Positions 1 to 64,000 of a stretch of 64,000 nt of DNA are shown piece after piece. Where the stretch lies: the NCBI RefSeq assembly GCF_000092865.1, contig NC_014151.1, positions 1,984,001-2,048,000 of the forward strand. The letters are read 5' to 3'. A model generated the notes under the pieces. It made no database searches. It had not been told where the DNA came from and was given only the letters and a program-made list of their open reading frames with translations. The DNA is from Cellulomonas flavigena DSM 20109. Its GTDB lineage: Bacteria; Actinomycetota; Actinomycetes; Actinomycetales; Cellulomonadaceae. Position numbers and translations under genes: made by a program. Positions within the stretch are counted from its first letter, which is position 1, and each line of letters opens with the position of its first letter.

Positions 1-15
1 CTGGCACCCGTTCGC

Positions 16-1197
16 GTGTCGTCGGACGACTCCGGAGACACCGTGGACGCTGTCCGGCGAGCGGACCGCGGCAGCGTCCGGCACGTACGGGTCAGTACGT
101 TGGGCGTCGTGCCGACCGCCTCGACGCCCCCCGGCCGTGCCGTGCCCGGCACCGCGTGGTTCGCCGGGCGGCGCGCTCGTGACGTGGTCGAGCACGCGGA
201 GCTCGGTGCGCGCCCCGACGCGCTGGCCACGCCGGGCTGGTGGGCCCTGGTCGGCGACTTCGAAGGGCGTGTCGACGCCTGGCGGTTCGCGCACGTCGAG
301 GACGACGTCCCCGACGCCACCCCGGCCGCGCCCTGGCGGGGCCCCGCGCGGGACGCATGGACGTCGTCGCTCGACCGCGACGCCTACGTGGCGGCCGTCG
401 AGCGGGTGCGTGCGCACGTCCGCGAGGGCGTCGTCTACCAGGCCAACCTCTGCCGGGTGCTGGCCGCGCCGCTCGCGCCGGACGGGGCCGACGAGCCCGA
501 CGCACGTGCCCTGGCGGCCCGGCTCGTCGCCGGGAACCCGGCGCCCTACGCCGGCGGCGTGCACGTGCCGGTCGGTACGGACGTGCCCGGCGCCTGGGTC
601 GTGACGGCGTCCCCCGAGCTGTTCCTGCGGGTCGGCGACGGCGTCGTCACCTCCGGCCCCATCAAGGGCACCGCGCCCACGGCAGCGGGCCTGACGGCGA
701 AGGACCGGGCCGAGAACGTCATGATCACCGACCTCGTGCGCAACGACCTCCAGCAGGTCTGCCTGCCGGGGACGGTGCGCGTGACGGACCTCCTGGGCGT
801 CGAGGAGCACCCCGGTCTCGTGCACCTCGTCTCGACCGTCGCGGGCGACCTCGACCCGCGCGTGCGCGACGCCCCCGACGCGCTCGCGCGGGTCCTGGCG
901 GCGACCTACCCCCCGGGTTCGGTGTCCGGCGCCCCCAAGAGCTCCGCGCTGCGGGTGATCGACGAGCTGGAGCCCGTGCCGCGCGGCCCCTACTGCGGCC
1001 TGGTGGGCTGGGCGCACGTGGCGCCGGACCGGCGCCTCGTCGCGGAGCTCGCCGTCGGCATCCGGACGTTCTGGTGGCGTGACGGCGTGCTGCGCTTCGG
1101 TACGGGCGCGGGGATCACGTGGGGGAGCGACGCGGCGCAGGAGTGGGCCGAGACGGAGCTCAAGGCCGCCCGCCTCGTCGCCCTCGCGAGCCGGTGA
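16..1197 (+). CDS. pabB: Aminodeoxychorismate synthase component I
   Basis: Chorismate-utilising enzyme that makes 4-amino-4-deoxychorismate for p-aminobenzoate and folate; cytosolic. The C-terminal two thirds carries the chorismate-binding motifs GPIKGT (about residues 214-219), ENVMITDLVRNDL and SGAPKSSALRVIDELEP followed by RGPYCGLVGW. The lysine of PIKGT (about K217) is the residue that separates PabB from anthranilate synthase TrpE, which has PIAGT. There is no fused glutamine amidotransferase domain, so a separate PabA is expected elsewhere. The GTG start is a guess: the frame stays open to the window edge, so the true start may be upstream. It is followed 27 bp later by pabC, the next enzyme of the pathway. 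Confidence 0.88.
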   Translation: MSSDDSGDTVDAVRRADRGSVRHVRVSTLGVVPTASTPPGRAVPGTAWFAGRRARDVVEHAELGARPDALATPGWWALVGDFEGRVDAWRFAHVEDDVPDATPAAPWRGPARDAWTSSLDRDAYVAAVERVRAHVREGVVYQANLCRVLAAPLAPDGADEPDARALAARLVAGNPAPYAGGVHVPVGTDVPGAWVVTASPELFLRVGDGVVTSGPIKGTAPTAAGLTAKDRAENVMITDLVRNDLQQVCLPGTVRVTDLLGVEEHPGLVHLVSTVAGDLDPRVRDAPDALARVLAATYPPGSVSGAPKSSALRVIDELEPVPRGPYCGLVGWAHVAPDRRLVAELAVGIRTFWWRDGVLRFGTGAGITWGSDAAQEWAETELKAARLVALASR

Positions 1198-1224
1198 CGG
1201 GCACGACGGTGGAAGGATGAGCGC

Positions 1225-2088
1225 GTGGACCTGACGATCTGGGCCGGTGGCCGGCTGCGCGCACCCGAGGACCCCGTGCTCACGGCGGTCGACCACGGCG
1301 TGACCGTCGGCGACGGCGTCTTCGAGACCTGCTCCGTCCAGGGGGGCGTCGCCTTCGCGCTCACCCGGCACCTCGCGCGGCTCGAGCGGTCCGCGCGCGG
1401 CATGGGCATGCCGCCGCTGCCGCTCGACGAGGTCCGCGAGGGCGTCGCCGCGGTGCTGGCCGCGGCCGGCGATCACGCCGGGCGCCTACGGATCACCGTC
1501 ACCGGCGGCCCCGGGCCGATGGGCTCGCACCGGTACGCGCCCGCCGAGCAGCGACCGACCGTGGTCGTCGTCGCCGGGCCGGCGGCGACCATGGACGTCT
1601 CCCGCGCCGTGCGCTCCCCGTGGGTGCGCAACGAGCGGTCGCCGCTCGCCGGCCTGAAGACCACGTCGTACGGCGAGAACGTCGTCGCGCTCGCGCACGC
1701 GCGCGCCCGGGGCGCCGACGAGGCCCTGCTGGCCGACACGCGCGGGCGCCTGTGCGAGGGGACCGGCTCCAACGTCCTCGTCGAGGTCGGCGGCGAGCTG
1801 CTCACGCCGTCCCTGGAGACGGGTGCCCTGGCGGGCGTCACGCGCGAGCTGCTGCTGCTGTGGGGCGGTGAGGCGGGCCTGCCGGTGCGGGAGGCCGCCG
1901 CGGGCGAGCTGCCCTGGGAGGTGCTCGACGAGGTCACGGCCGGACGCGCGCACCTCGCGCTCACGGGGTCGATCCGCAACGTCACGCCCGTCGTACGGCT
2001 CGACGACGTCGACGTGGCGGCGGGACCGTTGTCGCTCGCCGCGCAACGGCTGTTCGCGCAGCGGGCGGCGGAGGACCTCGATCCCTGA
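1225..2088 (+). CDS. pabC: Aminodeoxychorismate lyase (class IV aminotransferase)
   Basis: PLP enzyme of fold type IV that would release p-aminobenzoate and pyruvate from aminodeoxychorismate. The catalytic lysine lies in SPLAGLKTTSYGEN (K145), the early DHGVTVGDGVFETC segment is typical of the family, and LCEGTGSNVLV is the cofactor-binding region. Length (287 aa) is normal. The GTG start has a GGAAGGA ribosome-binding site. Branched-chain or D-amino-acid aminotransferases share the fold, but the position directly after pabB makes the PabC role most likely. Confidence 0.85.
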   Translation: MDLTIWAGGRLRAPEDPVLTAVDHGVTVGDGVFETCSVQGGVAFALTRHLARLERSARGMGMPPLPLDEVREGVAAVLAAAGDHAGRLRITVTGGPGPMGSHRYAPAEQRPTVVVVAGPAATMDVSRAVRSPWVRNERSPLAGLKTTSYGENVVALAHARARGADEALLADTRGRLCEGTGSNVLVEVGGELLTPSLETGALAGVTRELLLLWGGEAGLPVREAAAGELPWEVLDEVTAGRAHLALTGSIRNVTPVVRLDDVDVAAGPLSLAAQRLFAQRAAEDLDP

Positions 2089-2139
2089 CCCGCACGGTCG
2101 AGCGGACCGGGAGCGTGGGCGGCCGCCCGGACGCACGAC

Positions 2140-2167
2140 AGCCGGCCCCGCGCGAGCGGGACCGGCT
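2140..2167. terminator. Hairpin terminator between convergent genes
   Basis: Inverted repeat with arms AGCCGGCCCCGC and GCGGGACCGGCT, GCGA tetraloop, one C-A mismatch. It sits between the ends of pabC (rightward) and the ssgA-family gene (leftward), so it could serve both. No T-tract is present, as is usual for actinobacterial hairpins. Confidence 0.6.
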
Positions 2168-2193
2168 GGGTCGAGGCGGCGCGGAGCCGTCCG

Positions 2194-2622
2194 TCAGGCG
2201 GTCAGCAGCGCCGCGATGAGCGCCGTGATCTCGCCCTCCATCTTGTCCGACTCGGCACCGATGGGCACGAGCGACTCGGTGGCCGCCAGGAACCGCAGCA
2301 GGGGCTCCGTCGGCGCCGCGAGCAGCGCACTGCCCTCGACGCCCGAGAGCGAGACGAGGGTGTAGTCGGGGTCGTCGTCGCGCCACACCTGCACGTCGCC
2401 CGTGCCGGCGGGAGCGTCCGCGACGGCGTGCACGCCCTGGGCGAGCAGCTCGCGGCCGAGGAGCCAGGTCGACATCGTGTGGGCGCCGGTGAACACGGCG
2501 CGCACGGTGTACGGGTCGCTGGTGCGGAAGCACATCTCTGCGGACACCGGGATGACGGTGGCGTCGGAGCCGATGAGCTGCATGGCAACGACCTCGATGA
2601 CGTCGTAGGACGTGTCCGCCAT
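2194..2622 (-). CDS. SsgA-family sporulation/cell-division regulator (SsgB-like)
   Basis: A 142-residue protein beginning MADTSYDVIEVVAMQLIG with the typical SsgA-like-protein core (VRAVF.....STWLLGRELLAQGV, followed by GDVQVW and YTLVSLSG). In Streptomyces SsgB recruits FtsZ to division sites; here the cytosolic division role is inferred. The start is fixed by an AGGAGGA ribosome-binding site 5 bp upstream; the open frame upstream of it (to 2898) is not credible. It is monocistronic and convergent with pabC. Single SsgA-like proteins also occur in actinomycetes that do not sporulate. Confidence 0.85.
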   Translation of the reverse strand: MADTSYDVIEVVAMQLIGSDATVIPVSAEMCFRTSDPYTVRAVFTGAHTMSTWLLGRELLAQGVHAVADAPAGTGDVQVWRDDDPDYTLVSLSGVEGSALLAAPTEPLLRFLAATESLVPIGAESDKMEGEITALIAALLTA

Positions 2623-2951
2623 CGGGTCCTCCTGTCGCATGGTGAGGCCCTGACGGCCTGTTGATGTCACATCATGGCAGGACGGATGTCCCATTGGACC
2701 GATGCTCGACCACAGTTCACCCGCCCGGACCCTTTCAGATCCCGTGGAAAACGTTGCACATCGCTCTCCCGGGTGCAGAACCCGACATTGCGACCACCGC
2801 GACGGCGACCGGGTGACCCTGTCGGCAGCGACCGTGGGCACGCTCCGCAGCGTCGGCGGACCCGGTTCGGAGATCGGCCCGGAGTCCGCTAGCATCATCC
2901 GCGTCGCCCACGGGCGGCGACGCGGAAGGCAGCGTGGGTGATGAACCCCGC
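2623..2951. other. Gene-free interval between ssgA-family gene and tRNA-Val
   Basis: About 330 bp without a credible gene, and locally more AT-rich than the coding DNA. It must hold the leftward promoter and leader of the ssgA-family gene and, at its right end, the tRNA promoter. A small palindrome TGATG-TCA-CATCA lies at 2662-2674, about 40 bp upstream of the ssgA-family start, and could be an operator; I recognise no regulator. Confidence 0.5.
2866..2895 (+). promoter_or_regulatory. Promoter of tRNA-Val
   Basis: TTCGGA (2866-2871), 18-bp spacer and TAGCAT (2890-2895), about 57 bp upstream of the mature tRNA. The -10 follows the TANNNT form seen at many genes in this window. The -35 is weak. 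Confidence 0.5.
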
Positions 2952-3023
2952 GGGCGATTGGCTCAGTGGTAGAGCGCCTCGTTCACACCGAGGAGGTCAC
3001 TGGTTCGAACCCAGTATCGCCCA
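2952..3023 (+). tRNA. tRNA-Val (anticodon CAC)
   Basis: A 72-nt cloverleaf: acceptor GGGCGAT/ATCGCCC, D arm GCTC/GAGC, anticodon stem CCTCG/CGAGG with loop TTCACAC (anticodon CAC, reads GUG valine codons), T arm ACTGG/CCAGT with TTCGAAC. Discriminator is A. The CCA end is not encoded (ACCC follows), so it must be added after transcription. GUG is a preferred valine codon in such GC-rich genomes. Confidence 0.97.
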
Positions 3024-3030
3024 CCCTCGG

Positions 3031-3064
3031 ACGTAGGCCCCGACCGGACGGTCGGGGCCTACGT
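3031..3064 (+). terminator. Terminator of tRNA-Val
   Basis: Perfect 15-bp stem ACGTAGGCCCCGACC / GGTCGGGGCCTACGT with a GGAC loop, starting 7 bp after the tRNA. There is no U-tract. It separates the tRNA from nadE. Confidence 0.85.
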
Positions 3065-3103
3065 CGTCCCCGGGGTCGGCGACGCGGCGCCCGGCTGCCG
3101 TGC

Positions 3104-3115
3104 CAGACTCGCGAC
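3104..3115 (+). promoter_or_regulatory. Probable leaderless promoter of nadE
   Basis: CAGACT (3104-3109) lies 6 nt before the GTG start at 3116, so transcription would start at or next to the initiation codon. No Shine-Dalgarno sequence is visible. It fits the pattern seen at several other genes in the window. Confidence 0.45.
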
Positions 3116-5176
3116 GTGGACTTCCTCTCGGCCTACGCCCACGGCTTCGCGCGAGTCGCTGCGTGCACCGTCCCCGTCACCGTCGCGGACCCCGCGGCCA
3201 ACGCGGCCGCCGTCCTCGACGCCGCGCGCGCCTGCCACGACGACGGCGTCGCGGTCGCCGTCATGCCCGAGCTGTGCCTGTCGGGTTACGCGGTCGACGA
3301 CCTGTTCCTGCAGGACGTCCTGCTCGACGCCGTGCGCGACGCGCTCGCCACGATCGTCGAGGCGTCCCGCGAGCTGCTGCCGGTCATCGTCGTCGGCGCC
3401 CCGCTCGCGCACGGCACGCGCGTGCTCAACACCGCCGTCGTCGTGCACCGCGGGCGCGTGCTGGGCGTCGCCCCGAAGTCCTACCTGCCCACGTACCGCG
3501 AGTTCTACGAGCGGCGCTGGTTCGCCCCCGGCGACGACGTGCGCGGCACCACGACGGTCGCCGGCCAGGAGGTCCCGATCGGCCCCGACCTGCTGTTCGC
3601 CGCGGCCGACCTGCCCGGCCTCGTCCTGCACGTCGAGGTGTGCGAGGACATGTGGGTGCCCGTGCCGCCGTCGACGCACGCCGCGCTCGCGGGTGCGACG
3701 GTGCTCGTCAACCTGTCGTCGAGCCCCGTCACCGTGGGCCGCGCCGAGGAGCGGCGCCTGCTCGTGCGCTCGGCGTCGGCCCGGTGCCTGGCCGCGTACG
3801 TCTACGCCGCCGCGGGGCAGGGGGAGTCGAGCACGGACCTCGCGTGGGACGGGCAGACGCTGGTGTACGAGCTCGGCGAGCTGCTGGCCGAGGGGAAGCG
3901 GTTCGCCGACGGTCAGGTCCTCACCGTCGCGGACGTCGACCTCGACCGGCTGCGGCAGGAGCGGTTGCGCACGGGCACCTTCGACGACAACCGTCGGGCC
4001 CTGGGCCTGGCCGCGGCCGGGGGGTCGCACCGTACCGTCCCCTTCACGCTCGAGCCGCCGCCCGGTGACGTCGGTCTGCGGCGCGCGGTCGACCGGTTCC
4101 CGTTCGTGCCCGACGACCCCGCGCGGCTCGCGCTCGACTGCTACGAGTCGTACAACATCCAGGTCAGCGCGCTGGAGCAGCGGTTGCGCGCCGTCGGCGG
4201 CGCGAAGATCGTCATCGGGGTGTCCGGCGGCCTGGACTCCACGCACGCCCTGATCGTCGCGGCGCGCGCGATGGACCGGCTCGGGCGGCCCCGCAGCGAC
4301 ATCCTCGCGTTCACCATGCCCGGGTTCGCGACGTCCGACGCGACGCTCGCCTCCGCCCTGGCGCTCATGCAGTCGCTCGGGACCACCGCCGAGACCATCG
4401 ACATCCGGCCCGCCGCACGGCAGATGCTCGCCGACCTCGGCCACCCGGCGGGCGAGGGCGCCGAGCAGTACGACGTGACGTTCGAGAACGTGCAGGCGGG
4501 CCTGCGCACCGACTACCTGTTCCGGGCCGCCAACCAGCGCGGCGGGATCGTGCTCGGCACCGGCGACCTGTCCGAGCTCGCGCTCGGCTGGTGCACGTAC
4601 GGCGTCGGTGACCAGATGTCGCACTACGGGGTCAACGCCGGCGTGCCGAAGACGCTCATCCAGCACCTCATCCGCTGGGTCGTGGGCGAGGGGCACTTCG
4701 ACGACGCGACCAACGAGGTGCTGCTGCGCGTCGTGGGCCAGGAGATCTCCCCGGAGCTCGTGCCCGTCCGCGAGGGCGAGCGCATGCAGTCCACCGAGGA
4801 CACGATCGGCCCGTACGCGCTGCACGACTTCGCGCTGTTCCAGGTGCTGCGCCACGGGATGCGCCCCAGCCGGATCGCCTTCCTCGCGTGGCACGCGTGG
4901 CACGACGCGCGGGCCGGCGCGTGGCCGCCGGGCTGGCCCGCGGACCGACGCCCGGAGTACGACCTGCCGACGGTGCGGCGCTGGCTCGAGGTGTTCGTGC
5001 GCCGGTTCTTCGCCAGCCAGTTCAAGCGGTCCGCCCTGCCGAACGGGCCCAAGGTCGCCGCCGGCGGCACGCTGTCGCCGCGCAGCGAGTGGCGCATGCC
5101 GTCGGACGCGTCGGCCGCCGCCTGGCTCGCCGAGCTCGAGGCGAACGTGCCGACCGACCTGCCCACCGGTCGGTAG
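3116..5176 (+). CDS. nadE: Glutamine-dependent NAD+ synthetase
   Basis: Amidates nicotinic acid adenine dinucleotide to NAD+, with glutamine as nitrogen donor; last step of NAD synthesis. The N-terminal nitrilase-type glutaminase domain has the E52-K121-C176 triad (in MPELCLSGY, KSYLPTYREF and VEVCEDMW), at the numbering of the mycobacterial enzyme. The C-terminal synthetase domain has the ATP loop SGGLDS (about residues 370-375). At 686 aa it matches the actinobacterial two-domain form. I chose GTG 3116 because the triad numbering then fits and the upstream frame runs through the tRNA. Confidence 0.95.
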   Translation: MDFLSAYAHGFARVAACTVPVTVADPAANAAAVLDAARACHDDGVAVAVMPELCLSGYAVDDLFLQDVLLDAVRDALATIVEASRELLPVIVVGAPLAHGTRVLNTAVVVHRGRVLGVAPKSYLPTYREFYERRWFAPGDDVRGTTTVAGQEVPIGPDLLFAAADLPGLVLHVEVCEDMWVPVPPSTHAALAGATVLVNLSSSPVTVGRAEERRLLVRSASARCLAAYVYAAAGQGESSTDLAWDGQTLVYELGELLAEGKRFADGQVLTVADVDLDRLRQERLRTGTFDDNRRALGLAAAGGSHRTVPFTLEPPPGDVGLRRAVDRFPFVPDDPARLALDCYESYNIQVSALEQRLRAVGGAKIVIGVSGGLDSTHALIVAARAMDRLGRPRSDILAFTMPGFATSDATLASALALMQSLGTTAETIDIRPAARQMLADLGHPAGEGAEQYDVTFENVQAGLRTDYLFRAANQRGGIVLGTGDLSELALGWCTYGVGDQMSHYGVNAGVPKTLIQHLIRWVVGEGHFDDATNEVLLRVVGQEISPELVPVREGERMQSTEDTIGPYALHDFALFQVLRHGMRPSRIAFLAWHAWHDARAGAWPPGWPADRRPEYDLPTVRRWLEVFVRRFFASQFKRSALPNGPKVAAGGTLSPRSEWRMPSDASAAAWLAELEANVPTDLPTGR

Positions 5177-5179
5177 CAT
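5174..5179 (+). promoter_or_regulatory. -10 element of thrS promoter
   Basis: TAGCAT overlapping the nadE stop codon, 75 bp upstream of the thrS start. No clear -35. It would give a leader of about 68 nt. Confidence 0.4.
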
Positions 5180-5253
5180 CGTCCCGGCCCGTGTCGGCGA
5201 CCGCCGACCCGCCGTGAGCAGCGGCGCGGGCAGAACCTGAGGAGCTGGCGAGC

Positions 5254-7266
<2,013 letters not shown>

Positions 7267-7269
7267 GCG

Positions 7270-7842
7270 ATGAGCTCGTCCGACGACGTCGGGGTCGAGC
7301 CCGCCGGCGCCTTCGCGGGGGTGCCGGACGGGCTCGACCGTCTGTGGACGCCGCACCGCATGGTCTACATCGGCGGGCAGGACAAGCCCGTCGACGACGC
7401 CGCGGGCGACGGCTGCCCGTTCTGCCGCATCCCCACGCTGGACGACGAGGCGGGTCTCGTCGTGCACCGCGGCGCGGTGGCGTACGTCGTCATGAACCTC
7501 TACCCGTACAACTCGGGGCACCTGCTGGTCTGCCCGTACCGTCACGTGGCCGACTACACCGAGCTCACGGAGCCCGAGGTCGCCGAGGTCGCGGCGCTGA
7601 CCCGCACGGCCATGCGCGTGGTGCGCGACGTCATGACCCCGCAGGGGTTCAACCTCGGGATGAACCAGGGCGAGGTCGCCGGCGCCGGCATCCAGGCGCA
7701 CCTGCACCAGCATGTCGTCCCGCGCTGGGGCGGTGACGCGAACTTCCTGCCGGTCGTCGCGCGCACGCGCGCGCTGCCGGCGCTGCTGGGCGACACCCGG
7801 GCGACCCTCGCGGCTGCGTGGCCCGCCCCCACGAAGGGATGA
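7270..7842 (+). CDS. HIT-family hydrolase/phosphorylase (Ap4A phosphorylase-like)
   Basis: Histidine-triad nucleotide-binding protein; HLHQHVVPRW gives the catalytic HxHxH (H144, H146, H148). An N-terminal CPFC pair probably binds zinc. The product is 190 aa. By position and motif it matches the mycobacterial Ap4A phosphorylase Rv2613c, which cleaves diadenosine tetraphosphate; the exact substrate here is inferred. It starts 3 bp after thrS, fitting the known production of Ap4A by aminoacyl-tRNA synthetases. Confidence 0.85.
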   Translation: MSSSDDVGVEPAGAFAGVPDGLDRLWTPHRMVYIGGQDKPVDDAAGDGCPFCRIPTLDDEAGLVVHRGAVAYVVMNLYPYNSGHLLVCPYRHVADYTELTEPEVAEVAALTRTAMRVVRDVMTPQGFNLGMNQGEVAGAGIQAHLHQHVVPRWGGDANFLPVVARTRALPALLGDTRATLAAAWPAPTKG

Positions 7843-7849
7843 CCGAGCC

Positions 7850-8461
7850 GTGCTGAGCCGATTCCGCGGCCTGATGACGCGGCTGTGGACGCCGCTGGCC
7901 GACGCGCTCCTGCGCGCCGGCGTGTCGCCCGACGCCGTGACGATCACCGGCACGCTCGTCGTGGTCGTCACGGCCCTGTGGGCGTTCCCCACCGGGCACC
8001 TGCTGCTCGGCGGCGTGCTCATCGCGGTCTTCACGCTGACGGACTCGATCGACGGCGTCATGGCCCGCCGCGCGGGGCGCAGCGGCCCGTGGGGCGCGTT
8101 CCTCGACTCGACGCTGGACCGGTTCGGCGACGGTGCGATCTTCGCGGGCCTCGTGCTCTGGTACACCGGCGGCGGCGACTCGCGCCCCGACGCGGTGCTC
8201 GCCCTCGCCTGCCTCGTCCTCGGCTCGATCGTGCCGTACGCGCGCGCTCGCGCCGAGGGGCTCGGCATGACCGCGAGCATCGGCATCGCGGAGCGCGCCG
8301 ACCGCCTCCTCGCCGTGCTGACGGCCACGATCCTCGTCGGCGCCGGCCTGCCGGGGGTCGTCATGACCGTGGTGCTCGCCCTGCTGGCCGTCGCGTCGGC
8401 CGTCACGGTGGTGCAGCGCATGGCGACCGTGCGGCGCCAGGCCCGGCAGGCGGCGCCGTGA
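7850..8461 (+). CDS. pgsA: Phosphatidylinositol phosphate synthase
   Basis: CDP-alcohol phosphatidyltransferase in the membrane, joining CDP-diacylglycerol to inositol phosphate as the first lipid step toward PI and PIMs. The family signature is complete: D65-x2-D68-G-x2-A-R-x8-G-x3-D86-x3-D90 (DSIDGVMARR...GAFLDSTLD), followed by several hydrophobic helices; 203 aa. I chose GTG 7850, 7 bp after the HIT gene and preceded by AAGGGA. The PIP assignment rather than PG-phosphate synthase rests on the neighbouring PIM genes. Confidence 0.88.
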   Translation: MLSRFRGLMTRLWTPLADALLRAGVSPDAVTITGTLVVVVTALWAFPTGHLLLGGVLIAVFTLTDSIDGVMARRAGRSGPWGAFLDSTLDRFGDGAIFAGLVLWYTGGGDSRPDAVLALACLVLGSIVPYARARAEGLGMTASIGIAERADRLLAVLTATILVGAGLPGVVMTVVLALLAVASAVTVVQRMATVRRQARQAAP

Positions 8462-9471
8462 GCCTCGACGTCGCGCGCGCCTACCAGCTCGCGTGGCGCG
8501 TCGGGCACCGGCTGCCCCGCGCGCTCGTGCGTGGTGCCACGGTGCTCGCCGCGGACGTCGCCTGGTGGCGCCGCGGCGGGGGAGTGCGCCGCCTGGAGGC
8601 CAACCTGGCGCGGGTGCGCCCCGAGCTCGACGCGCGCGCCCTGCGCCGCCTGTCGCGCGCAGGGATGCGCTCCTACATGCGGTACTTCGGCGAGGCGTTC
8701 ACGCTCAAGGGGCTGACCTCCGCGCAGCTGGACGCGCGCGTGCGCGTCGAGGGACTCGAGCACGTGCAGCCCGAGCTCGACGCCGGGCGGCAGGTGCTGC
8801 TCGCGCTCGGGCACCTCGGCAACTGGGACCTCGCCGGTGCGTGGGTCACCCGGCACGTCGCGCCCGTCACCACGGTCGCCGAGCGCCTGGAGCCCGAGGA
8901 GCTGTTCCAGGAGTTCCTCGCCTTCCGCGAGAGCATCGGTCTGCGGATCCTGCCGCTGACGGGCGGTGGCGACGTGTTCCGCGAGCTCGTCCGTGTCGCG
9001 CGCACCGGCCCCGGTGTGCTGCCCCTGCTCGCCGACCGCGACCTCACCGCCCGCGGGCTCGAGGTCGACCTGTTCGGGCACCGTGCACGCGTCGCCGCGG
9101 GACCGGCCGCGCTCGCGGTGACGACGGGTGCCGTGCTCGCTCCGACGTCGATCACGTACGAGCGCCTGCGCCGCGGGCGGCGGCGGGTCGCCGGCGGCCC
9201 GTGGGGCATCGTCATCCGCTTCCTGCCGCCCGTCGTGACCGATCCCGGCCTGCCGCGCGCCGAGCGTGTCGCGGCGCTCACCCAGGCGTGGGTCGACGGG
9301 CTCGCCGAGGAGATCCGCGCGCACCCGCAGGACTGGCACATGCTGCAGCGGGTGTTCGTCGCGGACCTCGACCCGGCGCGCGACGCGGCGCGCCGTGCCG
9401 ACGGCCCCGACGTGCCGGGCGCTGCGACGACGGTCGGCGGGGAGGCTTCGGCGGAGGGGAGCACACCGTGA
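8458..9471 (+). CDS. Phosphatidylinositol mannoside acyltransferase
   Basis: LpxL/HtrB-type acyltransferase of 337 aa, equivalent to mycobacterial PatA (Rv2611c), which acylates the mannose of PIM at the cytoplasmic membrane. GHLGNWD provides the HX4D motif (H119, D124), and E202 in GLEVDLFG matches the second catalytic residue described for PatA. The GTG start overlaps the pgsA stop as GTGA, implying translational coupling. The tail after about residue 310 is Ala/Gly-rich and probably disordered. Confidence 0.88.
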   Translation: MSLDVARAYQLAWRVGHRLPRALVRGATVLAADVAWWRRGGGVRRLEANLARVRPELDARALRRLSRAGMRSYMRYFGEAFTLKGLTSAQLDARVRVEGLEHVQPELDAGRQVLLALGHLGNWDLAGAWVTRHVAPVTTVAERLEPEELFQEFLAFRESIGLRILPLTGGGDVFRELVRVARTGPGVLPLLADRDLTARGLEVDLFGHRARVAAGPAALAVTTGAVLAPTSITYERLRRGRRRVAGGPWGIVIRFLPPVVTDPGLPRAERVAALTQAWVDGLAEEIRAHPQDWHMLQRVFVADLDPARDAARRADGPDVPGAATTVGGEASAEGSTP

Positions 9472-10673
9472 CGGCCGGGCGTCCGCTGCGCGTCGGCCTC
9501 GTCTGCCCGTACTCGTTCGACGTGCCCGGGGGCGTGCAGTTCCACGTACGGGACCTCGCCGAGTCGCTGCTCGCACGCGGGCACGAGGTCTCGGTGCTCG
9601 CGCCGGCGTCGGACGACACGCCCGTCCCGCCCTACCTCGTGGCCGCCGGCCGCGCGGTGCCGGTGCACTACAACGGGTCCGTCGCGCGCATGACGTTCGG
9701 ACCCGTGACGGCCGGGCGGGTGCGCCGCTGGCTCGCGGCCGGGCGGTTCGACGTCCTGCACCTCCACGAGCCGGTGACACCCAGCCTCGGGATGCTCGCG
9801 CTGTGGATCGCGGAGGGCCCGGTCGTGGCGACGTTCCACACGTCCCTCGTGCGCTCGCGTCCGCTGCAGATGGCGTACCCGATCGTGCGTCAGTCCCTGG
9901 AGAAGATCTCGCTGCGCGTGGCGGTGTCCGAGGACGCGCGGCGCACGCTCGTCGAGCACCTCGGCGGCGACGCCGTCGTGATCCCCAACGGCGTGTGGGT
10001 CGACACGTTCGCCGGCGCGGGGACCGACCCCCGCTGGGCGGGCACGCCGCAGGCGCCGACGGTGGCGTTCCTCGGCCGCCTCGACGAGCCCCGCAAGGGC
10101 CTGGCGGTGCTGCTGCGCGCGGTCCCGACCGTCCTCGAGGCCCACCCGGGCGCCCGGTTCCTCGTCGCGGGAAGCGGGGAGACCGGCCAGGAGCAGGCTC
10201 GTGAGGTGCTCGGCCCACGGGCCGCGGCGGTCGAGTTCCTCGGCGGCGTCAGCGAGCAGGACAAGGCCCGCCTGCTGGCGTCGGCCGACGTGTACTGCGC
10301 ACCGCAGACCGGCGGCGAGAGCTTCGGCATCGTCCTGGTCGAGGCGATGAGCGCAGGGACCACGGTCGTCGCGAGCGACCTCGGGGCGTTCTCGCGCGTG
10401 CTCGACGACGGCGAGGCGGGCGTCCTGTTCCGCACCGGTGACCCGGCGGACCTCGGCGCGACGCTCGCGCGCGTCCTCGGTGACCCGGAGCTGCGGGCGC
10501 GCGTGAGCGCGCGCGCCTCGCGCGTCGTGCGCCGCTACGACTGGTCGGCGGTCACGGACCAGGTGCTCGCGGTGTACGAGATGGCCGTCGCCGGCGGGCA
10601 CGCGCCCGTCGGGGAGGACCCGTCGTCGCTGCGCGGGGCACGGCTCATGGAGCTGCGGAGGGGGCGCACGTGA
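9468..10673 (+). CDS. pimA: Phosphatidylinositol alpha-mannosyltransferase PimA
   Basis: GT4-family glycosyltransferase of 401 aa that transfers mannose from GDP-mannose to phosphatidylinositol. The N-terminal glycine-rich loop (SFDVPGGVQFHV), H124 in ATFHTS, the nucleotide-sugar site GGESFGIVLVEAMSAG (EX7E, E284/E292) and FLGRLDEPRKGL are visible. It overlaps the acyltransferase stop by GTGA. The order pgsA-acyltransferase-pimA is the conserved actinobacterial PIM operon. Confidence 0.93.
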   Translation: MTAGRPLRVGLVCPYSFDVPGGVQFHVRDLAESLLARGHEVSVLAPASDDTPVPPYLVAAGRAVPVHYNGSVARMTFGPVTAGRVRRWLAAGRFDVLHLHEPVTPSLGMLALWIAEGPVVATFHTSLVRSRPLQMAYPIVRQSLEKISLRVAVSEDARRTLVEHLGGDAVVIPNGVWVDTFAGAGTDPRWAGTPQAPTVAFLGRLDEPRKGLAVLLRAVPTVLEAHPGARFLVAGSGETGQEQAREVLGPRAAAVEFLGGVSEQDKARLLASADVYCAPQTGGESFGIVLVEAMSAGTTVVASDLGAFSRVLDDGEAGVLFRTGDPADLGATLARVLGDPELRARVSARASRVVRRYDWSAVTDQVLAVYEMAVAGGHAPVGEDPSSLRGARLMELRRGRT

Positions 10674-11347
10674 GCGGCTGGTCGGACACCACGGTCGTCC
10701 TCGTGGTCGTGGGGGTGATCCTGGTGCTCGCGTGGCTCGTGTGGGTCCGCGCGAGCCGGCTCGACCGCCTGCACCGCAAGGTCGGGGCGTCGCGCGCGGT
10801 CGTCGACGCGCAGCTCGTGCGCCGCGCGACGGTCGCCGCCGAGCTCGCCACGAGCGGTCTGCTGGACCCCGCGAGCTCGCTCGTCGTGGGGGAGGCCGCC
10901 TGGGGCTCGCTGACGGCCGGGCGTGCCGGCGACGTCCCGACGGGCCTGCTGCCCGCGGACCTGCGCGAGCAGCTCGGCGCGAGCGCCGCCGTGCCCGACG
11001 GTCTCGACCGCTCGCAGGTGGAGAGCGACCTCACCGCCGCGCTCGCGGAGATCCTCGACGACCCGGACGAGGTCGCGGTGCTCGCCGAGGACCCGGAGGG
11101 CGACCGCGTCCTGGTCGCGCTCGCCGCGGCGTGGTACCGCGTGCAGCTCGCCCGGCGGTTCCACAACGAGGCCGTCGCGCAGACGCAGCGCGTGCGCCAC
11201 GGGGCGCTGGTCCGGCTGCTGCGGCTCGCCGGGCACGCGCCCGAGCCCCGCACGCTCGAGCTGGACGACTCCTGGCCGCACGGACTGCCGCGACCGGGCG
11301 AGCAGGCGCGTGCGGCGCGGCCCGGGGCGAGCGCACCGCCGGCCTGA
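10670..11347 (+). CDS. Single-pass membrane protein, LemA-like
   Basis: A 225-residue protein with one N-terminal transmembrane helix (about residues 8-27) followed by a charged, probably cytoplasmic helical domain. The segment RRFHNEAVAQTQRVRHGALVRLLRLAGHA recalls LemA-type proteins, but the similarity is weak. It is coupled to pimA by a GTGA overlap and is the last gene of the PIM operon, so it may act on envelope lipids; that is inference only. The C-terminus is Ala/Pro-rich. Confidence 0.6.
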   Translation: MSGWSDTTVVLVVVGVILVLAWLVWVRASRLDRLHRKVGASRAVVDAQLVRRATVAAELATSGLLDPASSLVVGEAAWGSLTAGRAGDVPTGLLPADLREQLGASAAVPDGLDRSQVESDLTAALAEILDDPDEVAVLAEDPEGDRVLVALAAAWYRVQLARRFHNEAVAQTQRVRHGALVRLLRLAGHAPEPRTLELDDSWPHGLPRPGEQARAARPGASAPPA

Positions 11348-11411
11348 GCCGTCGCCGGCGCGGTCGGTGTCCGGGTGGCGGGCGCGGCGCTGGGGGCGCG
11401 CGCGGATCTCC

Positions 11412-11417
11412 TAGGAT
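11412..11417 (+). promoter_or_regulatory. -10 element of pdxS promoter
   Basis: TAGGAT 65 bp after the preceding gene and 111 bp upstream of the pdxS start; predicts a leader of about 100 nt. No convincing -35. Confidence 0.45.
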
Positions 11418-11528
11418 GAACGTGCCCCGACCACGGCGGCAGGCACCGGGCAGGCACCGTCACCCCGTCCCGCGCAGCGGGCGGACCGCCTGGGCCGCGT
11501 GTCCCCGAACGGATCGAAGAGGTCTGAC

Positions 11529-12443
11529 GTGACCGAGAACTCCCAGCCCACCGCCGCCGCCGGTGAGGTCGGTACCGCGCGGGTCAAGCGCGGCATGGCC
11601 GAGATGCTCAAGGGCGGCGTCATCATGGACGTCGTCACGGCCGAGCAGGCGAAGATCGCCGAGGACGCCGGCGCGGTCGCCGTCATGGCGCTCGAGCGCG
11701 TCCCCGCGGACATCCGCGCCCAGGGCGGCGTCGCGCGCATGAGCGACCCCGACCTCATCGACGGCATCATCTCCGCCGTCTCGATCCCCGTGATGGCCAA
11801 GGCCCGGATCGGCCACTTCGTCGAGGCGCAGGTGCTGCAGTCCCTCGGCGTCGACTACGTCGACGAGTCCGAGGTCCTCACGCCCGCCGACTACGCGCAC
11901 CACATCGACAAGTGGGCGTTCACCGTCCCGTTCGTCTGCGGTGCCACCAACCTGGGCGAGGCCCTGCGCCGCATCACCGAGGGCGCGGCGATGATCCGCT
12001 CCAAGGGTGAGGCGGGCACGGGCGATGTCTCCAACGCCACCACGCACATGCGCACGCTGCGTGACGAGATCCGCCGGCTGACGTCCCTGCCCGAGGACGA
12101 GCTGTTCCTCGCGGCCAAGGAGCTCCAGGCGCCGTACGACCTCGTCAAGGAGGTCGCGACCACCGGCAAGCTGCCGGTCGTGCTCTTCACCGCCGGGGGC
12201 ATCGCGACCCCGGCGGACGCCGCGATGATGATGCAGCTCGGTGCCGAGGGCGTCTTCGTCGGCTCGGGCATCTTCAAGTCCGGCAACCCCGCCGAGCGGG
12301 CCGCCGCGATCGTCAAGGCGACGACGTTCCACGACGACCCCGACGTGGTCGCCAAGGTCTCGCGCGGCCTGGGCGAGGCCATGGTCGGCATCAACGTCGA
12401 CGACGTGCCCGTGCCGCACCGCCTCGCCGAGCGGGGCTGGTGA
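11529..12443 (+). CDS. pdxS: Pyridoxal 5'-phosphate synthase subunit PdxS
   Basis: Synthase subunit that builds PLP from ribose 5-phosphate, glyceraldehyde 3-phosphate and ammonia delivered by Pdx[10 protein letters not shown] contains the Schiff-base lysine (K91), and [19 protein letters not shown] and [19 protein letters not shown] are family signatures. Product 304 aa. I chose GTG 11529, with GAGG upstream, over the longer frame. It is one of the most conserved proteins in the window. Its partner pdxT lies two genes downstream. Confidence 0.97.
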
Positions 12444-13042
12444 CCACGCCCGACGCGCAGCCCGACGGGGCCGTCGCCGCGCCGCCCTCGGGCGGTGCAG
12501 CGACGGCCCCGTCGGCCGTCTTCGGCCCCGAGTGGGTGCCGGGACCGGACGGCATGCTGCGCCGCAGCGCCGCGCGCGTGATCCTCCTCGACGAGGCCGA
12601 CCGCGTGCTGCTCGTGCGGGGCCACGACGTCGATGCCCCCGGACGGTCGTGGTGGTTCACGATCGGTGGCGGGATCGACGCGGGGGAGGACGCCCGCACG
12701 GCCGCCGTGCGCGAGCTGCACGAGGAGACCGGAGTCCGCCTGGCCACCACGGACCTCGTGGGTCCCGTCTGCACGCGCTCCGCGCTCTTCGACTTCGCCG
12801 CGCGCACCTGCCGGCAGGACGAGGAGCTGTTCGTCGCGCGTGTCCGTGCGGCTGACACCGAGCTCAGCACGGCGGGCTGGACGGACGTCGAGCGTGACGT
12901 CATCGACGAGCTGCGGTGGTTCACCCTGGACGAGCTCGCGGCCGTGACGATCGAGGTGTTCCCGGCCGGGCTCGCCGACCTGGTCCGCGACGTGCTCGTG
13001 TGGGACGGAAGCACGCGGCACCTGGGGCTCGTCAGCGAGTGA
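12440..13042 (+). CDS. Nudix hydrolase
   Basis: A 200-residue pyrophosphohydrolase with a complete Nudix box at residues 77-99 (G-x5-E-x7-RELHEETGV), the site binding Mg and the pyrophosphate. The first 40 residues are Ala/Pro-rich. Substrate unknown. It overlaps pdxS by GTGA, so it is co-translated with the PLP synthase; a Nudix gene is also found between pimA and pdxS in mycobacteria. No evidence ties it to vitamin B6 chemistry. Confidence 0.88.
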
Positions 13043-13105
13043 GGCGGGCCGACCCGGCCGGGTGCCGTCGTACCGGTCGGTAACATCCCGGTGACCTGCC
13101 CCCGC

Positions 13106-13118
13106 TACCGTCCGCGGC
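13106..13118 (+). promoter_or_regulatory. Leaderless promoter of aminotransferase gene
   Basis: TACCGT (13106-13111) ends exactly 7 nt before the ATG at 13119, placing the predicted transcription start at the A of ATG. No Shine-Dalgarno sequence. A second -10-like TAACAT lies at 13081-13086. Confidence 0.5.
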
Positions 13119-14333
13119 ATGCCGTTCCCCGCCGCCTCCTCACCCGCCGCGCGCGTCCCGCGCTCCGGCATCCGCACCCTCATGGAGCTCGCGCTCGCCG
13201 ATCCCCGGGCGATCCACCTCGAGATCGGGGAGCCCGACAGCGGGCCCGCGCCGCACGTCGTCGACGCGGTCGCCGCCGCCGCCCGCACCGGCCGTACCGG
13301 CTACACCTCGAGCCTCGGGTCCCTCGATCTGCGCGAGGTCGTGGCCGCCCGCGTCTCCCGGACGCACGCACGTGCCACCCGCCCGGACGAGGTCGTCGTC
13401 ACGCACGGCGCCATGCACGGACTGGCGATGACGATGAGCGCCCTGCTCGCACCCGGCGACGAGGTCCTCCTGCCCGACCCCGTCTTCCCGAACTGGCAGA
13501 TGGCCGCGATCGCCGCCGGTGCGGTGCCGCGCACGTACGCCGCACGCGCCTCGGCCGGGTTCGTGCCGGACCCCGAGGAGGTCGCGGCGAGCGTGACCCC
13601 GCGCACGCGCGCGCTCGTCGTGTGCTCGCCGAACAACCCCACCGGCGCCGTCTACCCCGCGCACGTCGTCGCCGGGCTCCTCGAGGTCGCCCGACGCCAC
13701 GACCTGTGGGTGCTGTCCGACGAGTGCTACGCGTCGATCACGTTCGGCGCACCGCACGTCAGCCCGCTGACGCTGGACACCGACGGTCGCGTCCTGGCGT
13801 TCTTCAGCGCCTCGAAGACGTACGCGCTCACCGGCTGGCGCACCGGCTGGGCCGTCGTCCCGTCCCCCGAGGTCGTCGAGACGCTCGGCCAGCTCGCGGA
13901 GGCGACGGTCGCGTGCCCGTCGGCACCGGGTCAGCTCGCGGCCCTCGCGGCGCTCACCGGCCCGCAGGACGACGTCGCCCAGGCGGTCGCGCGCTATCGC
14001 GAGCGACGCGACCTCGCGTGCGCGCGGCTCGCCCGGCGCGGCCTGCGGCACGTCGTCCCGCAGGGCGCCTTCTACCTCATGGTGGACGTCGAGGCACAGG
14101 ACACGGACGCGTTCGCGCGACGGCTCCTGGAACGCCGGCACGTGGCGGTCGCCCCGGGGTCGACCTTCGGCGCGCAGGCCCGGGGCATGGTGCGCGTATC
14201 GCTCGCCGCCCCGCGCGACGACCTCCTCGAGGGTCTGGCGCGACTCGCGGACGAGGTCGCGGGACGGCGGGACGAGCAGGCCGGTGGGCTCGTCGGTGGG
14301 GGGCGGACCGTGGACGTCGCCGCCTCCGCCTGA
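13119..14333 (+). CDS. Class I/II pyridoxal-phosphate aminotransferase
   Basis: Fold-type I aminotransferase (404 aa) with the PLP lysine in [15 protein letters not shown] (K233), [11 protein letters not shown] and [12 protein letters not shown] (PLP-binding Asn and Asp/Tyr), and C-terminal MVRVSLA with the substrate-carboxylate arginine. Substrate not determinable from sequence; aspartate- or aromatic-type enzymes look similar. It sits between the Nudix gene and pdxT, with its own leaderless promoter. The C-terminal 30 residues are low-complexity. Confidence 0.85.
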
Positions 14334-14336
14334 CCC

Positions 14337-14350
14337 TAGGATCGACGACC
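14337..14350 (+). promoter_or_regulatory. Leaderless promoter of pdxT
   Basis: TAGGAT (14337-14342) ends 8 nt before the GTG start of pdxT at 14351. No Shine-Dalgarno. pdxT may thus be transcribed independently of pdxS. Confidence 0.5.
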
Positions 14351-14962
14351 GTGAACCCGACGATCGGAGTCCTGGCCCTGCAGGGCGACGTGCGCGAGCA
14401 CGTCGCGGTCCTGCGCTCGCTCGGCGTCGGCGCCGTCGGCGTGCGGCGCCGCACCGAGCTCGACGCCGTCGACGCGCTCGTCCTTCCCGGCGGGGAGTCC
14501 ACCACGATCGACAAGCTGCTGCGCGCGTTCGAGCTGGACGGTCCCGTGCGCGAGCGGCTGCGCGCGGGCATGCCGGCCTACGGCTCGTGCGCGGGGATGA
14601 TCCTCCTCGCGGACCGCATCATCGGCGGCATCGACGGGCAGCGCACCCTCGGCGGCGTCGACATCACGGTGCGGCGCAACGCGTTCGGGCGGCAGGTGGA
14701 CTCGTTCGAGACCGACCTGGTGATCGACGGCGTGGACGACAGTGCCGAACGGCCCGTCCACGCCGTGTTCATCCGGGCGCCGTGGGTCGAGGAGGTCGGC
14801 CCTGCGGCGACGGTGCTGGGACGCGTCGAGGACGGTCCGGCCGCCGGTAGGATCGTCGCGGTGCGCCAGGGCCCGCTGCTCGTGACCTCGTTCCACCCGG
14901 AGGTGACCGGGGACCCGCGGGTGCACCGACTGTTCGTGCAGATCGTCCGCGACAGCCTGTGA
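14351..14962 (+). CDS. pdxT: Pyridoxal 5'-phosphate synthase glutaminase subunit PdxT
   Basis: Class I glutamine amidotransferase of 203 aa that feeds ammonia to PdxS. Triad C80 ([10 protein letters not shown]), H182 and E184 (SFHPEV); LPGGESTTI is the oxyanion-hole loop. GTG 14351 gives the canonical N-terminus [17 protein letters not shown]; the long upstream extension of the frame overlaps the aminotransferase gene and is spurious. Confidence 0.96.
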
Positions 14963-15055
14963 CGTCGCGGCGCCTCCTGCGGCGTCCTGGTGTCCGGACG
15001 CCCGGCGTGGGGGAGCGACGCGGGCGGACCAGCGGAGACGAAGGGGTAACGAGTC

Positions 15056-15811
15056 ATGTCGGGTCACTCCAAGTGGGCCACCACCAAGCACAAGAAGGCC
15101 GTCATCGACGCGAAGCGCGGCAAGCTCTTCGCCAAGCTGATCAAGAACATCGAGGTCGCCGCCCGCACGGGTGGCGGTGACCCCGCCGGCAACCCGACGC
15201 TCTTCGACGCCATCCAGAAGGCGAAGAAGTCGTCAGTGCCGAACGACAACATCGACCGTGCGGTCAAGCGCGGCTCCGGCCAGGAGGCCGGCGGCGCCGA
15301 CTACCAGACGATCATGTACGAGGGCTACGGGCCCGGCGGCGTCGCCGTGCTGGTCGAGTGCCTCACCGACAACCGCAACCGCGCCGCCTCCGACGTGCGC
15401 GTCGCGTTCACGCGCAACGGCGGCCAGATGGCCGACCCCGGCTCGGTGTCGTACATCTTCAGCCGCAAGGGCGTCGTCATCGTCCCCAAGGAGGGCACCG
15501 ACGAGGACGCGGTCATGGAGGCCGTGCTCGAGGCCGGCGGCGAGGAGGTCACCGACCTCGGCGAGCAGTTCGAGGTGCTGAGCGAGGCGACCGACCTCGT
15601 GCCCGTGCGCACGGCGCTGCAGGAGGCCGGGATCGAGTACGACTCCGCCGACGTCGTGTTCTGGCCCGCCACCCAGATCGAGGTCGACGCCGAGGGGGCG
15701 CGCAAGATCCTGCGCCTGATCGACGCGCTCGAGGACTCCGACGACGTGCAGAACGTCTACGCGAACTTCGACGCGTCCGACGAGGTGATGGCCGAGCTCG
15801 ACGCCGAGTGA
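15056..15811 (+). CDS. YebC/PmpR-family protein
   Basis: A 251-residue YebC/TACO1 protein starting [23 protein letters not shown], the invariant N-terminus of the family. Members are described as DNA-binding regulators and, more recently, as translation factors relieving ribosome stalling on proline stretches; which applies here cannot be read from sequence. It follows pdxT and precedes ruvC, the order found in mycobacteria. ATG start with a GAAGGGG ribosome-binding site, and a strong hairpin directly after the stop. Confidence 0.93.
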
Positions 15812-15818
15812 CGTCGCG

Positions 15819-15850
15819 CGGGTCCCGCCGCACCGGTGTGGCGGGACCCG
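15819..15850 (+). terminator. Terminator between yebC and ruvC
   Basis: Perfect 11-bp stem CGGGTCCCGCC / GGCGGGACCCG with a 10-nt loop that is itself nearly palindromic. It begins 8 bp after the yebC stop and separates yebC from the ruv genes. Confidence 0.8.
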
Positions 15851-15881
15851 TCGCACGGTCGGTGCCTGCGACCATGGGGTC

Positions 15882-16448
15882 GTGCGCGTGCTCGGAGTGG
15901 ATCCCGGCCTGACCCGCTGCGGCCTGGGGGTCGTCGACGGGCTGCCCGGACGCCGCGCGCGACTCGTGCACGTGTCGGTCGCCCGTTCCGAGCCAGGGCT
16001 CGACGTCGACCAGCGACTGCTGCTCATCGAGCGCGCCCTCGAGGAGTGCCTCGAGGAGCACGCGCCCGACGCCGTCGCCGTCGAGCGCGTCTTCGCGCAG
16101 CACAACGTCAGCACGGTCATGGGCACCGCCCAGGTGGCCGGGCTGGCGATGGTCGCAGCGGCCCGGCGGCGCGTGCCGGTCGCGCTGCACACGCCGAGCG
16201 AGGTCAAGGCCGCGGTCACGGGCTCGGGGCGCGCCGACAAGGCGCAGGTCCAGACGATGGTGGCGCGGCTGCTCGGGCTGGCCGACCTGCCGCGTCCCGC
16301 CGACGCCGCCGATGCGCTCGCCCTGGCGATCTGTCACCTGTGGCGGCCCGCGGGAGCGCTCGGTGCGCCCCAGCGGGAGCCCGGCGCCCTGACCACCGCG
16401 CAGCGGCAGTGGGCGGCGGCCGAGCAGGCCGCCCGACGTCGCGCGTGA
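15882..16448 (+). CDS. ruvC: Holliday-junction resolvase RuvC
   Basis: RNase H-fold endonuclease that nicks Holliday junctions held by RuvAB. The four acidic catalytic residues are present: D7 ([10 protein letters not shown]), E68 (VERVFAQHN), D141 and D144 ([11 protein letters not shown]). Length 188 aa is normal. GTG start without a good Shine-Dalgarno; a GACCAT element ends 6 nt upstream, so it may be leaderless. ruvA and ruvB follow. Confidence 0.95.
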
Positions 16449-16459
16449 CGCGTGTCGTT

Positions 16460-16473
16460 CGTACACCTGTTCG
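16460..16473 (+). promoter_or_regulatory. Imperfect LexA (SOS) box upstream of ruvA
   Basis: CGTACACCTGTTCG differs at one position from the palindromic core CGAAC-N4-GTTCG of the actinobacterial LexA operator. It lies 12 bp after the ruvC stop and 45 bp before ruvA, next to a weak -10-like CACAGT (16484-16489). DNA-damage induction of ruvAB is known in other bacteria, so the site is plausible. Confidence 0.45.
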
Positions 16474-16518
16474 CCTCGTGTGGCACAGTGTGGGCGTCGA
16501 CGACGGGAGGAGCGCACG

Positions 16519-17127
16519 GTGATCGCGTCGGTACACGGGACGGTGCTGGCGGTACGGCTGGACTCGGCCGTCCTCGAGGTCGGGGGAGTGGGTCTGCTGG
16601 TGCAGGCGACGCCGGCGACGCTCGCGGGGCTGCGGGTCGGGCAGCCGGGCCGGCTGTCGACCTCGCTCGTCGTCCGGGAGGACGCCCTCACGCTCTTCGG
16701 CTTCGCCGACGACGACGAGCGCGACGTGTTCGAGACCGTGCAGACGGTCTCGGGCGTCGGTCCGCGCCTCGCGCTGGCGATGCTCGCCGTGCACACGCCG
16801 GACGGCCTGCGACGCGCTGTCGCACAGGAGGACATCGCCGCGCTGATGCGTGTGCCGGGCATCGGACGCAAGGGCGCGCAGCGCATCGTGCTCGAGCTCG
16901 GCGAGCGGCTCGGCGCACCCGACCCGACCGGCGGGACCCCCGCCGCACCGTCGGCGGACCACCGCGAGCAGGTGGTCGAGGCGCTCGTCGGGCTCGGGTG
17001 GCCGCTGCGCGCCGCGCAGGACGCCGTGGCCTCCGTCCTCGACGGATCGGCGGTGCCCGTCGGCGCCGGGGAGGTCCCCGGCGTGCTGCGCGCGGCCCTG
17101 CGGACCCTGGGCAGCGCGCGTGCGTGA
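16519..17127 (+). CDS. ruvA: Holliday-junction branch-migration protein RuvA
   Basis: DNA-binding subunit (202 aa) that recognises the four-way junction and loads RuvB. The N-terminal OB fold ([29 protein letters not shown]), tandem helix-hairpin-helix motifs ([14 protein letters not shown] and [17 protein letters not shown]) and a C-terminal RuvB-binding domain after an Ala/Pro linker are visible. GTG 16519 has GGGAGGAG upstream and gives the standard N-terminus. Confidence 0.96.
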
Positions 17128-18199
17128 GCCGGGCGCGCCGCGCGTGGAGGTCGGCGACGGCGAGGACCTCGTGCCCGACGGCGCGGAGTCGCTCGTGCGG
17201 GCGGCGGCCGACGAGCCCGAGCGCGCCGCCGAGGCCGCGCTGCGGCCGCGACGGCTCGAGGAGTTCGTCGGGCAGCGGGTCGTGCGAGACCAGCTCTCGC
17301 TGGTGCTGCAGGCGGCGCTCGGGCGTGGCCGGGCGCCGGACCACGTGCTGCTCTCGGGTCCGCCCGGCCTGGGCAAGACGACGCTCGCCATGATCATCGC
17401 GGCCGAGCTGGGTGCGTCCCTGCGGGTGACGAGCGGCCCCGCGATCCAGCACGCCGGCGACCTCGCGGCCGTGCTGTCCTCCCTCGAGGAGGGCGAGGTG
17501 CTCTTCATCGACGAGATCCACCGGCTCGCACGCCCCGCCGAGGAGCTGCTCTACGTCGCGATGGAGGACTTCCGCGTCGACGTGGTCGTCGGCAAGGGCG
17601 CGGGCGCGAGCGCGATCCCGCTGTCGCTGCCCCCGTTCACGGTCGTCGGTGCGACGACCCGTGCCGGCCTGCTCCCCGCGCCGCTGCGTGACCGGTTCGG
17701 GTTCACGGGCCATCTCGACTTCTACGCGGACGACGAGCTCGAGCGTGTGCTCGTGCGCTCGGCCGGGCTGCTCGACGTCCCGCTCGAGGCCGCCGCCGCC
17801 GCCGAGATCGCGTCGCGTTCCCGGGGCACGCCCCGCATCGCCAACCGGCTGCTGCGTCGCGTGCGGGACTGGGCGCAGGTCCGGGGCGACGGCACGCTCT
17901 CGCTGGCTGCCGCGCGCTCCGCGCTCGACGTCTACGAGGTCGACGTGCGCGGGCTGGACCGCCTCGACCGCGCGGTGCTCGACGCGCTGTGCCGGCGGTT
18001 CGGTGGGGGACCGGTGGGGCTGACGACGCTCGCGGTCGCCGTGGGCGAGGAGCCCGAGACCGTCGAGACGGTCGCCGAGCCGTTCCTCGTGCGCGAGGGC
18101 CTCGTGGGCCGCACGGCACGAGGACGCGTCGCGCTGCCACCTGCGTGGGAGCACCTCGGGCTGCCGGTGCCGGCAGGCTCGGACACCCTCTTCGGCTGA
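17120..18199 (+). CDS. ruvB: Holliday-junction branch-migration helicase RuvB
   Basis: AAA+ motor of the RuvABC complex. Walker [10 protein letters not shown] (residues 80-88), Walker B FIDEIHRL, sensor 1 GATTRAGLL and LRDRFGF with the arginine finger are present, followed by the winged-helix C-terminal domain. The chosen GTG (359 aa) overlaps ruvA by 8 bp; an in-frame GTG at about 17143 is an alternative. The first 35 residues are acidic and longer than in E. coli. Confidence 0.96.
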
Positions 18200-18262
18200 C
18201 CCGCAGGGCACGGGCCGCACGTTCGATCGGTCGCTGCGGGAACCGTCCGGGACCCACGTGCG

Positions 18263-18291
18263 TTGGAGCGACGGGCCGCGGCGCCTAGACT
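18263..18291 (+). promoter_or_regulatory. Promoter of yajC-secD-secF operon
   Basis: TTGGAG (18263-18268), 17-bp spacer, TAGACT (18286-18291): one of the best canonical promoters in the window. Predicted start near 18298, leader about 33 nt. Confidence 0.65.
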
Positions 18292-18330
18292 GCGGCCGAC
18301 GTCCGAGACGATACGGAGCACCACCACCTC

Positions 18331-18717
18331 ATGGACTACTCGTTCCTGGTCATCATGCTGCTCGCCTTCGCGGGTCTGTGGTTCATGTCGAGCCGCTCCC
18401 GCAAGGTCCAGCGCGAGGCCGCGGACTTCCGCGCCAACCTCGCGATCGGTGACGAGGTCATGACCGGTTCCGGCCTGTTCGGCACGGTGACCGCGATCGA
18501 CGGTGACGTGGTGACGCTCGAGTCGACGCCCGGGAGCTCGACCCGCTGGCTGCGCGCGGCGATCGCCCGCAAGGCCGACCCGGTCGTCGTCGCCGACGGA
18601 CCGGACGACGACGAGGCCGTCGTCGAGGACGAGCCGGTCGTCGACGTCCCGGACGACCTGTCCTCCCTGCCGCCGGAGCCGCCGGCGCGCCCCGACGAGG
18701 ACCGCGACACCAAGTGA
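18331..18717 (+). CDS. yajC: Preprotein translocase subunit YajC
   Basis: Small Sec accessory protein (128 aa): one N-terminal transmembrane helix (MDYSFLVIMLLAFAGLWFM), then the conserved cytoplasmic domain with IGDEVMTGSGLFGTVTAIDGDVVTLE. The C-terminal 45 residues are an acidic tail. It is the first gene of yajC-secD-secF, overlapping secD if secD starts at 18714. Confidence 0.92.
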   Translation: MDYSFLVIMLLAFAGLWFMSSRSRKVQREAADFRANLAIGDEVMTGSGLFGTVTAIDGDVVTLESTPGSSTRWLRAAIARKADPVVVADGPDDDEAVVEDEPVVDVPDDLSSLPPEPPARPDEDRDTK

Positions 18718-20678
18718 CCCACTGGTCCGGGCGACGACGCCCGGACCCCGACCCCACCGGTCGTGTCCTGCGACCGGTGCGCGCACGAGAGAAGACTCCG
18801 TTGGCTCCTCCTCCCCGCCGCCGTGAACGGCCGGTCCGCACGCTCGTCACGCTCGCGGTGCTGACCGTCGCCCTGTTCGCGTCGATCTTCGCCGGCACCC
18901 GATGGGGCGACGCGTCGCTGACGCCGAACCTCGCGCTCGACCTCGAGGGCGGGACGCAGATCATCCTGCGCCCCGTGGCCGAAGCCGAGGGCAGGGTCAC
19001 CTCGGAGACGATCGACCAGGCCATCGCGGTGATCCGGCAGCGCGTCGACGCTTCGGGCGTCGCCGAGGCCGAGATCACCAGCCAGGGCGGCAACCGGATC
19101 GTGGTCGGCCTGCCCGGCCGGCCCAGCGAGGAGACGCTCGACCTCGTCCGCACGTCCGCGCAGATGGAGTTCCGCCCGGTGCTGGTGATGGGCGCCGCGA
19201 CGCCGACGACGCCCGCCGAGGACGAGCCCGCGGCCGAGGACGGTGCGCAGGACCCGGCGGTCGAGGACGGTGCCGAGGACGCAGCTGCCGCCGAGGACGC
19301 AGCTGCCGCCGAGGACGCCGCGGCCGAAGAGCCGCCGTCGGACGAGCCCGGCAAGGCGTCGCCGGACAGCCCGAGCGACGTCGCGTACTACGTGACGCCC
19401 GCTGTCCAGGCGGAGTTCGACGCGCTCGACTGCACCCTCCCGGAGAACCGCACGGGTGGCGTGCCCGGCGACCCGGAGAAGGCCGTGGTCGCGTGCGACC
19501 TCGAGGGCCTGTCCAAGTTCATCCTCGGCCCGGTCGAGATCCCCGGTTCCGAGATCGCGACGGCGACCTCCGGACTGGGCACCACGCAGACCGGCGCGTC
19601 GACGGGCCAGTGGGTCGTCAACCTGGAGTTCACGAGCAAGGGCACGCCGAGGTTCACCGAGGTCACAACGCGCCTCGCGACGTCGACCCCGCCGCTCAAC
19701 CAGTTCGCGGTGGTCCTCGACGCCCTCGTCATCTCGGCGCCGTCCGTCAACGAGGTGATCCCCAACGGACAGGCGCAGATCTCCGGCTCGTTCACGCGGG
19801 AGACCGCCGCGACGCTCGCCAACCAGCTGAACTTCGGCTCGCTGCCGATCAGCTTCGAGGAGCAGAGCGTCGAGCAGATCTCCGCGACCCTCGGCTCCGA
19901 GCAGCTCGAGAAGGGCCTCATCGCCGGTGTCTTCGGCCTGCTGCTCGTCGTCGTCTACTCGCTCTTCCAGTACCGCACGCTCGGTCTGGTGACCGTCGCG
20001 TCGCTGCTGGTCGCCGCTGTGGTGACCTACGGCATCATCGCGCTGCTGTCGTGGGTGCAGGGCTACCGGCTCTCGCTGCCCGGCGTCGCGGGCATCATCG
20101 TCGCGATCGGCATCACCGCCGACTCGTTCATCGTGTACTTCGAACGCATCCGCGACGAGCTGCGCGACGGCAGGACGCTGGGGGCTGCGATCGAGAAGGG
20201 CTGGGAGCGCGCCCGGCGCACGATCCTGGCGTCCGACGCGGTCAACTTCACCGCCGCCATCGTGCTGTACCTGCTGGCGGTCGGCGGCGTGCGCGGCTTC
20301 GCGTTCACGCTGGGTCTGACGACGCTCGTCGACCTGCTCGTGGTGTTCATGTTCACGCACCCGCTGATGGTCCTGCTCGGCCGGACGCGGTTCTTCGCGA
20401 ACGGCCACCCCGCCTCGGGCCTCGACCCGCGCCGTCTCGGTGTCGACGTGCCCCACTACGCAGGCCGCGGGCGCGTGCGCCAGCCCGAGACCCAGGGCGG
20501 CTCGAGCACGACGCGCCAGCCCGTCACCGTCGGCGCGCCCGGTGCCTCCGGGCAGACGATCGCCGAGCGCCGTGCCGCCGCACGGGCGGCCCAGGCCGCC
20601 GCCGCACCGCCGCACGACCCACCCACGACTGTCGACGACGCGCCCACCGACGGCCGTCCCGAGGGGAGCGACCGCTGA
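18714..20678 (+). CDS. secD: Protein translocase subunit SecD
   Basis: RND-fold membrane protein (up to 654 aa) that with SecF uses proton motive force to pull secreted proteins through SecYEG. TM1 is near residues 41-62. The periplasmic P1 domain begins with DLEGGTQIILRP, and TM2-6 are at the C-terminus with GIIVAIGITADSFIVYFERIRDE. Two starts are possible: GTG 18714, coupled to yajC by GTGA, or TTG 18801 (preceded by GAGAGAAG), which gives the more usual N-terminus. Residues about 160-215 are an acidic EDAAAA-type repeat inserted in P1. The C-terminus is long, Ala/Pro-rich and cytoplasmic. Confidence 0.94.
   Translation: MTHWSGRRRPDPDPTGRVLRPVRAREKTPLAPPPRRRERPVRTLVTLAVLTVALFASIFAGTRWGDASLTPNLALDLEGGTQIILRPVAEAEGRVTSETIDQAIAVIRQRVDASGVAEAEITSQGGNRIVVGLPGRPSEETLDLVRTSAQMEFRPVLVMGAATPTTPAEDEPAAEDGAQDPAVEDGAEDAAAAEDAAAAEDAAAEEPPSDEPGKASPDSPSDVAYYVTPAVQAEFDALDCTLPENRTGGVPGDPEKAVVACDLEGLSKFILGPVEIPGSEIATATSGLGTTQTGASTGQWVVNLEFTSKGTPRFTEVTTRLATSTPPLNQFAVVLDALVISAPSVNEVIPNGQAQISGSFTRETAATLANQLNFGSLPISFEEQSVEQISATLGSEQLEKGLIAGVFGLLLVVVYSLFQYRTLGLVTVASLLVAAVVTYGIIALLSWVQGYRLSLPGVAGIIVAIGITADSFIVYFERIRDELRDGRTLGAAIEKGWERARRTILASDAVNFTAAIVLYLLAVGGVRGFAFTLGLTTLVDLLVVFMFTHPLMVLLGRTRFFANGHPASGLDPRRLGVDVPHYAGRGRVRQPETQGGSSTTRQPVTVGAPGASGQTIAERRAAARAAQAAAAPPHDPPTTVDDAPTDGRPEGSDR
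19245..19335 (+). repeat. Short tandem repeat inside secD
   Basis: Near-identical copies of a 15-bp unit (GCCGAGGACGCAGCT and variants) encode EDAAAAEDAAAAEDAAAEE within the extracytoplasmic part of SecD. Such a repeat is prone to length change by slippage, in frame because the unit is a multiple of three. Confidence 0.75.
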
Positions 20679-21760
20679 TGGCCACCGGATTCGCCCAGTG
20701 GGGCAACGACCTCTACTCCGGTCGTCGCTCGTACGACATCGTCGGACGCCGACGCACCTGGTACGTCATCACGGCCGCGCTCGTGGCGATCTCGGGCGTG
20801 CTGCTCATCACGCCCGGGCTGAACCCCGGCATCGAGTTCCGCGGCGGCTCGGAGTTCGTCGTCTCGGGCGTCGAGACGAGCGACCAGCAGCTCGCTACCG
20901 ACACGGTCCTGGCGGTCGCGCCGCAGGAGGTGCCGCGCGTCACCACCGTCGGCGGCTCGTCGCTGCGGATCCAGACCGCCGAGCTCACCAGCGACGAGGT
21001 CACGGAGGTCACGAACGGCCTCATCGCCGCCTTCGACGTCAGCGAGGACCAGGTCACGAGCACGTTCATCGGCCCGACCTGGGGCCGGGACGTCTCGCAG
21101 AAGGCCGTGACCGGCCTCGTCGTCTTCCTGCTGTTCGTCTCGCTCGTCATGACGGTCTACTTCCGCAACTGGCGGATGGCGGCCGCCGCGATGCTCGCGC
21201 TGTTCCACGACCTGATCCTCACGGTCGGCATCTACGCCGCGGTCGGGTGGGAGGTCACGCCCGCGACGGTCATCGGGTTCCTCACGATCCTGGGGTACTC
21301 GATCTACGACACCGTCGTCGTCTTCGACAAGGTGCGCGAGAACACCGTGGACACCCTGGACCAGACGCGCTTCACGTACGCGGAGAAGGCGAACCTCGCG
21401 GTCAACCAGACGCTCGTGCGGTCGATCAACACGTCGGTCGTGGCGTTGCTGCCCGTGGCCTCGATCCTCGTGATCGGTGCGTTCATCCTCGGTGCCGGGA
21501 CGCTGCGCGACATCGCGCTCGCGCTCTTCGTCGGCATGTTCGTCGGCACGTTCTCCTCGATCTTCCTCGCGACGCCGCTCGAGGTGACGCTCCGGGAGCG
21601 CGAGGCGCGCGTGAAGGCGCACACCACCAAGGTGCTCGCTGCTCGCACGGGGACGGTCGTCGACGGCGAGCCGGTCGCGGCCGCGCCGCGCGCGGTCGCC
21701 GCGCTGCGCCCCGGTAGCCACCAGGGCACGGCCGCCCAGCCCAAGCGCAAGGGCCGGTGA
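20678..21760 (+). CDS. secF: Protein translocase subunit SecF
   Basis: SecD partner (360 aa) with six transmembrane helices: TM1 in TWYVITAALVAISGVLLI, then NPGIEFRGGSEF, and C-terminal helices with the conserved ATVIGFLTILGYSIYDTVVVFDKVREN. The ATG overlaps the secD stop (TGATG). An N-terminal soluble stretch of about 25 residues precedes TM1. The C-terminal 50 residues are basic. Confidence 0.96.
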   Translation: MATGFAQWGNDLYSGRRSYDIVGRRRTWYVITAALVAISGVLLITPGLNPGIEFRGGSEFVVSGVETSDQQLATDTVLAVAPQEVPRVTTVGGSSLRIQTAELTSDEVTEVTNGLIAAFDVSEDQVTSTFIGPTWGRDVSQKAVTGLVVFLLFVSLVMTVYFRNWRMAAAAMLALFHDLILTVGIYAAVGWEVTPATVIGFLTILGYSIYDTVVVFDKVRENTVDTLDQTRFTYAEKANLAVNQTLVRSINTSVVALLPVASILVIGAFILGAGTLRDIALALFVGMFVGTFSSIFLATPLEVTLREREARVKAHTTKVLAARTGTVVDGEPVAAAPRAVAALRPGSHQGTAAQPKRKGR

Positions 21761-22335
21761 ACGGGCTCGTGGACGGGCCGGGCGTCACGCCCGGCCCGTC
21801 GTCCGACCGCGACGAGCTCGCCGCCCTGGTCGACGGCCTGCTGCGCACGGTGCCGGACTTCCCCGAGCCGGGTGTCCAGTTCCGCGACATCATGCCGCTG
21901 CTCGCCGACGCCGACGCGTTCGCGCGCGTCGTGGCGGCGTTCGCGGACCACGCCCACGGACCGGTCGACCTCGTGGCGGGCATGGAGGCGCGTGGCTTCC
22001 TGCTGGCGAGCCCGGTGGCCACGGCCCTCGGCGCCGGCGTGGTGCCGGTGCGCAAGGCCGGCAAGCTTCCCGGCCCGGTGGTGTCCCAGTCGTATGCGCT
22101 CGAGTACGGCTCGGCCGCCGTCGAGGTGCAGCCGTTCACGATCCCCGACGGTGCCCGCGTGCTCGTCATCGACGACGTGCTGGCGACCGGGGGGACGGCG
22201 GCGGCGACCGTGGAGCTCCTGGAGTCGTGCGGCGCCACGGTCGTCGGACTGAGCTTCCTCGTGGAGCTCCAGGCGCTCGGGGGGCGGGCGCTGCTGCCTG
22301 GCCGGCACGTCGACACGCTGCTCACGCTGCCCTGA
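21757..22335 (+). CDS. apt: Adenine phosphoribosyltransferase
   Basis: Purine salvage: adenine plus PRPP to AMP. The PRPP loop VLVIDDVLATGGT, DFPEPGVQFRDIMPLL and the GMEARGFLLASPVA segment are the family hallmarks. Product 192 aa, GTG start overlapping secF by GTGA. The first 18 residues are a Gly/Pro extension. Between secF and the (p)ppGpp synthetase, as in many actinobacteria. Confidence 0.94.
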   Translation: MNGLVDGPGVTPGPSSDRDELAALVDGLLRTVPDFPEPGVQFRDIMPLLADADAFARVVAAFADHAHGPVDLVAGMEARGFLLASPVATALGAGVVPVRKAGKLPGPVVSQSYALEYGSAAVEVQPFTIPDGARVLVIDDVLATGGTAAATVELLESCGATVVGLSFLVELQALGGRALLPGRHVDTLLTLP

Positions 22336-22406
22336 CCAGCGGACGTCCTGGGCGTGCGCGCCTCGCCGGAGGCCACCGCGATGTCGGTCGCGCCGTGGTG
22401 CGGACG

Positions 22407-22412
22407 TAGACT
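22407..22412 (+). promoter_or_regulatory. -10 element upstream of rel
   Basis: TAGACT 31 bp upstream of the rel ATG, in the 107-bp gap after apt. No good -35. It would give a short leader containing the ribosome-binding site GGGAGGGGG. Confidence 0.45.
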
Positions 22413-22442
22413 CGTCCGTACCACGGGAGGGGGTGCGGGACG

Positions 22443-24830
22443 ATGACCGAGAAGCTCGAGTCCGGAACGGACACGTCGGCGACCGTCGTGCCCGTACCTG
22501 CGGCCGCCGAGGTCGCGACGCCCGGCACGGGTGTCGCCGCCTCGTCCGAGCCCGAGGCGTCCACCGCGGCGACGAGCCGCGTGCGTGCCCGCCTCGCACG
22601 GCTGTCGGGACGCTCGGCGCCCGCGTACCCGGCCCTCGAGCCGGTGCTGCAGGCTGTGCGGACCAACCACCCCAAGGCCGACCTGTCGGTGATCGAGCAG
22701 GCCTACGTCGTCGCGGAGAAGGCGCACCGCGGCCAGCTCCGCAAGAGCGGCGACCCGTACATCACGCACCCCGTGGCCGTCGCCACGATCCTCGCCGAGC
22801 TCGGCATGACGCCCTCCACGCTCGTCGCGGCCCTCCTGCACGACACGGTCGAGGACACCGACTACTCGCTCGATCAGCTCCGTCGCGACTTCGGGCCCGA
22901 GGTCGCCATGCTCGTCGACGGCGTGACCAAGCTCGACAAGGTCGCCTACGGCGACGCCGCCCAGTCCGAGACCGTCCGCAAGATGGTCGTCGCGATGTCC
23001 CGCGACATCCGGGTGCTCGTCATCAAGCTGACCGACCGGTTGCACAACGCCCGGACCTGGAAGTTCGTCTCGCAGGCGTCGGCCGAGCGCAAGGCGCGCG
23101 AGACCCTCGAGATCTACGCCCCGCTCGCGCACCGCCTCGGCATGAACACGATCAAGTGGGAGCTCGAGGACCTCTCGTTCGCGACGCTCTACCCGAAGGT
23201 CTACGACGAGATCGTGCACCTCGTCGCCGAGCGGGCGCCCGCGCGCGAGGAGTACCTCGCCACGGTGCGCGAGCAGGTCGGGGCGGACCTGCGTACCGCG
23301 AAGATCAAGGCGTCGGTCACGGGCCGGCCCAAGCACTACTACTCGATCTACCAGAAGATGATCGTCCGGGGCCGCGACTTCACGGACATCTACGACCTGG
23401 TGGGCGTGCGCGTCCTGGTCGACACGGTTCGTGACTGCTACGCGGCGCTCGGCGCTCTGCACGCGCGGTGGAACCCGGTCCCCGGCCGGTTCAAGGACTA
23501 CATCGCGATGCCCAAGTTCAACCTCTACCAGTCGCTGCACACCACGGTCATCGGTCCCGGCGGCAAGCCGGTCGAGATCCAGATCCGCACGCACGACATG
23601 CACCGGCGTGCGGAGTACGGCGTCGCGGCGCACTGGAAGTACAAGGAGTCGGCCAAGGGCAACGGCCCGCAGGACGCCGCCGGGAACGACATGACGTGGC
23701 TGCGTCAGCTCGTCGACTGGCAGCGCGAGACGGCCGACCCCGCGGAGTTCCTCGACCTGCTGCGCGACGAGATCGCCGGCGCCGAGGTCTACGTGTTCAC
23801 GCCCAAGGGCGACGTGCAGGCGCTGCCCGCCGGGTCCACCCCGGTGGACTTCGCGTACGCGGTGCACACCGAGGTGGGCCACCGCACGATGGGCGCACGC
23901 GTCAACGGGCGCCTCGTGCCGCTGGACTCCACGCTCGAGAACGGCGACGTCGTCGAGGTCTTCACGTCGAAGTCCGAGACTGCCGGCCCGAGCCGTGACT
24001 GGCTGGCGTTCGTCAAGAGCCCTCGCGCGCGCAACAAGATCCGGCAGTGGTTCACCAAGGAGCGGCGCGAGGAGGCGATCGAGCACGGCAAGGACGCCAT
24101 CGCCAAGGCGATGCGCAAGCAGAACCTGCCGATCCAGCGGCTGATGTCGCACGAGGCCCTGATGGCGCTCGCGCACGAGATGCGTTTCGCGGACGTGTCC
24201 GCCCTGTACGCGGCGGTGGGCGAGGGGCAGGTGTCGGCGGCGAACGTCGTCCAGCGGCTCGTGCACTCGCTGGGCGGCGAGCCGGCCCAGGAGGAGGACC
24301 TCGCCGAGACCACGCGTCCCGGGGCCAGCTCGCGACGTGTGCGCACGGGCGACCCGGGCGTGGTGGTCAAGGGCGTCGACGACGTGTGGGTCAAGCTCGC
24401 GAAGTGCTGCACGCCCGTACCGGGCGACGACATCGTGGGTTTCGTGACGCGCGGCGCGGGAGTCTCCGTCCACCGTGCCGACTGCCTCAACGTCGATGGC
24501 CTGCGACGCCAGCCCGAGCGCATCGTCGACGTCGAGTGGACGCACACCAGCTCGCAGCTGTTCCTCGTGCAGGTGCAGGTCGAGGCGGTCGACCGCAGTC
24601 GCCTGCTGTCGGACGTCACGCGGGTCCTGTCGGACCACCACGTGAACATCCTGTCGGCATCGGTCTCCACGTCACGCGACCGGGTGGCGCTGTCGCGGTT
24701 CGTCTTCGAGATGGCCGAGCCGTCGCACCTCGCGTCGGTGCTCAGTGCCGTGCGCAAGGTCGAGGGCGTCTTCGACGTGTACCGCATCACCGGCTCGCGC
24801 GGCACCGAGGAGCCCGCGGTCCGCGCCTGA
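22443..24830 (+). CDS. rel: Bifunctional (p)ppGpp synthetase/hydrolase
   Basis: RSH protein (795 aa) of the stringent response. In order: HD hydrolase domain ([41 protein letters not shown]), synthetase domain ([45 protein letters not shown]), TGS domain ([26 protein letters not shown]), zinc-finger region ([21 protein letters not shown]) and C-terminal ACT domain. RGRD in the synthetase loop resembles the basic RxKD motif of bifunctional enzymes rather than the acidic motif of RelA. An N-terminal disordered extension of about 60 residues is present. Confidence 0.96.
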
Positions 24831-24881
24831 CGCCCTGCGCGACCTTCCGCACGTCGCGTCGGCGGCTGTCGGGTGCCGTGC

Positions 24882-25550
24882 TCACCCGGACACGTCGCCG
24901 TGCTCGCCGGTCGTTCCCGGGAGTCCGACCTGTCCCAGGGCGACGCGGGCGGCGCGCAGCCCGCGGCCGCCGCTGTGCGACTCGAGCCGCCGCAGCGCCA
25001 CCGTGGGGTCCAGGCCGCACGGCAGCAGCGACCGCAGCACGCGGACCGCCGTGGCTGTCGGCACCCAGCGCGCGACGTCCACGGCGGTGGCCGTGACCGT
25101 GGTGACGAGGACACCGCCGTGCGTCTCCAGGTCATCGTCGGCGAGCTCGGCCTCGGCCGTGGTGCGGTCCGGGTGCGGGGCCGGGCGACGTGCGCCCGAG
25201 CGCACGAGGACCGTCACCCGAGCCGGTGGCGGGCCACCTGCGTGGACCCAGGCGGCTGCCAGGCGTCCGACGGCGCCGCGTCGCGGGACGAGCGCCGCGA
25301 AGGCGGCGGCCCGTACCGCGGCGTCCTCCGGCACGCCGGCAACGCGTGCCGTGTCGCGCCACAGCGGCACCAGTGCGCCGTCGAGGTGCAGACCCGTCCA
25401 CGTCCACGGCGGGACCTCGTCACGACGGACGACCGGACCAGGTGCTGCGGCGGGAGGCGGGCGCAGGCGACGCAGCGCCACAGGCACGGTCGCCGGAGCG
25501 TCGGCGGTGCGCGCGGCGGCGGGGGTTCGAGCAGGGTCGCAGACGGTCAC
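24882..25550 (-). CDS. AbiEi/DUF559-like N-terminal protein, no nuclease domain
   Basis: A 222-residue leftward protein that I recognise only in part. GVLVTTVTATAVDVARW and the preceding GLHLDGALVPLWRD, FAALVPRRGAVGRLAAAWVHAG and ARVTVLV resemble the middle of actinobacterial AbiEi-antitoxin-like/DUF559 proteins, in which a VTT-x-RTALDLAR segment precedes a Vsr-like nuclease. That nuclease part is missing: the protein ends 55 residues after VTT. The N-terminal winged helix is also unclear. The start (GTG 25550) is uncertain. It is convergent with rel and follows the DUF349 gene after a hairpin. Function unknown. Confidence 0.55.
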   Translation of the reverse strand: MTVCDPARTPAAARTADAPATVPVALRRLRPPPAAAPGPVVRRDEVPPWTWTGLHLDGALVPLWRDTARVAGVPEDAAVRAAAFAALVPRRGAVGRLAAAWVHAGGPPPARVTVLVRSGARRPAPHPDRTTAEAELADDDLETHGGVLVTTVTATAVDVARWVPTATAVRVLRSLLPCGLDPTVALRRLESHSGGRGLRAARVALGQVGLPGTTGEHGDVSG

Positions 25551-25556
25551 GAACGT

Positions 25557-25604
25557 CAGGATGCCCGCCCGCAGCCCCTGATCGGTGCGTGGACGGGCAT
25601 CCTG
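25557..25604 (-). terminator. Hairpin after DUF349 gene
   Basis: Perfect 11-bp inverted repeat CAGGATGCCCG / CGGGCATCCTG around a 26-nt loop, 14 bp beyond the stop of the leftward DUF349 gene. Probably its terminator. No U-tract. Confidence 0.55.
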
Positions 25605-25617
25605 TGGACGACGGACC

Positions 25618-27327
25618 TCAGCCGCGCGCGTCCTGCGCGGCGCGCTGGACCTGCTCGAGCCACGCGCGCCGGGCGTCGAGCGCAGCCTGCGCCTCGGCGA
25701 CCCTGCGCTTGTCGCCCTTGGCCTGGGCGGCGGCCAGATCGGCCTCGAGACCCGCGATCGCCTGCTCGAGCTGAGCGGCCGCGCCCTCGGCGCGTGCTCG
25801 CGTCTCGGGGTTCGTGCGACGCCACTGCGCGGAGTCGGCCTCGCGCACGGCGCTCTCGACCGCCCGCATGCGGGCCTCGACACGCTGGACGTCGGCGCGC
25901 GGGACCTTGCCCGCGGCGTCCCAGCGGTCCTGGATCGAGCGCAGCGCCGCCTTCGCGGCACCGAGGTCGGTGATCGGCAGCAGGGCCTCCGCCTCGACGA
26001 GCAGCGCCTCCTTGACGACGAGGTTCGCGCGGAACTCCTCGTCGATCGCCTGGTTCGCGGCGTCGCGTGCCGCGAAGAACGTGTCCTGCGCCGTCCGGAA
26101 CCGCGCCCAGAGCGCGTCGTCGACCTGGCGGTTCGCGCGGCCGGCCGCCTTCCAGCGGGTCATGAGGTCACGGAACGCCGCAGAGGTGCCACCCCAGTCG
26201 GTGCTCGAGGCGAGGCGCTCGGCCTCCGCGACGAGCTGCTCCTTGACGGCCTTCGCCTCGGAGTTGCGTGCCTCGAGCTCGGCGAAGAAGTGCCGCCGCT
26301 CACGGTCGAAGGTGGTGCGCGCGTGGCTGAACCGCTTCCAGAGCGACTCCTCGGTGGGTCGGTCGATGCGCGGCCCGGAGCGCTGGGCGTCCTTCCACTG
26401 GTCCAGCAGCCCGCGGAGCTGCTCACCCGCGGGCCGCCACTGGATGCGGGACGGGTCGGTCGAGGCGATCCTCTCCGCCTGCTCGACGATCGCGGTGCGG
26501 GCGGCGACGGCGGCCTCACGGGCCGCCGCGCGCTCGGCCTCCGCCTGCGCACGACGCTCTCCCGCACGGGCGCGCAGGCCCTCGAGGCGGGCGCGGAGCC
26601 CGTCGAGGTCGCCGACGGCGGCCGGCTCGGCGAGCTCCTCGGAGAGGCGCGTGAGGGTCTGGTCGATCTCCTTGACGGACAGGTCCGTCGCGGAGAGCCG
26701 GGCCTCGAAGAGCGCGACCTTCGCCTGCAGGTCCAGGAACCGGCGCACGTAGAGCGCGAGCGCCTCCGGGGCGCTCGCACCGGGGAACTGCCCGACCGCA
26801 CGCTCGCCGGCGGCCTCGACGACGTGCACCGTGCCGTCCTCGTCGACGCGTCCGAAGGTCGCGGCGTGCTGGGCTGCGGCCTCCTCGTCGGGCGTGGGCA
26901 CCGGGGTGACGGGCACGACGGGAGCGGCAGCGGCGGGCCGACCCGGGCGGGGGTGCGGACGCACCGACGCCGGTGAGGGACGGGGCCCGGGCCGGTCCGG
27001 GCGGGCGGGTGCCGGTGTGCCGTCCGTGGTCTCGTCGGCGGGTGTGCCGTCGGCGGTCGCGTCTGCGGTGGTCGCGTCGTCGGCGGTCGCGTCTGCGGTG
27101 GCCGCGTCGGCTTCCGGGGCGGCCTCGGCGGTCGCGTCGGTTGCCGGGGCGGCCTCGGCGGTCGCGTCGGTTGCCGGGGCGGCCTCGGTCTCCGGCGTCG
27201 GGAGCGCCTCCGGCGTCGCGTCGGGCGCGTCGGCGACGGCCTCTGCGACGGTGTCCCCGGCGTCGCCCGCGAGGGGGGGAGCCTGCTCGGCGTCGTCCGT
27301 GGACGACGTCGTCGGGTGCTCGGTCAC
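25618..27327 (-). CDS. DUF349 domain-containing protein
   Basis: A 569-residue cytosolic protein. The C-terminal 400 residues consist of repeated helical DUF349 modules (for example WRPAGEQLRGLLDQWKDAQR, FRDLMTRWKAAGR, LRSIQDRWDAAGKVPR with W-x-x-x-G/QR ends) and a terminal coiled coil. The N-terminal 150 residues are a low-complexity Ala/Thr/Glu/Pro region with internal repeats. Function is not established for actinobacteria. The GTG start overlaps the cyclophilin stop by GTGA, so the two are co-translated. Confidence 0.85.
   Translation of the reverse strand: MTEHPTTSSTDDAEQAPPLAGDAGDTVAEAVADAPDATPEALPTPETEAAPATDATAEAAPATDATAEAAPEADAATADATADDATTADATADGTPADETTDGTPAPARPDRPGPRPSPASVRPHPRPGRPAAAAPVVPVTPVPTPDEEAAAQHAATFGRVDEDGTVHVVEAAGERAVGQFPGASAPEALALYVRRFLDLQAKVALFEARLSATDLSVKEIDQTLTRLSEELAEPAAVGDLDGLRARLEGLRARAGERRAQAEAERAAAREAAVAARTAIVEQAERIASTDPSRIQWRPAGEQLRGLLDQWKDAQRSGPRIDRPTEESLWKRFSHARTTFDRERRHFFAELEARNSEAKAVKEQLVAEAERLASSTDWGGTSAAFRDLMTRWKAAGRANRQVDDALWARFRTAQDTFFAARDAANQAIDEEFRANLVVKEALLVEAEALLPITDLGAAKAALRSIQDRWDAAGKVPRADVQRVEARMRAVESAVREADSAQWRRTNPETRARAEGAAAQLEQAIAGLEADLAAAQAKGDKRRVAEAQAALDARRAWLEQVQRAAQDARG
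27035..27190 (-). repeat. Tandem repeats in DUF349 N-terminus
   Basis: Two almost perfect 30-bp copies (encoding ATDATAEAAP twice), preceded by degenerate TADATAD units, lie in the disordered N-terminal region. A likely site of in-frame length variation. Confidence 0.75.
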
Positions 27328-28103
27328 TGGATCTCCACTCCCTCGATGGTGACGTCGGTGACCGGACGTTCGCTGCCGTCCCGGGTCCCCGCGTCAGCGA
27401 TGGCCTGCACGACGTCCAGACCGGACGTCATGCGGCCGAACACGGTGTAACCACCCGCCGCGTCGGACGGGATCTGCGAGTCCTCGTAGACGAGGAAGAA
27501 CTGGGAGCCCATCGACTCGCCGTCGCCGCCGATGCGGGCCATCGCGATGGTCCCCGCGGGGTAGACGTCGTCGGCCGGGGCGTTCTCGATCGGGCCCCAC
27601 GAGTACCCGGGGTCGCCCATGCCGCTGGCCGTCGGGTCGCCGCACTGGAGCACGTGGATGCCGCCGGTGACGAGCCGGTGGCAGATCGTGCCGGTGAAGT
27701 ACCCCTCGCGTGCGAGCGTCACGAAGTTCGCCACCGCCTGCGGAGCGGCGGAGCCGTCGAGCTCGACCTCGATGTCACCGGCGGACGTGCTGATCGTCCC
27801 GGTCCACGTGCGGTCCTCGGCGAGCGAGGGCTCGGGAACGACACCGCCGTTGCCGGTGCGGGGCGGGAACGTGGCCGCGGGCGTCGCCGCCGGGGCGCCG
27901 TCGGTCGGGGAGGCGGTCGGCCCGTCGGCGTCGCGCGTGAGGTTGACGACGGCGACGACGCTCACGCCCAGCGCGAGCACGGCCACGACGCCGAGCGCGA
28001 TGACCCGCGTGCGCCGCTGGCGTGCGCGCTGCGCCTGGAGCTGGCGCGCGTGATGCTTCTCGTACCGACGGCGCTCGTACTCGCGCTCGCGCTTCGAAGA
28101 CAC
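27324..28103 (-). CDS. Membrane-anchored cyclophilin-type peptidyl-prolyl isomerase
   Basis: A 259-residue PPIase. A very basic N-terminus (1-32) is followed by one transmembrane helix (about 33-54), a Pro/Thr linker, then the cyclophilin domain with ICHRLV (catalytic Arg region), GGDGESMGSQFFLVYED and YTVFGRMTSGLDVVQAI. GIHVLQCGDPTASGMGDPGYSWG replaces the commoner FMVQGGDPTG and carries a cysteine. It probably folds exported proteins outside the membrane. GTG start with GAGGAGAG upstream. Same neighbourhood as mycobacterial ppiB (next to rel and the glyoxalase-like gene). Confidence 0.88.
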   Translation of the reverse strand: MSSKREREYERRRYEKHHARQLQAQRARQRRTRVIALGVVAVLALGVSVVAVVNLTRDADGPTASPTDGAPAATPAATFPPRTGNGGVVPEPSLAEDRTWTGTISTSAGDIEVELDGSAAPQAVANFVTLAREGYFTGTICHRLVTGGIHVLQCGDPTASGMGDPGYSWGPIENAPADDVYPAGTIAMARIGGDGESMGSQFFLVYEDSQIPSDAAGGYTVFGRMTSGLDVVQAIADAGTRDGSERPVTDVTIEGVEIQ

Positions 28104-28154
28104 CGCTCTCCTCGTCTCGTCGTGCCGGTGGTGTGCGGCACCGGCTCCGCCTGA

Positions 28155-28193
28155 GCACCTGCCGCGCCCGGTCTGCGGGGCGCGGGCAGGTGC
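28155..28193 (-). other. Stem-loop in leader of cyclophilin mRNA
   Basis: Long hairpin: GCACCTGCC-GCGCC pairs with GGCGC-(G)-GGCAGGTGC, single bulge. A leftward -10 TAGACT lies at 28211-28206, so the hairpin would stand at the very 5' end of a roughly 95-nt leader. It could stabilise the mRNA or insulate the divergent promoters. Confidence 0.5.
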
Positions 28194-28205
28194 CGAACCT
28201 CCGAC

Positions 28206-28211
28206 AGTCTA
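28206..28211 (-). promoter_or_regulatory. -10 element of cyclophilin-DUF349 operon
   Basis: TAGACT read leftward, 103 bp upstream of the cyclophilin GTG. No clear -35. Confidence 0.45.
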
Positions 28212-28302
28212 GGCAAGGCGGAGCACTCGTCGAGCACGGTCCGCACCGGCGGGCACGGCGGGTCGCGAGGACGGCGGCCCGGTGGCGGTCCCGGGCGTCG
28301 TC

Positions 28303-28315
28303 TAGCGTGCGGTGC
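28303..28315 (+). promoter_or_regulatory. Leaderless promoter of metallo-hydrolase gene
   Basis: TAGCGT (28303-28308) ends 7 nt before the ATG at 28316, predicting transcription from the A of ATG. No Shine-Dalgarno. Confidence 0.55.
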
Positions 28316-29032
28316 ATGCACCTCCTCACGGTCGTCGCCCCGGTCTTCGCCGCCCGCTGCTCCGCCGTCGTGGCGGACGACGGTGCGTGCGTCGTGGTGG
28401 ACCCCGGCGCGGGCGCCGGGGACCAGGTCCTCGCGCTCGTCACCGCCCACGGGCTGCGCCCGCAGGCGGTGCTCGTCACGCACGGGCACGCCGACCACAC
28501 GTGGGACGCCCCCGCGCTCGCGCGCGAGCTCGACGTGCCGGTGCTCCTGCACGCACGCGACGCCTACCGGCTCGCCGACCCGTTCGGCACGCTCGGGGTG
28601 CTCGACCCGCGGCACGACCCCCGCGGCCCGCTGGCGCAGGCGCTCGTCGCCGCGGGCGTCGACCTGGGCTCCTGGCGGGCACCGGACCGCGTCGAGCCGT
28701 TCGGCACCCCCGGCGGTGCGCGGGACGACGACCTCGACCTCGACCTCGGCGGGGTGCGCGTCGTCGCGCGCCACGCCCCGGGCCACACGGAGGGCTCCAC
28801 GCTCTACCTCGTCGAGGCGGGCGACGCCGACCCCCTGGTGCTGTCCGGCGACGTGCTGTTCGCCGGGAGCATCGGTCGCACGGACCTGCCGGGCGGCGAC
28901 CCCGTCGCGATGGACGCCACGCTGCGGGAGGTCGTCGCGACGCTGCCGCGCGGCTCGCGCGTGCTGCCCGGGCACGGCCCGGCGACCGACGTCGCGACGG
29001 AGCTCGCGACCAACCCGTACCTGCCGCGTTGA
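28316..29032 (+). CDS. Metallo-beta-lactamase-fold hydrolase (glyoxalase II-like)
   Basis: A 238-residue MBL-fold enzyme with the metal-binding set THGHADHTWD (HxHxDH), APGHTEGS, LSGDVLF and GHGP, all complete. Proteins of this subfamily hydrolyse thioesters; the position between cyclophilin and hisS matches mycobacterial Rv2581c. The substrate (possibly a mycothiol or other thioester) is not shown by sequence. ATG 28316 is set by the leaderless promoter; the longer frame upstream lies in the divergent promoter region. Confidence 0.88.
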   Translation: MHLLTVVAPVFAARCSAVVADDGACVVVDPGAGAGDQVLALVTAHGLRPQAVLVTHGHADHTWDAPALARELDVPVLLHARDAYRLADPFGTLGVLDPRHDPRGPLAQALVAAGVDLGSWRAPDRVEPFGTPGGARDDDLDLDLGGVRVVARHAPGHTEGSTLYLVEAGDADPLVLSGDVLFAGSIGRTDLPGGDPVAMDATLREVVATLPRGSRVLPGHGPATDVATELATNPYLPR

Positions 29033-29103
29033 CGTCCGCGGCGCACCCGCTCGACCCCGCGCGCCGCGGACGGACGGCGTGCGGGCGCACGTGCCGGTTC
29101 TGG

Positions 29104-29116
29104 GATCATCGGACCC
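29104..29116 (+). promoter_or_regulatory. Possible leaderless promoter of hisS
   Basis: GATCAT (29104-29109) ends 7 nt before the hisS ATG (29117). A weaker -10 than the others, but with the same spacing and no Shine-Dalgarno. Confidence 0.4.
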
Positions 29117-30508
29117 ATGGCCCGACCCACACCTCTGTCCGGATTCCCCGAGTGGCTGCCCGACGGGCGCATCGTCGAGCAGCACGTGCTCGACGTCCTG
29201 CGCCGCACCTTCGAGCTGCACGGCTTCGCGGGCATCGAGACGCGGGCCGTCGAGCCGCTCGACCAGCTGCTGCGCAAGGGCGAGACCTCCAAGGAGGTCT
29301 ACGTGCTGCGCCGGCTGCAGGAGGACCCCGAGACACCCGCGGCCCGCGGGCACCGCGAGGCCGAGAAGGGCCTCGGCCTGCACTTCGACCTCACCGTGCC
29401 GTTCGCGCGGTACGTGCTGGAGAACGCCGGTCACCTCGCGTTCCCGTTCCGCCGCTACCAGATCCAGAAGGTCTGGCGCGGCGAGCGACCCCAGGACGGC
29501 CGGTTCCGCGAGTTCGTGCAGGCCGACGTCGACGTGGTCGGGGCGGGGTCGCTGCCGTACCACTACGAGGTCGAGCTGCCGCTGGTGATGGCCGACGCGC
29601 TCGGTGCGTTGCGCGACCTCGGCGTGCCGCCCGTGCGGATCCTCGTCAACAACCGCAAGGTCGCCGAGGGGTTCTACCGCGGCCTGGGCCTCACCGACGT
29701 CGAGGCGGTCCTGCGCGGGATCGACAAGCTCGACAAGATCGGCTCCGACGCGGTCGCCGAGGTGCTCGTCGCCGAAGCCGGCGCCACGCCCGCCCAGGCC
29801 GCCGCGTGCCTCGAGCTCGCGGCGGTCAACGGCGAGGACACCGGCGTCGTCGACCGCGTGCGCGAGCTCGCCGCGCGGTACGACGCGTCGACGGACCTGC
29901 TCGAGGAGGGCCTCGGCGAGCTCGGGGCGCTGGTCGCGGCGGCCGCGGAGCGCGCGCCCGGCGTGCTGGTGGCCGACCTGAGGATCGCCCGCGGTCTCGA
30001 CTACTACACCGGCTCGGTGTACGAGACGGTGCTCGTCGGGCACGAGGACCTCGGCTCGATCTGCTCCGGCGGGCGCTACGACACGCTCGCGTCCGACGGT
30101 GCGACCACCTACCCCGGCGTCGGGCTGTCCATCGGCGTCTCGCGCCTGGTCTCGCGCCTGCTGTCGGCAGGTCTGGTCCGGGCGACGCGGTCCGTCCCCA
30201 CGGCCGTGCTCGTCGCGGTGACGTCCGAGGAGCGCCGCGCCGCCTCCGACGCCGTCGCCGCCGCGCTGCGCTCCCGCGGCATTCCCACCGAGGTCGCCCC
30301 GAGCGCGTCGAAGTTCGGCAAGCAGATCAGGCACGCCGACCGGCGCGGCATCCCGTACGTGTGGTTCGTCGGCGACACCTCGGACGACGGTGCGCCTGCG
30401 CAGGACGAGGTCAAGGACATCCGGACCGGCGCGCAGCAGCCTGCCGACGCGGCGACGTGGGCACCGCCGGGCGAGGACCTGCTGCCCCGCGTCGTCGCCG
30501 CGGGCTGA
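29117..30508 (+). CDS. hisS: Histidyl-tRNA synthetase
   Basis: Class II synthetase (463 aa) charging tRNA-His. Motif 2 region FRRYQIQKVWRGERPQDGRFREFVQADVD (split over about residues 115-145), histidine-binding ARGLDYYTGSVYE (HisA motif) and GGRYD are clear; C-terminal anticodon-binding domain with ASKFGKQIRHADRRGIPYV. It belongs to the longer HisRS form used by many actinobacteria. ATG 29117 gives MARPTPLSGFPEWLP. Confidence 0.96.
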   Translation: MARPTPLSGFPEWLPDGRIVEQHVLDVLRRTFELHGFAGIETRAVEPLDQLLRKGETSKEVYVLRRLQEDPETPAARGHREAEKGLGLHFDLTVPFARYVLENAGHLAFPFRRYQIQKVWRGERPQDGRFREFVQADVDVVGAGSLPYHYEVELPLVMADALGALRDLGVPPVRILVNNRKVAEGFYRGLGLTDVEAVLRGIDKLDKIGSDAVAEVLVAEAGATPAQAAACLELAAVNGEDTGVVDRVRELAARYDASTDLLEEGLGELGALVAAAAERAPGVLVADLRIARGLDYYTGSVYETVLVGHEDLGSICSGGRYDTLASDGATTYPGVGLSIGVSRLVSRLLSAGLVRATRSVPTAVLVAVTSEERRAASDAVAAALRSRGIPTEVAPSASKFGKQIRHADRRGIPYVWFVGDTSDDGAPAQDEVKDIRTGAQQPADAATWAPPGEDLLPRVVAAG

Positions 30509-30563
30509 GCGCGGTCCCGGGCGGGCAGCACGCCCCGGCCGTGCGCCAGGGCGTGCCCGCACC

Positions 30564-30575
30564 TAGCGTGGCGGC
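30564..30575 (+). promoter_or_regulatory. Leaderless promoter of unknown gene
   Basis: TAGCGT (30564-30569) ends 6 nt before the GTG at 30576. No Shine-Dalgarno. The match supports the choice of start. Confidence 0.5.
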
Positions 30576-31211
30576 GTGACCCACGCCGCCACGTCCGCCC
30601 CCGCGCCCGCCGTCGAGCTCGCGGGGCACATCGCGGGCGTCGGCACGGCCCAGGGCACGCGGCTCGTCGTCGGGCGCTGGCGGCGCTCGCCGCTGGGCGG
30701 GTTCGCCGACGTCATGGTCGAGCGTGCCGACGGCACGCGCGTGCTGCTCGCACCGCGCGACGACGTCGCGGCACTCGTCACCCGCCTCTACACCTTCGAC
30801 GCCGTCCACCTCGTCGACGTGCGGGTCGTCGCCGACCGTGCCACGCGCACGTGGACCGTCGTCGGCGGCCCGCTGCACGCACGTCTCACCCTCGGTGCGC
30901 GTACGCCGCTCGGGGCGCTCCTGGGGCTCGTCCCCGCACGGCTCGTCACCGCTCGGGCGACCGCCGGGCTCGTCGACACGGTCGCCGGCCTCGTCGTGCC
31001 GGGCGTCCGGACGCGGGGCCGCGGGGCCGACGGCTCCCCGGAGGTCTACGTGCCGCGCGACCAGCACGCCGTCGTCGCGCTCGCGGCCCGCTGGGGCGGC
31101 GAGGACCTCGGACCGCTGCGGCCCGTCGACCCGCCGGTGCGATTCGGCTTCTCCTCGACGCCCGCGAACCCGGCCGTCACCGCCATCGAGGTGAGCATCG
31201 GCACGTCTTGA
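30576..31211 (+). CDS. Conserved actinobacterial protein of unknown function
   Basis: A 211-residue soluble protein that I cannot assign. It has no signal peptide or transmembrane helix. It is rich in beta-forming segments (TRLVVGRWRRSPLGGFADVMVERADGTRVLLAP, FDAVHLVDVRVV). It ends with RFGFSSTPANPAVTAIEVSIGTS, which suggests a lipocalin- or START-like barrel, but that is a guess. It lies between hisS and the SOS-controlled radical SAM gene; its last codons overlap the -35 of that gene's promoter. Confidence 0.75.
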   Translation: MTHAATSAPAPAVELAGHIAGVGTAQGTRLVVGRWRRSPLGGFADVMVERADGTRVLLAPRDDVAALVTRLYTFDAVHLVDVRVVADRATRTWTVVGGPLHARLTLGARTPLGALLGLVPARLVTARATAGLVDTVAGLVVPGVRTRGRGADGSPEVYVPRDQHAVVALAARWGGEDLGPLRPVDPPVRFGFSSTPANPAVTAIEVSIGTS

Positions 31212-31242
31212 CGCGCGATCGAACACATGTTCGAATCAGGCC
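31208..31242 (+). promoter_or_regulatory. Leaderless SOS promoter with perfect LexA box
   Basis: TTGACG (31208-31213), 17-bp spacer and TCGAAT (31231-31236) form a promoter whose start falls at the GTG 31243, 6 nt after the -10. A perfect 16-bp palindrome TCGAACACATGTTCGA (31219-31234), the actinobacterial LexA operator consensus, fills the spacer and overlaps the -10. LexA bound there would exclude RNA polymerase, so the downstream gene should be DNA-damage inducible. Confidence 0.85.
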
Positions 31243-32280
31243 GTGCGATGGGACGGCCAGAAGATCGACGCGGGGGAGGGCAGTGCCCTGCCCGGGCTCG
31301 ACCTGCGCACCCTGCCCGGGCTCGTCCGCAGCGTGCGCACCCCGGACTTCGCGGGCGTCACCTTCCACGAGGTGCTGGCCCGCACCGCGCTCAACCGCGT
31401 GCCCGACGCCTCGTCGGTCCCGTTCCGCTGGACCGTGAACCCGATGCGCGGATGCCTCCACCGGTGCACGTACTGCTTCAGCCGTGGGACCCATCGGTAC
31501 CTCGACCTCGACGCGGGCAGGGACTTCGACACCCAGATCGTCGTCAAGACCAACGTGGTGGAGGTGCTGCGCGCCGAGGTCTCGCGCGCGTCCTGGGCCC
31601 GCGAGCACGTCGCACTGGGCACCAACACCGACCCCTACCAGCGGGCCGAGGGCAGGTACGAGCTCATGCCGGGGATCATCGACGCGCTCGCGGGCTCCGG
31701 CACGCCGCTGTCGGTGCTGACCAAGGGCACGCTGCTGCGGCGAGACCTGCCTCTGCTCGCCGCGGCCGCGCGAGACGTGCCCGTGTCGCTGGCCGTGTCG
31801 ATCGCGGTGCTCGACGACGAGCTGCAGCAGAGCCTGGAGCCCGGGACCCCGAACGCCCGCTCCCGGCTCGGGCTCGTGCGGGCCGTCCGTGACGCCGGGC
31901 TGCCCGTGCACGTGCTGGTCGCGCCCGTGCTGCCGTGGCTCACCGACTCCACCGACCACCTCGACCGGCTGCTCGGTGCGGTCGCGGCGGCCGGCGCCGA
32001 CAGCGCGTCCGTCATGGGGCTGCACCTGCGCCCCGGCGCGCGCGAGTGGTTCCTCGCGTGGCTCGCGCGCGAGCGGCCCGACCTGCTGGCCGGCTACCGC
32101 CGCGTCTACCGCGGCGGCTCCTACGCGCACGAGGGGTACCGCACGTGGCTGCGCCGGCGGGTGACTCCGCTCCTGGCCCGGCACGGGCTGGAGGCGCCCG
32201 CGGCCGAGGGCGGCGGCGCGCGTCGGGGGAGAGCCGCCGGTGCGACCGCCGCGCCCCAGCTGCAGCCGAGCCTGTTCTGA
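31243..32280 (+). CDS. SOS-controlled radical SAM protein (Rv2578c-like)
   Basis: A 345-residue radical SAM enzyme with the iron-sulfur motif C71-x3-C75-x2-C78 in [38 protein letters not shown] and [12 protein letters not shown] are typical of the SplB/Rv2578c-like group, proteins related to spore photoproduct lyase that act on unknown substrates. The C-terminus ends QLQPSLF, resembling the QL(S/D)LF peptide that binds the DNA sliding clamp. With a perfect LexA box on its promoter, a role in DNA repair or damage tolerance is the best inference; the chemistry is unknown. Confidence 0.85.
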
Positions 32281-32352
32281 CCGCGCGGCCGGTCCGCCCG
32301 ACGGCGTGCGGTCGACCCGCGGTATCGCGTGGGCCTGCCCCGCGCGCGCAAC

Positions 32353-32358
32353 TATGAT
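32353..32358 (+). promoter_or_regulatory. -10 element of aspS
   Basis: TATGAT, 49 bp upstream of the aspS start; no good -35. Predicts a leader of about 43 nt with an AAGGA ribosome-binding site. Confidence 0.5.
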
Positions 32359-32407
32359 CGACGCCGACGCCCACCTGGGCGCGGATCCCCGACCTGAAGG
32401 ACCTTCC

Positions 32408-34183
32408 GTGCTGCGCACCCACACCGCCGGCTCGCTGCGGGCCGAGCACATCGGCACCACCGTCACCCTCACGGGCTGGGTGGACCGGCGTCGCGACCAC
32501 GGCGGGGTCGCCTTCGTGGACCTGCGCGACGCCTCGGGCATCGCCCAGGTCGTCGTGCGCGACGAGGCCGTCGCGCACGGACTGCGCGCCGAGTACGTGC
32601 TGCAGGTCACGGGCGAGGTCGGCCGGCGCCCCGAGGGCAACGAGAACCCGAACCTGGCGACGGGCGAGGTCGAGGTCGTCGCCCACGAGGTCGTCGTGCT
32701 CAACGAGTCGGCGCCGCTGCCGTTCCAGGTGTCCGCGTCCGTCGACGAGCAGCCCGGCGAGGAGGCGCGCCTGCGCCACCGCTACCTGGACCTGCGCCGG
32801 CAGGGGCCCGCGCACGCGATCCGCCTGCGCGCCCAGGTGAACCGCGCCGCCCGTGCGGTCCTCGACGAGCGCGGCTTCGTCGAGGTCGAGACCCCGACGC
32901 TCACGCGCTCCACGCCCGAGGGGGCCCGTGACTTCGTCGTCCCCGCCCGCCTGGCCCCGGGCAGCTGGTACGCCCTGCCGCAGTCGCCGCAGCTGTTCAA
33001 GCAGCTGCTGATGGTCGGCGGGCTCGAGCGCTACTACCAGATCGCCCGCTGCTACCGCGACGAGGACTTCCGCGCCGACCGGCAGCCGGAGTTCACCCAG
33101 CTCGACGTCGAGGCGTCGTTCGTCGACCAGGACGACGTCATCGAGCTCGCCGAGTCGGTCCTCACCTCCCTGTGGGACCTCATCGGTTATGCGATCCCGA
33201 CGCCGATCCCGCGGATGACCTACGCCGACGCGATGCGCCGGTACGGCACCGACAAGCCCGACCTGCGTTTCGGCCTGGAGCTCACCGACCTCACCGAGTA
33301 CTTCGCCGGCACGCCGTTCCGCGTGTTCCAGTCGCCGTACGTCGGCGCGGTCGTGCAGCCCGGCGGAGCGAGCACGCCCCGTCGCGGGTTCGACGCGTGG
33401 CAGGAGTGGGCCAAGCAGCGTGGCGCCAAGGGGCTGGCCTACGTGACGGTCGGCGAGGACGGCGAGCTCGGCGGCCCGGTCGCCAAGAACATCTCCGACG
33501 CCGAGCGCGCGGGCCTCGCCGCCGCCGTCGGCGCGCAGCCGGGCGACGCCGTGTTCTTCGCCGCCGGCAAGGCCACCGAGGCCCGTGCGCTGCTCGGCGC
33601 CGCGCGCCTGGAGATCGGCCGCCGCGGCGGGCTGATCGACGAGGACGCGTGGTCGTTCGTGTGGGTGGTCGACGCTCCGCTGTTCAAGCCCACCGGCGAG
33701 GACGACGACGTGGCGGTCGGCGCCGGCGCCTGGACGGCCGTGCACCACGCGTTCACGTCGCCCACGCCGGAGTGGGTCGACCGCTTCGAGGAGGACCCGG
33801 GCGCTGCGCTCGCGTACGCCTACGACATCGTCTGCAACGGCAACGAGATCGGTGGTGGCTCGATCCGTATCCACCGTCGCGACGTGCAGCAGCGGGTCTT
33901 CCAGGTCATGGGCATCGGCGAGGCCGAGGCGCAGGAGAAGTTCGGCTTCCTGCTCGACGCCTTCCAGTTCGGCGCGCCGCCGCACGGCGGCATCGCGTTC
34001 GGCTGGGACCGCATCGTCACGCTGCTCACGCGCTCGGACTCCATCCGCGAGGTCATCGCCTTCCCGAAGTCCGGCGGCGGCTACGACCCGCTCACCGGCG
34101 CGCCGGCGCCGATCTCCGTGGAGCAGCGCCGCGAGACCGGCGTCGACGCGAAGCCGAAGGCCGCGGCCTCCGTCCCGGCCTGA
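32408..34183 (+). CDS. aspS: Aspartyl-tRNA synthetase
   Basis: Class IIb synthetase (591 aa). N-terminal OB-fold anticodon domain ([22 protein letters not shown]), catalytic motifs [35 protein letters not shown] and the C-terminal [13 protein letters not shown], with the bacterial GAD insertion between. GTG 32408 with AAGGA upstream gives [16 protein letters not shown]; the frame continues upstream without a better start. Whether it is discriminating (Asp only) or also charges tRNA-Asn depends on GatCAB elsewhere. Confidence 0.96.
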
Positions 34184-34190
34184 CACGCGC

Positions 34191-34946
34191 GTGGCGGGCC
34201 TGCTCGGGCTGCTCCCGGCAGCCCTCACCACGCGCCGGTACGTCATGGACGGCCGCGACCGCTGGGCGGACGCGGCCGTCCTGGCCACCGGGGACGCGTC
34301 GGCGGTCCTCACGACCCCGATGCCGGGCGGCTCCCTGGTCTGGGCGCTCGGACGCCCCGACGAGCTCGAGGTGCTGCTGCCGGGCGCGCTCGTCGCGCAC
34401 GGTCCGGGCGTGCGCTGGGCCACCGTTCCCCGCGCCGTCCGCGTCCCGGAGCCGGTGCTCGAGGCCGCCGGGCTCGCGCACCTCACGAGCTGGGACCGGC
34501 TCTCGGCCGACGTCGCCCCCGTGGCCCAGCCGGGGGAGGACGTCGTCGCACCGCTCGACCTCGTCGTCGCCGAGCAGGACGTTCTCGCGTGCCTCGTGGC
34601 GGCGAACCCCGCGTCGCGCGCGCGGCCCGGCGCGCCGGACGACCTGGGCTGGTGGGGCGTGCGCGACGGCGCGCGGCTCGTCGGCGTCGTCGGCACGGCC
34701 GCGCGCCCCGACGGTGCGGTCTTCCTCCACGGGCTCGGGGTCGTCGCGTCCCACCGCGGGCGCGGCCTGGGCCGCGCCCTGACGGCCGCCGTGACGCGGC
34801 GCGCCCTGAACGACGGCGCTCCGTGGGTGTCGCTGCACATGTACGCCGACAACGTCCCCGCGCGTCGCCTGTACGACGCGCTCGGCTTCCGGGTCGACGT
34901 GGAGAACGCCGGCTACGGCCCGCCCGGCCTGCCGCCGCCCGGGTGA
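34191..34946 (+). CDS. GNAT-family N-acetyltransferase
   Basis: A 251-residue protein. The C-terminal 100 residues form a GNAT domain with the acetyl-CoA loop SHRGRGLGRALTAAVTRRAL and VSLHMYADNVPARRLYDALGF. The N-terminal half is a separate alpha/beta domain of the kind often fused to actinobacterial GNATs. Substrate unknown. It starts 7 bp after aspS, so it is probably cotranscribed, and ends 13 bp from the convergent lipase-maturation-factor gene. Confidence 0.85.
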   Translation: MAGLLGLLPAALTTRRYVMDGRDRWADAAVLATGDASAVLTTPMPGGSLVWALGRPDELEVLLPGALVAHGPGVRWATVPRAVRVPEPVLEAAGLAHLTSWDRLSADVAPVAQPGEDVVAPLDLVVAEQDVLACLVAANPASRARPGAPDDLGWWGVRDGARLVGVVGTAARPDGAVFLHGLGVVASHRGRGLGRALTAAVTRRALNDGAPWVSLHMYADNVPARRLYDALGFRVDVENAGYGPPGLPPPG

Positions 34947-34959
34947 GCGACCCGGTCGG

Positions 34960-36420
34960 TCAGGCCGTGCGCAGGTGGCGCGCGAGCGCCGCAGCGTCGA
35001 CGGGCCCGACGAGCGTCCCCGTCTCGTGGCGCACCCACCGCGCCCGCGAGGCGCGTCGCTCGGCACGCGTCGCGAACCGGTAGCCGAAGAGCCGCGCCCG
35101 CACCCAGCGAGGCGGGTCGCCGTCGAACGGGTCGTCCGCGAGCAGCCGCAGCGTGGGCCGGTCGGCCTCGAGCAGCCGGCCGAGGAGCGGCAGGAACCAC
35201 CGCAGCTGGGCCGACGACCCGAGCGCGAGGAACCACATGCCCCAGTCGAGGCGCAGGTGGTATGGCGCGACCTGGCGGGGGAGGCGCCGCACGTCGGTCG
35301 GCTTGCCGCGGAACTCGTACGCGTGCCACGTGGCGGCGTCCGGGTCCGCGTCGAGCGTGCCCTCGACGACGACCTCGGTGCGCCGCCGCGTCACCGTGCC
35401 GAACGCCCCGTACGCGTTGGCCAGGTGCCACGCGTTGAAGGACGCGTTCATCCGCTGGTGGCGCGAGACCAGGTTGCGCAACGGGTGGCGGCTCAGCCAC
35501 GCGCACACCGCGGTCACGACGAGCACGACGACGACCCACCACGCGGGCGCTGCCGCGGGGGGACGGGCGCCGAGGTCGACGCCGGCCGGACCGAGGACGC
35601 GCGCCCACGTCGCGTCGTCGACCGCCGAGCAGGCCAGCACGATCGTCAGCCAGTTGAGCCACGCGAAGTTGCCGGACAGCACGAGCCACAGCTGCGTGAC
35701 CACCATGACCGCAGCCGCGGTGGACGCGACCGTGCCCGGCACCAGGAGGCCGAACGGCACGACGAGCTGTGTCACGTGGTTGGCGAGCACCTCCGCGCGG
35801 TGCACGGGACGCGGCAGGAGGTGGAACAGGCGGCTCAGCGGCCCGGGCATCGGCTGGGTCTGGTGGTGGAAGTCCAGGGCCGTGAGATCACGCCAGGCGG
35901 TGTCGCCCCGCATCTTGATCAGCCCCGCACCGAGCTCGACGCGCAGCACGAGCCACCACAGCAGCACCAGCACGGGCAGCGGTGGCGCGACGACGCGCGA
36001 GCCGAGGAACGCCACGAGGAAGCCCGCCTCGAGCAGCAGCGACTCCCAGCCGAAGCCGTAGAACACCTGGCCGACGTTGACCACCGACAGGTACAGCACC
36101 CACAGGAGGCCGAACGCCGCCAGCGGTGCCCACGGCGGCCCCGACTGCGGCACACCCGCCACGAGGCTCACGGCGACCAGCACCCCCGTCGCCCCGACGG
36201 CGACCACGAGCCGGTCGGAGTACCACCTGTGGAACAGGCTCGGGCTCGCGCGGAACGGCACGCGCGCCGTGAACGCCGGCACGGGGAGCAGGCCGCGCTC
36301 GCCGAGGAGCGGGCGGAACTGGCGCAGGACCGCGACGAACGCGACCACGTACACGGCCGCCACGCCGCGTTGCACCACCTCGCGCGCCACCGTGTAGCCC
36401 TCGGCGTCGAACCAGTCCAC
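34960..36420 (-). CDS. Lipase maturation factor-family membrane protein
   Basis: A 486-residue polytopic membrane protein. The C-terminal signature YEFRGKPTDVRRLPRQVAPYHLRLDWGMWFLAL is characteristic of the LMF1 family (DUF1222), known in animals for ER lipase folding; bacterial members have no established role. About eight hydrophobic helices precede it, including FYGFGWESLLLEAGFLVAFLG and LVLRVELGAGLIKMRGDTAWRDL. GTG 36420 with GAGGAGG upstream fixes the start; the additional 86 codons in frame are rejected. Leftward, downstream of the DUF2809 gene. Confidence 0.85.
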   Translation of the reverse strand: MDWFDAEGYTVAREVVQRGVAAVYVVAFVAVLRQFRPLLGERGLLPVPAFTARVPFRASPSLFHRWYSDRLVVAVGATGVLVAVSLVAGVPQSGPPWAPLAAFGLLWVLYLSVVNVGQVFYGFGWESLLLEAGFLVAFLGSRVVAPPLPVLVLLWWLVLRVELGAGLIKMRGDTAWRDLTALDFHHQTQPMPGPLSRLFHLLPRPVHRAEVLANHVTQLVVPFGLLVPGTVASTAAAVMVVTQLWLVLSGNFAWLNWLTIVLACSAVDDATWARVLGPAGVDLGARPPAAAPAWWVVVVLVVTAVCAWLSRHPLRNLVSRHQRMNASFNAWHLANAYGAFGTVTRRRTEVVVEGTLDADPDAATWHAYEFRGKPTDVRRLPRQVAPYHLRLDWGMWFLALGSSAQLRWFLPLLGRLLEADRPTLRLLADDPFDGDPPRWVRARLFGYRFATRAERRASRARWVRHETGTLVGPVDAAALARHLRTA

Positions 36421-36494
36421 GACCGCGCACCTCCTCGCGCCGCACGTCCCCCCCAGCGTCGCCGACGTGCGAGTGCCACGCGCGCCGGGTGGGG

Positions 36495-36908
36495 TCAGGA
36501 GGGCTCGCTCCGCCGGGCGGCGGCAGCGTCGGCGGCCGTCACGGCGCCGACACCGGTGGCGTAGGCGAGCAGGTCCGTCGCTACGAACGTCGAGCCCAGC
36601 ACGTACGCGGCGGGCGGCCACGCGGCTCCGACGGCGGCCGGCAGGGGCGTGAGCTGGGCGAGCTCGACCGCCGTGCACACGCCCAGGGCCGTGCCCGCGG
36701 CGACGAGCACGCCCACGCGTGGTGCGACGAGCAGCACGAGCAGGTGCACGAGCGCCGCGTACAGCACCCCGCCCGCGAGGTCGGCGAGCAGCCCGCTCCC
36801 GCGCGAGACGGCGAGACCCGCGACGACCACGACGCTCGCAGCGACGGCGAGCAGCGTGCGCGACCGACGCGCACGGGCGGCCCCGGGTGCCTCGACCCCG
36901 GGCGGCAC
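36495..36908 (-). CDS. DUF2809-family membrane protein
   Basis: A 137-residue protein with four hydrophobic helices and the DUF2809 pattern GGVLYAALVHLLVLLVAPR, CTAVELAQLTPLPAAV and GSTFVATDLLAYATGV. Function unknown. The likely GTG start is 5 bp after the MMPL stop, so it belongs to that leftward operon; the much longer open frame through the MMPL gene is a shadow. Confidence 0.75.
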   Translation of the reverse strand: MPPGVEAPGAARARRSRTLLAVAASVVVVAGLAVSRGSGLLADLAGGVLYAALVHLLVLLVAPRVGVLVAAGTALGVCTAVELAQLTPLPAAVGAAWPPAAYVLGSTFVATDLLAYATGVGAVTAADAAAARRSEPS

Positions 36909-36913
36909 GCCGC

Positions 36914-39145
36914 TCAGTGCAGCACCGCGAACCGCTGGTACAGCCACCGCAGCGGACGCGGCGCCCACCAGTTCGCGCGACCGAGGATCGTCATGGTCGC
37001 GGGGACGAGCAGCAGCCGCACGACCGTCGCGTCGACCAGCACCGCGAACGCCAGCGCGAACCCGACCTGCTTGATGACGACGAGGTCGCCCGTCACGAAG
37101 CCGGCGAACACGACGACGATGATCGCGGCGGCCGACGTGATGATCCGGCCCGAGCGCTGCAGGCCGAGGCGCACCGCCTCGTCCGTCCGCAGGCCCTCGT
37201 CGTGCAGCTCCTTGACCCGCGCGAGCAGGAACACCTCGTAGTCCATCGCCAGCCCGAAGGCGAACGCGACCACCAGCGCGAGCACGTAGGTCTCGATGCC
37301 GCCCGTGGACGTGAACCCGAGCAGTCCCTCGAGGTGCCCGTCCTGGAACACCCACACCATCACGCCCAGCGACGCGACGATCGACAGCACGTTGGTCAGC
37401 AGGGCCTTCACCGGGACGAGCACCGAGCCGGTCATGAGGAACAGCAGGAGCAGCGTGGCGCCGCCGACGACCCCGAGCGCGAGAGGCGCGCGGTCGACGA
37501 GCGCCGCGGTGAAGTCGAGCTGTGCCGCCGCCTGGCCCACCACCCAGCGCTCGAACGGCGCGTCGAGCGCCCGCACCTCGCGCACGACGTCCGCCGCGAC
37601 CGGGCCGCCCGCGTCGTCGGTGTCCGCGCGCACGCCGATCACCACGTAGGCGCCGAGGGGCGAGGGCGGGTCGACCGTGACGACGCCGGGCAGCTCCGCC
37701 ACCTCCTGGGCCCAGGCGGTCGCGTCCTCGAGCGGTGCCGCGACCACGACCGTGAGCGTGGGCGTCGCGGTCGCCGGGTAGTTCTCCTCGAGCTGCGTGA
37801 CGTACTCCCGCTGCGCCGCGTCGGACGGCAGCAGCTCCAGACCGCTGATGCGCAGGTCCATCCGCAGCACGGGCGACGCCAGGACCGCCAGCAGCGCCAC
37901 CGCGCCGAGCAGCACCCACCACGGGTGGCGCTGCACCCGTCCCGCGAGGGCAGAGAACGCCCCCTCCTCGCTGGTCACGTCGGACGCCCGGCGCAGGCCC
38001 GGAACGCGCGCCAGCAGACCCGGACGCGCCAGGCGCCGGCCGGTCAGGGTCAGCAGCGCGGGCACGAGCGTCACCGCGGTCGCCACCGCGACGAGCACGA
38101 CCGCGACGCCACCTGCGGCGACCGCACGCAGGATGTCGGGACGGAACAGCAGCAGGCCGGCGATCGCCACGGCCACCGTCACGGCCGAGAAGACCACCGT
38201 GCGTCCGGCGGTCGCCATGGTCCGCTCCACCGCGACCAGGACCGCCCCGTCCCCCCGGCGCCGGCGCGAACCCGCGCCCTCGTCGGTGCCGACGGTGCGC
38301 GTCAGCTCCTCGCGGAACCGGGAGACGACGAGCAGGCCGTAGTCGATCGACAGACCCAGCCCCAGGACCGTGACGACGTTGACGACGGACGCGTCGACGT
38401 CCATGACGTACGTGAGCGCCAGCAGCGCGCCCAGACCGCCGGCGATCGACGCGAGCGCACCCGCCATCGGCATCCCCGCGGCGAGGAACCCGCCGAACAC
38501 CACGAGCATCACGAGCAGCGCGACCGGCAGCGCCACCTGCTCGCCCGTGCGCAGGTCGTCCTCGGCCTGCTGCGTGATCTCGTCGACGACGAGGTGCTCG
38601 GCACCCACGAGACCCTGCACGTCACGGGCGACCGGGCGCAGGTCGTCCGGCACGGCGCGCAGCCGCCGCTCGACGTCGTCGAGCGCCGCGGCGCGCACGT
38701 CGGCGTCGAGGTCCGGCGCCAGCTCGACCACGACGAGGAACCCGCGACGGTCCTGCGCGAGCAACGGCGCCGCAGCGGGGTTCTCGACGCCACCGGGCAG
38801 CAGGAGCGGGTCGATGACCGACGCGACGCCCTCCACCGCCAGGAGGTCCGCGCGCACGGGCTCGAGCGCCGGACCCAGGTCCGGCTCGGCGACGTTCAGC
38901 CCCGACAGCACGAGGTTGACACTGGGGCCCGTCGTCCGTTCCGCCGCGAGGATCTCCTGGCCGCGCGTCGACTCGGCACCCGGGACGCCGGGCGCGCCCG
39001 TGGCGACCCGGTCGAACAGGTTCTCGCCCTGCACGCCCTGCACGGCGAAGGCGTAGCCCGCCACCGTGAGGACCAGCCACACGACGACCGTCAGACGCGG
39101 GTGGTGGGCGACGGCGCGACCCAGACGTGCGAACACGCGGGTCAT
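36914..39145 (-). CDS. MMPL/RND-family transporter
   Basis: A 743-residue RND-type membrane protein with two repeats of one TM, a large extracytoplasmic loop and five further TMs. SIDYGLLVVSRFREEL and AMDYEVFLLARVKELHDEG are the paired TM4 motifs with the proton-relay Asp-Tyr. In mycobacteria MmpL proteins export lipids; the cargo here is unknown. ATG 39145 starts MTRVFARLGRAVAHHP. Leftward, divergent from rarA, with the DUF2809 and LMF genes downstream. Confidence 0.9.
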   Translation of the reverse strand: MTRVFARLGRAVAHHPRLTVVVWLVLTVAGYAFAVQGVQGENLFDRVATGAPGVPGAESTRGQEILAAERTTGPSVNLVLSGLNVAEPDLGPALEPVRADLLAVEGVASVIDPLLLPGGVENPAAAPLLAQDRRGFLVVVELAPDLDADVRAAALDDVERRLRAVPDDLRPVARDVQGLVGAEHLVVDEITQQAEDDLRTGEQVALPVALLVMLVVFGGFLAAGMPMAGALASIAGGLGALLALTYVMDVDASVVNVVTVLGLGLSIDYGLLVVSRFREELTRTVGTDEGAGSRRRRGDGAVLVAVERTMATAGRTVVFSAVTVAVAIAGLLLFRPDILRAVAAGGVAVVLVAVATAVTLVPALLTLTGRRLARPGLLARVPGLRRASDVTSEEGAFSALAGRVQRHPWWVLLGAVALLAVLASPVLRMDLRISGLELLPSDAAQREYVTQLEENYPATATPTLTVVVAAPLEDATAWAQEVAELPGVVTVDPPSPLGAYVVIGVRADTDDAGGPVAADVVREVRALDAPFERWVVGQAAAQLDFTAALVDRAPLALGVVGGATLLLLFLMTGSVLVPVKALLTNVLSIVASLGVMVWVFQDGHLEGLLGFTSTGGIETYVLALVVAFAFGLAMDYEVFLLARVKELHDEGLRTDEAVRLGLQRSGRIITSAAAIIVVVFAGFVTGDLVVIKQVGFALAFAVLVDATVVRLLLVPATMTILGRANWWAPRPLRWLYQRFAVLH

Positions 39146-39240
39146 CGTGGCAGGTCCACGGGCACCGGCGCACGTCACGGGTGACCTGGTCCGGGTCGGT
39201 GCGCGCCGTGACCGCGCACGCGACCGCCGCCCGCGGTGCG

Positions 39241-39253
39241 TAGGCTCGCCGGC
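39241..39253 (+). promoter_or_regulatory. Leaderless promoter of rarA
   Basis: TAGGCT (39241-39246) ends 7 nt before the ATG at 39254. No Shine-Dalgarno. Same layout as aroK (identical TAGGCT hexamer). Confidence 0.55.
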
Positions 39254-40675
39254 ATGGACCTGTTCGACGCGGTCACGTCGACCGCGCAGGGGTTGCCCGC
39301 GCCCGGCGCCGGGGCCCCGCTCGCGGTGCGCATGCGCCCGCGGACCCTCGCCGAGGTCGCCGGGCAGGGGCACCTGCTCGTGCCGGGGTCGCCGCTGCGA
39401 CGCCTCGTCGAGCCCGCGGACGACGCCGCCCGCCGGGCCGCCCCGTCGTCGGTCGTGCTGTGGGGGCCGCCGGGCACCGGCAAGACCACGCTCGCCTACC
39501 TCGTCGCGAGCACGTCGGGCCGGCGGTTCGTCGAGCTGTCGGCGGTGACCGCCGGCGTCAAGGACGTGCGTGCGGTCGTCGAGGACGCCCGCCGCCGGCT
39601 CGCGGCCGACGGGTCCGAGACCGTCCTGTTCATCGACGAGGTGCACCGCTTCACCAAGGCCCAGCAGGACGCGCTGCTGCCGAGCGTCGAAAACCGCTGG
39701 GTCACCCTCGTCGCCGCGACCACCGAGAACCCGTCGTTCTCCGTCAACTCCCCCCTGCTGTCGCGGTCCCTGCTGCTCACGCTGCAGCCCTTGACCACCG
39801 ACGACGTCCGCACGCTCCTGCAGCGCGCCGTCGTCGACGAGCGCGGCCTCGCCGGCGCCGTCACGCTCGAGGACGACGCGCTCGACCATCTCCTGCGACT
39901 GGCGGGCGGCGACGCCCGCAAGGCCCTGACGGTGCTCGAGGCCGCTGCCGGGGCCGCGCTCGCGGACGGCGGTGCGCGGCCGGACGGCGACGCCCCCGCC
40001 GACGGCGGGGCGCCGGTCGTCGTGGACCTGGCGACGGTCGAGCGTGCCATCGACGTCGCCGCCGTGCGGTACGACCGCGACGGCGACCAGCACTACGACG
40101 TCGTCAGCGCATTCATCAAGTCGGTGCGCGGCTCCGACGTGGACGCCGCGCTCCACTACCTCGCGCGGATGGTCGCCGCGGGTGAGGACCCCCGGTTCAT
40201 CGCGCGGCGCATCGTCATCTCCGCGGCCGAGGACGTCGGTATGGCCGACCCCAGCGCGCTGCAGACCGCTGTCGCCGCCGCCCAGGCCGTCGCGCTCATC
40301 GGGATGCCGGAGGCCCGGATCATCCTGGCCGAGGCCGTCGTCCACCTGGCCACCGCGCCGAAGTCGAACGCCGCGTACCTCGGCATCGACCGTGCGCTCG
40401 CGGACGTCCGCGCGGGACGTCTGGGCACCGTGCCGCCGCACCTGCGCGACGCGCACTACGCCGGCGCCCAGGGAATCGGCCACGGCAAGGGATACGTCTA
40501 CGCGCACGACGCGCCGCACGCGGTGGCCGCGCAGCAGTACCTGCCCGACGATCTCGTCGGCTCGCGGTACTACGAGCCCAGTGACCGCGGCTTCGAGAGG
40601 TCCGTGGGGGAGCGGCTGGCGCGGATCCGCTCGATCCTCGACCCCTCGTCCGGCGGTGCGCCGCCCGTCGGGTAG
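39254..40675 (+). CDS. rarA: Replication-associated recombination protein A (RarA/MgsA)
   Basis: AAA+ ATPase (473 aa) of the RarA/WRNIP1 family that acts at stalled replication forks with SSB. N-terminal [20 protein letters not shown], Walker [10 protein letters not shown], Walker [26 protein letters not shown] (sensor 1 and Arg finger), then the tetramerisation domain with [16 protein letters not shown] and [12 protein letters not shown]. Start chosen from the leaderless promoter. rpsD follows with its own promoter. Confidence 0.95.
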
Positions 40676-40926
40676 TATCGACCGGTCGTCCGCCGCGTGC
40701 GGGCGGCGCGCGCTGCGCACGGGGCGGTCCGTCCGCTCCGGAGCACGGCGCACCAGCACGACCCAGCAAGCAGCACCTGGGGCCCTAGCCCGCGGCACCG
40801 GACGTCCTCGCGACTCCCGGCCGGCCGCACCGTGGTCGGCCCCACGCCCGTCGGAACCCCTTTCCGTCCGGACCACGTCCGGAAGCGCGGGTGTGCTCGT
40901 CCAACGACACGACAGGAAGTACCACT
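40673..40926 (+). promoter_or_regulatory. rpsD promoter and long structured leader
   Basis: TAGTAT (40673-40678) overlaps the rarA stop, giving a leader of roughly 240 nt before the rpsD GTG. It is GC-rich with many self-complementary segments, including GTCCGGAC-type repeats (40868-40883) just before the AGGAAG ribosome-binding site. S4 is a known translational repressor of its own mRNA in other bacteria; this leader is a candidate S4-binding site. I see no match to a riboswitch class. Confidence 0.5.
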
Positions 40927-41553
40927 GTGAGCAGCGTGACCCGTTCGCGTCGCCAGGTCCGCCTGAGCCGCGCGCTCGGCCTGGCCCTGACGCCCAAGGC
41001 CGTCAAGCACTTCGAGAAGCGCCCCTACCCGCCCGGTGAGCACGGCCGCGCCCGCCGTCGCACCGAGTCGGACTACGCGGTGCGTCTGCGCGAGAAGCAG
41101 CGTCTGCGCGCCCAGTACGCGCTGCGCGAGAAGCAGCTCGCCAAGGCGTACGAGAACGCCCGCAAGGCCCCGGGCCTGACCGGTGAGGCCCTCGTCGAGG
41201 ACCTCGAGACGCGTCTCGACGCGCTCGTGCTGCGCGCCGGCTTCGCGCGCACGATCCTGCAGGCGCGCCAGACGGTGACCCACCGTCACGTGCTCGTCGA
41301 CGGCAAGATCGTGGACCGTCCGTCCTTCCGCGTGAAGGAGGGCCAGACCCTGCAGATCAAGCCCAAGTCGCAGGCCACCGTGCCGTTCCAGGTCGCCGCC
41401 GCCGGCGCCCACCGCGACGTGCTGCCGGCCGTGCCGGGCTACCTCGAGGTCCAGCTCGAGAAGCTGTCCGCCACGCTGGTGCGCCGCCCCAAGCGCGCCG
41501 AGGTCCCCGTGACGTGCGAGGTCCAGCTGGTCGTCGAGTACTACGCCCGCTGA
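40927..41553 (+). CDS. rpsD: 30S ribosomal protein S4
   Basis: Primary 16S rRNA-binding protein (208 aa). It has the S4 RNA-binding domain ([47 protein letters not shown], residues about 95-140). The N-terminus [32 protein letters not shown] lacks the zinc-binding cysteines, so it is the C-minus form. It stands alone here rather than in the rpsM-rpsK-rpoA operon, as in several Micrococcales. Confidence 0.96.
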
Positions 41554-41566
41554 CGCACACCCACGA

Positions 41567-41626
41567 CGAACGCCTCGCCGCGCACCATGTGCGGCGAGGC
41601 GTTCGCGTGTCCGCCGGCGACACGCG
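41567..41626 (+). terminator. Double hairpin terminator of rpsD
   Basis: First hairpin: perfect 15-bp stem CGAACGCCTCGCCGC / GCGGCGAGGCGTTCG with 9-nt loop (41567-41605), 14 bp after the stop. A second 8-bp stem CGCGTGTC / GACACGCG (41604-41626) follows directly. Confidence 0.85.
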
Positions 41627-41650
41627 CGCCGACGTGCGCGGACGCGCGGG

Positions 41651-41656
41651 TAGGGT
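41651..41656 (+). promoter_or_regulatory. -10 element before DUF948 gene
   Basis: TAGGGT, 63 bp upstream of the DUF948 ATG; no clear -35. Probably drives the DUF948-DUF6167-alaS group. Confidence 0.4.
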
Positions 41657-41718
41657 GGCGGGGTCCGGTCGCGGACGAGCACGCGGACGAGCAGGACGGG
41701 CTGTGGAGGAGGACGGGC

Positions 41719-42090
41719 ATGGAGGTCTCGATCGGTGACGTCGCAGGACTCATCGCGGCGGTGGCGTTCGTCGCCCTCGTGGGCTTCCTCGCGCGGCCGC
41801 TGCTGCGGCTCGCCGACGTGCTGGACGAGGCGCGGAGCTCCGTCAAGGAGATGACCGACCACGCGCTGCCCGTGCTCGACGAGACCGCACGCGTCGTGGC
41901 GTCCTCGGCGACGCAGCTGGAGAAGGTCGACACCGTGACCACGGCCGCCGCGCAGGTCGGCGAGAACGTCTCGGCGCTCACGTCGCTCGTCACCGCCACC
42001 GTCGGCGGCCCGCTCCTCAAGGTCGCGGCGTTCTCCTACGGCGTGCGCCGGGCGTTCGCGGGCCTGCGCTCGGGTGGTGCGGGTCGGTGA
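41719..42090 (+). CDS. DUF948 domain-containing membrane protein
   Basis: A 123-residue protein with one N-terminal transmembrane helix (GDVAGLIAAVAFVALVGFLARPLL) and an amphipathic helical tail (LDEARSSVKEMTDHALPVLDETARVV), the DUF948 layout. Function unknown. ATG with GGAGGAGG upstream. Between rpsD and alaS, its usual place in Micrococcales. Confidence 0.85.
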   Translation: MEVSIGDVAGLIAAVAFVALVGFLARPLLRLADVLDEARSSVKEMTDHALPVLDETARVVASSATQLEKVDTVTTAAAQVGENVSALTSLVTATVGGPLLKVAAFSYGVRRAFAGLRSGGAGR

Positions 42091-42470
42091 GGCGCCTGTT
42101 CTGGGTCGGCGTCGGCGTCGCCCTCACCGTCGTGGTGGTGCGCCGGGGGCGTGAGCTCGTCGACCACTACGCACCGGCCGGCACGACCGACGCCGTGGAC
42201 GGTGCGCTGCGCGTGACGCGTGCGCTGCGCCACGCGCGCGACGACTTCCGCGCCGGTGTCGCCGAGCGCGAGGCCGAGCTGCTCGAGGCGCTCGTCGGCG
42301 ACGTCGACCTCGACACGGTCCGCGCGAACGCACCGCGGCACCGCGCCGAGCTGCGCGAGGCGTTCGGGCGGCCCGCCCGCGACGACCTCGCCCGGGACCT
42401 CGTGGCACGGGGGTGGGCGGACGAGCCCGTCACCGACCCCGACGACGACGCGCAGGCACCGTTCTTCTGA
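42087..42470 (+). CDS. DUF6167-like small membrane protein
   Basis: A 127-residue protein with an N-terminal hydrophobic helix (RRLFWVGVGVALTVVVV) and a helical, acidic tail. GTGA overlap with the DUF948 gene shows co-translation. Such a gene regularly stands between DUF948 and alaS in actinobacteria; function unknown. Confidence 0.75.
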   Translation: MRRLFWVGVGVALTVVVVRRGRELVDHYAPAGTTDAVDGALRVTRALRHARDDFRAGVAEREAELLEALVGDVDLDTVRANAPRHRAELREAFGRPARDDLARDLVARGWADEPVTDPDDDAQAPFF

Positions 42471-42557
42471 GCAGACCTGCACCATCCGGGCCGCGCCCGG
42501 CCCACCTGACCCCTCCGACCGCCGTCCGGCGGCGGACCTGCACCTGACGAGGACGAC

Positions 42558-45251
42558 ATGCGCACCGCCGAGATCCGCCAGCGCTGGCTCGACTACTTCG
42601 CGAGCAAGGACCACGCCATCGTGCCGTCCGTGCCGCTCATCTCCCCGGACCCGTCGATCCTCTTCACGATCGCCGGCATGGTGCCCTTCATCCCGTACAT
42701 CCTCGGGACGCAGGACGCGCCGTGGCCCCGCGTCGCCAACGCGCAGAAGTGCATCCGCACCAACGACATCGAGAACGTCGGCCGCACCACACGGCACGGC
42801 ACGTTCTTCCAGATGCTCGGGAACTTCTCGTTCGGCGACTACTTCAAGGAGGGCGCGATCGAGCTCGCGTGGGGCTTTCTCACGGGCGCGCAGGAGTCCG
42901 GGGGGCTGGGGCTCGACGGCGACCGGCTGTGGGTGACGATCTGGAACGAGGACGACGAGGCGGCGGACGCACTGGTGCGCGTCGGCGTCGACCCGCGGCA
43001 CGTCGTGCGCCTCACGCGCGAGGAGATCTTCTGGGACACGGGCCAGCCCGGTCCGGCCGGGCCGTGCGCCGAGTGGCACTACGACCGGGGCCCCGAGTTC
43101 GGCCCCGACGCCGTCGGCGGGACGGTCGACCCCGGCGGCGACCGCTACCTCGAGATCTGGAACCTGGTGTTCGACCAGTTCGTGCGCGGCGAGGGGCGGG
43201 GCAAGGACTACCCGCTGCTGGGCGAGCTCGAGCGCAAGGCGATCGATACCGGCGCGGGCCTCGAGCGCATCGCCTACCTGCTGCAGGGCAAGAACAACCT
43301 GTACGAGACCGACGAGGTGTTCCCGGTCATCGAGCGCGCGGCCGAGCTGTCCGGGCGGCGCTACGGTGCGTCGGGCGAGGACGACGTGCGGCTGCGCGTC
43401 GTCGGTGACCACGTGCGCTCGGCGCTGATGCTCATCGGCGACGGTGTCACGCCGTCGAACGAGGGCCGCGGCTACGTGCTGCGCCGCCTGGTGCGTCGCG
43501 CCGTGCGCTCGATGCGCCTGCTCGGCGTGGAGGACGCGGCGCTGCCCGAGCTCCTGCCGATCAGCCGCGACCTCATGGGCGTGTCGTACCCCGAGGTCGT
43601 GCGCGACTTCGACCGCATCTCCCAGGTCGCGTACGGCGAGGAGGACGCGTTCCTGCGCACCCTGACCGCCGGCACCACGATCTTCGAGGGAGCCGTCTCC
43701 AAGGCGAAGGCGGGCGCGGACGGCACGGGCGTCGTGCTGACGGGCGAGCAGGCGTTCGCGCTGCACGACACGTACGGCTTCCCGATCGACCTGACGCTCG
43801 AGATGGCGGCCGAGCACGGCGTCGACGTCGACGAGCAGGCGTTCCGCACCCTCATGCAGGCGCAGCGCGACCGCGCGCGCGCCGATGCGCTGGCCAAGAA
43901 GACGGGCCACGCCGACACGAGCACGTACCAGCAGCTGCAGCAGGCGCTGAGCGCCGAGAACGGCGCGTCCGTGCGGTTCGTCGGGTACACCGACACCACG
44001 GCGGCGACCAAGGTCGTCGGGCTGCTCGTCGACGGGGTGCCCGCCCCTGCGGCGACGGCCCCCGCCGACGTGCAGGTCGTGCTCGACGTCACGCCGTTCT
44101 ACGCCGAGGCGGGCGGCCAGCTCGCCGACACGGGCACGATCAGCCTCGCGGACGGCGCGATCGTCGAGGTCGACGACGTTCAGGCGCCCATCAAGGGCCT
44201 GTCGGTGCACCACGGCCGGCTGGTCGACGGCACGCTGACGCTCGGCGACACCGGCACCGCGACGATCGACACCGCGCGACGCCGGGCGATCGCCCGGGCG
44301 CACACCGCGACGCACATGGTGCACAAGGCGCTGCGCGAGGAGCTCGGCGACACCGCGACGCAGGCGGGGTCGGAGAACGCGCCCAGCCGGCTGCGCTTCG
44401 ACTTCCGCTCGGGCCAGTCGGTGCCGGCGTCCTCGCTGTCGCAGATCGAGGGCCGCGTCAACGAGCGCCTGCAGGACGACCTCGAGGTCACCGACCGCAC
44501 GATGGCGATCGACGAGGCGCGCGCGCTCGGCGCGATGGCGCTGTTCGGCGAGAAGTACGGCAACGAGGTCCGCGTCGTGTCGATCGGCGGCGACTGGTCG
44601 CGCGAGCTGTGCGCGGGCACGCACGTGCGCCGCTCCGGTGAGCTCGGCCTCGTGACGCTCCTGGGCGAGTCGTCCATCGGCTCGGGCGTGCGTCGCGTCG
44701 ACGCGCTCGTCGGCGACTCGGCGTACGGCTACCAGGCCAAGGAGCGCGCGCTCGTCAGCCAGCTCTCGGGGCTGCTCGGGGCGCGCCCTGACGAGCTCGG
44801 CGAGCGGGTGTCCTCGCTGCTCACGCGTGTCCGGGAGTCGGAGAAGGAGCTCGCGGCGCTGCGGCAGGCGCAGGTGCTCGCGGCGGCATCGGGGCTCGCG
44901 GCCGGCGCGCAGCAGGTGGGCACGGCGCTCGTCGTCGCGCACGACGCGGGCGAGGTCGCGGCGGCGGACGACCTGCGCACGCTCGCGCTCGACGTGCGCG
45001 GCCGGCTGGGGGAGTCCTCGCCGGTCGTCGTCGCCGTCGGCGGCGTCGCCAAGGGGCGGCCGGTCGTGGTCGTGGTCACCAACGCAGCGGCGCGTGAGGC
45101 CGGGCACCGGGCGGGTGCGCTCGTGCGCACCGCGTCGGGCGTGCTCGGCGGCGGCGGGGGCGGCAAGGACGACGTCGCCCAGGGCGGCGGCACCGACGCG
45201 TCCCGTCTGCCCGACGCGCTGGACGGCGTCGTCGCGGCCGTCCGGGGCTGA
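42558..45251 (+). CDS. alaS: Alanyl-tRNA synthetase
   Basis: Class II synthetase (897 aa) with all three parts. Catalytic core: MRTAEIRQRWLDYFASKDHAIVPS, FTIAGMVPFIPYILG, KCIRTNDIENVGRTTRHGTFFQMLGNFSFGDYFKEGAI. Editing domain: HTATHMVHKALREEL and CAGTHVRRSGELG, zinc ligands. C-terminal DHHA1/C-Ala domain ending in a Gly-rich GGGGGGKDDVAQGGG. ATG with GAGGA upstream. A natural anchor for the alaS-ruvX-mltG-aroE operon that follows with overlaps. Confidence 0.97.
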   Translation: MRTAEIRQRWLDYFASKDHAIVPSVPLISPDPSILFTIAGMVPFIPYILGTQDAPWPRVANAQKCIRTNDIENVGRTTRHGTFFQMLGNFSFGDYFKEGAIELAWGFLTGAQESGGLGLDGDRLWVTIWNEDDEAADALVRVGVDPRHVVRLTREEIFWDTGQPGPAGPCAEWHYDRGPEFGPDAVGGTVDPGGDRYLEIWNLVFDQFVRGEGRGKDYPLLGELERKAIDTGAGLERIAYLLQGKNNLYETDEVFPVIERAAELSGRRYGASGEDDVRLRVVGDHVRSALMLIGDGVTPSNEGRGYVLRRLVRRAVRSMRLLGVEDAALPELLPISRDLMGVSYPEVVRDFDRISQVAYGEEDAFLRTLTAGTTIFEGAVSKAKAGADGTGVVLTGEQAFALHDTYGFPIDLTLEMAAEHGVDVDEQAFRTLMQAQRDRARADALAKKTGHADTSTYQQLQQALSAENGASVRFVGYTDTTAATKVVGLLVDGVPAPAATAPADVQVVLDVTPFYAEAGGQLADTGTISLADGAIVEVDDVQAPIKGLSVHHGRLVDGTLTLGDTGTATIDTARRRAIARAHTATHMVHKALREELGDTATQAGSENAPSRLRFDFRSGQSVPASSLSQIEGRVNERLQDDLEVTDRTMAIDEARALGAMALFGEKYGNEVRVVSIGGDWSRELCAGTHVRRSGELGLVTLLGESSIGSGVRRVDALVGDSAYGYQAKERALVSQLSGLLGARPDELGERVSSLLTRVRESEKELAALRQAQVLAAASGLAAGAQQVGTALVVAHDAGEVAAADDLRTLALDVRGRLGESSPVVVAVGGVAKGRPVVVVVTNAAAREAGHRAGALVRTASGVLGGGGGGKDDVAQGGGTDASRLPDALDGVVAAVRG

Positions 45252-45823
45252 TGGGCGTGCACGTCGCACCGTCCGACGTCGACACGGTGGGCCGCGGCGT
45301 GCGGCTCGCCGTGGACGTGGGCACGGTGCGCGTCGGGGTCGCGTCGAGCGACCCGGACGGGCTGCTCGCGACGCCCGTGGAGACGCTCGCGCGTGCCGCG
45401 AGCAAGCCGTCGTCCACCGCGGCGGACGTCGCACGGATCGCGGACGAGGCGCGGGAACGACGTGCGGAAGTTGTGTACGTCGGTCTCCCGCGTCATCTCT
45501 CCGGGGCGGAGGGGTCGTCTGCGGGGGTCGCTCGCGCGTACGCTGTCGCACTGGCGCACGCGGTCCGGCCCGTCCAGGTCCGGCTCGTGGATGAGCGGAT
45601 GAGCACGGTGTCCGCGCATCACGCGCTCCAGGCGGCCGGCCGATCCGGTCGCCGCCACCGTGAGGTCGTCGACCAGGCAGCCGCGGTGGTGATCCTGCAG
45701 CACGCGCTGGACATGGAGCGGACCACGGGACGACGGCCCGGGGAACGGGTCGAGGTGGACCGCGACCGCTCCGGGCCGGCACGTGGGGGCGTTGTGGGTG
45801 ACGGCACGACGACTGTGGAGTGA
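45251..45823 (+). CDS. ruvX: YqgF/RuvX-family RNase H-fold protein
   Basis: Putative Holliday-junction resolvase/pre-16S rRNA 5'-end nuclease (190 aa). LAVDVGTVRVGVASSDPDGLLATPVETL, VYVGLPRHLSG and LVDERMSTVSA, with the conserved acidic residues, are typical. The ATG overlaps the alaS stop by one base. A polar tail of 40 residues follows the domain. Confidence 0.92.
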   Translation: MGVHVAPSDVDTVGRGVRLAVDVGTVRVGVASSDPDGLLATPVETLARAASKPSSTAADVARIADEARERRAEVVYVGLPRHLSGAEGSSAGVARAYAVALAHAVRPVQVRLVDERMSTVSAHHALQAAGRSGRRHREVVDQAAAVVILQHALDMERTTGRRPGERVEVDRDRSGPARGGVVGDGTTTVE

Positions 45824-45830
45824 CGCGCAG

Positions 45831-47036
45831 GTGAGCAACCAGACGGAGTGGTGGGCCCCGGTGAAGTCCGACGAGAGCGTGACCGACCTGTTCGGCGGTG
45901 AGCGCGTCGCGGCGGCGCCGGGTGCGCCCGAACCGCGACGACGGTCCCGCTCGTCGGGCCGCAAGCGTGAGGAGCGGATGCGCAAGCAGCGCCGCCGCCG
46001 GTCGGTCTCCGTGCTCGTCGTCGCGCTCGTGCTCGTCGCCGGCGCCGGATACGTCGTCTTCTCGCTGCTGGGAGGCCAGCTGTTCGCCGGGTCCGGCCAG
46101 GAGCGCGTGACCGACTACCCCGGTGCCGGGCGCCCCGGGGCGCCCACGATCGTCATCAACGCCGGTGACACCGGCGCAGCGATCGCTGCGACGTTGTACG
46201 ACGCCGGCATCGTCGCGTCCGAGGCGGCGTTCCGCGAGGCGTTCGACGCCAACCCCGACGCGGCCGGTATCCAGCCGGGGACCTACCAGCTCAACCTCGA
46301 GATGAACGCCGAGCGTGCGGTGCTGGCGCTGCTCGACCCGAAGAGCCGCAAGTCCATGAAGCTCACGATCCCCGAGGGCTGGACGGCCGACGAGATCTTC
46401 GCGCGCATCAACGAGGTGACGCTCGTCCCGGTCGAGGAGCTCAAGGCTGCGGCGTCCGACCCTGCCGCGATCGGACTGCCCGCCGAGGCGGGAGGCAACC
46501 TCGAGGGCTGGCTCTTCCCGACGACCTACCAGGTCGAGCCGAACCCGACGGCGCAGTCCGTGATCGCGCCGATGGTGGCCAAGACCGTCGAGACGCTGAC
46601 GTCGAAGGGCGTCCCCCAGGACCAGTGGCTCGACGTCCTGAAGAAGGCGTCGCTCATCGAGAAGGAAGCGGTCCTCGACAGCGACCGGCCGATGATGGCC
46701 CGCGTCATCGAGAACCGGCTCGCGCAGGGCTGGCCCCTGCAGATCGATGCGACGCTCGTCTACGCCCTCAAGAAGCCCGGCAACGAGCTGACGCAGGCCG
46801 AGCTCGAGGACACGTCGAACCCGTACAACTCCCGCAAGCTCAAGGGGCTCCCCCCGACGCCGATCGCGTCGCCGGGCATCCCCTCGATCGAGGCGGCGCT
46901 GGCACCCGCGGCCGGGGACTGGATGTTCTGGGTGACGGTGAACCTCGAGACCAGCGAGACGAAGTTCGCCACGACCCACGACGAGTTCCTCGAGTACAAG
47001 GCCGAGTACCAGGCGTGGGTGGAGGAGAACCGCTAG
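45831..47036 (+). CDS. mltG: Endolytic peptidoglycan transglycosylase MltG
   Basis: Membrane-anchored YceG/MltG protein (401 aa) that cuts nascent glycan strands. Basic cytoplasmic N-terminus (to about residue 60), one TM (SVSVLVVALVLVAGAGYVVFSLL), LysM-like subdomain, then the catalytic region with KKASLIEKEAV (catalytic Glu) and NPYNSRKLKGLPPTPIASPG. GTG 45831, 7 bp after ruvX. Confidence 0.94.
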   Translation: MSNQTEWWAPVKSDESVTDLFGGERVAAAPGAPEPRRRSRSSGRKREERMRKQRRRRSVSVLVVALVLVAGAGYVVFSLLGGQLFAGSGQERVTDYPGAGRPGAPTIVINAGDTGAAIAATLYDAGIVASEAAFREAFDANPDAAGIQPGTYQLNLEMNAERAVLALLDPKSRKSMKLTIPEGWTADEIFARINEVTLVPVEELKAAASDPAAIGLPAEAGGNLEGWLFPTTYQVEPNPTAQSVIAPMVAKTVETLTSKGVPQDQWLDVLKKASLIEKEAVLDSDRPMMARVIENRLAQGWPLQIDATLVYALKKPGNELTQAELEDTSNPYNSRKLKGLPPTPIASPGIPSIEAALAPAAGDWMFWVTVNLETSETKFATTHDEFLEYKAEYQAWVEENR

Positions 47037-47881
47037 TGGCGGTTCGCCGTGCCGCCGTCCTCGGTCATCCGGTCGCACACTCCCTGTCGCCCGTGCTGCA
47101 CCGCGCAGCGTATGCGGCCCTGGGTCTCGACGAGTCGCGGTACGACGCCGTCGACGTGACCGAGGAGCAGCTGCCGGGGTTCCTCGTCGGGCTCGACGAG
47201 TCGTGGGTGGGGCTCAGCCTCACGATGCCGCTCAAGCAGACCGTGATCCCGCTCCTGGACCACGTCGAGCCCCTCGCCGAGGTGGTCGGTGCGGTGAACA
47301 CCGTGCTGGTCGCGGGCGTCGGCGGTGCGCGTGTGCTGACGGGCGCCAACACCGACGTGCACGGCCTGGTCGCGGCGCTCGGGGAGGGCGGTGCGGGCGG
47401 CGGGCTGCGGTCCGCCGCGGTGATCGGGGCGGGTGCGACCGCGGCGTCCACGCTCGCCGCGCTCGCACAGCTCGGCTGCCCGACGCCCCGGGTCTACGTC
47501 CGCTCGCAGGCACGCGCCGGTGGGCTGCTGCGCGCGGCGCACCGGATGGGCGTGGAGCCGCGGCTGTGCCGGCTCGACGACGCGGCCCGGGAGATCGGTC
47601 GCGTCGACGCGGTCGTCAGCACGCTGCCCGCGCACGCCGCGGACGTCCTCGCTGCGGACCTGCAGGGTGACGTCACCGGTGTCCTGCTCGACGTCTGCTA
47701 CGATCCGCGCCCCACCGCGCTGAGCGCGGCCTGGGCCGCGCACGGCGGCCGCGTCGTCGGCGGCGAACGCATGCTGCTGCACCAGGCGGCGGAGCAGGTG
47801 CGGCTCATGACGGGGCGTGCCGGGCCGCTCGACGCGATGGACCGTGCGCTCGACGCGGTGCTCGCCGCCACACCCGGCTGA
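47036..47881 (+). CDS. aroE: Shikimate dehydrogenase
   Basis: NADP-dependent reduction of 3-dehydroshikimate (281 aa). Shikimate-binding SLSPVLH, catalytic lysine in LTMPLKQTV, GANTDVHG (catalytic Asp) and Rossmann motif VIGAGATAAS are present. The GTG start overlaps the mltG TAG by one base. The remaining shikimate genes aroC-aroK-aroB lie 13 kb downstream beyond the pilus locus. Confidence 0.94.
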   Translation: MAVRRAAVLGHPVAHSLSPVLHRAAYAALGLDESRYDAVDVTEEQLPGFLVGLDESWVGLSLTMPLKQTVIPLLDHVEPLAEVVGAVNTVLVAGVGGARVLTGANTDVHGLVAALGEGGAGGGLRSAAVIGAGATAASTLAALAQLGCPTPRVYVRSQARAGGLLRAAHRMGVEPRLCRLDDAAREIGRVDAVVSTLPAHAADVLAADLQGDVTGVLLDVCYDPRPTALSAAWAAHGGRVVGGERMLLHQAAEQVRLMTGRAGPLDAMDRALDAVLAATPG

Positions 47882-47910
47882 GCCCGCGCGGGGGTCGCGA
47901 TTCCGAGGGG

Positions 47911-47940
47911 GCTTCAGACCGCGCCAGGATGTGCCGATGC
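47911..47940 (+). promoter_or_regulatory. Sigma-28-like promoter of pilB
   Basis: GCTTCAG (47911-47917), 16 bp, CCGATG (47934-47939), preceded by G. It is the most divergent of four identically spaced motifs in the pilus locus. Start codon of pilB is 47 bp further. Confidence 0.55.
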
Positions 47941-47986
47941 CTCCTCGGGTGCTGCTCCATGGTGCCCACGGACGAGGGAGGCACGG

Positions 47987-49660
47987 GTGAAGCAGCTCGG
48001 GGAGATCCTGCTCGACGAGGGGCTCGTCACGGAGGCGCAGCTCCTGGCGGCACTGGACGAACAGACCAGCCTGGGGACGTCGCTCGGGCGGACGCTCGTC
48101 GAGCTCGGCATCCTCACCGAGGCGCAGCTGGTCCGGGCGCTCGCCGCGCAGGTGGGCATGGAGTTCGTCGACCTCGACGAGTACCCGGTGGACCGGACCG
48201 CGGTCGCCCTGGTGCCCGGTGCCCTGTGCCGGCGGCACTCGGTGCTCCCGGTCGGTGTGCGCAACGGTGCGCTCGTGCTCGCCACGCCGGACCCGGGCAA
48301 CGTCGTCGCCGTCGACGACGTCCGCACGATCTCGGGCATGACCGTGATCTCGGTCGTCGCGACGCACGACAACGTCCTGCGAGCCATCGACCGGTACTGC
48401 CGGGCCGACGGCGAGATGGAGGACCTCACCAACGCCTTCGAGGAGTCGCAGGAAGCCGAGGTCGACCTCTCGGCACGCATGGGGGACGTCCTCGACGACG
48501 AGGCGCCGATCGTGCGGTTCGTCAACCTGCTGGTGACGCAGGCGATCACGGACCGCGCGTCGGACATCCACATCGAGCCCAGCGAGCACGACCTGCGCGT
48601 GCGCTACCGCATCGACGGTGTCCTGCACGAGACGCAGCGGGCGCCGAAGAACGTCACCGGCGGCGTCGTCAGCCGCGTGAAGATCATGAGCGACATCGAC
48701 ATCGCGGAGAAGCGCAAGCCGCAGGACGGCCGGATGTCGGTCATGCACAACGGGCGCAAGATCGACCTCCGTGTCGCGACCCTGCCGACGGTGTGGGGCG
48801 AGAAGATCGTCATGCGCATCCTCGACAACTCCACGGCGAGCCTGGACCTGCGTGACCTGTCGTTCCTCGAGCACAACTACGCGACGTACAAGGAGTCGTA
48901 CACCAAGCCGTACGGCATGATCCTCGTCACGGGGCCCACGGGTTCGGGGAAGTCCACGACGCTGTACGCGACGCTCAACGCCGTCTCCAAGCCGGACATC
49001 AACGTCATCACCGTCGAGGACCCGGTCGAGTACCGGCTCGCGGGCATCAACCAGGTGCAGGTGAACCCCAAGGCGGGTCTGACGTTCGCCGCGGCCCTGC
49101 GCTCGATCCTGCGTTCGGACCCCGACGTCGTGCTCCTCGGTGAGATCCGCGACCACGAGACCGCGCAGATCGCGGTCGAGGCCGCCCTCACCGGGCACCT
49201 CGTGCTCTCGACGCTGCACACGAACGACGCGCCCTCGGCGGTGACCCGCCTGACGGAGATGGGTATCGAGCCCTTCCTCGTGGGTTCGGCGCTCGACTGC
49301 GTGGTCGCGCAGCGGCTCGCGCGACGGCTCTGCCCGAAGTGCAAGGAGGCGTACCGCCCGACCCCGCGGGAGCTGGAGGCCGCGCGCTTCCCGTGGGTCG
49401 AGGGCGAGCAGCTCCCCGAGTTCTTCCGTCCGGCGGGGTGCGCGGCGTGCTCGCGCACCGGGTACAAGGGGCGCCTCGCGCTGCACGAGGTGATGCGGGT
49501 CACCGAGGACATCGAGCGTCACGCCGTCGCTCACTCGTCGTCGGCCGACATCGGGGCGACCGCGGTCAAGCAGGGGATGATCACGCTGCGCGACGACGGG
49601 TGGCAGAAGGTGGCGTCCGGCCTGACGTCGATCGAGGAGATCCTGCGCGTCGTGGCGTGA
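47987..49660 (+). CDS. pilB: Type IV pilus assembly ATPase PilB
   Basis: Hexameric GspE/PilB ATPase (557 aa) that powers pilus extension. N-terminal GspE-N domain (MKQLGEILLDEGLVTEAQLL), then RVSDIHIEP-type segment RASDIHIEPSEHDLRVRYRI, Walker A GPTGSGKST (316-324), Asp box, Walker B region VVLLGEIRDHETA, and a tetracysteine zinc site (CPKC ... CAAC). GTG start with GAGGGAGG upstream. First gene of the locus. Confidence 0.95.
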   Translation: MKQLGEILLDEGLVTEAQLLAALDEQTSLGTSLGRTLVELGILTEAQLVRALAAQVGMEFVDLDEYPVDRTAVALVPGALCRRHSVLPVGVRNGALVLATPDPGNVVAVDDVRTISGMTVISVVATHDNVLRAIDRYCRADGEMEDLTNAFEESQEAEVDLSARMGDVLDDEAPIVRFVNLLVTQAITDRASDIHIEPSEHDLRVRYRIDGVLHETQRAPKNVTGGVVSRVKIMSDIDIAEKRKPQDGRMSVMHNGRKIDLRVATLPTVWGEKIVMRILDNSTASLDLRDLSFLEHNYATYKESYTKPYGMILVTGPTGSGKSTTLYATLNAVSKPDINVITVEDPVEYRLAGINQVQVNPKAGLTFAAALRSILRSDPDVVLLGEIRDHETAQIAVEAALTGHLVLSTLHTNDAPSAVTRLTEMGIEPFLVGSALDCVVAQRLARRLCPKCKEAYRPTPRELEAARFPWVEGEQLPEFFRPAGCAACSRTGYKGRLALHEVMRVTEDIERHAVAHSSSADIGATAVKQGMITLRDDGWQKVASGLTSIEEILRVVA

Positions 49661-49677
49661 GCCCGTGCCGGCCGCCG

Positions 49678-49706
49678 CTCAAGTCGCGCGGCGCCCGTTC
49701 CGATGA
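49678..49706 (+). promoter_or_regulatory. Sigma-28-like promoter of pilT-pilC
   Basis: GCTCAAG (49677-49683), 16 bp, CCGATG (49700-49705). Same spacing as at pilA and pilM. It lies 17 bp after the pilB stop and leaves a leader of about 80 nt to the pilT GTG. Confidence 0.65.
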
Positions 49707-49790
49707 CACCAGGGGGCGCCCTCGGGTGGCCTCTGAGCGCGGCCGTCCCGACGACACCGCGGAGCAGCACGGACGCATGTGGAGGACGAC

Positions 49791-51278
49791 GTGACCGACG
49801 CCTACCCGGGGCCCACGAGCGGCGCGACGCGTCCGCTGCCCCCGTACCGCCCGGCCGGACCGCAGGCGGGGCCCGGCGGAGCACCGATGTTCAGCCCGGT
49901 GCCCTCGCAGAGCACCGCCGGCGCGCCGCCGGCGCCGCCACCCGCTCATGGCCCCGCAGTGCCCGGTCACGCCGCTCCTGCGCGCCACGCGCCGCCGCCC
50001 TCCGCACCGCCGAGGACGCCTGCAGGTGCCGTCCCGCCGCCGGCCCACGTGCCGGCGCAGCAACCGCCGCAGCCGCCGGCCGCGCGTCCGGCGGACGCCG
50101 CTCCCCGCCGCGCGCTGGGTCAGGAGTCCCAGGCGGGCGACATGCCGATCGACGAGGTCCTGCGGGAGATGGTGCGCCTCGGGGCGTCCGACGCGCACTT
50201 CACGACGGGCTCGCCGCCGATGGTGCGGCTCTCGGGCGCGCTGCAGCCCCTCGAGCAGTTCGGGCCGGTGATGCCCGACGGCCTGCGGCGCTCGCTCTAC
50301 GCGATCCTCACGCAGAAGCAGCGGGAGCGGTACGAGGAGGAGCTCGAGCTCGACGTCTCCTACGCGGTGCGGGGTCTGGCCCGGTTCCGCGTCAACGTCT
50401 ACCAGCAGCGGGAGTCGATCGGCGCGGCGTTCCGCGTGATCCCGTACGAGATCAAGCCGCTCGAGGAGCTCGGGGTGCCGGCCGTCGTGGGCACCTTCGC
50501 GGGGCTCCCGCGCGGGCTCGTCCTGGTGACGGGTCCGACCGGGTCGGGCAAGTCGACGACGCTCGCCTCGATCATCGACCTCGCGAACCGCACGCGTCAG
50601 GACCACATCATGACGGTGGAGGACCCGATCGAGTTCCTCCACCGCCACAAGAAGTCGCTGGTCAACCAGCGCGAGGTCGGTGCGGACACCCACTCGTTCG
50701 CGAACGCGCTCAAGCACGTCCTGCGCCAGGACCCCGACATCATCCTGGTCGGGGAGATGCGTGACCTGGAGACCATCAGCGTCGCGCTCACGGCGGCCGA
50801 GACGGGTCACCTGGTCTTCGCCACCCTGCACACGCAGGACGCCGCCCAGACGATCGACCGCGTCATCGACGTCTTCCCGTCGCACCAGCAGGCCCAGGTC
50901 CGTACGCAGCTGGCCGGCGCGATCCAGGCGGTCGTCTGCCAGACGCTGTGCAAGCGCGCGGACGGGCCGGGACGCGCCGTGGCGACCGAGGTGCTGGTGG
51001 CGACCCCCGCCATCCGCAACCTCATCCGCGAGGGCAAGACGCACCAGATCTACTCCTCCATGCAGGCCGGCGCGAAGCAGGGGATGCACACGATGGACCA
51101 GCACCTGGCGGACCTGGTGAAGCAGGGCAAGATCACCTACGAGGTGGGGCTCGAGAAGTCCCATCACGCCGAGGACTACAACCGGTTGACCGGGAGGTTC
51201 TCGGGGGCGTCGCAGGGCGCGGCCGGCATGGGTGACGAGGTCACGATGGGCTCCGGCTCGTACGGGCAGGCGTTCTGA
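49791..51278 (+). CDS. pilT: Pilus retraction ATPase PilT
   Basis: Retraction motor (495 aa). PilT domain from about residue 118 (MPIDEVLREMVRLGASDAHFTTGSPP), Walker A GPTGSGKST (248-256), VGEMRDLET (Walker B), HTQDAAQTIDRVIDVFP and the PilT-specific AIRNLIREGKTHQI. About 115 N-terminal residues are a Pro/Ala/Gly-rich disordered extension not found in typical PilT (about 350 aa). GTG 49791 chosen because GGAGG stands 5 bp upstream. Overlaps pilC by one base. Confidence 0.93.
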   Translation: MTDAYPGPTSGATRPLPPYRPAGPQAGPGGAPMFSPVPSQSTAGAPPAPPPAHGPAVPGHAAPARHAPPPSAPPRTPAGAVPPPAHVPAQQPPQPPAARPADAAPRRALGQESQAGDMPIDEVLREMVRLGASDAHFTTGSPPMVRLSGALQPLEQFGPVMPDGLRRSLYAILTQKQRERYEEELELDVSYAVRGLARFRVNVYQQRESIGAAFRVIPYEIKPLEELGVPAVVGTFAGLPRGLVLVTGPTGSGKSTTLASIIDLANRTRQDHIMTVEDPIEFLHRHKKSLVNQREVGADTHSFANALKHVLRQDPDIILVGEMRDLETISVALTAAETGHLVFATLHTQDAAQTIDRVIDVFPSHQQAQVRTQLAGAIQAVVCQTLCKRADGPGRAVATEVLVATPAIRNLIREGKTHQIYSSMQAGAKQGMHTMDQHLADLVKQGKITYEVGLEKSHHAEDYNRLTGRFSGASQGAAGMGDEVTMGSGSYGQAF

Positions 51279-52507
51279 TGGCCGCCGGGACGAAGACCTT
51301 CGAGTACGCGGTCCGTGACCGGTCGGGGAAGATCGTCAAGGGCCGCGTCGAGGCGAACAACCAGGCCGCCGTCGCCAACCGGCTGCGCGAGATGGGCCTT
51401 GCGGCCGTCTCGATCTCGGAGGTCTCCACGAGCGGCCTGCAGACCGAGTTCACGATCCCCGGGCTGTCCAACAGGATCTCCCTGAAGGACATCGCCATCA
51501 TGTCGCGCCAGCTGGCGACCATGATCGACTCCGGCCTGTCCCTGCTGCGCGCGCTGGCGATCCTCGTCGAGCAGACCGAGTCCAAGCCGCTCGCGAAGAT
51601 CCTGTCGCAGGTCCGCAACGACGTCGAGGTCGGGACCGCGTTCTCGACGGCGCTGGGCAAGCACCCGGAGACGTTCCCGCCGCTGATGGTCAACATGGTG
51701 CGCGCCGGCGAGGTCGGCGGCTTCCTCGACCAGACGCTCGTGTCCATCGCCGACAACTTCGAGACCGAGGTCCGGCTGCGGGCCAAGATCAAGTCCGCGA
51801 TGGCCTACCCCGTCATCGTCCTGGTGATCGCCGTCCTGGCCGTGGTGGGCATGCTGCTGTTCATCGTGCCGGTCTTCGCCGAGATGTTCGCCGGGCTCGG
51901 CGGCGAGCTGCCGGGGCCGACCAAGTTCCTCATGTTCCTGTCGGGCATGCTGAAGTGGACGATCGGTCCCACGGTCGTCCTGCTGGTGCTGGCGGGCGTG
52001 TGGTGGGGCAAGCACAAGAACGACAGGGCCCTGCGCGAGCGGATCGACCCGCTGAAGCTCAAGGTGCCGGTCTTCGGGCCGCTGTTCCGCAAGATCGCGG
52101 TGTCCCGGTTCACGCGCAACTTCGGGACGATGATCCACGCGGGCGTCCCGCTGCTCCAGGCCCTGGAGATCGTCGGCGAGGCCAGCGGGAACATCGTCAT
52201 CGAACGCGCGGCCAAGGCCGTGCAGGAGTCCGTGCGGCGCGGTGAGTCGCTGGCGGGGCCGCTGTCGCAGCACCCGGTCTTCCCGCCGATGGTCGTGCAG
52301 ATGATGGCGGTCGGTGAGGACACCGGCGCGCTGGACACCATGCTCGGGAAGGTCGCCGACTTCTACGACCAGGAGGTCGAGGCGATGACCGAGCAGCTCA
52401 CGAGCCTCATCGAGCCGCTCATGATCGTCGTCATCGGCGCGATCGTCGGCTTCATGGTGATCTCCATGTACATGCCGATCTTCGGCGTCTTCGACCTCAT
52501 CCAGTAG
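51278..52507 (+). CDS. pilC: Type IV pilus platform protein PilC
   Basis: Inner-membrane platform (409 aa) with two GspF domains (around 70-195 and 270-395), each ending in hydrophobic helices: AMAYPVIVLVIAVLAVVGMLLFIVPVF and LIEPLMIVVIGAIVGFMVISMYMPIF. FTRNFGTMIHAGVPLLQALEIV is the conserved second-domain motif. ATG overlaps the pilT stop (TGATG). Confidence 0.95.
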   Translation: MAAGTKTFEYAVRDRSGKIVKGRVEANNQAAVANRLREMGLAAVSISEVSTSGLQTEFTIPGLSNRISLKDIAIMSRQLATMIDSGLSLLRALAILVEQTESKPLAKILSQVRNDVEVGTAFSTALGKHPETFPPLMVNMVRAGEVGGFLDQTLVSIADNFETEVRLRAKIKSAMAYPVIVLVIAVLAVVGMLLFIVPVFAEMFAGLGGELPGPTKFLMFLSGMLKWTIGPTVVLLVLAGVWWGKHKNDRALRERIDPLKLKVPVFGPLFRKIAVSRFTRNFGTMIHAGVPLLQALEIVGEASGNIVIERAAKAVQESVRRGESLAGPLSQHPVFPPMVVQMMAVGEDTGALDTMLGKVADFYDQEVEAMTEQLTSLIEPLMIVVIGAIVGFMVISMYMPIFGVFDLIQ

Positions 52508-52553
52508 GAGTTGCTCCGGCCGGGTGAATCGCGCGGCGGACCGGGGCCGTCCG

Positions 52554-52582
52554 CTCAAGGCCACGCGCCGCACCGCCGATGT
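52554..52582 (+). promoter_or_regulatory. Sigma-28-like promoter of pilA
   Basis: GCTCAAG (52553-52559), 16 bp, CCGATG (52576-52581) preceded by G, giving a GCCGATG -10. About 98 bp upstream of the pilin ATG, so the mRNA has a long leader. Confidence 0.65.
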
Positions 52583-52600
52583 CACGGATGCAGTGATGAA

Positions 52601-52631
52601 CCGGCGTCCAGGTGCGCGAGCACCTCGCCGG
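52601..52631 (+). other. GNRA-capped hairpin in pilA leader
   Basis: CCGGCG-tcc-AGGTGC-GCGA-GCACCT-CGCCGG: two perfect 6-bp stems, a 3-nt bulge and a GCGA tetraloop, between the promoter and the pilin start. It could stabilise the abundant pilin mRNA or be part of a regulatory RNA. Confidence 0.6.
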
Positions 52632-52678
52632 CTGAGATCGACATTCCGACCGTTCACGCGTCCTCAGGAGCAACCACC

Positions 52679-53134
52679 ATGATCGCTCGTATCCGCAAGT
52701 CCATCGACGAGAAGGACCGGGGCTTCACCCTGATCGAGCTCCTCGTCGTCATGATCATCATCGGCATCCTCGCCGCGATCGCCATCCCGGTCTTCCTCAA
52801 CCAGCGGAAGAAGGCGGCGGAGACGTCGGCCAAGTCCGACGCGACCAACATCTCCAAGGACATCGCGGCCGCGTTCGTCGACAACCCGAACGCCGCCCTG
52901 GACCTGTCGATCGCGAACGGCGCCAACGCGACCGGCACGGCGACCATCACGGCGACGATCACGATGGGCACCGAGACGACCTCCGTGAAGGTCGGCCCGG
53001 GCAACACGGTCACGCTCGCGCCCGCGACCGGTGCGACCTCGACCACCTACTGCGTCACGGTGACGCCCGCGGAGGCGGGTGCCTCGGCGTGGAGCGCCGG
53101 CGGCAACGGCATCAAGAAGGGCACCACCTGCTGA
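52679..53134 (+). CDS. pilA: Type IV major pilin
   Basis: Prepilin of 151 aa with leader peptide MIARIRKSIDEKDRG cut before F16 and the class III hydrophobic helix FTLIELLVVMIIIGILAAIAIP; Glu5 of the mature protein is present. The small C-terminal domain is Ala/Thr-rich and ends with a cysteine that can pair with the one in TTYCVTV, giving the usual D-loop. ATG with CAGGAG upstream. Followed by a terminator, so it can be expressed far above the genes downstream. Confidence 0.93.
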   Translation: MIARIRKSIDEKDRGFTLIELLVVMIIIGILAAIAIPVFLNQRKKAAETSAKSDATNISKDIAAAFVDNPNAALDLSIANGANATGTATITATITMGTETTSVKVGPGNTVTLAPATGATSTTYCVTVTPAEAGASAWSAGGNGIKKGTTC

Positions 53135-53154
53135 CCAGGTAGCCCGAGCTGGAC

Positions 53155-53186
53155 GGCGGGGGGTGCGCTTGACCGCGCCCCCCGCC
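53155..53186 (+). terminator. Terminator after pilA
   Basis: 9-bp stem GGCGGGGGG / CCCCCCGCC with 14-nt loop, 21 bp after the pilin stop. Likely limits read-through into the minor-pilin genes. Confidence 0.7.
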
Positions 53187-53230
53187 GTTCGCGCTCCGCC
53201 CGCACGTCCCGTCCCTCGAAAGGTGGCCCG

Positions 53231-55009
53231 GTGGAGAGCCAGGAACGACCGCGTGACGACGCAGGCTTCACGCTCGTCGAGGTCATCATCGCGATGGTCA
53301 TCACCGTCGTCGTCATGATGACCCTCGCGGTGACCGTCGTCGGCGCGCTCACCACCGTGGCCCAGGCCCGGCAGCGCCAGACGGCGACGGCCCTGGCCAC
53401 GCAGGAGCTCGAGCGGCTGCGCGCCCAGCCGTACGACCGTGTCACGCAGCAGGACCCGGCCTACCCGGCCGTGACCGCCGCGTACGTCACCACCACCGCC
53501 GGCGTCGTGACGTTCGCGCCCCCGGCGCGGCTGCTCAGCGGCCCCGGGGAGCCGCTCGTGGTCAACGCGGTCTCCGGCAAGGCCGTGAACCAGGTGGTCG
53601 ACGGCATCACCTACACGGTCCAGACGTATGTCACGCGCCCGGCCCCCACGGCGTCGGGCTCCCAGCCCTTCAACCTCACGGTCGTCGTGAAGTGGACGAG
53701 CACCGTGCGGCCCGACGGGCGTGAGGTCGTGCAGCGCTCGACCACGTTCTCGCCCGCCGGCTGCCTGTCGACCGCGACGAGCCCCTTCGCCGCCCCCTGC
53801 CAGTCGTACTACACGATCCGCGCGGGGGAGTCCCTCGCCGGCCTGACGGTCAGCAGCGACGCCGGGCCCGATCAGCTCATCGCCGGCATGGACGCGCCCC
53901 AGCTGCGGCTCGACCTGACCCGGTCCTCCGCGAGCATCCTCGCCGAGCAGACCGTGAGCGGCACCTCCGCCGCGGAGACGTCGGGCGCCTCCAAGGCCTC
54001 GGCGACGACGACCGGGGGCGAGGCCGCGGGGGCCGCCGTCGACTCCGACCCGTCCTCGACGCCGCAGCAGTCGGTCTCCACCGCCACCGCCGGCAAGACC
54101 GCCTCGACACTCGCGGCCAGCGGCCCGGGCGGTGTGCTCGCGGTGCGGCCGTCGACCGCCGACTCCGGCGGCGCCCGCGCCGCGGTCGCGGCACCCTCGT
54201 CGATCTGCACCGGTGCTGCCGGCTCCGGGCTGGTCACGGGCGCGGCGGGCGCGGAGCGGCCGTGCGCGTCCTCCAACATCCAGGCGTCGGGCGGCGCGTC
54301 CGTCCTCACCTACACCTCACCGTCCGGCACAGCCGTGGAGCTGGCCTCGTTCGCGGCCGCCGGGACGTCGTCGCGTTCGGTCGCCGGGATCCTCGGGTCC
54401 GCGAACTCGGGCGTGTGCGCGTCGGGGTCGCCCGTGAACTGCGGGCACGCCGGCACCGCCCGGACACTGGGCGCGTCGATCGTCGGCGGGGCCGCCGTGA
54501 GCGCCGCACCGGCGGGCTTCACCGCGAGCCGCGGGCTGTTCTCCCTGTCCGGCCTCACCGAGTCGGCGCGTGCCGAGGAAGGGCCGTCGGCCCAGACGCC
54601 GTCGTACACGCGTGCCGGGACCCTGTGGGTCTGGGACGGGACCGGATACCAGACGGTGAACCTCGCGACGTTCGCGACGCCCGCGACGGGCGTCACACCG
54701 GTCGCACAGTCGTGGCAGATCCCCCCGACGGCCGTCACCTACGCCGGCGGCGTGACCCTCACGTACGAGGGCACGGTGACCGTGCAGCGGCCGCGCGTCG
54801 AGCGGTTCCCGGTCGTCCGCACGGGGAACGTCGCCGTGGACTGCAAGGCGGACGCCTGCACCACGTCGGTCGACGCGTCCGCGGCGGTCACCGCCAACGT
54901 CACCGTCGTGGTCACCGGTGCCACCGGCGAGCTCACGAGGTTCGCCCTCGCGGCGAACCTCGGCGGTCTCACCGCCGACTCCTCCTTCAAGGCGGCCGCC
55001 AATGCCTGA
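53231..55009 (+). CDS. Large prepilin-like protein (PilV position)
   Basis: A 592-residue protein with a type IV prepilin N-terminus: short leader ending DDAG, then FTLVEVIIAMVITVVVMMTLAVTVVGAL with Glu5. The first 180 residues resemble PilV-type minor pilins. Beyond residue about 225 is a long Ser/Ala/Thr/Gly-rich stretch, then beta-rich segments ending ADSSFKAAANA. This is about three times the size of usual minor pilins, and I recognise no domain in the C-terminal part. It may be a tip adhesin; inference. GTG start with AAAGGTGG upstream; overlaps the next gene by 8 bp. Confidence 0.8.
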   Translation: MESQERPRDDAGFTLVEVIIAMVITVVVMMTLAVTVVGALTTVAQARQRQTATALATQELERLRAQPYDRVTQQDPAYPAVTAAYVTTTAGVVTFAPPARLLSGPGEPLVVNAVSGKAVNQVVDGITYTVQTYVTRPAPTASGSQPFNLTVVVKWTSTVRPDGREVVQRSTTFSPAGCLSTATSPFAAPCQSYYTIRAGESLAGLTVSSDAGPDQLIAGMDAPQLRLDLTRSSASILAEQTVSGTSAAETSGASKASATTTGGEAAGAAVDSDPSSTPQQSVSTATAGKTASTLAASGPGGVLAVRPSTADSGGARAAVAAPSSICTGAAGSGLVTGAAGAERPCASSNIQASGGASVLTYTSPSGTAVELASFAAAGTSSRSVAGILGSANSGVCASGSPVNCGHAGTARTLGASIVGGAAVSAAPAGFTASRGLFSLSGLTESARAEEGPSAQTPSYTRAGTLWVWDGTGYQTVNLATFATPATGVTPVAQSWQIPPTAVTYAGGVTLTYEGTVTVQRPRVERFPVVRTGNVAVDCKADACTTSVDASAAVTANVTVVVTGATGELTRFALAANLGGLTADSSFKAAANA

Positions 55010-55664
55010 GATCCGACTCCGCCGTGCGCGTCCGCGCGGGGACCGCGGGACGTCGCTCGTCGAGCTGCTCGTCTCGATGACGCTGTTCGCCACCGCGATG
55101 GCCCTCATCATGGGCGCCGCCATCGAGGTGCTCCACGTCACCAAGGACGCCGAGGGTGCGGCCGCATCCGTGCAGAACACCCGCCAGGCCCTGGCGATGA
55201 TCGACCGGCAGGTCCGCTCCGGCAACGTCCTGTTCAGCCCGGCGGACGAGGCCCTGCACGTCTCCACGTGTCAGGACCTCGGGGCGCTGCAGGGCTCGTG
55301 CATGCGGATCTTCACGCAGTCGAACGGTTCCGAGAAGTGCGTCCAGTGGCAGGTCGCGCCGTCCGCCACCGGCGGGACGCACGAGCTGCGCATGCGCAGC
55401 TGGAGCCCCACCTGGCAGACCACCGGCGGCGTCTCGGACTGGGCGGTCGTCGCGCGCGGACTGCGCGAGCCGACGTCCACGTCGGCGCCGTTCGTGCTCG
55501 ACGTCGGCCCGGCCGGCATCTACGGCGAGCGGCTCCTGCGGGTGCACCTCGTCGCGATCAACGAGGCCTCCGGCAAGGACGTCTCGCTGGATGCGTCGAT
55601 CTCCGGGCGGAACACGACCTACGGCTACACCGGCAGCGAGTGCCTGCCGGTCCCGGCCGCCTGA
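55002..55664 (+). CDS. Minor prepilin-like protein (PilW position)
   Basis: A 220-residue protein: basic leader MPEIRLRRARPRGDRG, then TSLVELLVSMTLFATAMALIMGAAIEVL with Glu5 after cleavage at G16. The rest is a beta-rich pseudopilin head with cysteines in STCQDLGALQGSCM and SEKCVQW. Probably part of the tip complex that primes assembly. ATG inside the end of the preceding gene. Confidence 0.82.
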   Translation: MPEIRLRRARPRGDRGTSLVELLVSMTLFATAMALIMGAAIEVLHVTKDAEGAAASVQNTRQALAMIDRQVRSGNVLFSPADEALHVSTCQDLGALQGSCMRIFTQSNGSEKCVQWQVAPSATGGTHELRMRSWSPTWQTTGGVSDWAVVARGLREPTSTSAPFVLDVGPAGIYGERLLRVHLVAINEASGKDVSLDASISGRNTTYGYTGSECLPVPAA

Positions 55665-55683
55665 CGGTACGGAAGGGATGACC

Positions 55684-57270
55684 ATGGAGGCGATCCGTTC
55701 GCTCCTGCAGCGTGGGCGTGACGACCGTGGTGTGGCGCTCGTCGCCGCCATGGGTGTGGTCATGCTCGTGGGTGTGCTCGTCGCGGTCGCGATCTCGATC
55801 GCGTTGTCGGAGTCGCAGCAGACGGGCCGCGACCGGCAGCGGTCGTCGGGCGTGTCGCTCGCGGAGTCGAACGTCGACCTCACGCTCGCGCGCATCCAGT
55901 CCGCGCCCCCCGCCCAGCTCGGCAGCTCGCTGTGCGGGCCGAGCACCTCCACGGGCACGGTCGGTGGGGACGCGTACGAGGTCCAGACCACGATCACCTA
56001 CTACAACGCGGCCGGCGGCGTGATCCCGTGCGGCTCGGTGGCGACGGCGACCGTCTCGCAGGCCAAGGTGGTCACGCGCACGACGTCCGGGGCGGTCGCC
56101 GGCACGTCCGCGGCCCGCCGGCAGGTGGAGACGCTCCTGCGGCTGACGCCGGAGTTCGACAACAGCCTCGACAAGGCGATCTTCGCGGACTCCTCGCTCA
56201 TCATGTCCAACAAGACCGTCCTGGGCTCCAGCTCCGGCGCACCCGACGCCGACATCTACACCAACGGCGACTTCTACTGCCGGAACAACCAGGAGTTCGC
56301 CGGCTCGATCACCGCCCAGGGTGGCATCTACCTCGAGGGCCGCTGCCAGGTGGCGGTCGACGTGATCGCGAAGGGCGAGGTGAAGATCACCCAGTCGCAG
56401 GTCTCGGTCGGCGGGCAGGTGCAGTCGGCGACGAGCACGGTCGCGCTGGACAAGGCCTCCGTCGGTCAGCAGGCGCGTGCCGCCGGCACCGTCACGGGGG
56501 ACACCTGCGCCACACCGGGCAAGTGCGTGGGCAACCTCGGCGCCGGCGGTCTGACCCCGCCCAGCCCCATCGCGTTCCCGCAGCTGGTGTGGGACGCCGC
56601 GGCACAGGCCGGGTGGGCGGCGCACGGCTACACCAACGTCGTCACCTTCCCGCAGGGCAACTTCACGTGCGGCTGGTACAACCCGCCCGGCAACCAGGAG
56701 CTCGTCGGCCCCGACGGCCACGCGAAGAACCTCAACGGCAAGGCGAACGGCGTGGGCGCGTGGCTCTACGCCAACATGTACAAGCTGCCCGGGCCGACCG
56801 TCGTCGTCTCCGACTGCCCCAGCGACAAGATCATCCTCCAGGGCATCGGCATCACGCTGAACCACGACCTGATCCTGGTCTCGCGCGGCGGGATCACCTT
56901 CAGCGGCAACTCGCCGATCACCTCGGTGGCGGGCACCGGGACGGCCGACGACCCGAACCTCCTGTACTTCATCCAGCCCAAGTCGTACTACGGCACGCCG
57001 AAGACCTGCTCGGCGTGGGAGGAGGGCATCTCGCTCGACAACCAGGTGTCGGTCGACGCGACGGTCAACACCCTGCTCTACTCGCCGTGCGCCATCCGCA
57101 AGGCGAACCAGGCCACCCTCGTGGGGCAGGTGTACTCCGGTTCGACCCTGAGCGTCGACAACCAGCTCGACATGAAGTTCAAGCCCCTGCCGATCTGGGG
57201 AGGGCTGACCGCGACGGCGGGCGTGACGTCGTACTCTTCGGAGGTGCTCTACAAGCGCGAGTCGCAGTGA
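55684..57270 (+). CDS. PilX/GspK-position protein with beta-helix-like domain
   Basis: A 528-residue protein. N-terminus MEAIRSLLQRGRDDRG followed by VALVAAMGVVMLVGVLVAVAISIAL, a prepilin-like helix but with Ala instead of Glu at position 5, as in PilX/GspK-type tip subunits. After residue about 185 comes a run of short turns (DIYTNGDFYCRNNQEF, GSITAQGGIYLEGRC, VDVIAKGEVKITQ, VSVGGQVQSATSTV) that looks like a bactofilin-type right-handed beta-helix. ATG 55684 is chosen over 55678 because AAGGG is then 6 bp upstream. Overlaps pilD by GTGA. Confidence 0.78.
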   Translation: MEAIRSLLQRGRDDRGVALVAAMGVVMLVGVLVAVAISIALSESQQTGRDRQRSSGVSLAESNVDLTLARIQSAPPAQLGSSLCGPSTSTGTVGGDAYEVQTTITYYNAAGGVIPCGSVATATVSQAKVVTRTTSGAVAGTSAARRQVETLLRLTPEFDNSLDKAIFADSSLIMSNKTVLGSSSGAPDADIYTNGDFYCRNNQEFAGSITAQGGIYLEGRCQVAVDVIAKGEVKITQSQVSVGGQVQSATSTVALDKASVGQQARAAGTVTGDTCATPGKCVGNLGAGGLTPPSPIAFPQLVWDAAAQAGWAAHGYTNVVTFPQGNFTCGWYNPPGNQELVGPDGHAKNLNGKANGVGAWLYANMYKLPGPTVVVSDCPSDKIILQGIGITLNHDLILVSRGGITFSGNSPITSVAGTGTADDPNLLYFIQPKSYYGTPKTCSAWEEGISLDNQVSVDATVNTLLYSPCAIRKANQATLVGQVYSGSTLSVDNQLDMKFKPLPIWGGLTATAGVTSYSSEVLYKRESQ

Positions 57271-58094
57271 CCGCTCCCGACGCCCTGCTCAGCGGTGCGA
57301 CCGACCACCTGGCGGTGGTCCTCGCGCTGGTCGCCGGGGTCCTGGGTCTCGTCGTCGGGTCGTTCCTCAACGTGGTCGTGTGGCGCGTCCCGCGTGGCGA
57401 GTCGGTGGTCAGTCCGCCGAGCGCGTGCCCCCGCTGCGGCCACCGCGTCCGCGCCCGCGACAACGTGCCGGTGCTGTCCTGGCTCGCCCTGCGGGGACGG
57501 TGCCGCGACTGCGGTGAGCCGATCTCCCGGCGCTACCCGCTCGTCGAGCTCGTCACGGGGGTGCTGTTCGCGGTCACCGCGGGCGTCGTCGGCTGGTCGT
57601 GGTCGCTGCCGGCCGTCCTGTACCTGGTCGCGATCTCCGTGGCGCTCACGCTGATCGACCTCGACGTCAAGCGCCTGCCGGACAGGATCGTGCTGCCCGC
57701 CTACGTCGTCGCGCCGGTGCTGCTCGCGCTCGCGTCCTGGAACCCGGGCGGGCCGAGCGACTGGGGTGCGCTCGGCCGCGCGGCGGTGGGCTGCGTCGTG
57801 CTGTACGTCGTCTACTTCGTCCTCGTGCTGGTGTACCCCGCCGGCATGGGGTTCGGTGACGTGAAGCTCGCCGGTGTCCTGGGCCTGTACCTGGGCTGGG
57901 TGGGGTGGGGTGCGCTGGTCGTCGGCTGGTTCGCAGCCTTCCTGCTCGGTGGCGCGTTCGGGCTCGTGCTGATCGTGCTGCGACGGGTCGGTCCCAAGTC
58001 CGGCATCGCGTTCGGGCCGTGGATGATCCTCGGCGCGTTCGTCGGCCTCGCGGTGGGCGAGTCCCTCTGGTCGTCGTACCTCGGTCTGCTGTAG
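57267..58094 (+). CDS. pilD: Prepilin peptidase PilD
   Basis: Aspartic membrane protease (275 aa) that cleaves prepilin leaders and, in many species, N-methylates the new N-terminus. Zinc-type cysteines C54/C57 and C79/C82 (CPRC ... CRDC) mark the full-length form with the methylase domain. Catalytic aspartates lie in LIDLDVKRLPD (D131 or D133) and GFGD (D198). About seven hydrophobic helices. Last gene of the minor-pilin transcription unit. Confidence 0.94.
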   Translation: MTAPDALLSGATDHLAVVLALVAGVLGLVVGSFLNVVVWRVPRGESVVSPPSACPRCGHRVRARDNVPVLSWLALRGRCRDCGEPISRRYPLVELVTGVLFAVTAGVVGWSWSLPAVLYLVAISVALTLIDLDVKRLPDRIVLPAYVVAPVLLALASWNPGGPSDWGALGRAAVGCVVLYVVYFVLVLVYPAGMGFGDVKLAGVLGLYLGWVGWGALVVGWFAAFLLGGAFGLVLIVLRRVGPKSGIAFGPWMILGAFVGLAVGESLWSSYLGLL

Positions 58095-58132
58095 CCGGCG
58101 CCTTCGTCAGCGCGGTCCCGATCCGGTCCCGC

Positions 58133-58162
58133 GCTCAAGTCGGGCGTGGTGTCCGCCGATAG
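58133..58162 (+). promoter_or_regulatory. Sigma-28-like promoter of pilM-pilN-pilO
   Basis: GCTCAAG (58133-58139), 16 bp, CCGATAG (58156-58162) preceded by G: GCCGATAG, the best match to the sigma-28 -10 GCCGATAA in the set. 38 bp before the pilM GTG; GGAGGAAGG follows. Confidence 0.7.
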
Positions 58163-58200
58163 CAGTACGGAACGTCATCACGTCCGGAGGAAGGACACCT

Positions 58201-59265
58201 GTGGCCAGCACACGCGTCATCGGGCTCGACATCGGCGCGTCCGGCGTCCGGGCCGTCGAGCTGGAGTTCGGCAGTGGTGGACCGACCGGCAGGACGCCAC
58301 CGGTCCTGCACCGGTTCGGCCAGGTACCGCTGCCGCCCGGTGTGGTGCGCGACGGCGAGGTCGTGCAGCCCGAGACGGTCGCCACGGCGCTGCGTCAGCT
58401 GTGGAGCCACGCGAAGTTCGAGTCGAAGGACGTCGTCATCGGTGTCGGCAACCAGCGCGTGCTGGTCCGTGAGCTCGACCTGCCGTGGATGCCGCTGCCG
58501 CAGCTCAAGCAGTCGCTGCCGTTCCAGGTGGCCGAGATGCTGCCCATGTCGGCGGACGAGGCGCTGCTCGACTACTTCCCGACGGCGGAGTTCGACGGGC
58601 CCCAGGGGCGCACCGCGCGCGGGATGCTCGTCGCGGCGCAGCGCACGACGGTCAACGCGAACGTGCTCGCGGTCGAGGCGGCGGGCCTGCGGCCGGTGAT
58701 GGTCGACCTCAACGCGTTCGCGCTGCTGCGCGCGCTCGCACGCGGCGAGCTGTCGACGGTCAACGCGGCCTTCGTCGACATCGGGGCGACGATCACGAAC
58801 GTGACGATCTCCGAACAGGGTGTCCCGCGTCTGGTGCGGTCGCTGCCGTCCGGTGGTCAGAACGTGACCAACGCCGTGGCCAGCGCCCTGGGCGTCCCCG
58901 CGGGGGACGCCGAGCGGATCAAGCGCGAGACGGGCGTGGGCACGACCGGCGGTCCGCAGGGCGCCGAGGCGGCGGAGGCCGTCGCGTCGGTGGTGCGCAC
59001 CCTCGTCGAGTCGATCCGTAACACCTTCGTGTACTACGCCAGCAACAACCCGGGGTCGTCGGTGGCGCTGGTGGTGCTGACGGGCGGCGGCGCCGACCTG
59101 CCGGGCCTGGGGCAGTACCTGTCGTCCGCGAGCCGTGTGCCCGTGACCATGGGGGACCCCATCGCCGCGCTGCGTCCCGGCAAGTCGACACCGCGGGACG
59201 CCCTCCACGGGCAGCAGTCCGCCCTCGCCCTCGCCGTCGGTCTCGCGTCTGGAGTCGCCGCATGA
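58201..59265 (+). CDS. pilM: Type IV pilus assembly protein PilM
   Basis: Actin-like cytoplasmic ATPase (354 aa). The nucleotide-binding motifs VIGLDIGASGVRAVELE, FVDIGATITNVTIS and LVVLTGGGADLPGLGQYLS are in the expected order. It binds the N-terminal peptide of PilN and links the cytoplasmic motors to the membrane. GTG start with GGAGGAAGG upstream. Confidence 0.94.
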   Translation: MASTRVIGLDIGASGVRAVELEFGSGGPTGRTPPVLHRFGQVPLPPGVVRDGEVVQPETVATALRQLWSHAKFESKDVVIGVGNQRVLVRELDLPWMPLPQLKQSLPFQVAEMLPMSADEALLDYFPTAEFDGPQGRTARGMLVAAQRTTVNANVLAVEAAGLRPVMVDLNAFALLRALARGELSTVNAAFVDIGATITNVTISEQGVPRLVRSLPSGGQNVTNAVASALGVPAGDAERIKRETGVGTTGGPQGAEAAEAVASVVRTLVESIRNTFVYYASNNPGSSVALVVLTGGGADLPGLGQYLSSASRVPVTMGDPIAALRPGKSTPRDALHGQQSALALAVGLASGVAA

Positions 59266-59969
59266 GCACGCTGCTGGAGCGACCCAAGGGTCGCGGACGG
59301 GCCGGGTCCGGGACGGTGATCCCCGGCACCCTCCCGCAGGTCAACCTCCTGCCGCCGGAGGTCCGCGCCGCGCGCAACCTCCGGACCACCAAGCGGTGGC
59401 TGCTGGTGAGCCTCGGGCTGACGGTGGTGGCGTGCGCCGTCGCCTTCGGGCTGTCGCTGCTGGCGAGCGCGACCGCCGCGACGGAGCTCGCCGAGGCCCA
59501 GGACGAGACGGCGCGGCTGCAGGCCGAGCAGCTCCAGTACGCCGAGGTGCCGCTCGTGCTCGGGATGCTGCAGCAGACCGAGGCCGCCCGCGAGCTCGGC
59601 ATGTCGACGGAGATCCCGTGGAAGGCGTACGTCGACGCCTTCGGGAGCGTCCTGCCCCCCGGGGTGAGCGTGGAGTCGCTGACGGTGACGCAGGCGACGC
59701 CGATGGCGGTCGGTCCGGCCGCGCCGGACGTGCTGCGCGAGGCGGGCATCGGCCAGATCAGGTTCGAGGGCCGTGCGGTGACACTGCCCGACGTGGCCGC
59801 CTGGATCGAGGCGCTCGACTCCGTGCCCGGCTTCACCGACGCGTCGGTCGAGGCGGTGCAGGGCAGCGAGGAGGTGGACTCCGGGGTGTTCTACCAGATC
59901 ACGACGACCGTTCAGGTGACGCAGGAGGCCTACGCCGACCGCTTCGCCCCGACCGACGGGGAGGGCTGA
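59262..59969 (+). CDS. pilN: Type IV pilus assembly protein PilN
   Basis: Bitopic membrane protein (235 aa). The PilM-binding peptide VNLLPPEV (about residues 28-35) precedes one TM (WLLVSLGLTVVACAVAFGLSLLAS) and a coiled-coil plus alpha/beta extracytoplasmic domain. ATGA overlap with pilM. Confidence 0.9.
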   Translation: MSTLLERPKGRGRAGSGTVIPGTLPQVNLLPPEVRAARNLRTTKRWLLVSLGLTVVACAVAFGLSLLASATAATELAEAQDETARLQAEQLQYAEVPLVLGMLQQTEAARELGMSTEIPWKAYVDAFGSVLPPGVSVESLTVTQATPMAVGPAAPDVLREAGIGQIRFEGRAVTLPDVAAWIEALDSVPGFTDASVEAVQGSEEVDSGVFYQITTTVQVTQEAYADRFAPTDGEG

Positions 59970-59970
59970 G

Positions 59971-60780
59971 ATGTCCGAGTCCAAGAACCGCACCTGGATC
60001 CTGGGGACGGTGCTCGTCGCGCTCGTGATGGGTGCCCTGACCTGGTTCTTCGGGGTCTCCCCGACGCTGGCGGCGGCCTCCGACCTGCGCGACCAGACGG
60101 ACGACGCACGCGCGCAGAACGACGTGCTCGAGCTCCAGCTCGTCCAGCTGCGGGCGGACTTCGAGAAGCTGCCGGAGCACCGCGCGACCCTCGAGTCCCT
60201 GCGCACGCAGATCCCGACGTCCCCGGCGCTGGCCCCGTACCTGCGTGAGCTCGAGGCGATCGCGACGGGCAAGGGGGTCGCGCTCACGACGTTCACGCCG
60301 TCGCCCGCGGCCGAGGTGGTGCTGGCACAACCGGTCGTTCCGGCCGCACCGGCCGCACCGGTGGACGCGACGGCCGACGCGACCGAGCCGGCGGCGCAGG
60401 GTGACGCCACAGCGGCTCCGGCCGCACCGGCCGCACCGGCGGGGCCGACGGTGCCGGCGGGCATGGCCGCTGTCCCGGTGTCCCTGACGGTCGTCGGGAC
60501 GTACGACGCCGCCACGGGGTTCGTGTCGGACCTCCAGTCGCTCACGCAGCGCCTGTTCCTCGTCTCGGGACTCAGCGTCACCGGTCAGGACGAGGCCGAG
60601 CCGTCGGCGGGGCGCCCCGCGACCCAGGTCGGGGACGTCGAGATCGTCGTCACCGGCTACCTCTACGTGCTGCCCGAGCCGGCCGGGGTCGTCGTCCCCG
60701 CGGACCCTGCCGAGCCGCCGGCCGCGCTGCCGGGTGCCGTCCCGGGCAAGAACCCGTTCGTGCCCGTCCAGGGCGTCTGA
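59971..60780 (+). CDS. pilO: Type IV pilus assembly protein PilO
   Basis: Bitopic membrane protein (269 aa): one N-terminal TM ([22 protein letters not shown]), a coiled coil (about 30-75) and a ferredoxin-like C-terminal domain. An Ala/Pro-rich segment (about residues 112-165, with [11 protein letters not shown] runs) interrupts the extracytoplasmic domain, unusual for PilO. It forms the alignment subcomplex with PilN. No PilP or secretin gene follows, as expected for a single-membrane cell. Confidence 0.88.
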
Positions 60781-60796
60781 CGCACCGCTGACGAGA

Positions 60797-60839
60797 CCAC
60801 CGGCCCGGTGCCGCCCACGTGGCGGACCCGGGCCGGTGG
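60797..60839 (+). terminator. Terminator at end of pilus locus
   Basis: Compound hairpin: outer 12-bp stem CCACCGGCCCGG / CCGGGCCGGTGG, inner CCGCC / GGCGG with loop CACGT. Sixteen bp after the pilO stop; closes the pilus locus. Confidence 0.85.
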
Positions 60840-60868
60840 CCTGCGCGGCCCGTGAAAGGATCGCCCCC

Positions 60869-62086
60869 ATGCTGCGTTGGTTGACGTCCGGTGAGTCCCA
60901 CGGTCCCGCGCTCGTCGGCATCCTCGACGGCCTGCCGGCCGGTGTGCAGGTGCAGACGTCCGACGTGCAGGACGCGCTCGCGCGCCGCCGGCTCGGGTAC
61001 GGGCGCGGCGCGCGCATGAAGTTCGAGAAGGACGAGGTGCGGCTGCTCGCCGGCGTGCGCCACGGTCTGACGCAGGGTGGGCCCGTCGCGATCGAGGTGG
61101 CCAACAGCGAGTGGCCCAAGTGGGTCGACGTGATGTCGGCGGACCCGGTGGACCCGCAGGCCCTCACGGTCGACGCCGGCACGGGCGACCAGCGGGAGAT
61201 CGCGCGGAACCGGCCGCTGACGCGGCCCCGTCCGGGCCACGCGGACCTCGTCGGCATGCGCAAGTACGGGTTCGAGGACGCCCGTCCCGTGCTCGAGCGC
61301 GCGTCGGCGCGCGAGACGGCCACGCGCGTCGCGCTGGGCACCGTCGCCGCGGCGTTCCTCGAGCAGGCCGCCGGCGTGCGGCTGGTCTCGCACGTCGTCG
61401 CGATCGGCCCCGTCGCGGTCCCCGCGGACGCCCCCGCCCCCACCCCGGACGACGTCGCCGCGCTCGACGCCGACCCCGTGCGGTGCTTCCACGCCGAGAC
61501 GAGTGCGGCGATGGTCGCCGAGATCGACCAGTGCCACAAGGACGGCGACACGCTCGGCGGCGTCGTCGAGGTGCTCGTGCACGGTCTGCCCTCGGGCGTG
61601 GGGACGTACGTGCAGGCCGACGGGCGGCTCGACGCGCGGCTCGCGGCAGCGCTCATGGGGATCCAGGCCATCAAGGGCGTCGAGGTCGGCGACGGCTTCC
61701 GCACCGCGACGCGCCGCGGGTCGCAGGCCCACGACGAGATCGAGCGCGACGCGTCCGGACGCATCGTGCGCCGCACCAACCGCGCCGGCGGCATCGAGGG
61801 CGGCATGTCCAACGGCGAGGTCGTGCGCGTGCGCGCGGCCATGAAGCCGATCTCGACGGTGCCGCGCGCGCTGGCCACGGTCGACACCGCGACGGGCGAG
61901 CCGGTCACGGCTCACCACCAGCGGTCCGACGTGTGCGCGGTGCCGCCCGCGGCCGTCGTCGCGGAGGCCATGGTCGCGCTCGTCGTCGCGCAGGCCCTCC
62001 TGGAGAAGACCGGCGGCGACAGCGTGGCCGAGGTGCGGCGCAACCTCGAGGCGTACCTCGCGGCGGTCCCGGAGCTGCAGCGCTGA
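60869..62086 (+). CDS. aroC: Chorismate synthase
   Basis: FMN-dependent last step to chorismate (405 aa). Motifs [47 protein letters not shown] and [25 protein letters not shown] are complete. ATG with AAAGGA upstream. First gene of aroC-aroK-aroB; its product is the substrate of PabB at the left end of the window. Confidence 0.97.
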
Positions 62087-62128
62087 CGCCGGCGTGGACG
62101 CCGGCGGACCGGCCCCGACGAGCACGAC

Positions 62129-62141
62129 TAGGCTGCAGGCC
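62129..62141 (+). promoter_or_regulatory. Leaderless promoter of aroK
   Basis: TAGGCT (62129-62134) ends 7 nt before the GTG at 62142; no Shine-Dalgarno. Identical in hexamer and spacing to rarA. Confidence 0.55.
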
Positions 62142-62705
62142 GTGCCACCCGCCGCTGCCGCCCCCGGTCCCCGCGTCGTCCTCGTCGGGCCTCCCGGCGC
62201 CGGCAAGTCCACGGTCGGCGCCGCGCTCGCCGAGCGCTGGCAGCTCGCGGTGCGCGACACCGACACCGACGTCGAGACCGTCGCCGGCAAGACCGTCGCC
62301 GACGTCTTCGTCGAGGACGGCGAGCCCCGCTTCCGTGAGCTCGAGCGCGACGCGGTGACGACCGCGCTCGTCGAGCACGACGGTGTGCTCGCGCTCGGCG
62401 GGGGAGCCGTGCTGCACCCCGACACCCGCGCCGCGCTGCACCGCTACCGCGACGCCGGCGGCATCGTCGTCTTCCTCGACGTCAGCCTGGCGCACGCCGC
62501 GCCGCGCGTCGGGCTCAACCAGTCGCGCCCGCTGCTCGTCGGCAGCCCGCGTGCGCAGTGGCAGGCACTCATGGACGCCCGGCGTCCGGTCTACGAGGAG
62601 GTCGCGACGGTGAGGGTGTCGACGGACGGGCTGCGCCCCGGCGAGGTCGCCGAGGTCATCGAGCACGAGCTGGGCGTCCAGCGCGTCACGGAGCCGGGCG
62701 CATGA
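62142..62705 (+). CDS. aroK: Shikimate kinase
   Basis: P-loop kinase (187 aa) phosphorylating shikimate. Walker [10 protein letters not shown], shikimate-binding [22 protein letters not shown] and the lid NQSRPLL are visible. GTG 62142 agrees with the leaderless promoter. Overlaps aroB by ATGA. Confidence 0.94.
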
Positions 62706-63823
62706 GCGACGCGTCCGTCGTCCGGGTCGCCGGCGAGCAGCCGTACGACGTCGTCATCGGGCGCCACCTCCTCGGGCACCTGACCGGCATGCTCGGCGAG
62801 GGCGTGCGCCGCGTGCTCGTCGTACATCCGGCGGCGCTCGCGACGTCCGCCGAGACCGTCCGCGCGGACCTCGTGGCCGCCGGCTACGAGGTGTACCTCG
62901 CGCAGGTCCCCGACGCCGAGGAGCAGAAGACCGCGCAGGTCGCCGCCTTCTGCTGGGGTGTGCTCGGCCAGGCCGACTTCACGCGCTCCGACGCCGTCGT
63001 CGGCCTCGGCGGGGGAGCGACCACCGACCTCGCCGGGTTCGTGGCCGCCACCTGGCTGCGCGGCGTGCGCGTCGTGCAGGTCCCCACCACCGTGCTGGCG
63101 ATGGTCGACGCGGCGGTCGGCGGCAAGACCGGCATCAACACCGCCGAGGGCAAGAACCTCGTCGGGGCGTTCCACCCGCCGGCCGGCGTGCTGTGCGACC
63201 TCGCGGCCGTCGAGTCGATGGTGCCGAACGACTTCGTCGCCGGGCTCGCCGAGATCGTCAAGTGCGGGTTCATCGACGACCCCCGCATCCTCGAGCTCGT
63301 CGAGGAGCACACCGCCCTGCTGCTGGACCCCGTCGCCGCCGCGTCGTCGCCCGTGCTCGCGGAGCTCGTCGAGCGGGCCGTGCGCACCAAGGCGCGCGTC
63401 GTGGGGGAGGACCTGCGCGAGGCCGGCCTGCGCGAGATCCTCAACTACGGCCACACGTTCGGCCACGCGGTCGAGCACGTCGAGCGGTACCGCTGGCGCC
63501 ACGGCGCCGCCGTGTCGGTCGGCATGGTGTTCGTCGCCGAGCTCGCGCGCCTCGCCGGGCGCCTGGACGACGCGGTCGTCGAACGCCACCGCAGCGTGCT
63601 CACCTCGCTGGGCCTGCCGACGACGTACCGGGCAGACCGGTGGGAGCAGCTGCTCACCGCCATGCGCCGCGACAAGAAGACCCGGGGCGACCTCCTGCGC
63701 TTCGTGGTCCTCGAGGACCTCGCGAGGCCGGCGCGTCTGGAAGGCCCCGACCCCACCCTCCTCGCCGCCGCCTACGCCGAGATCTCCGCGACCCCGCAGC
63801 GGACGAGCGGCATCCTGCTCTGA
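62702..63823 (+). CDS. aroB: 3-Dehydroquinate synthase
   Basis: NAD- and metal-dependent cyclisation of DAHP (373 aa). [19 protein letters not shown] (NAD loop), [19 protein letters not shown], and metal ligands in [10 protein letters not shown] and [12 protein letters not shown] are complete. Overlaps aroK by ATGA. A hairpin follows the stop. Confidence 0.97.
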
Positions 63824-63826
63824 CCC

Positions 63827-63852
63827 ACGACCGGGAGGTTCCCGGGAGTCGT
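63827..63852 (+). terminator. Hairpin after aroB
   Basis: ACGA-CCGGGA-ggt-TCCCGG-gag-TCGT: 6-bp inner and 4-bp outer stem with a bulge, right after the aroB stop. Probable terminator of the aro operon. Confidence 0.5.
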
Positions 63853-63896
63853 CTGCCCGAGCACGTCGCTCTGGTGAGGCTCTCCACAGTGGTGTG

Positions 63897-63920
63897 AACT
63901 TGTGGGACTCGGAACAAGTT
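63897..63920 (+). promoter_or_regulatory. AT-rich dyad before the last gene
   Basis: AACTTGT-N10-ACAAGTT, perfect 7-bp arms, 14 bp upstream of the gene start at 63935, in the most AT-rich patch nearby. Likely a promoter/operator element; the regulator is unknown. Confidence 0.45.
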
Positions 63921-63934
63921 GGGAGGGTTGTGAC

Positions 63935-64000
63935 GTGTTCGTCCTCACGATCGACCAGCGCGGCAGCCGACGCAGCACCGACCGCGTCCCCGAGCTGCTC
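63935..64000 (+). CDS. Unidentified gene, 5' end only
   Basis: The first 22 codons (MFVLTIDQRGSRRSTDRVPE...) run to the window edge. GTG with GGGAGGG 7 bp upstream is a good start. The opening FVLTIDQRGSR resembles SatD-type actinobacterial proteins, but this is too short to assign. Preceded by its own AT-rich promoter region with a dyad. Confidence 0.55.
   Translation, partial: MFVLTIDQRGSRRSTDRVPELL

Follow-up and report, generated by a model that had tools for sequence, protein, structure and literature searches.

A predicted WhiG-type promoter class at the type IV pilus genes of Cellulomonas flavigena and its relatives

The closest precedents for the control of pil genes proposed here are already known, namely WhiG in Rubrobacter and FliA in Actinoplanes. 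In Rubrobacter radiotolerans, a WhiG–RsiG–c-di-GMP switch is reported to act on type IV pili, whose genes have WhiG-type promoters with mapped start sites; the pil cluster holds three of 12 such promoters, and five WhiG-type promoters precede c-di-GMP enzymes (PMC8325347). In the zoospores of Actinoplanes missouriensis, the pili and flagella genes are described as being under FliA/WhiG-like flagellar sigma factors (PMC8325347, PMC13293333). The 2021 survey, in its accessible sections, finds RsiG mainly in the Streptomycetaceae, Geodermatophilaceae, and Pseudonocardiaceae and only sporadically in other groups; it records the removal of fourteen poorly aligning sequences (PMC8325347). According to the accessible parts of a review, WhiI is absent from simple, motile, WhiG-bearing actinobacteria, and the roles of WhiG in the motility of motile simple actinobacteria had not been analysed (PMC4255298). 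Nothing on the regulon described below was found in the open-licence literature on WhiG with RsiG, Cellulomonas, or type IV pili, or in that on type IV pili and sigma factors of Cellulomonas.

Our analysis points to control of this kind in Cellulomonas flavigena. The 64 kb window (the whole stretch of DNA that was analysed) carries four + strand sites of the form GCTYMAG-N16-CCGATR, the spacer being N16 every time, at 47911, 49677, 52553, and 58133, just as the preliminary description had it; the uniqueness that it claimed for them within the window is borne out, there being no further exact match. We put the probability at about 0.83 that WhiG-bearing RNA polymerase uses these motifs as promoters, which would switch on four pilus units together; initiation by WhiG and the joint response are what we infer from the motif, its conservation and geometry, the identity of the sigma factor by score, and co-occurrence across genomes. 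The parts of the locus are as follows.

47911..47939, + strand: predicted WhiG-type promoter of pilB, GCTTCAG-N16-CCGATG, 47 nt before the start codon
47987..49660, + strand: pilB, extension ATPase whose N-terminus carries an MshEN-type c-di-GMP-binding domain (TIGR02538, 648.8 bits; cut-off 675.65)
49677..49705, + strand: predicted WhiG-type promoter of pilT-pilC, GCTCAAG-N16-CCGATG
49779..51278, + strand: pilT, retraction ATPase (TIGR01420, 492.9 bits, over cut-off)
51278..52507, + strand: pilC, inner-membrane platform protein (NCBIfam PilC models, 416 and 402 bits, under cut-offs of 700)
52553..52581, + strand: predicted WhiG-type promoter of pilA, GCTCAAG-N16-CCGATG, 97 nt before the start codon
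52679..53134, + strand: pilA, major pilin (prepilin domain TIGR02532, 39.3 bits, over cut-off)
53231..57270, + strand: three open frames assigned to minor pilins or pilus proteins (53231-55009, 54918-55664, 55591-57270)
57285..58094, + strand: pilD, prepilin peptidase (PF06750 and PF01478 over cut-off)
58133..58161, + strand: predicted WhiG-type promoter of pilM-pilN-pilO, GCTCAAG-N16-CCGATA, 39 nt before the start codon
58201..59265, + strand: pilM (TIGR01175, 176 bits, over cut-off)
59262..60780, + strand: pilN (59262-59969) and pilO (59971-60780) (PF05137 and PF04350 over cut-off)

Family-model and prepilin-domain scores bear out the names given earlier to the genes downstream of the four sites. 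Two c-di-GMP models match PilB above their cut-offs (motif NF053729, 62.7 bits against 38; PF05157 MshEN, 71.6 bits against 23.1). Among the three frames after pilA, PF07963 is over its cut-off in 53231-55009 and under it in 54918-55664, while 55591-57270 has no family match. The pilC and pilT frames overlap by one base, and pilT more probably begins at a GTG at 49791, which has a GGAGG upstream of it. Across the pilus units, 39–97 nt separate the -10 from the start codon.

Within the motif, the two halves differ in how closely they follow the sigma-28 class. The -10, CCGATR of GCCGATAA type, is present in all four sites and is preceded by G in three, the exception being the pilT site at 49677, which reads TCCGATG rather than GCCGATG. 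The TAAA that forms the -35 of the class is absent, its place being taken by CTCAAG or, at pilB, by TTCAG; CTCAAG would work like a -35, as a lineage-specific form. Because pilB has the variant GCTTCAG, its TCA-to-CCGAT distance is 17, not the 18 of the other three sites. The stricter form proposed at the outset, TCAAG-N15-GCCGATR, thus describes two of the four sites and fails at 49677 and at 47911 (GCTTCAG).

The pattern recurs in related loci. A search for relatives of PilC gave 42 loci, nearly all from Cellulomonas, Actinotalea, and their neighbours, of which 36 (Cellulomonas, Actinotalea, and near relatives) formed the conservation set, the other six being treated apart. With the query CTCA-N18-CCGATR, at most one mismatch, and the 200 bases upstream of each gene, matches were found before pilB in 22/32 loci, pilT in 28/32, pilA in 23/36, and pilM in 29/31, against shuffle-control means of 0.2–0.3 (largest 2–3) and reverse-complement counts of 0, 1, 0, and 1 for the same four genes; ten alternative spacings gave 0–7 matches. 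None of 105 control upstream regions matched at the N18 spacing (mltG 0/17, aroE 0/29, aroC 0/25, pilN 0/17, pilD 0/17), and other spacings gave three matches there in total. The strict form is missing at 10/32 pilB, 4/32 pilT, 13/36 pilA, and 2/31 pilM genes; several of the pilB misses have a CTTCAG or CTACAG form that resembles the window's own pilB site. The spacer bases between the halves vary from locus to locus, and it is this conservation with diverged spacers that places the pattern far above chance. Among the loci set apart, the one from Demequina had no match at any of the four genes (0/1 each) and a single neighbouring-spacing match before pilT, and those from Cryobacterium, Leucobacter, and a Pseudomonadota contig gave 1/1 for pilB, 0/3 for pilT, 0/5 for pilA, and 0/4 for pilM. 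The position of the motif relative to start codons is likewise ordered: in 113 distinct exact sites from this genome and its relatives, which are not independent, being partly orthologous, an ATG or GTG lies 8 nt after CCGATR in 25, compared with 14, 11, and 4 at 6, 7, and 9 nt and a background mean of 3.3 per position at 15–39 nt. Such a peak at +8 is as expected of leaderless transcripts that would begin at the start codon.

That sigma-28-family promoters stand before the pilus genes, as had been proposed, is very probable, and the sigma gene that this calls for is present, at G000:C1:1644458-1645369 in the same genome as the pilus locus. It is the sole gene in the genome over the cut-off of the FliA/WhiG subfamily model TIGR02479 (260 bits; cut-off 189.6). 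Its product scores as WhiG type rather than FliA: against the Protein Data Bank, Streptomyces venezuelae WhiG chains give 290 bits and FliA 161, and of the NCBIfam models the WhiG model NF004935 scores best (331.2, under its cut-off of 343), with the FliA model at 226. The gene adjoins xerC-like and rpsB genes, an order conserved within the family: in a sample of 30 genomes (L064-L093), drawn from the 48 others in the family that have a WhiG-type sigma, the gene lies by xerC in 30/30 and by rpsB in 29/30, and within 1.5 kb of flagellin in 0/30. Flagellated relatives have a different sigma, 32–36% identical to the C. flavigena WhiG and beside flagellin in eight of ten flagellin loci examined, whose PDB scores (WhiG 108, FliA 99) do not separate the two types. 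This flagellin-linked sigma is missing from the C. flavigena genome.

Across 101 family genomes (49 with a WhiG-type sigma, 46 with flagellin, 50 with a PilM match), the motif follows the WhiG-type sigma, not flagellin alone. An exact motif occurs in 47/49 genomes with WhiG (209 sites; control 2), the exceptions being G012 and G004, and in 16/52 without it (21 sites; control 10). It is present in 38/39 genomes that have both WhiG and flagellin, and in 15/45 that have neither, where 18 sites stand against 10 for the control. PilM shows the same partition, 47/49 against 3/52. Sigma, motif, and pili have one clade history, so that the co-occurrence is partly phylogenetic, and Fisher and rank statistics on these clade-structured patterns overstate independence.

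The motif extends beyond the pilus locus. The genome (4.12 Mb; 4,123,179 bases) holds eight exact matches, four of them in the window and the others as follows.

C1:1356532: exact site before a second, unlinked PilT-family ATPase (TIGR01420, 439 bits)
C1:1922798: exact site before a 177-residue LuxR-type regulator (PF00196, 60 bits)
C1:626022: exact site before a gene of no assigned role
C1:1180422: exact site without a convincing gene

The genes at C1:626022 and 636295 presumably resemble DUF3806, and we take the neighbours of the LuxR-type gene to be DUF3000-like and RNase D-like. In relatives, 82 motif loci, mostly outside the pilus locus, were examined and 73 downstream proteins tallied: 17 are this LuxR-type gene, nine the second PilT, four BldC-like (one confirmed by NCBIfam), two RsiG-like, one PilA, and one PilM, and 39 fall in no recurrent class. 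The same motif before the unlinked second pilT and the LuxR-type regulator suggests a small pilus regulon.

Genomes with WhiG also encode a candidate partner. An RsiG-like protein is found in 46 of the 49 WhiG genomes among the 101 searched (G012, G070, and G076 being without it) and in 0/52 genomes without WhiG. The Pfam RsiG model PF22802 matches 29 of 32 members at E ≤1 (best 2.3e-8); at E ≤0.01 it matches in 38 of the 101 genomes, in 33 on the RsiG-like gene and in five weakly elsewhere. The orthologue exceeds the gathering score in eight of the 101 genomes, and its strongest score is 36 bits, against 87–112 for RsiG of other families. The C. flavigena copy (E 0.0011; 19 and 21.9 bits) lies under the gathering score of 27, and for this reason we call the protein RsiG-like only. 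Compared by hhalign with a profile of 29 RsiG proteins chosen for an exact c-di-GMP motif (one of 30 having been dropped), its profile gave a probability of 74% and, for one comparison, E 2.9e-5; 20 column-shuffled controls gave at most 2.1%. Its predicted structure has two long helices, 8-43 and 87-121, plus a loop (pLDDT 87.8), and the top two Foldseek matches of the model, at nonsignificant E values of 0.7 and 1.1, are the RsiG chains of the S. venezuelae complex. Measured against the c-di-GMP signature of E(X)3S(X)2R(X)3Q(X)3D repeats, the first repeat of the 46 proteins keeps R in 44 and D in 40, with E in 0, S in 4, and Q in 4; the second, whose alignment is uncertain, is degenerate (E 24, R 18, D 17, Q 0, S gapped). 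Most of the signature thus appears to have been lost. A related motif, CTCAAG-N16-[CT]CGA, lies upstream of 36/45 RsiG-like genes (0–1 at 16 other spacings; shuffles 0.02), mostly with an altered -10: CCGATR is found in four of the 36, the commonest forms being CCGAAA (8) and CCGACA (5). The C. flavigena gene, with GTCAAG-N16-CCGAAC, is among the nine misses.

Three other readings of the four motifs were weighed. That they arose by chance in a GC-rich genome and were picked by eye could draw on the window itself, where 13 matches at two or fewer mismatches compare with 7.5 expected and 3/100 shuffles reach 13. Because that count is only modestly over shuffles, the strength of the signal in the window rests on the four exact sites. 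Genome-wide, the preliminary description had named a random frequency of the motif as what would speak against it; the frequency is not random, since the pattern read backwards gives 0 matches against the eight exact ones. Together with this reversed control, the conserved footprint at dozens of related loci led us to reject a chance origin, whose probability we regard as practically negligible. The motif could instead be the binding site of an activator or repressor rather than a sigma contact site. In favour of this, its CTCAAG half exceeds the TAAA of known sigma-28 promoters in length and rigidity, and a single spacing separates the halves; against it, GCCGATR is the known -10 of the WhiG/FliA sigma class (PMC8325347), the start-codon peak at +8 would mark a transcription start, and the presence of the motif tracks the sigma gene. 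We hold this reading to be unlikely.

The remaining alternative, that a flagellar FliA reads the sites, with pili and flagella as one programme, is close to the earlier proposal of a joint programme of swimming and twitching or attachment. FliA and WhiG share a promoter class, and nine of ten flagellin loci of relatives carry similar upstream sites, (C/T)TCA-N16/17-nSGAT, often with another -10. These are one to two bases tighter than the pilus form (16–17 against 18), a spacing that the window's pilB site shares, and the exact pilus motif is at 0/10 of the flagellin loci. The two promoter types are therefore related but distinct, given the spacing and, often, the -10, and some FliA/WhiG overlap may exist in flagellated relatives. 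C. flavigena itself has no flagellin by Pfam PF00669, so that a shared programme is unsupported here: its sole over-cut-off sigma is WhiG-type, no flagellin-linked FliA-type sigma is present, and the expectation that flagellar genes would carry the motif finds no flagellin gene to carry it. Among the family genomes, the motif is present in one of seven genomes with flagellin only (G015, three sites), compared with nine of ten with WhiG only. Control by FliA is, on this evidence, very unlikely. C. flavigena is a soil bacterium of biosafety level 1, and its strain 134T is described as non-motile and non-sporulating in a report that also cites a 1984 account of flagella (PMC3035266). We have counted that older account against the WhiG reading, along with the non-TAAA -35, the sub-cut-off WhiG score, the exceptions G015, G012, and G004, the absent strict forms, the tighter pilB spacing, and the clade history.

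Under the WhiG reading, RNA polymerase with WhiG (C1:1644458-1645369) would recognise the four motifs and co-activate pilB; pilT-pilC; pilA with the minor pilins and pilD; and pilM-N-O, the boundaries of these units being probable ones. It would also switch on the second pilT and the LuxR-type regulator. For a cell that neither sporulates nor has flagellin, the role of WhiG would be to set when pili are assembled and the cell attaches, rather than to govern swimming or sporulation. With less assurance, we suggest that the RsiG-like protein, made under similar control, would act as a brake that restrains WhiG, so forming a feedback loop; the motor may be a point of action for c-di-GMP, since PilB has an MshEN c-di-GMP domain. 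A broader and tentative proposal, which we place below even odds, is that the WhiG switch of the Cellulomonas family has been rewired: a WhiG-driven RsiG, having shed most of its c-di-GMP-binding signature, would serve as a negative-feedback brake on the pilus regulon, either independent of c-di-GMP or gated in another way, and c-di-GMP control would have moved to the MshEN domain of PilB. A large and in good part cultured family points to pili as a target of WhiG, and a type strain reported to be non-motile sets this role in pili apart from both swimming and sporulation. The divergent RsiG would offer a way to ask how an anti-sigma changes as its second-messenger site decays.

Set beside the described systems, Cellulomonas resembles Streptomyces in having the same sigma by score, and the predicted WhiG-type promoter ahead of a LuxR-type gene is reminiscent of whiI; the reported target of the WhiG–RsiG switch in Streptomyces is sporulation (PMC8325347, PMC4255298), however, whereas that predicted in Cellulomonas is pilus formation. 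With Actinoplanes missouriensis it would share pil genes directed by FliA/WhiG-family sigmas, although Actinoplanes is described as having flagellated zoospores, three FliA-family sigmas, and no RsiG, in contrast to the absence of flagellin and the one over-cut-off sigma seen here. The likeness to Rubrobacter, as described in the available text, extends to a WhiG sigma, flagellar-class promoters before several pil units, an RsiG-type protein, and a unicellular, non-sporulating host. The two differ in their -35, which is TAAA with mapped start sites in Rubrobacter and predicted to be CTCAAG in Cellulomonas, and in RsiG, which in Rubrobacter is a single-motif homodimer that retains its c-di-GMP residues, whereas the Cellulomonas RsiG-like protein has two predicted helices and a broken signature. 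Only Cellulomonas of this pair, so far as the Rubrobacter report can be compared, has a related motif before the RsiG-like gene itself, in most relatives. In the literature available, comparable answers were confined to Rubrobacter and, in the case of FliA-family sigmas, Actinoplanes; what is new here is a predicted WhiG-type pilus regulon in the Cellulomonas family, including a second pilT and a LuxR-type regulator, together with a small, divergent RsiG homologue.

Beyond its putative WhiG-type promoters, the pilus locus carries a further possible point of control, located within the gene for the motor ATPase homolog itself:

47987-49660 of the window, pilB, encoding a protein with an MshEN-type c-di-GMP-binding domain at its N-terminus (PF05157 and NF053729).

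Because the N-terminus of PilB is of the MshEN type, the pilus motor may be a direct target of c-di-GMP through this predicted domain. The organization of the pilin genes may vary among relatives: at four loci (L022, L026, L027, and L028), the sequences that best match those of the minor pilins are found ~4-6 kb from the pilC end and not directly 3' of pilA, which suggests that some relatives possess additional or duplicated pilin cassettes.

In nine of ten flagellin upstream regions of relatives (L094-L103), the promoters resemble the pilus motif, GCTYMAG-N16-CCGATR, with a spacing that is one or two bases shorter, and the -35 element CTCAAG is common to the pilus motif and two of these regions (L100 and L102). 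Spacing may be a feature by which the targets of FliA and WhiG are told apart. One flagellated relative, G015, lacks a WhiG-type σ-factor, yet its genome holds three exact motif sites.

The motif also occurs before genes of other kinds. In C. flavigena, it or a motif-like site stands 8 nt upstream of the ATG of two genes that lie ten kb from each other (C1:626022, L001, and C1:636295, L016) and may resemble family DUF3806; in G041 (L194), the motif likewise accompanies a gene similar in sequence to this pair. Within genus g9, three genomes (L167, L174, and L179) carry it 8 nt upstream of the GTG start of a membrane-protein gene, ~10 kb from pilM, and in four (G066, G099, G008, and G079; L164, L172, L178, and L182, respectively) it precedes the gene for a BldC-like regulator, an assignment checked against NCBIfam for one of the four genes. 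Like WhiG, BldC is encoded by a developmental gene of Streptomyces.
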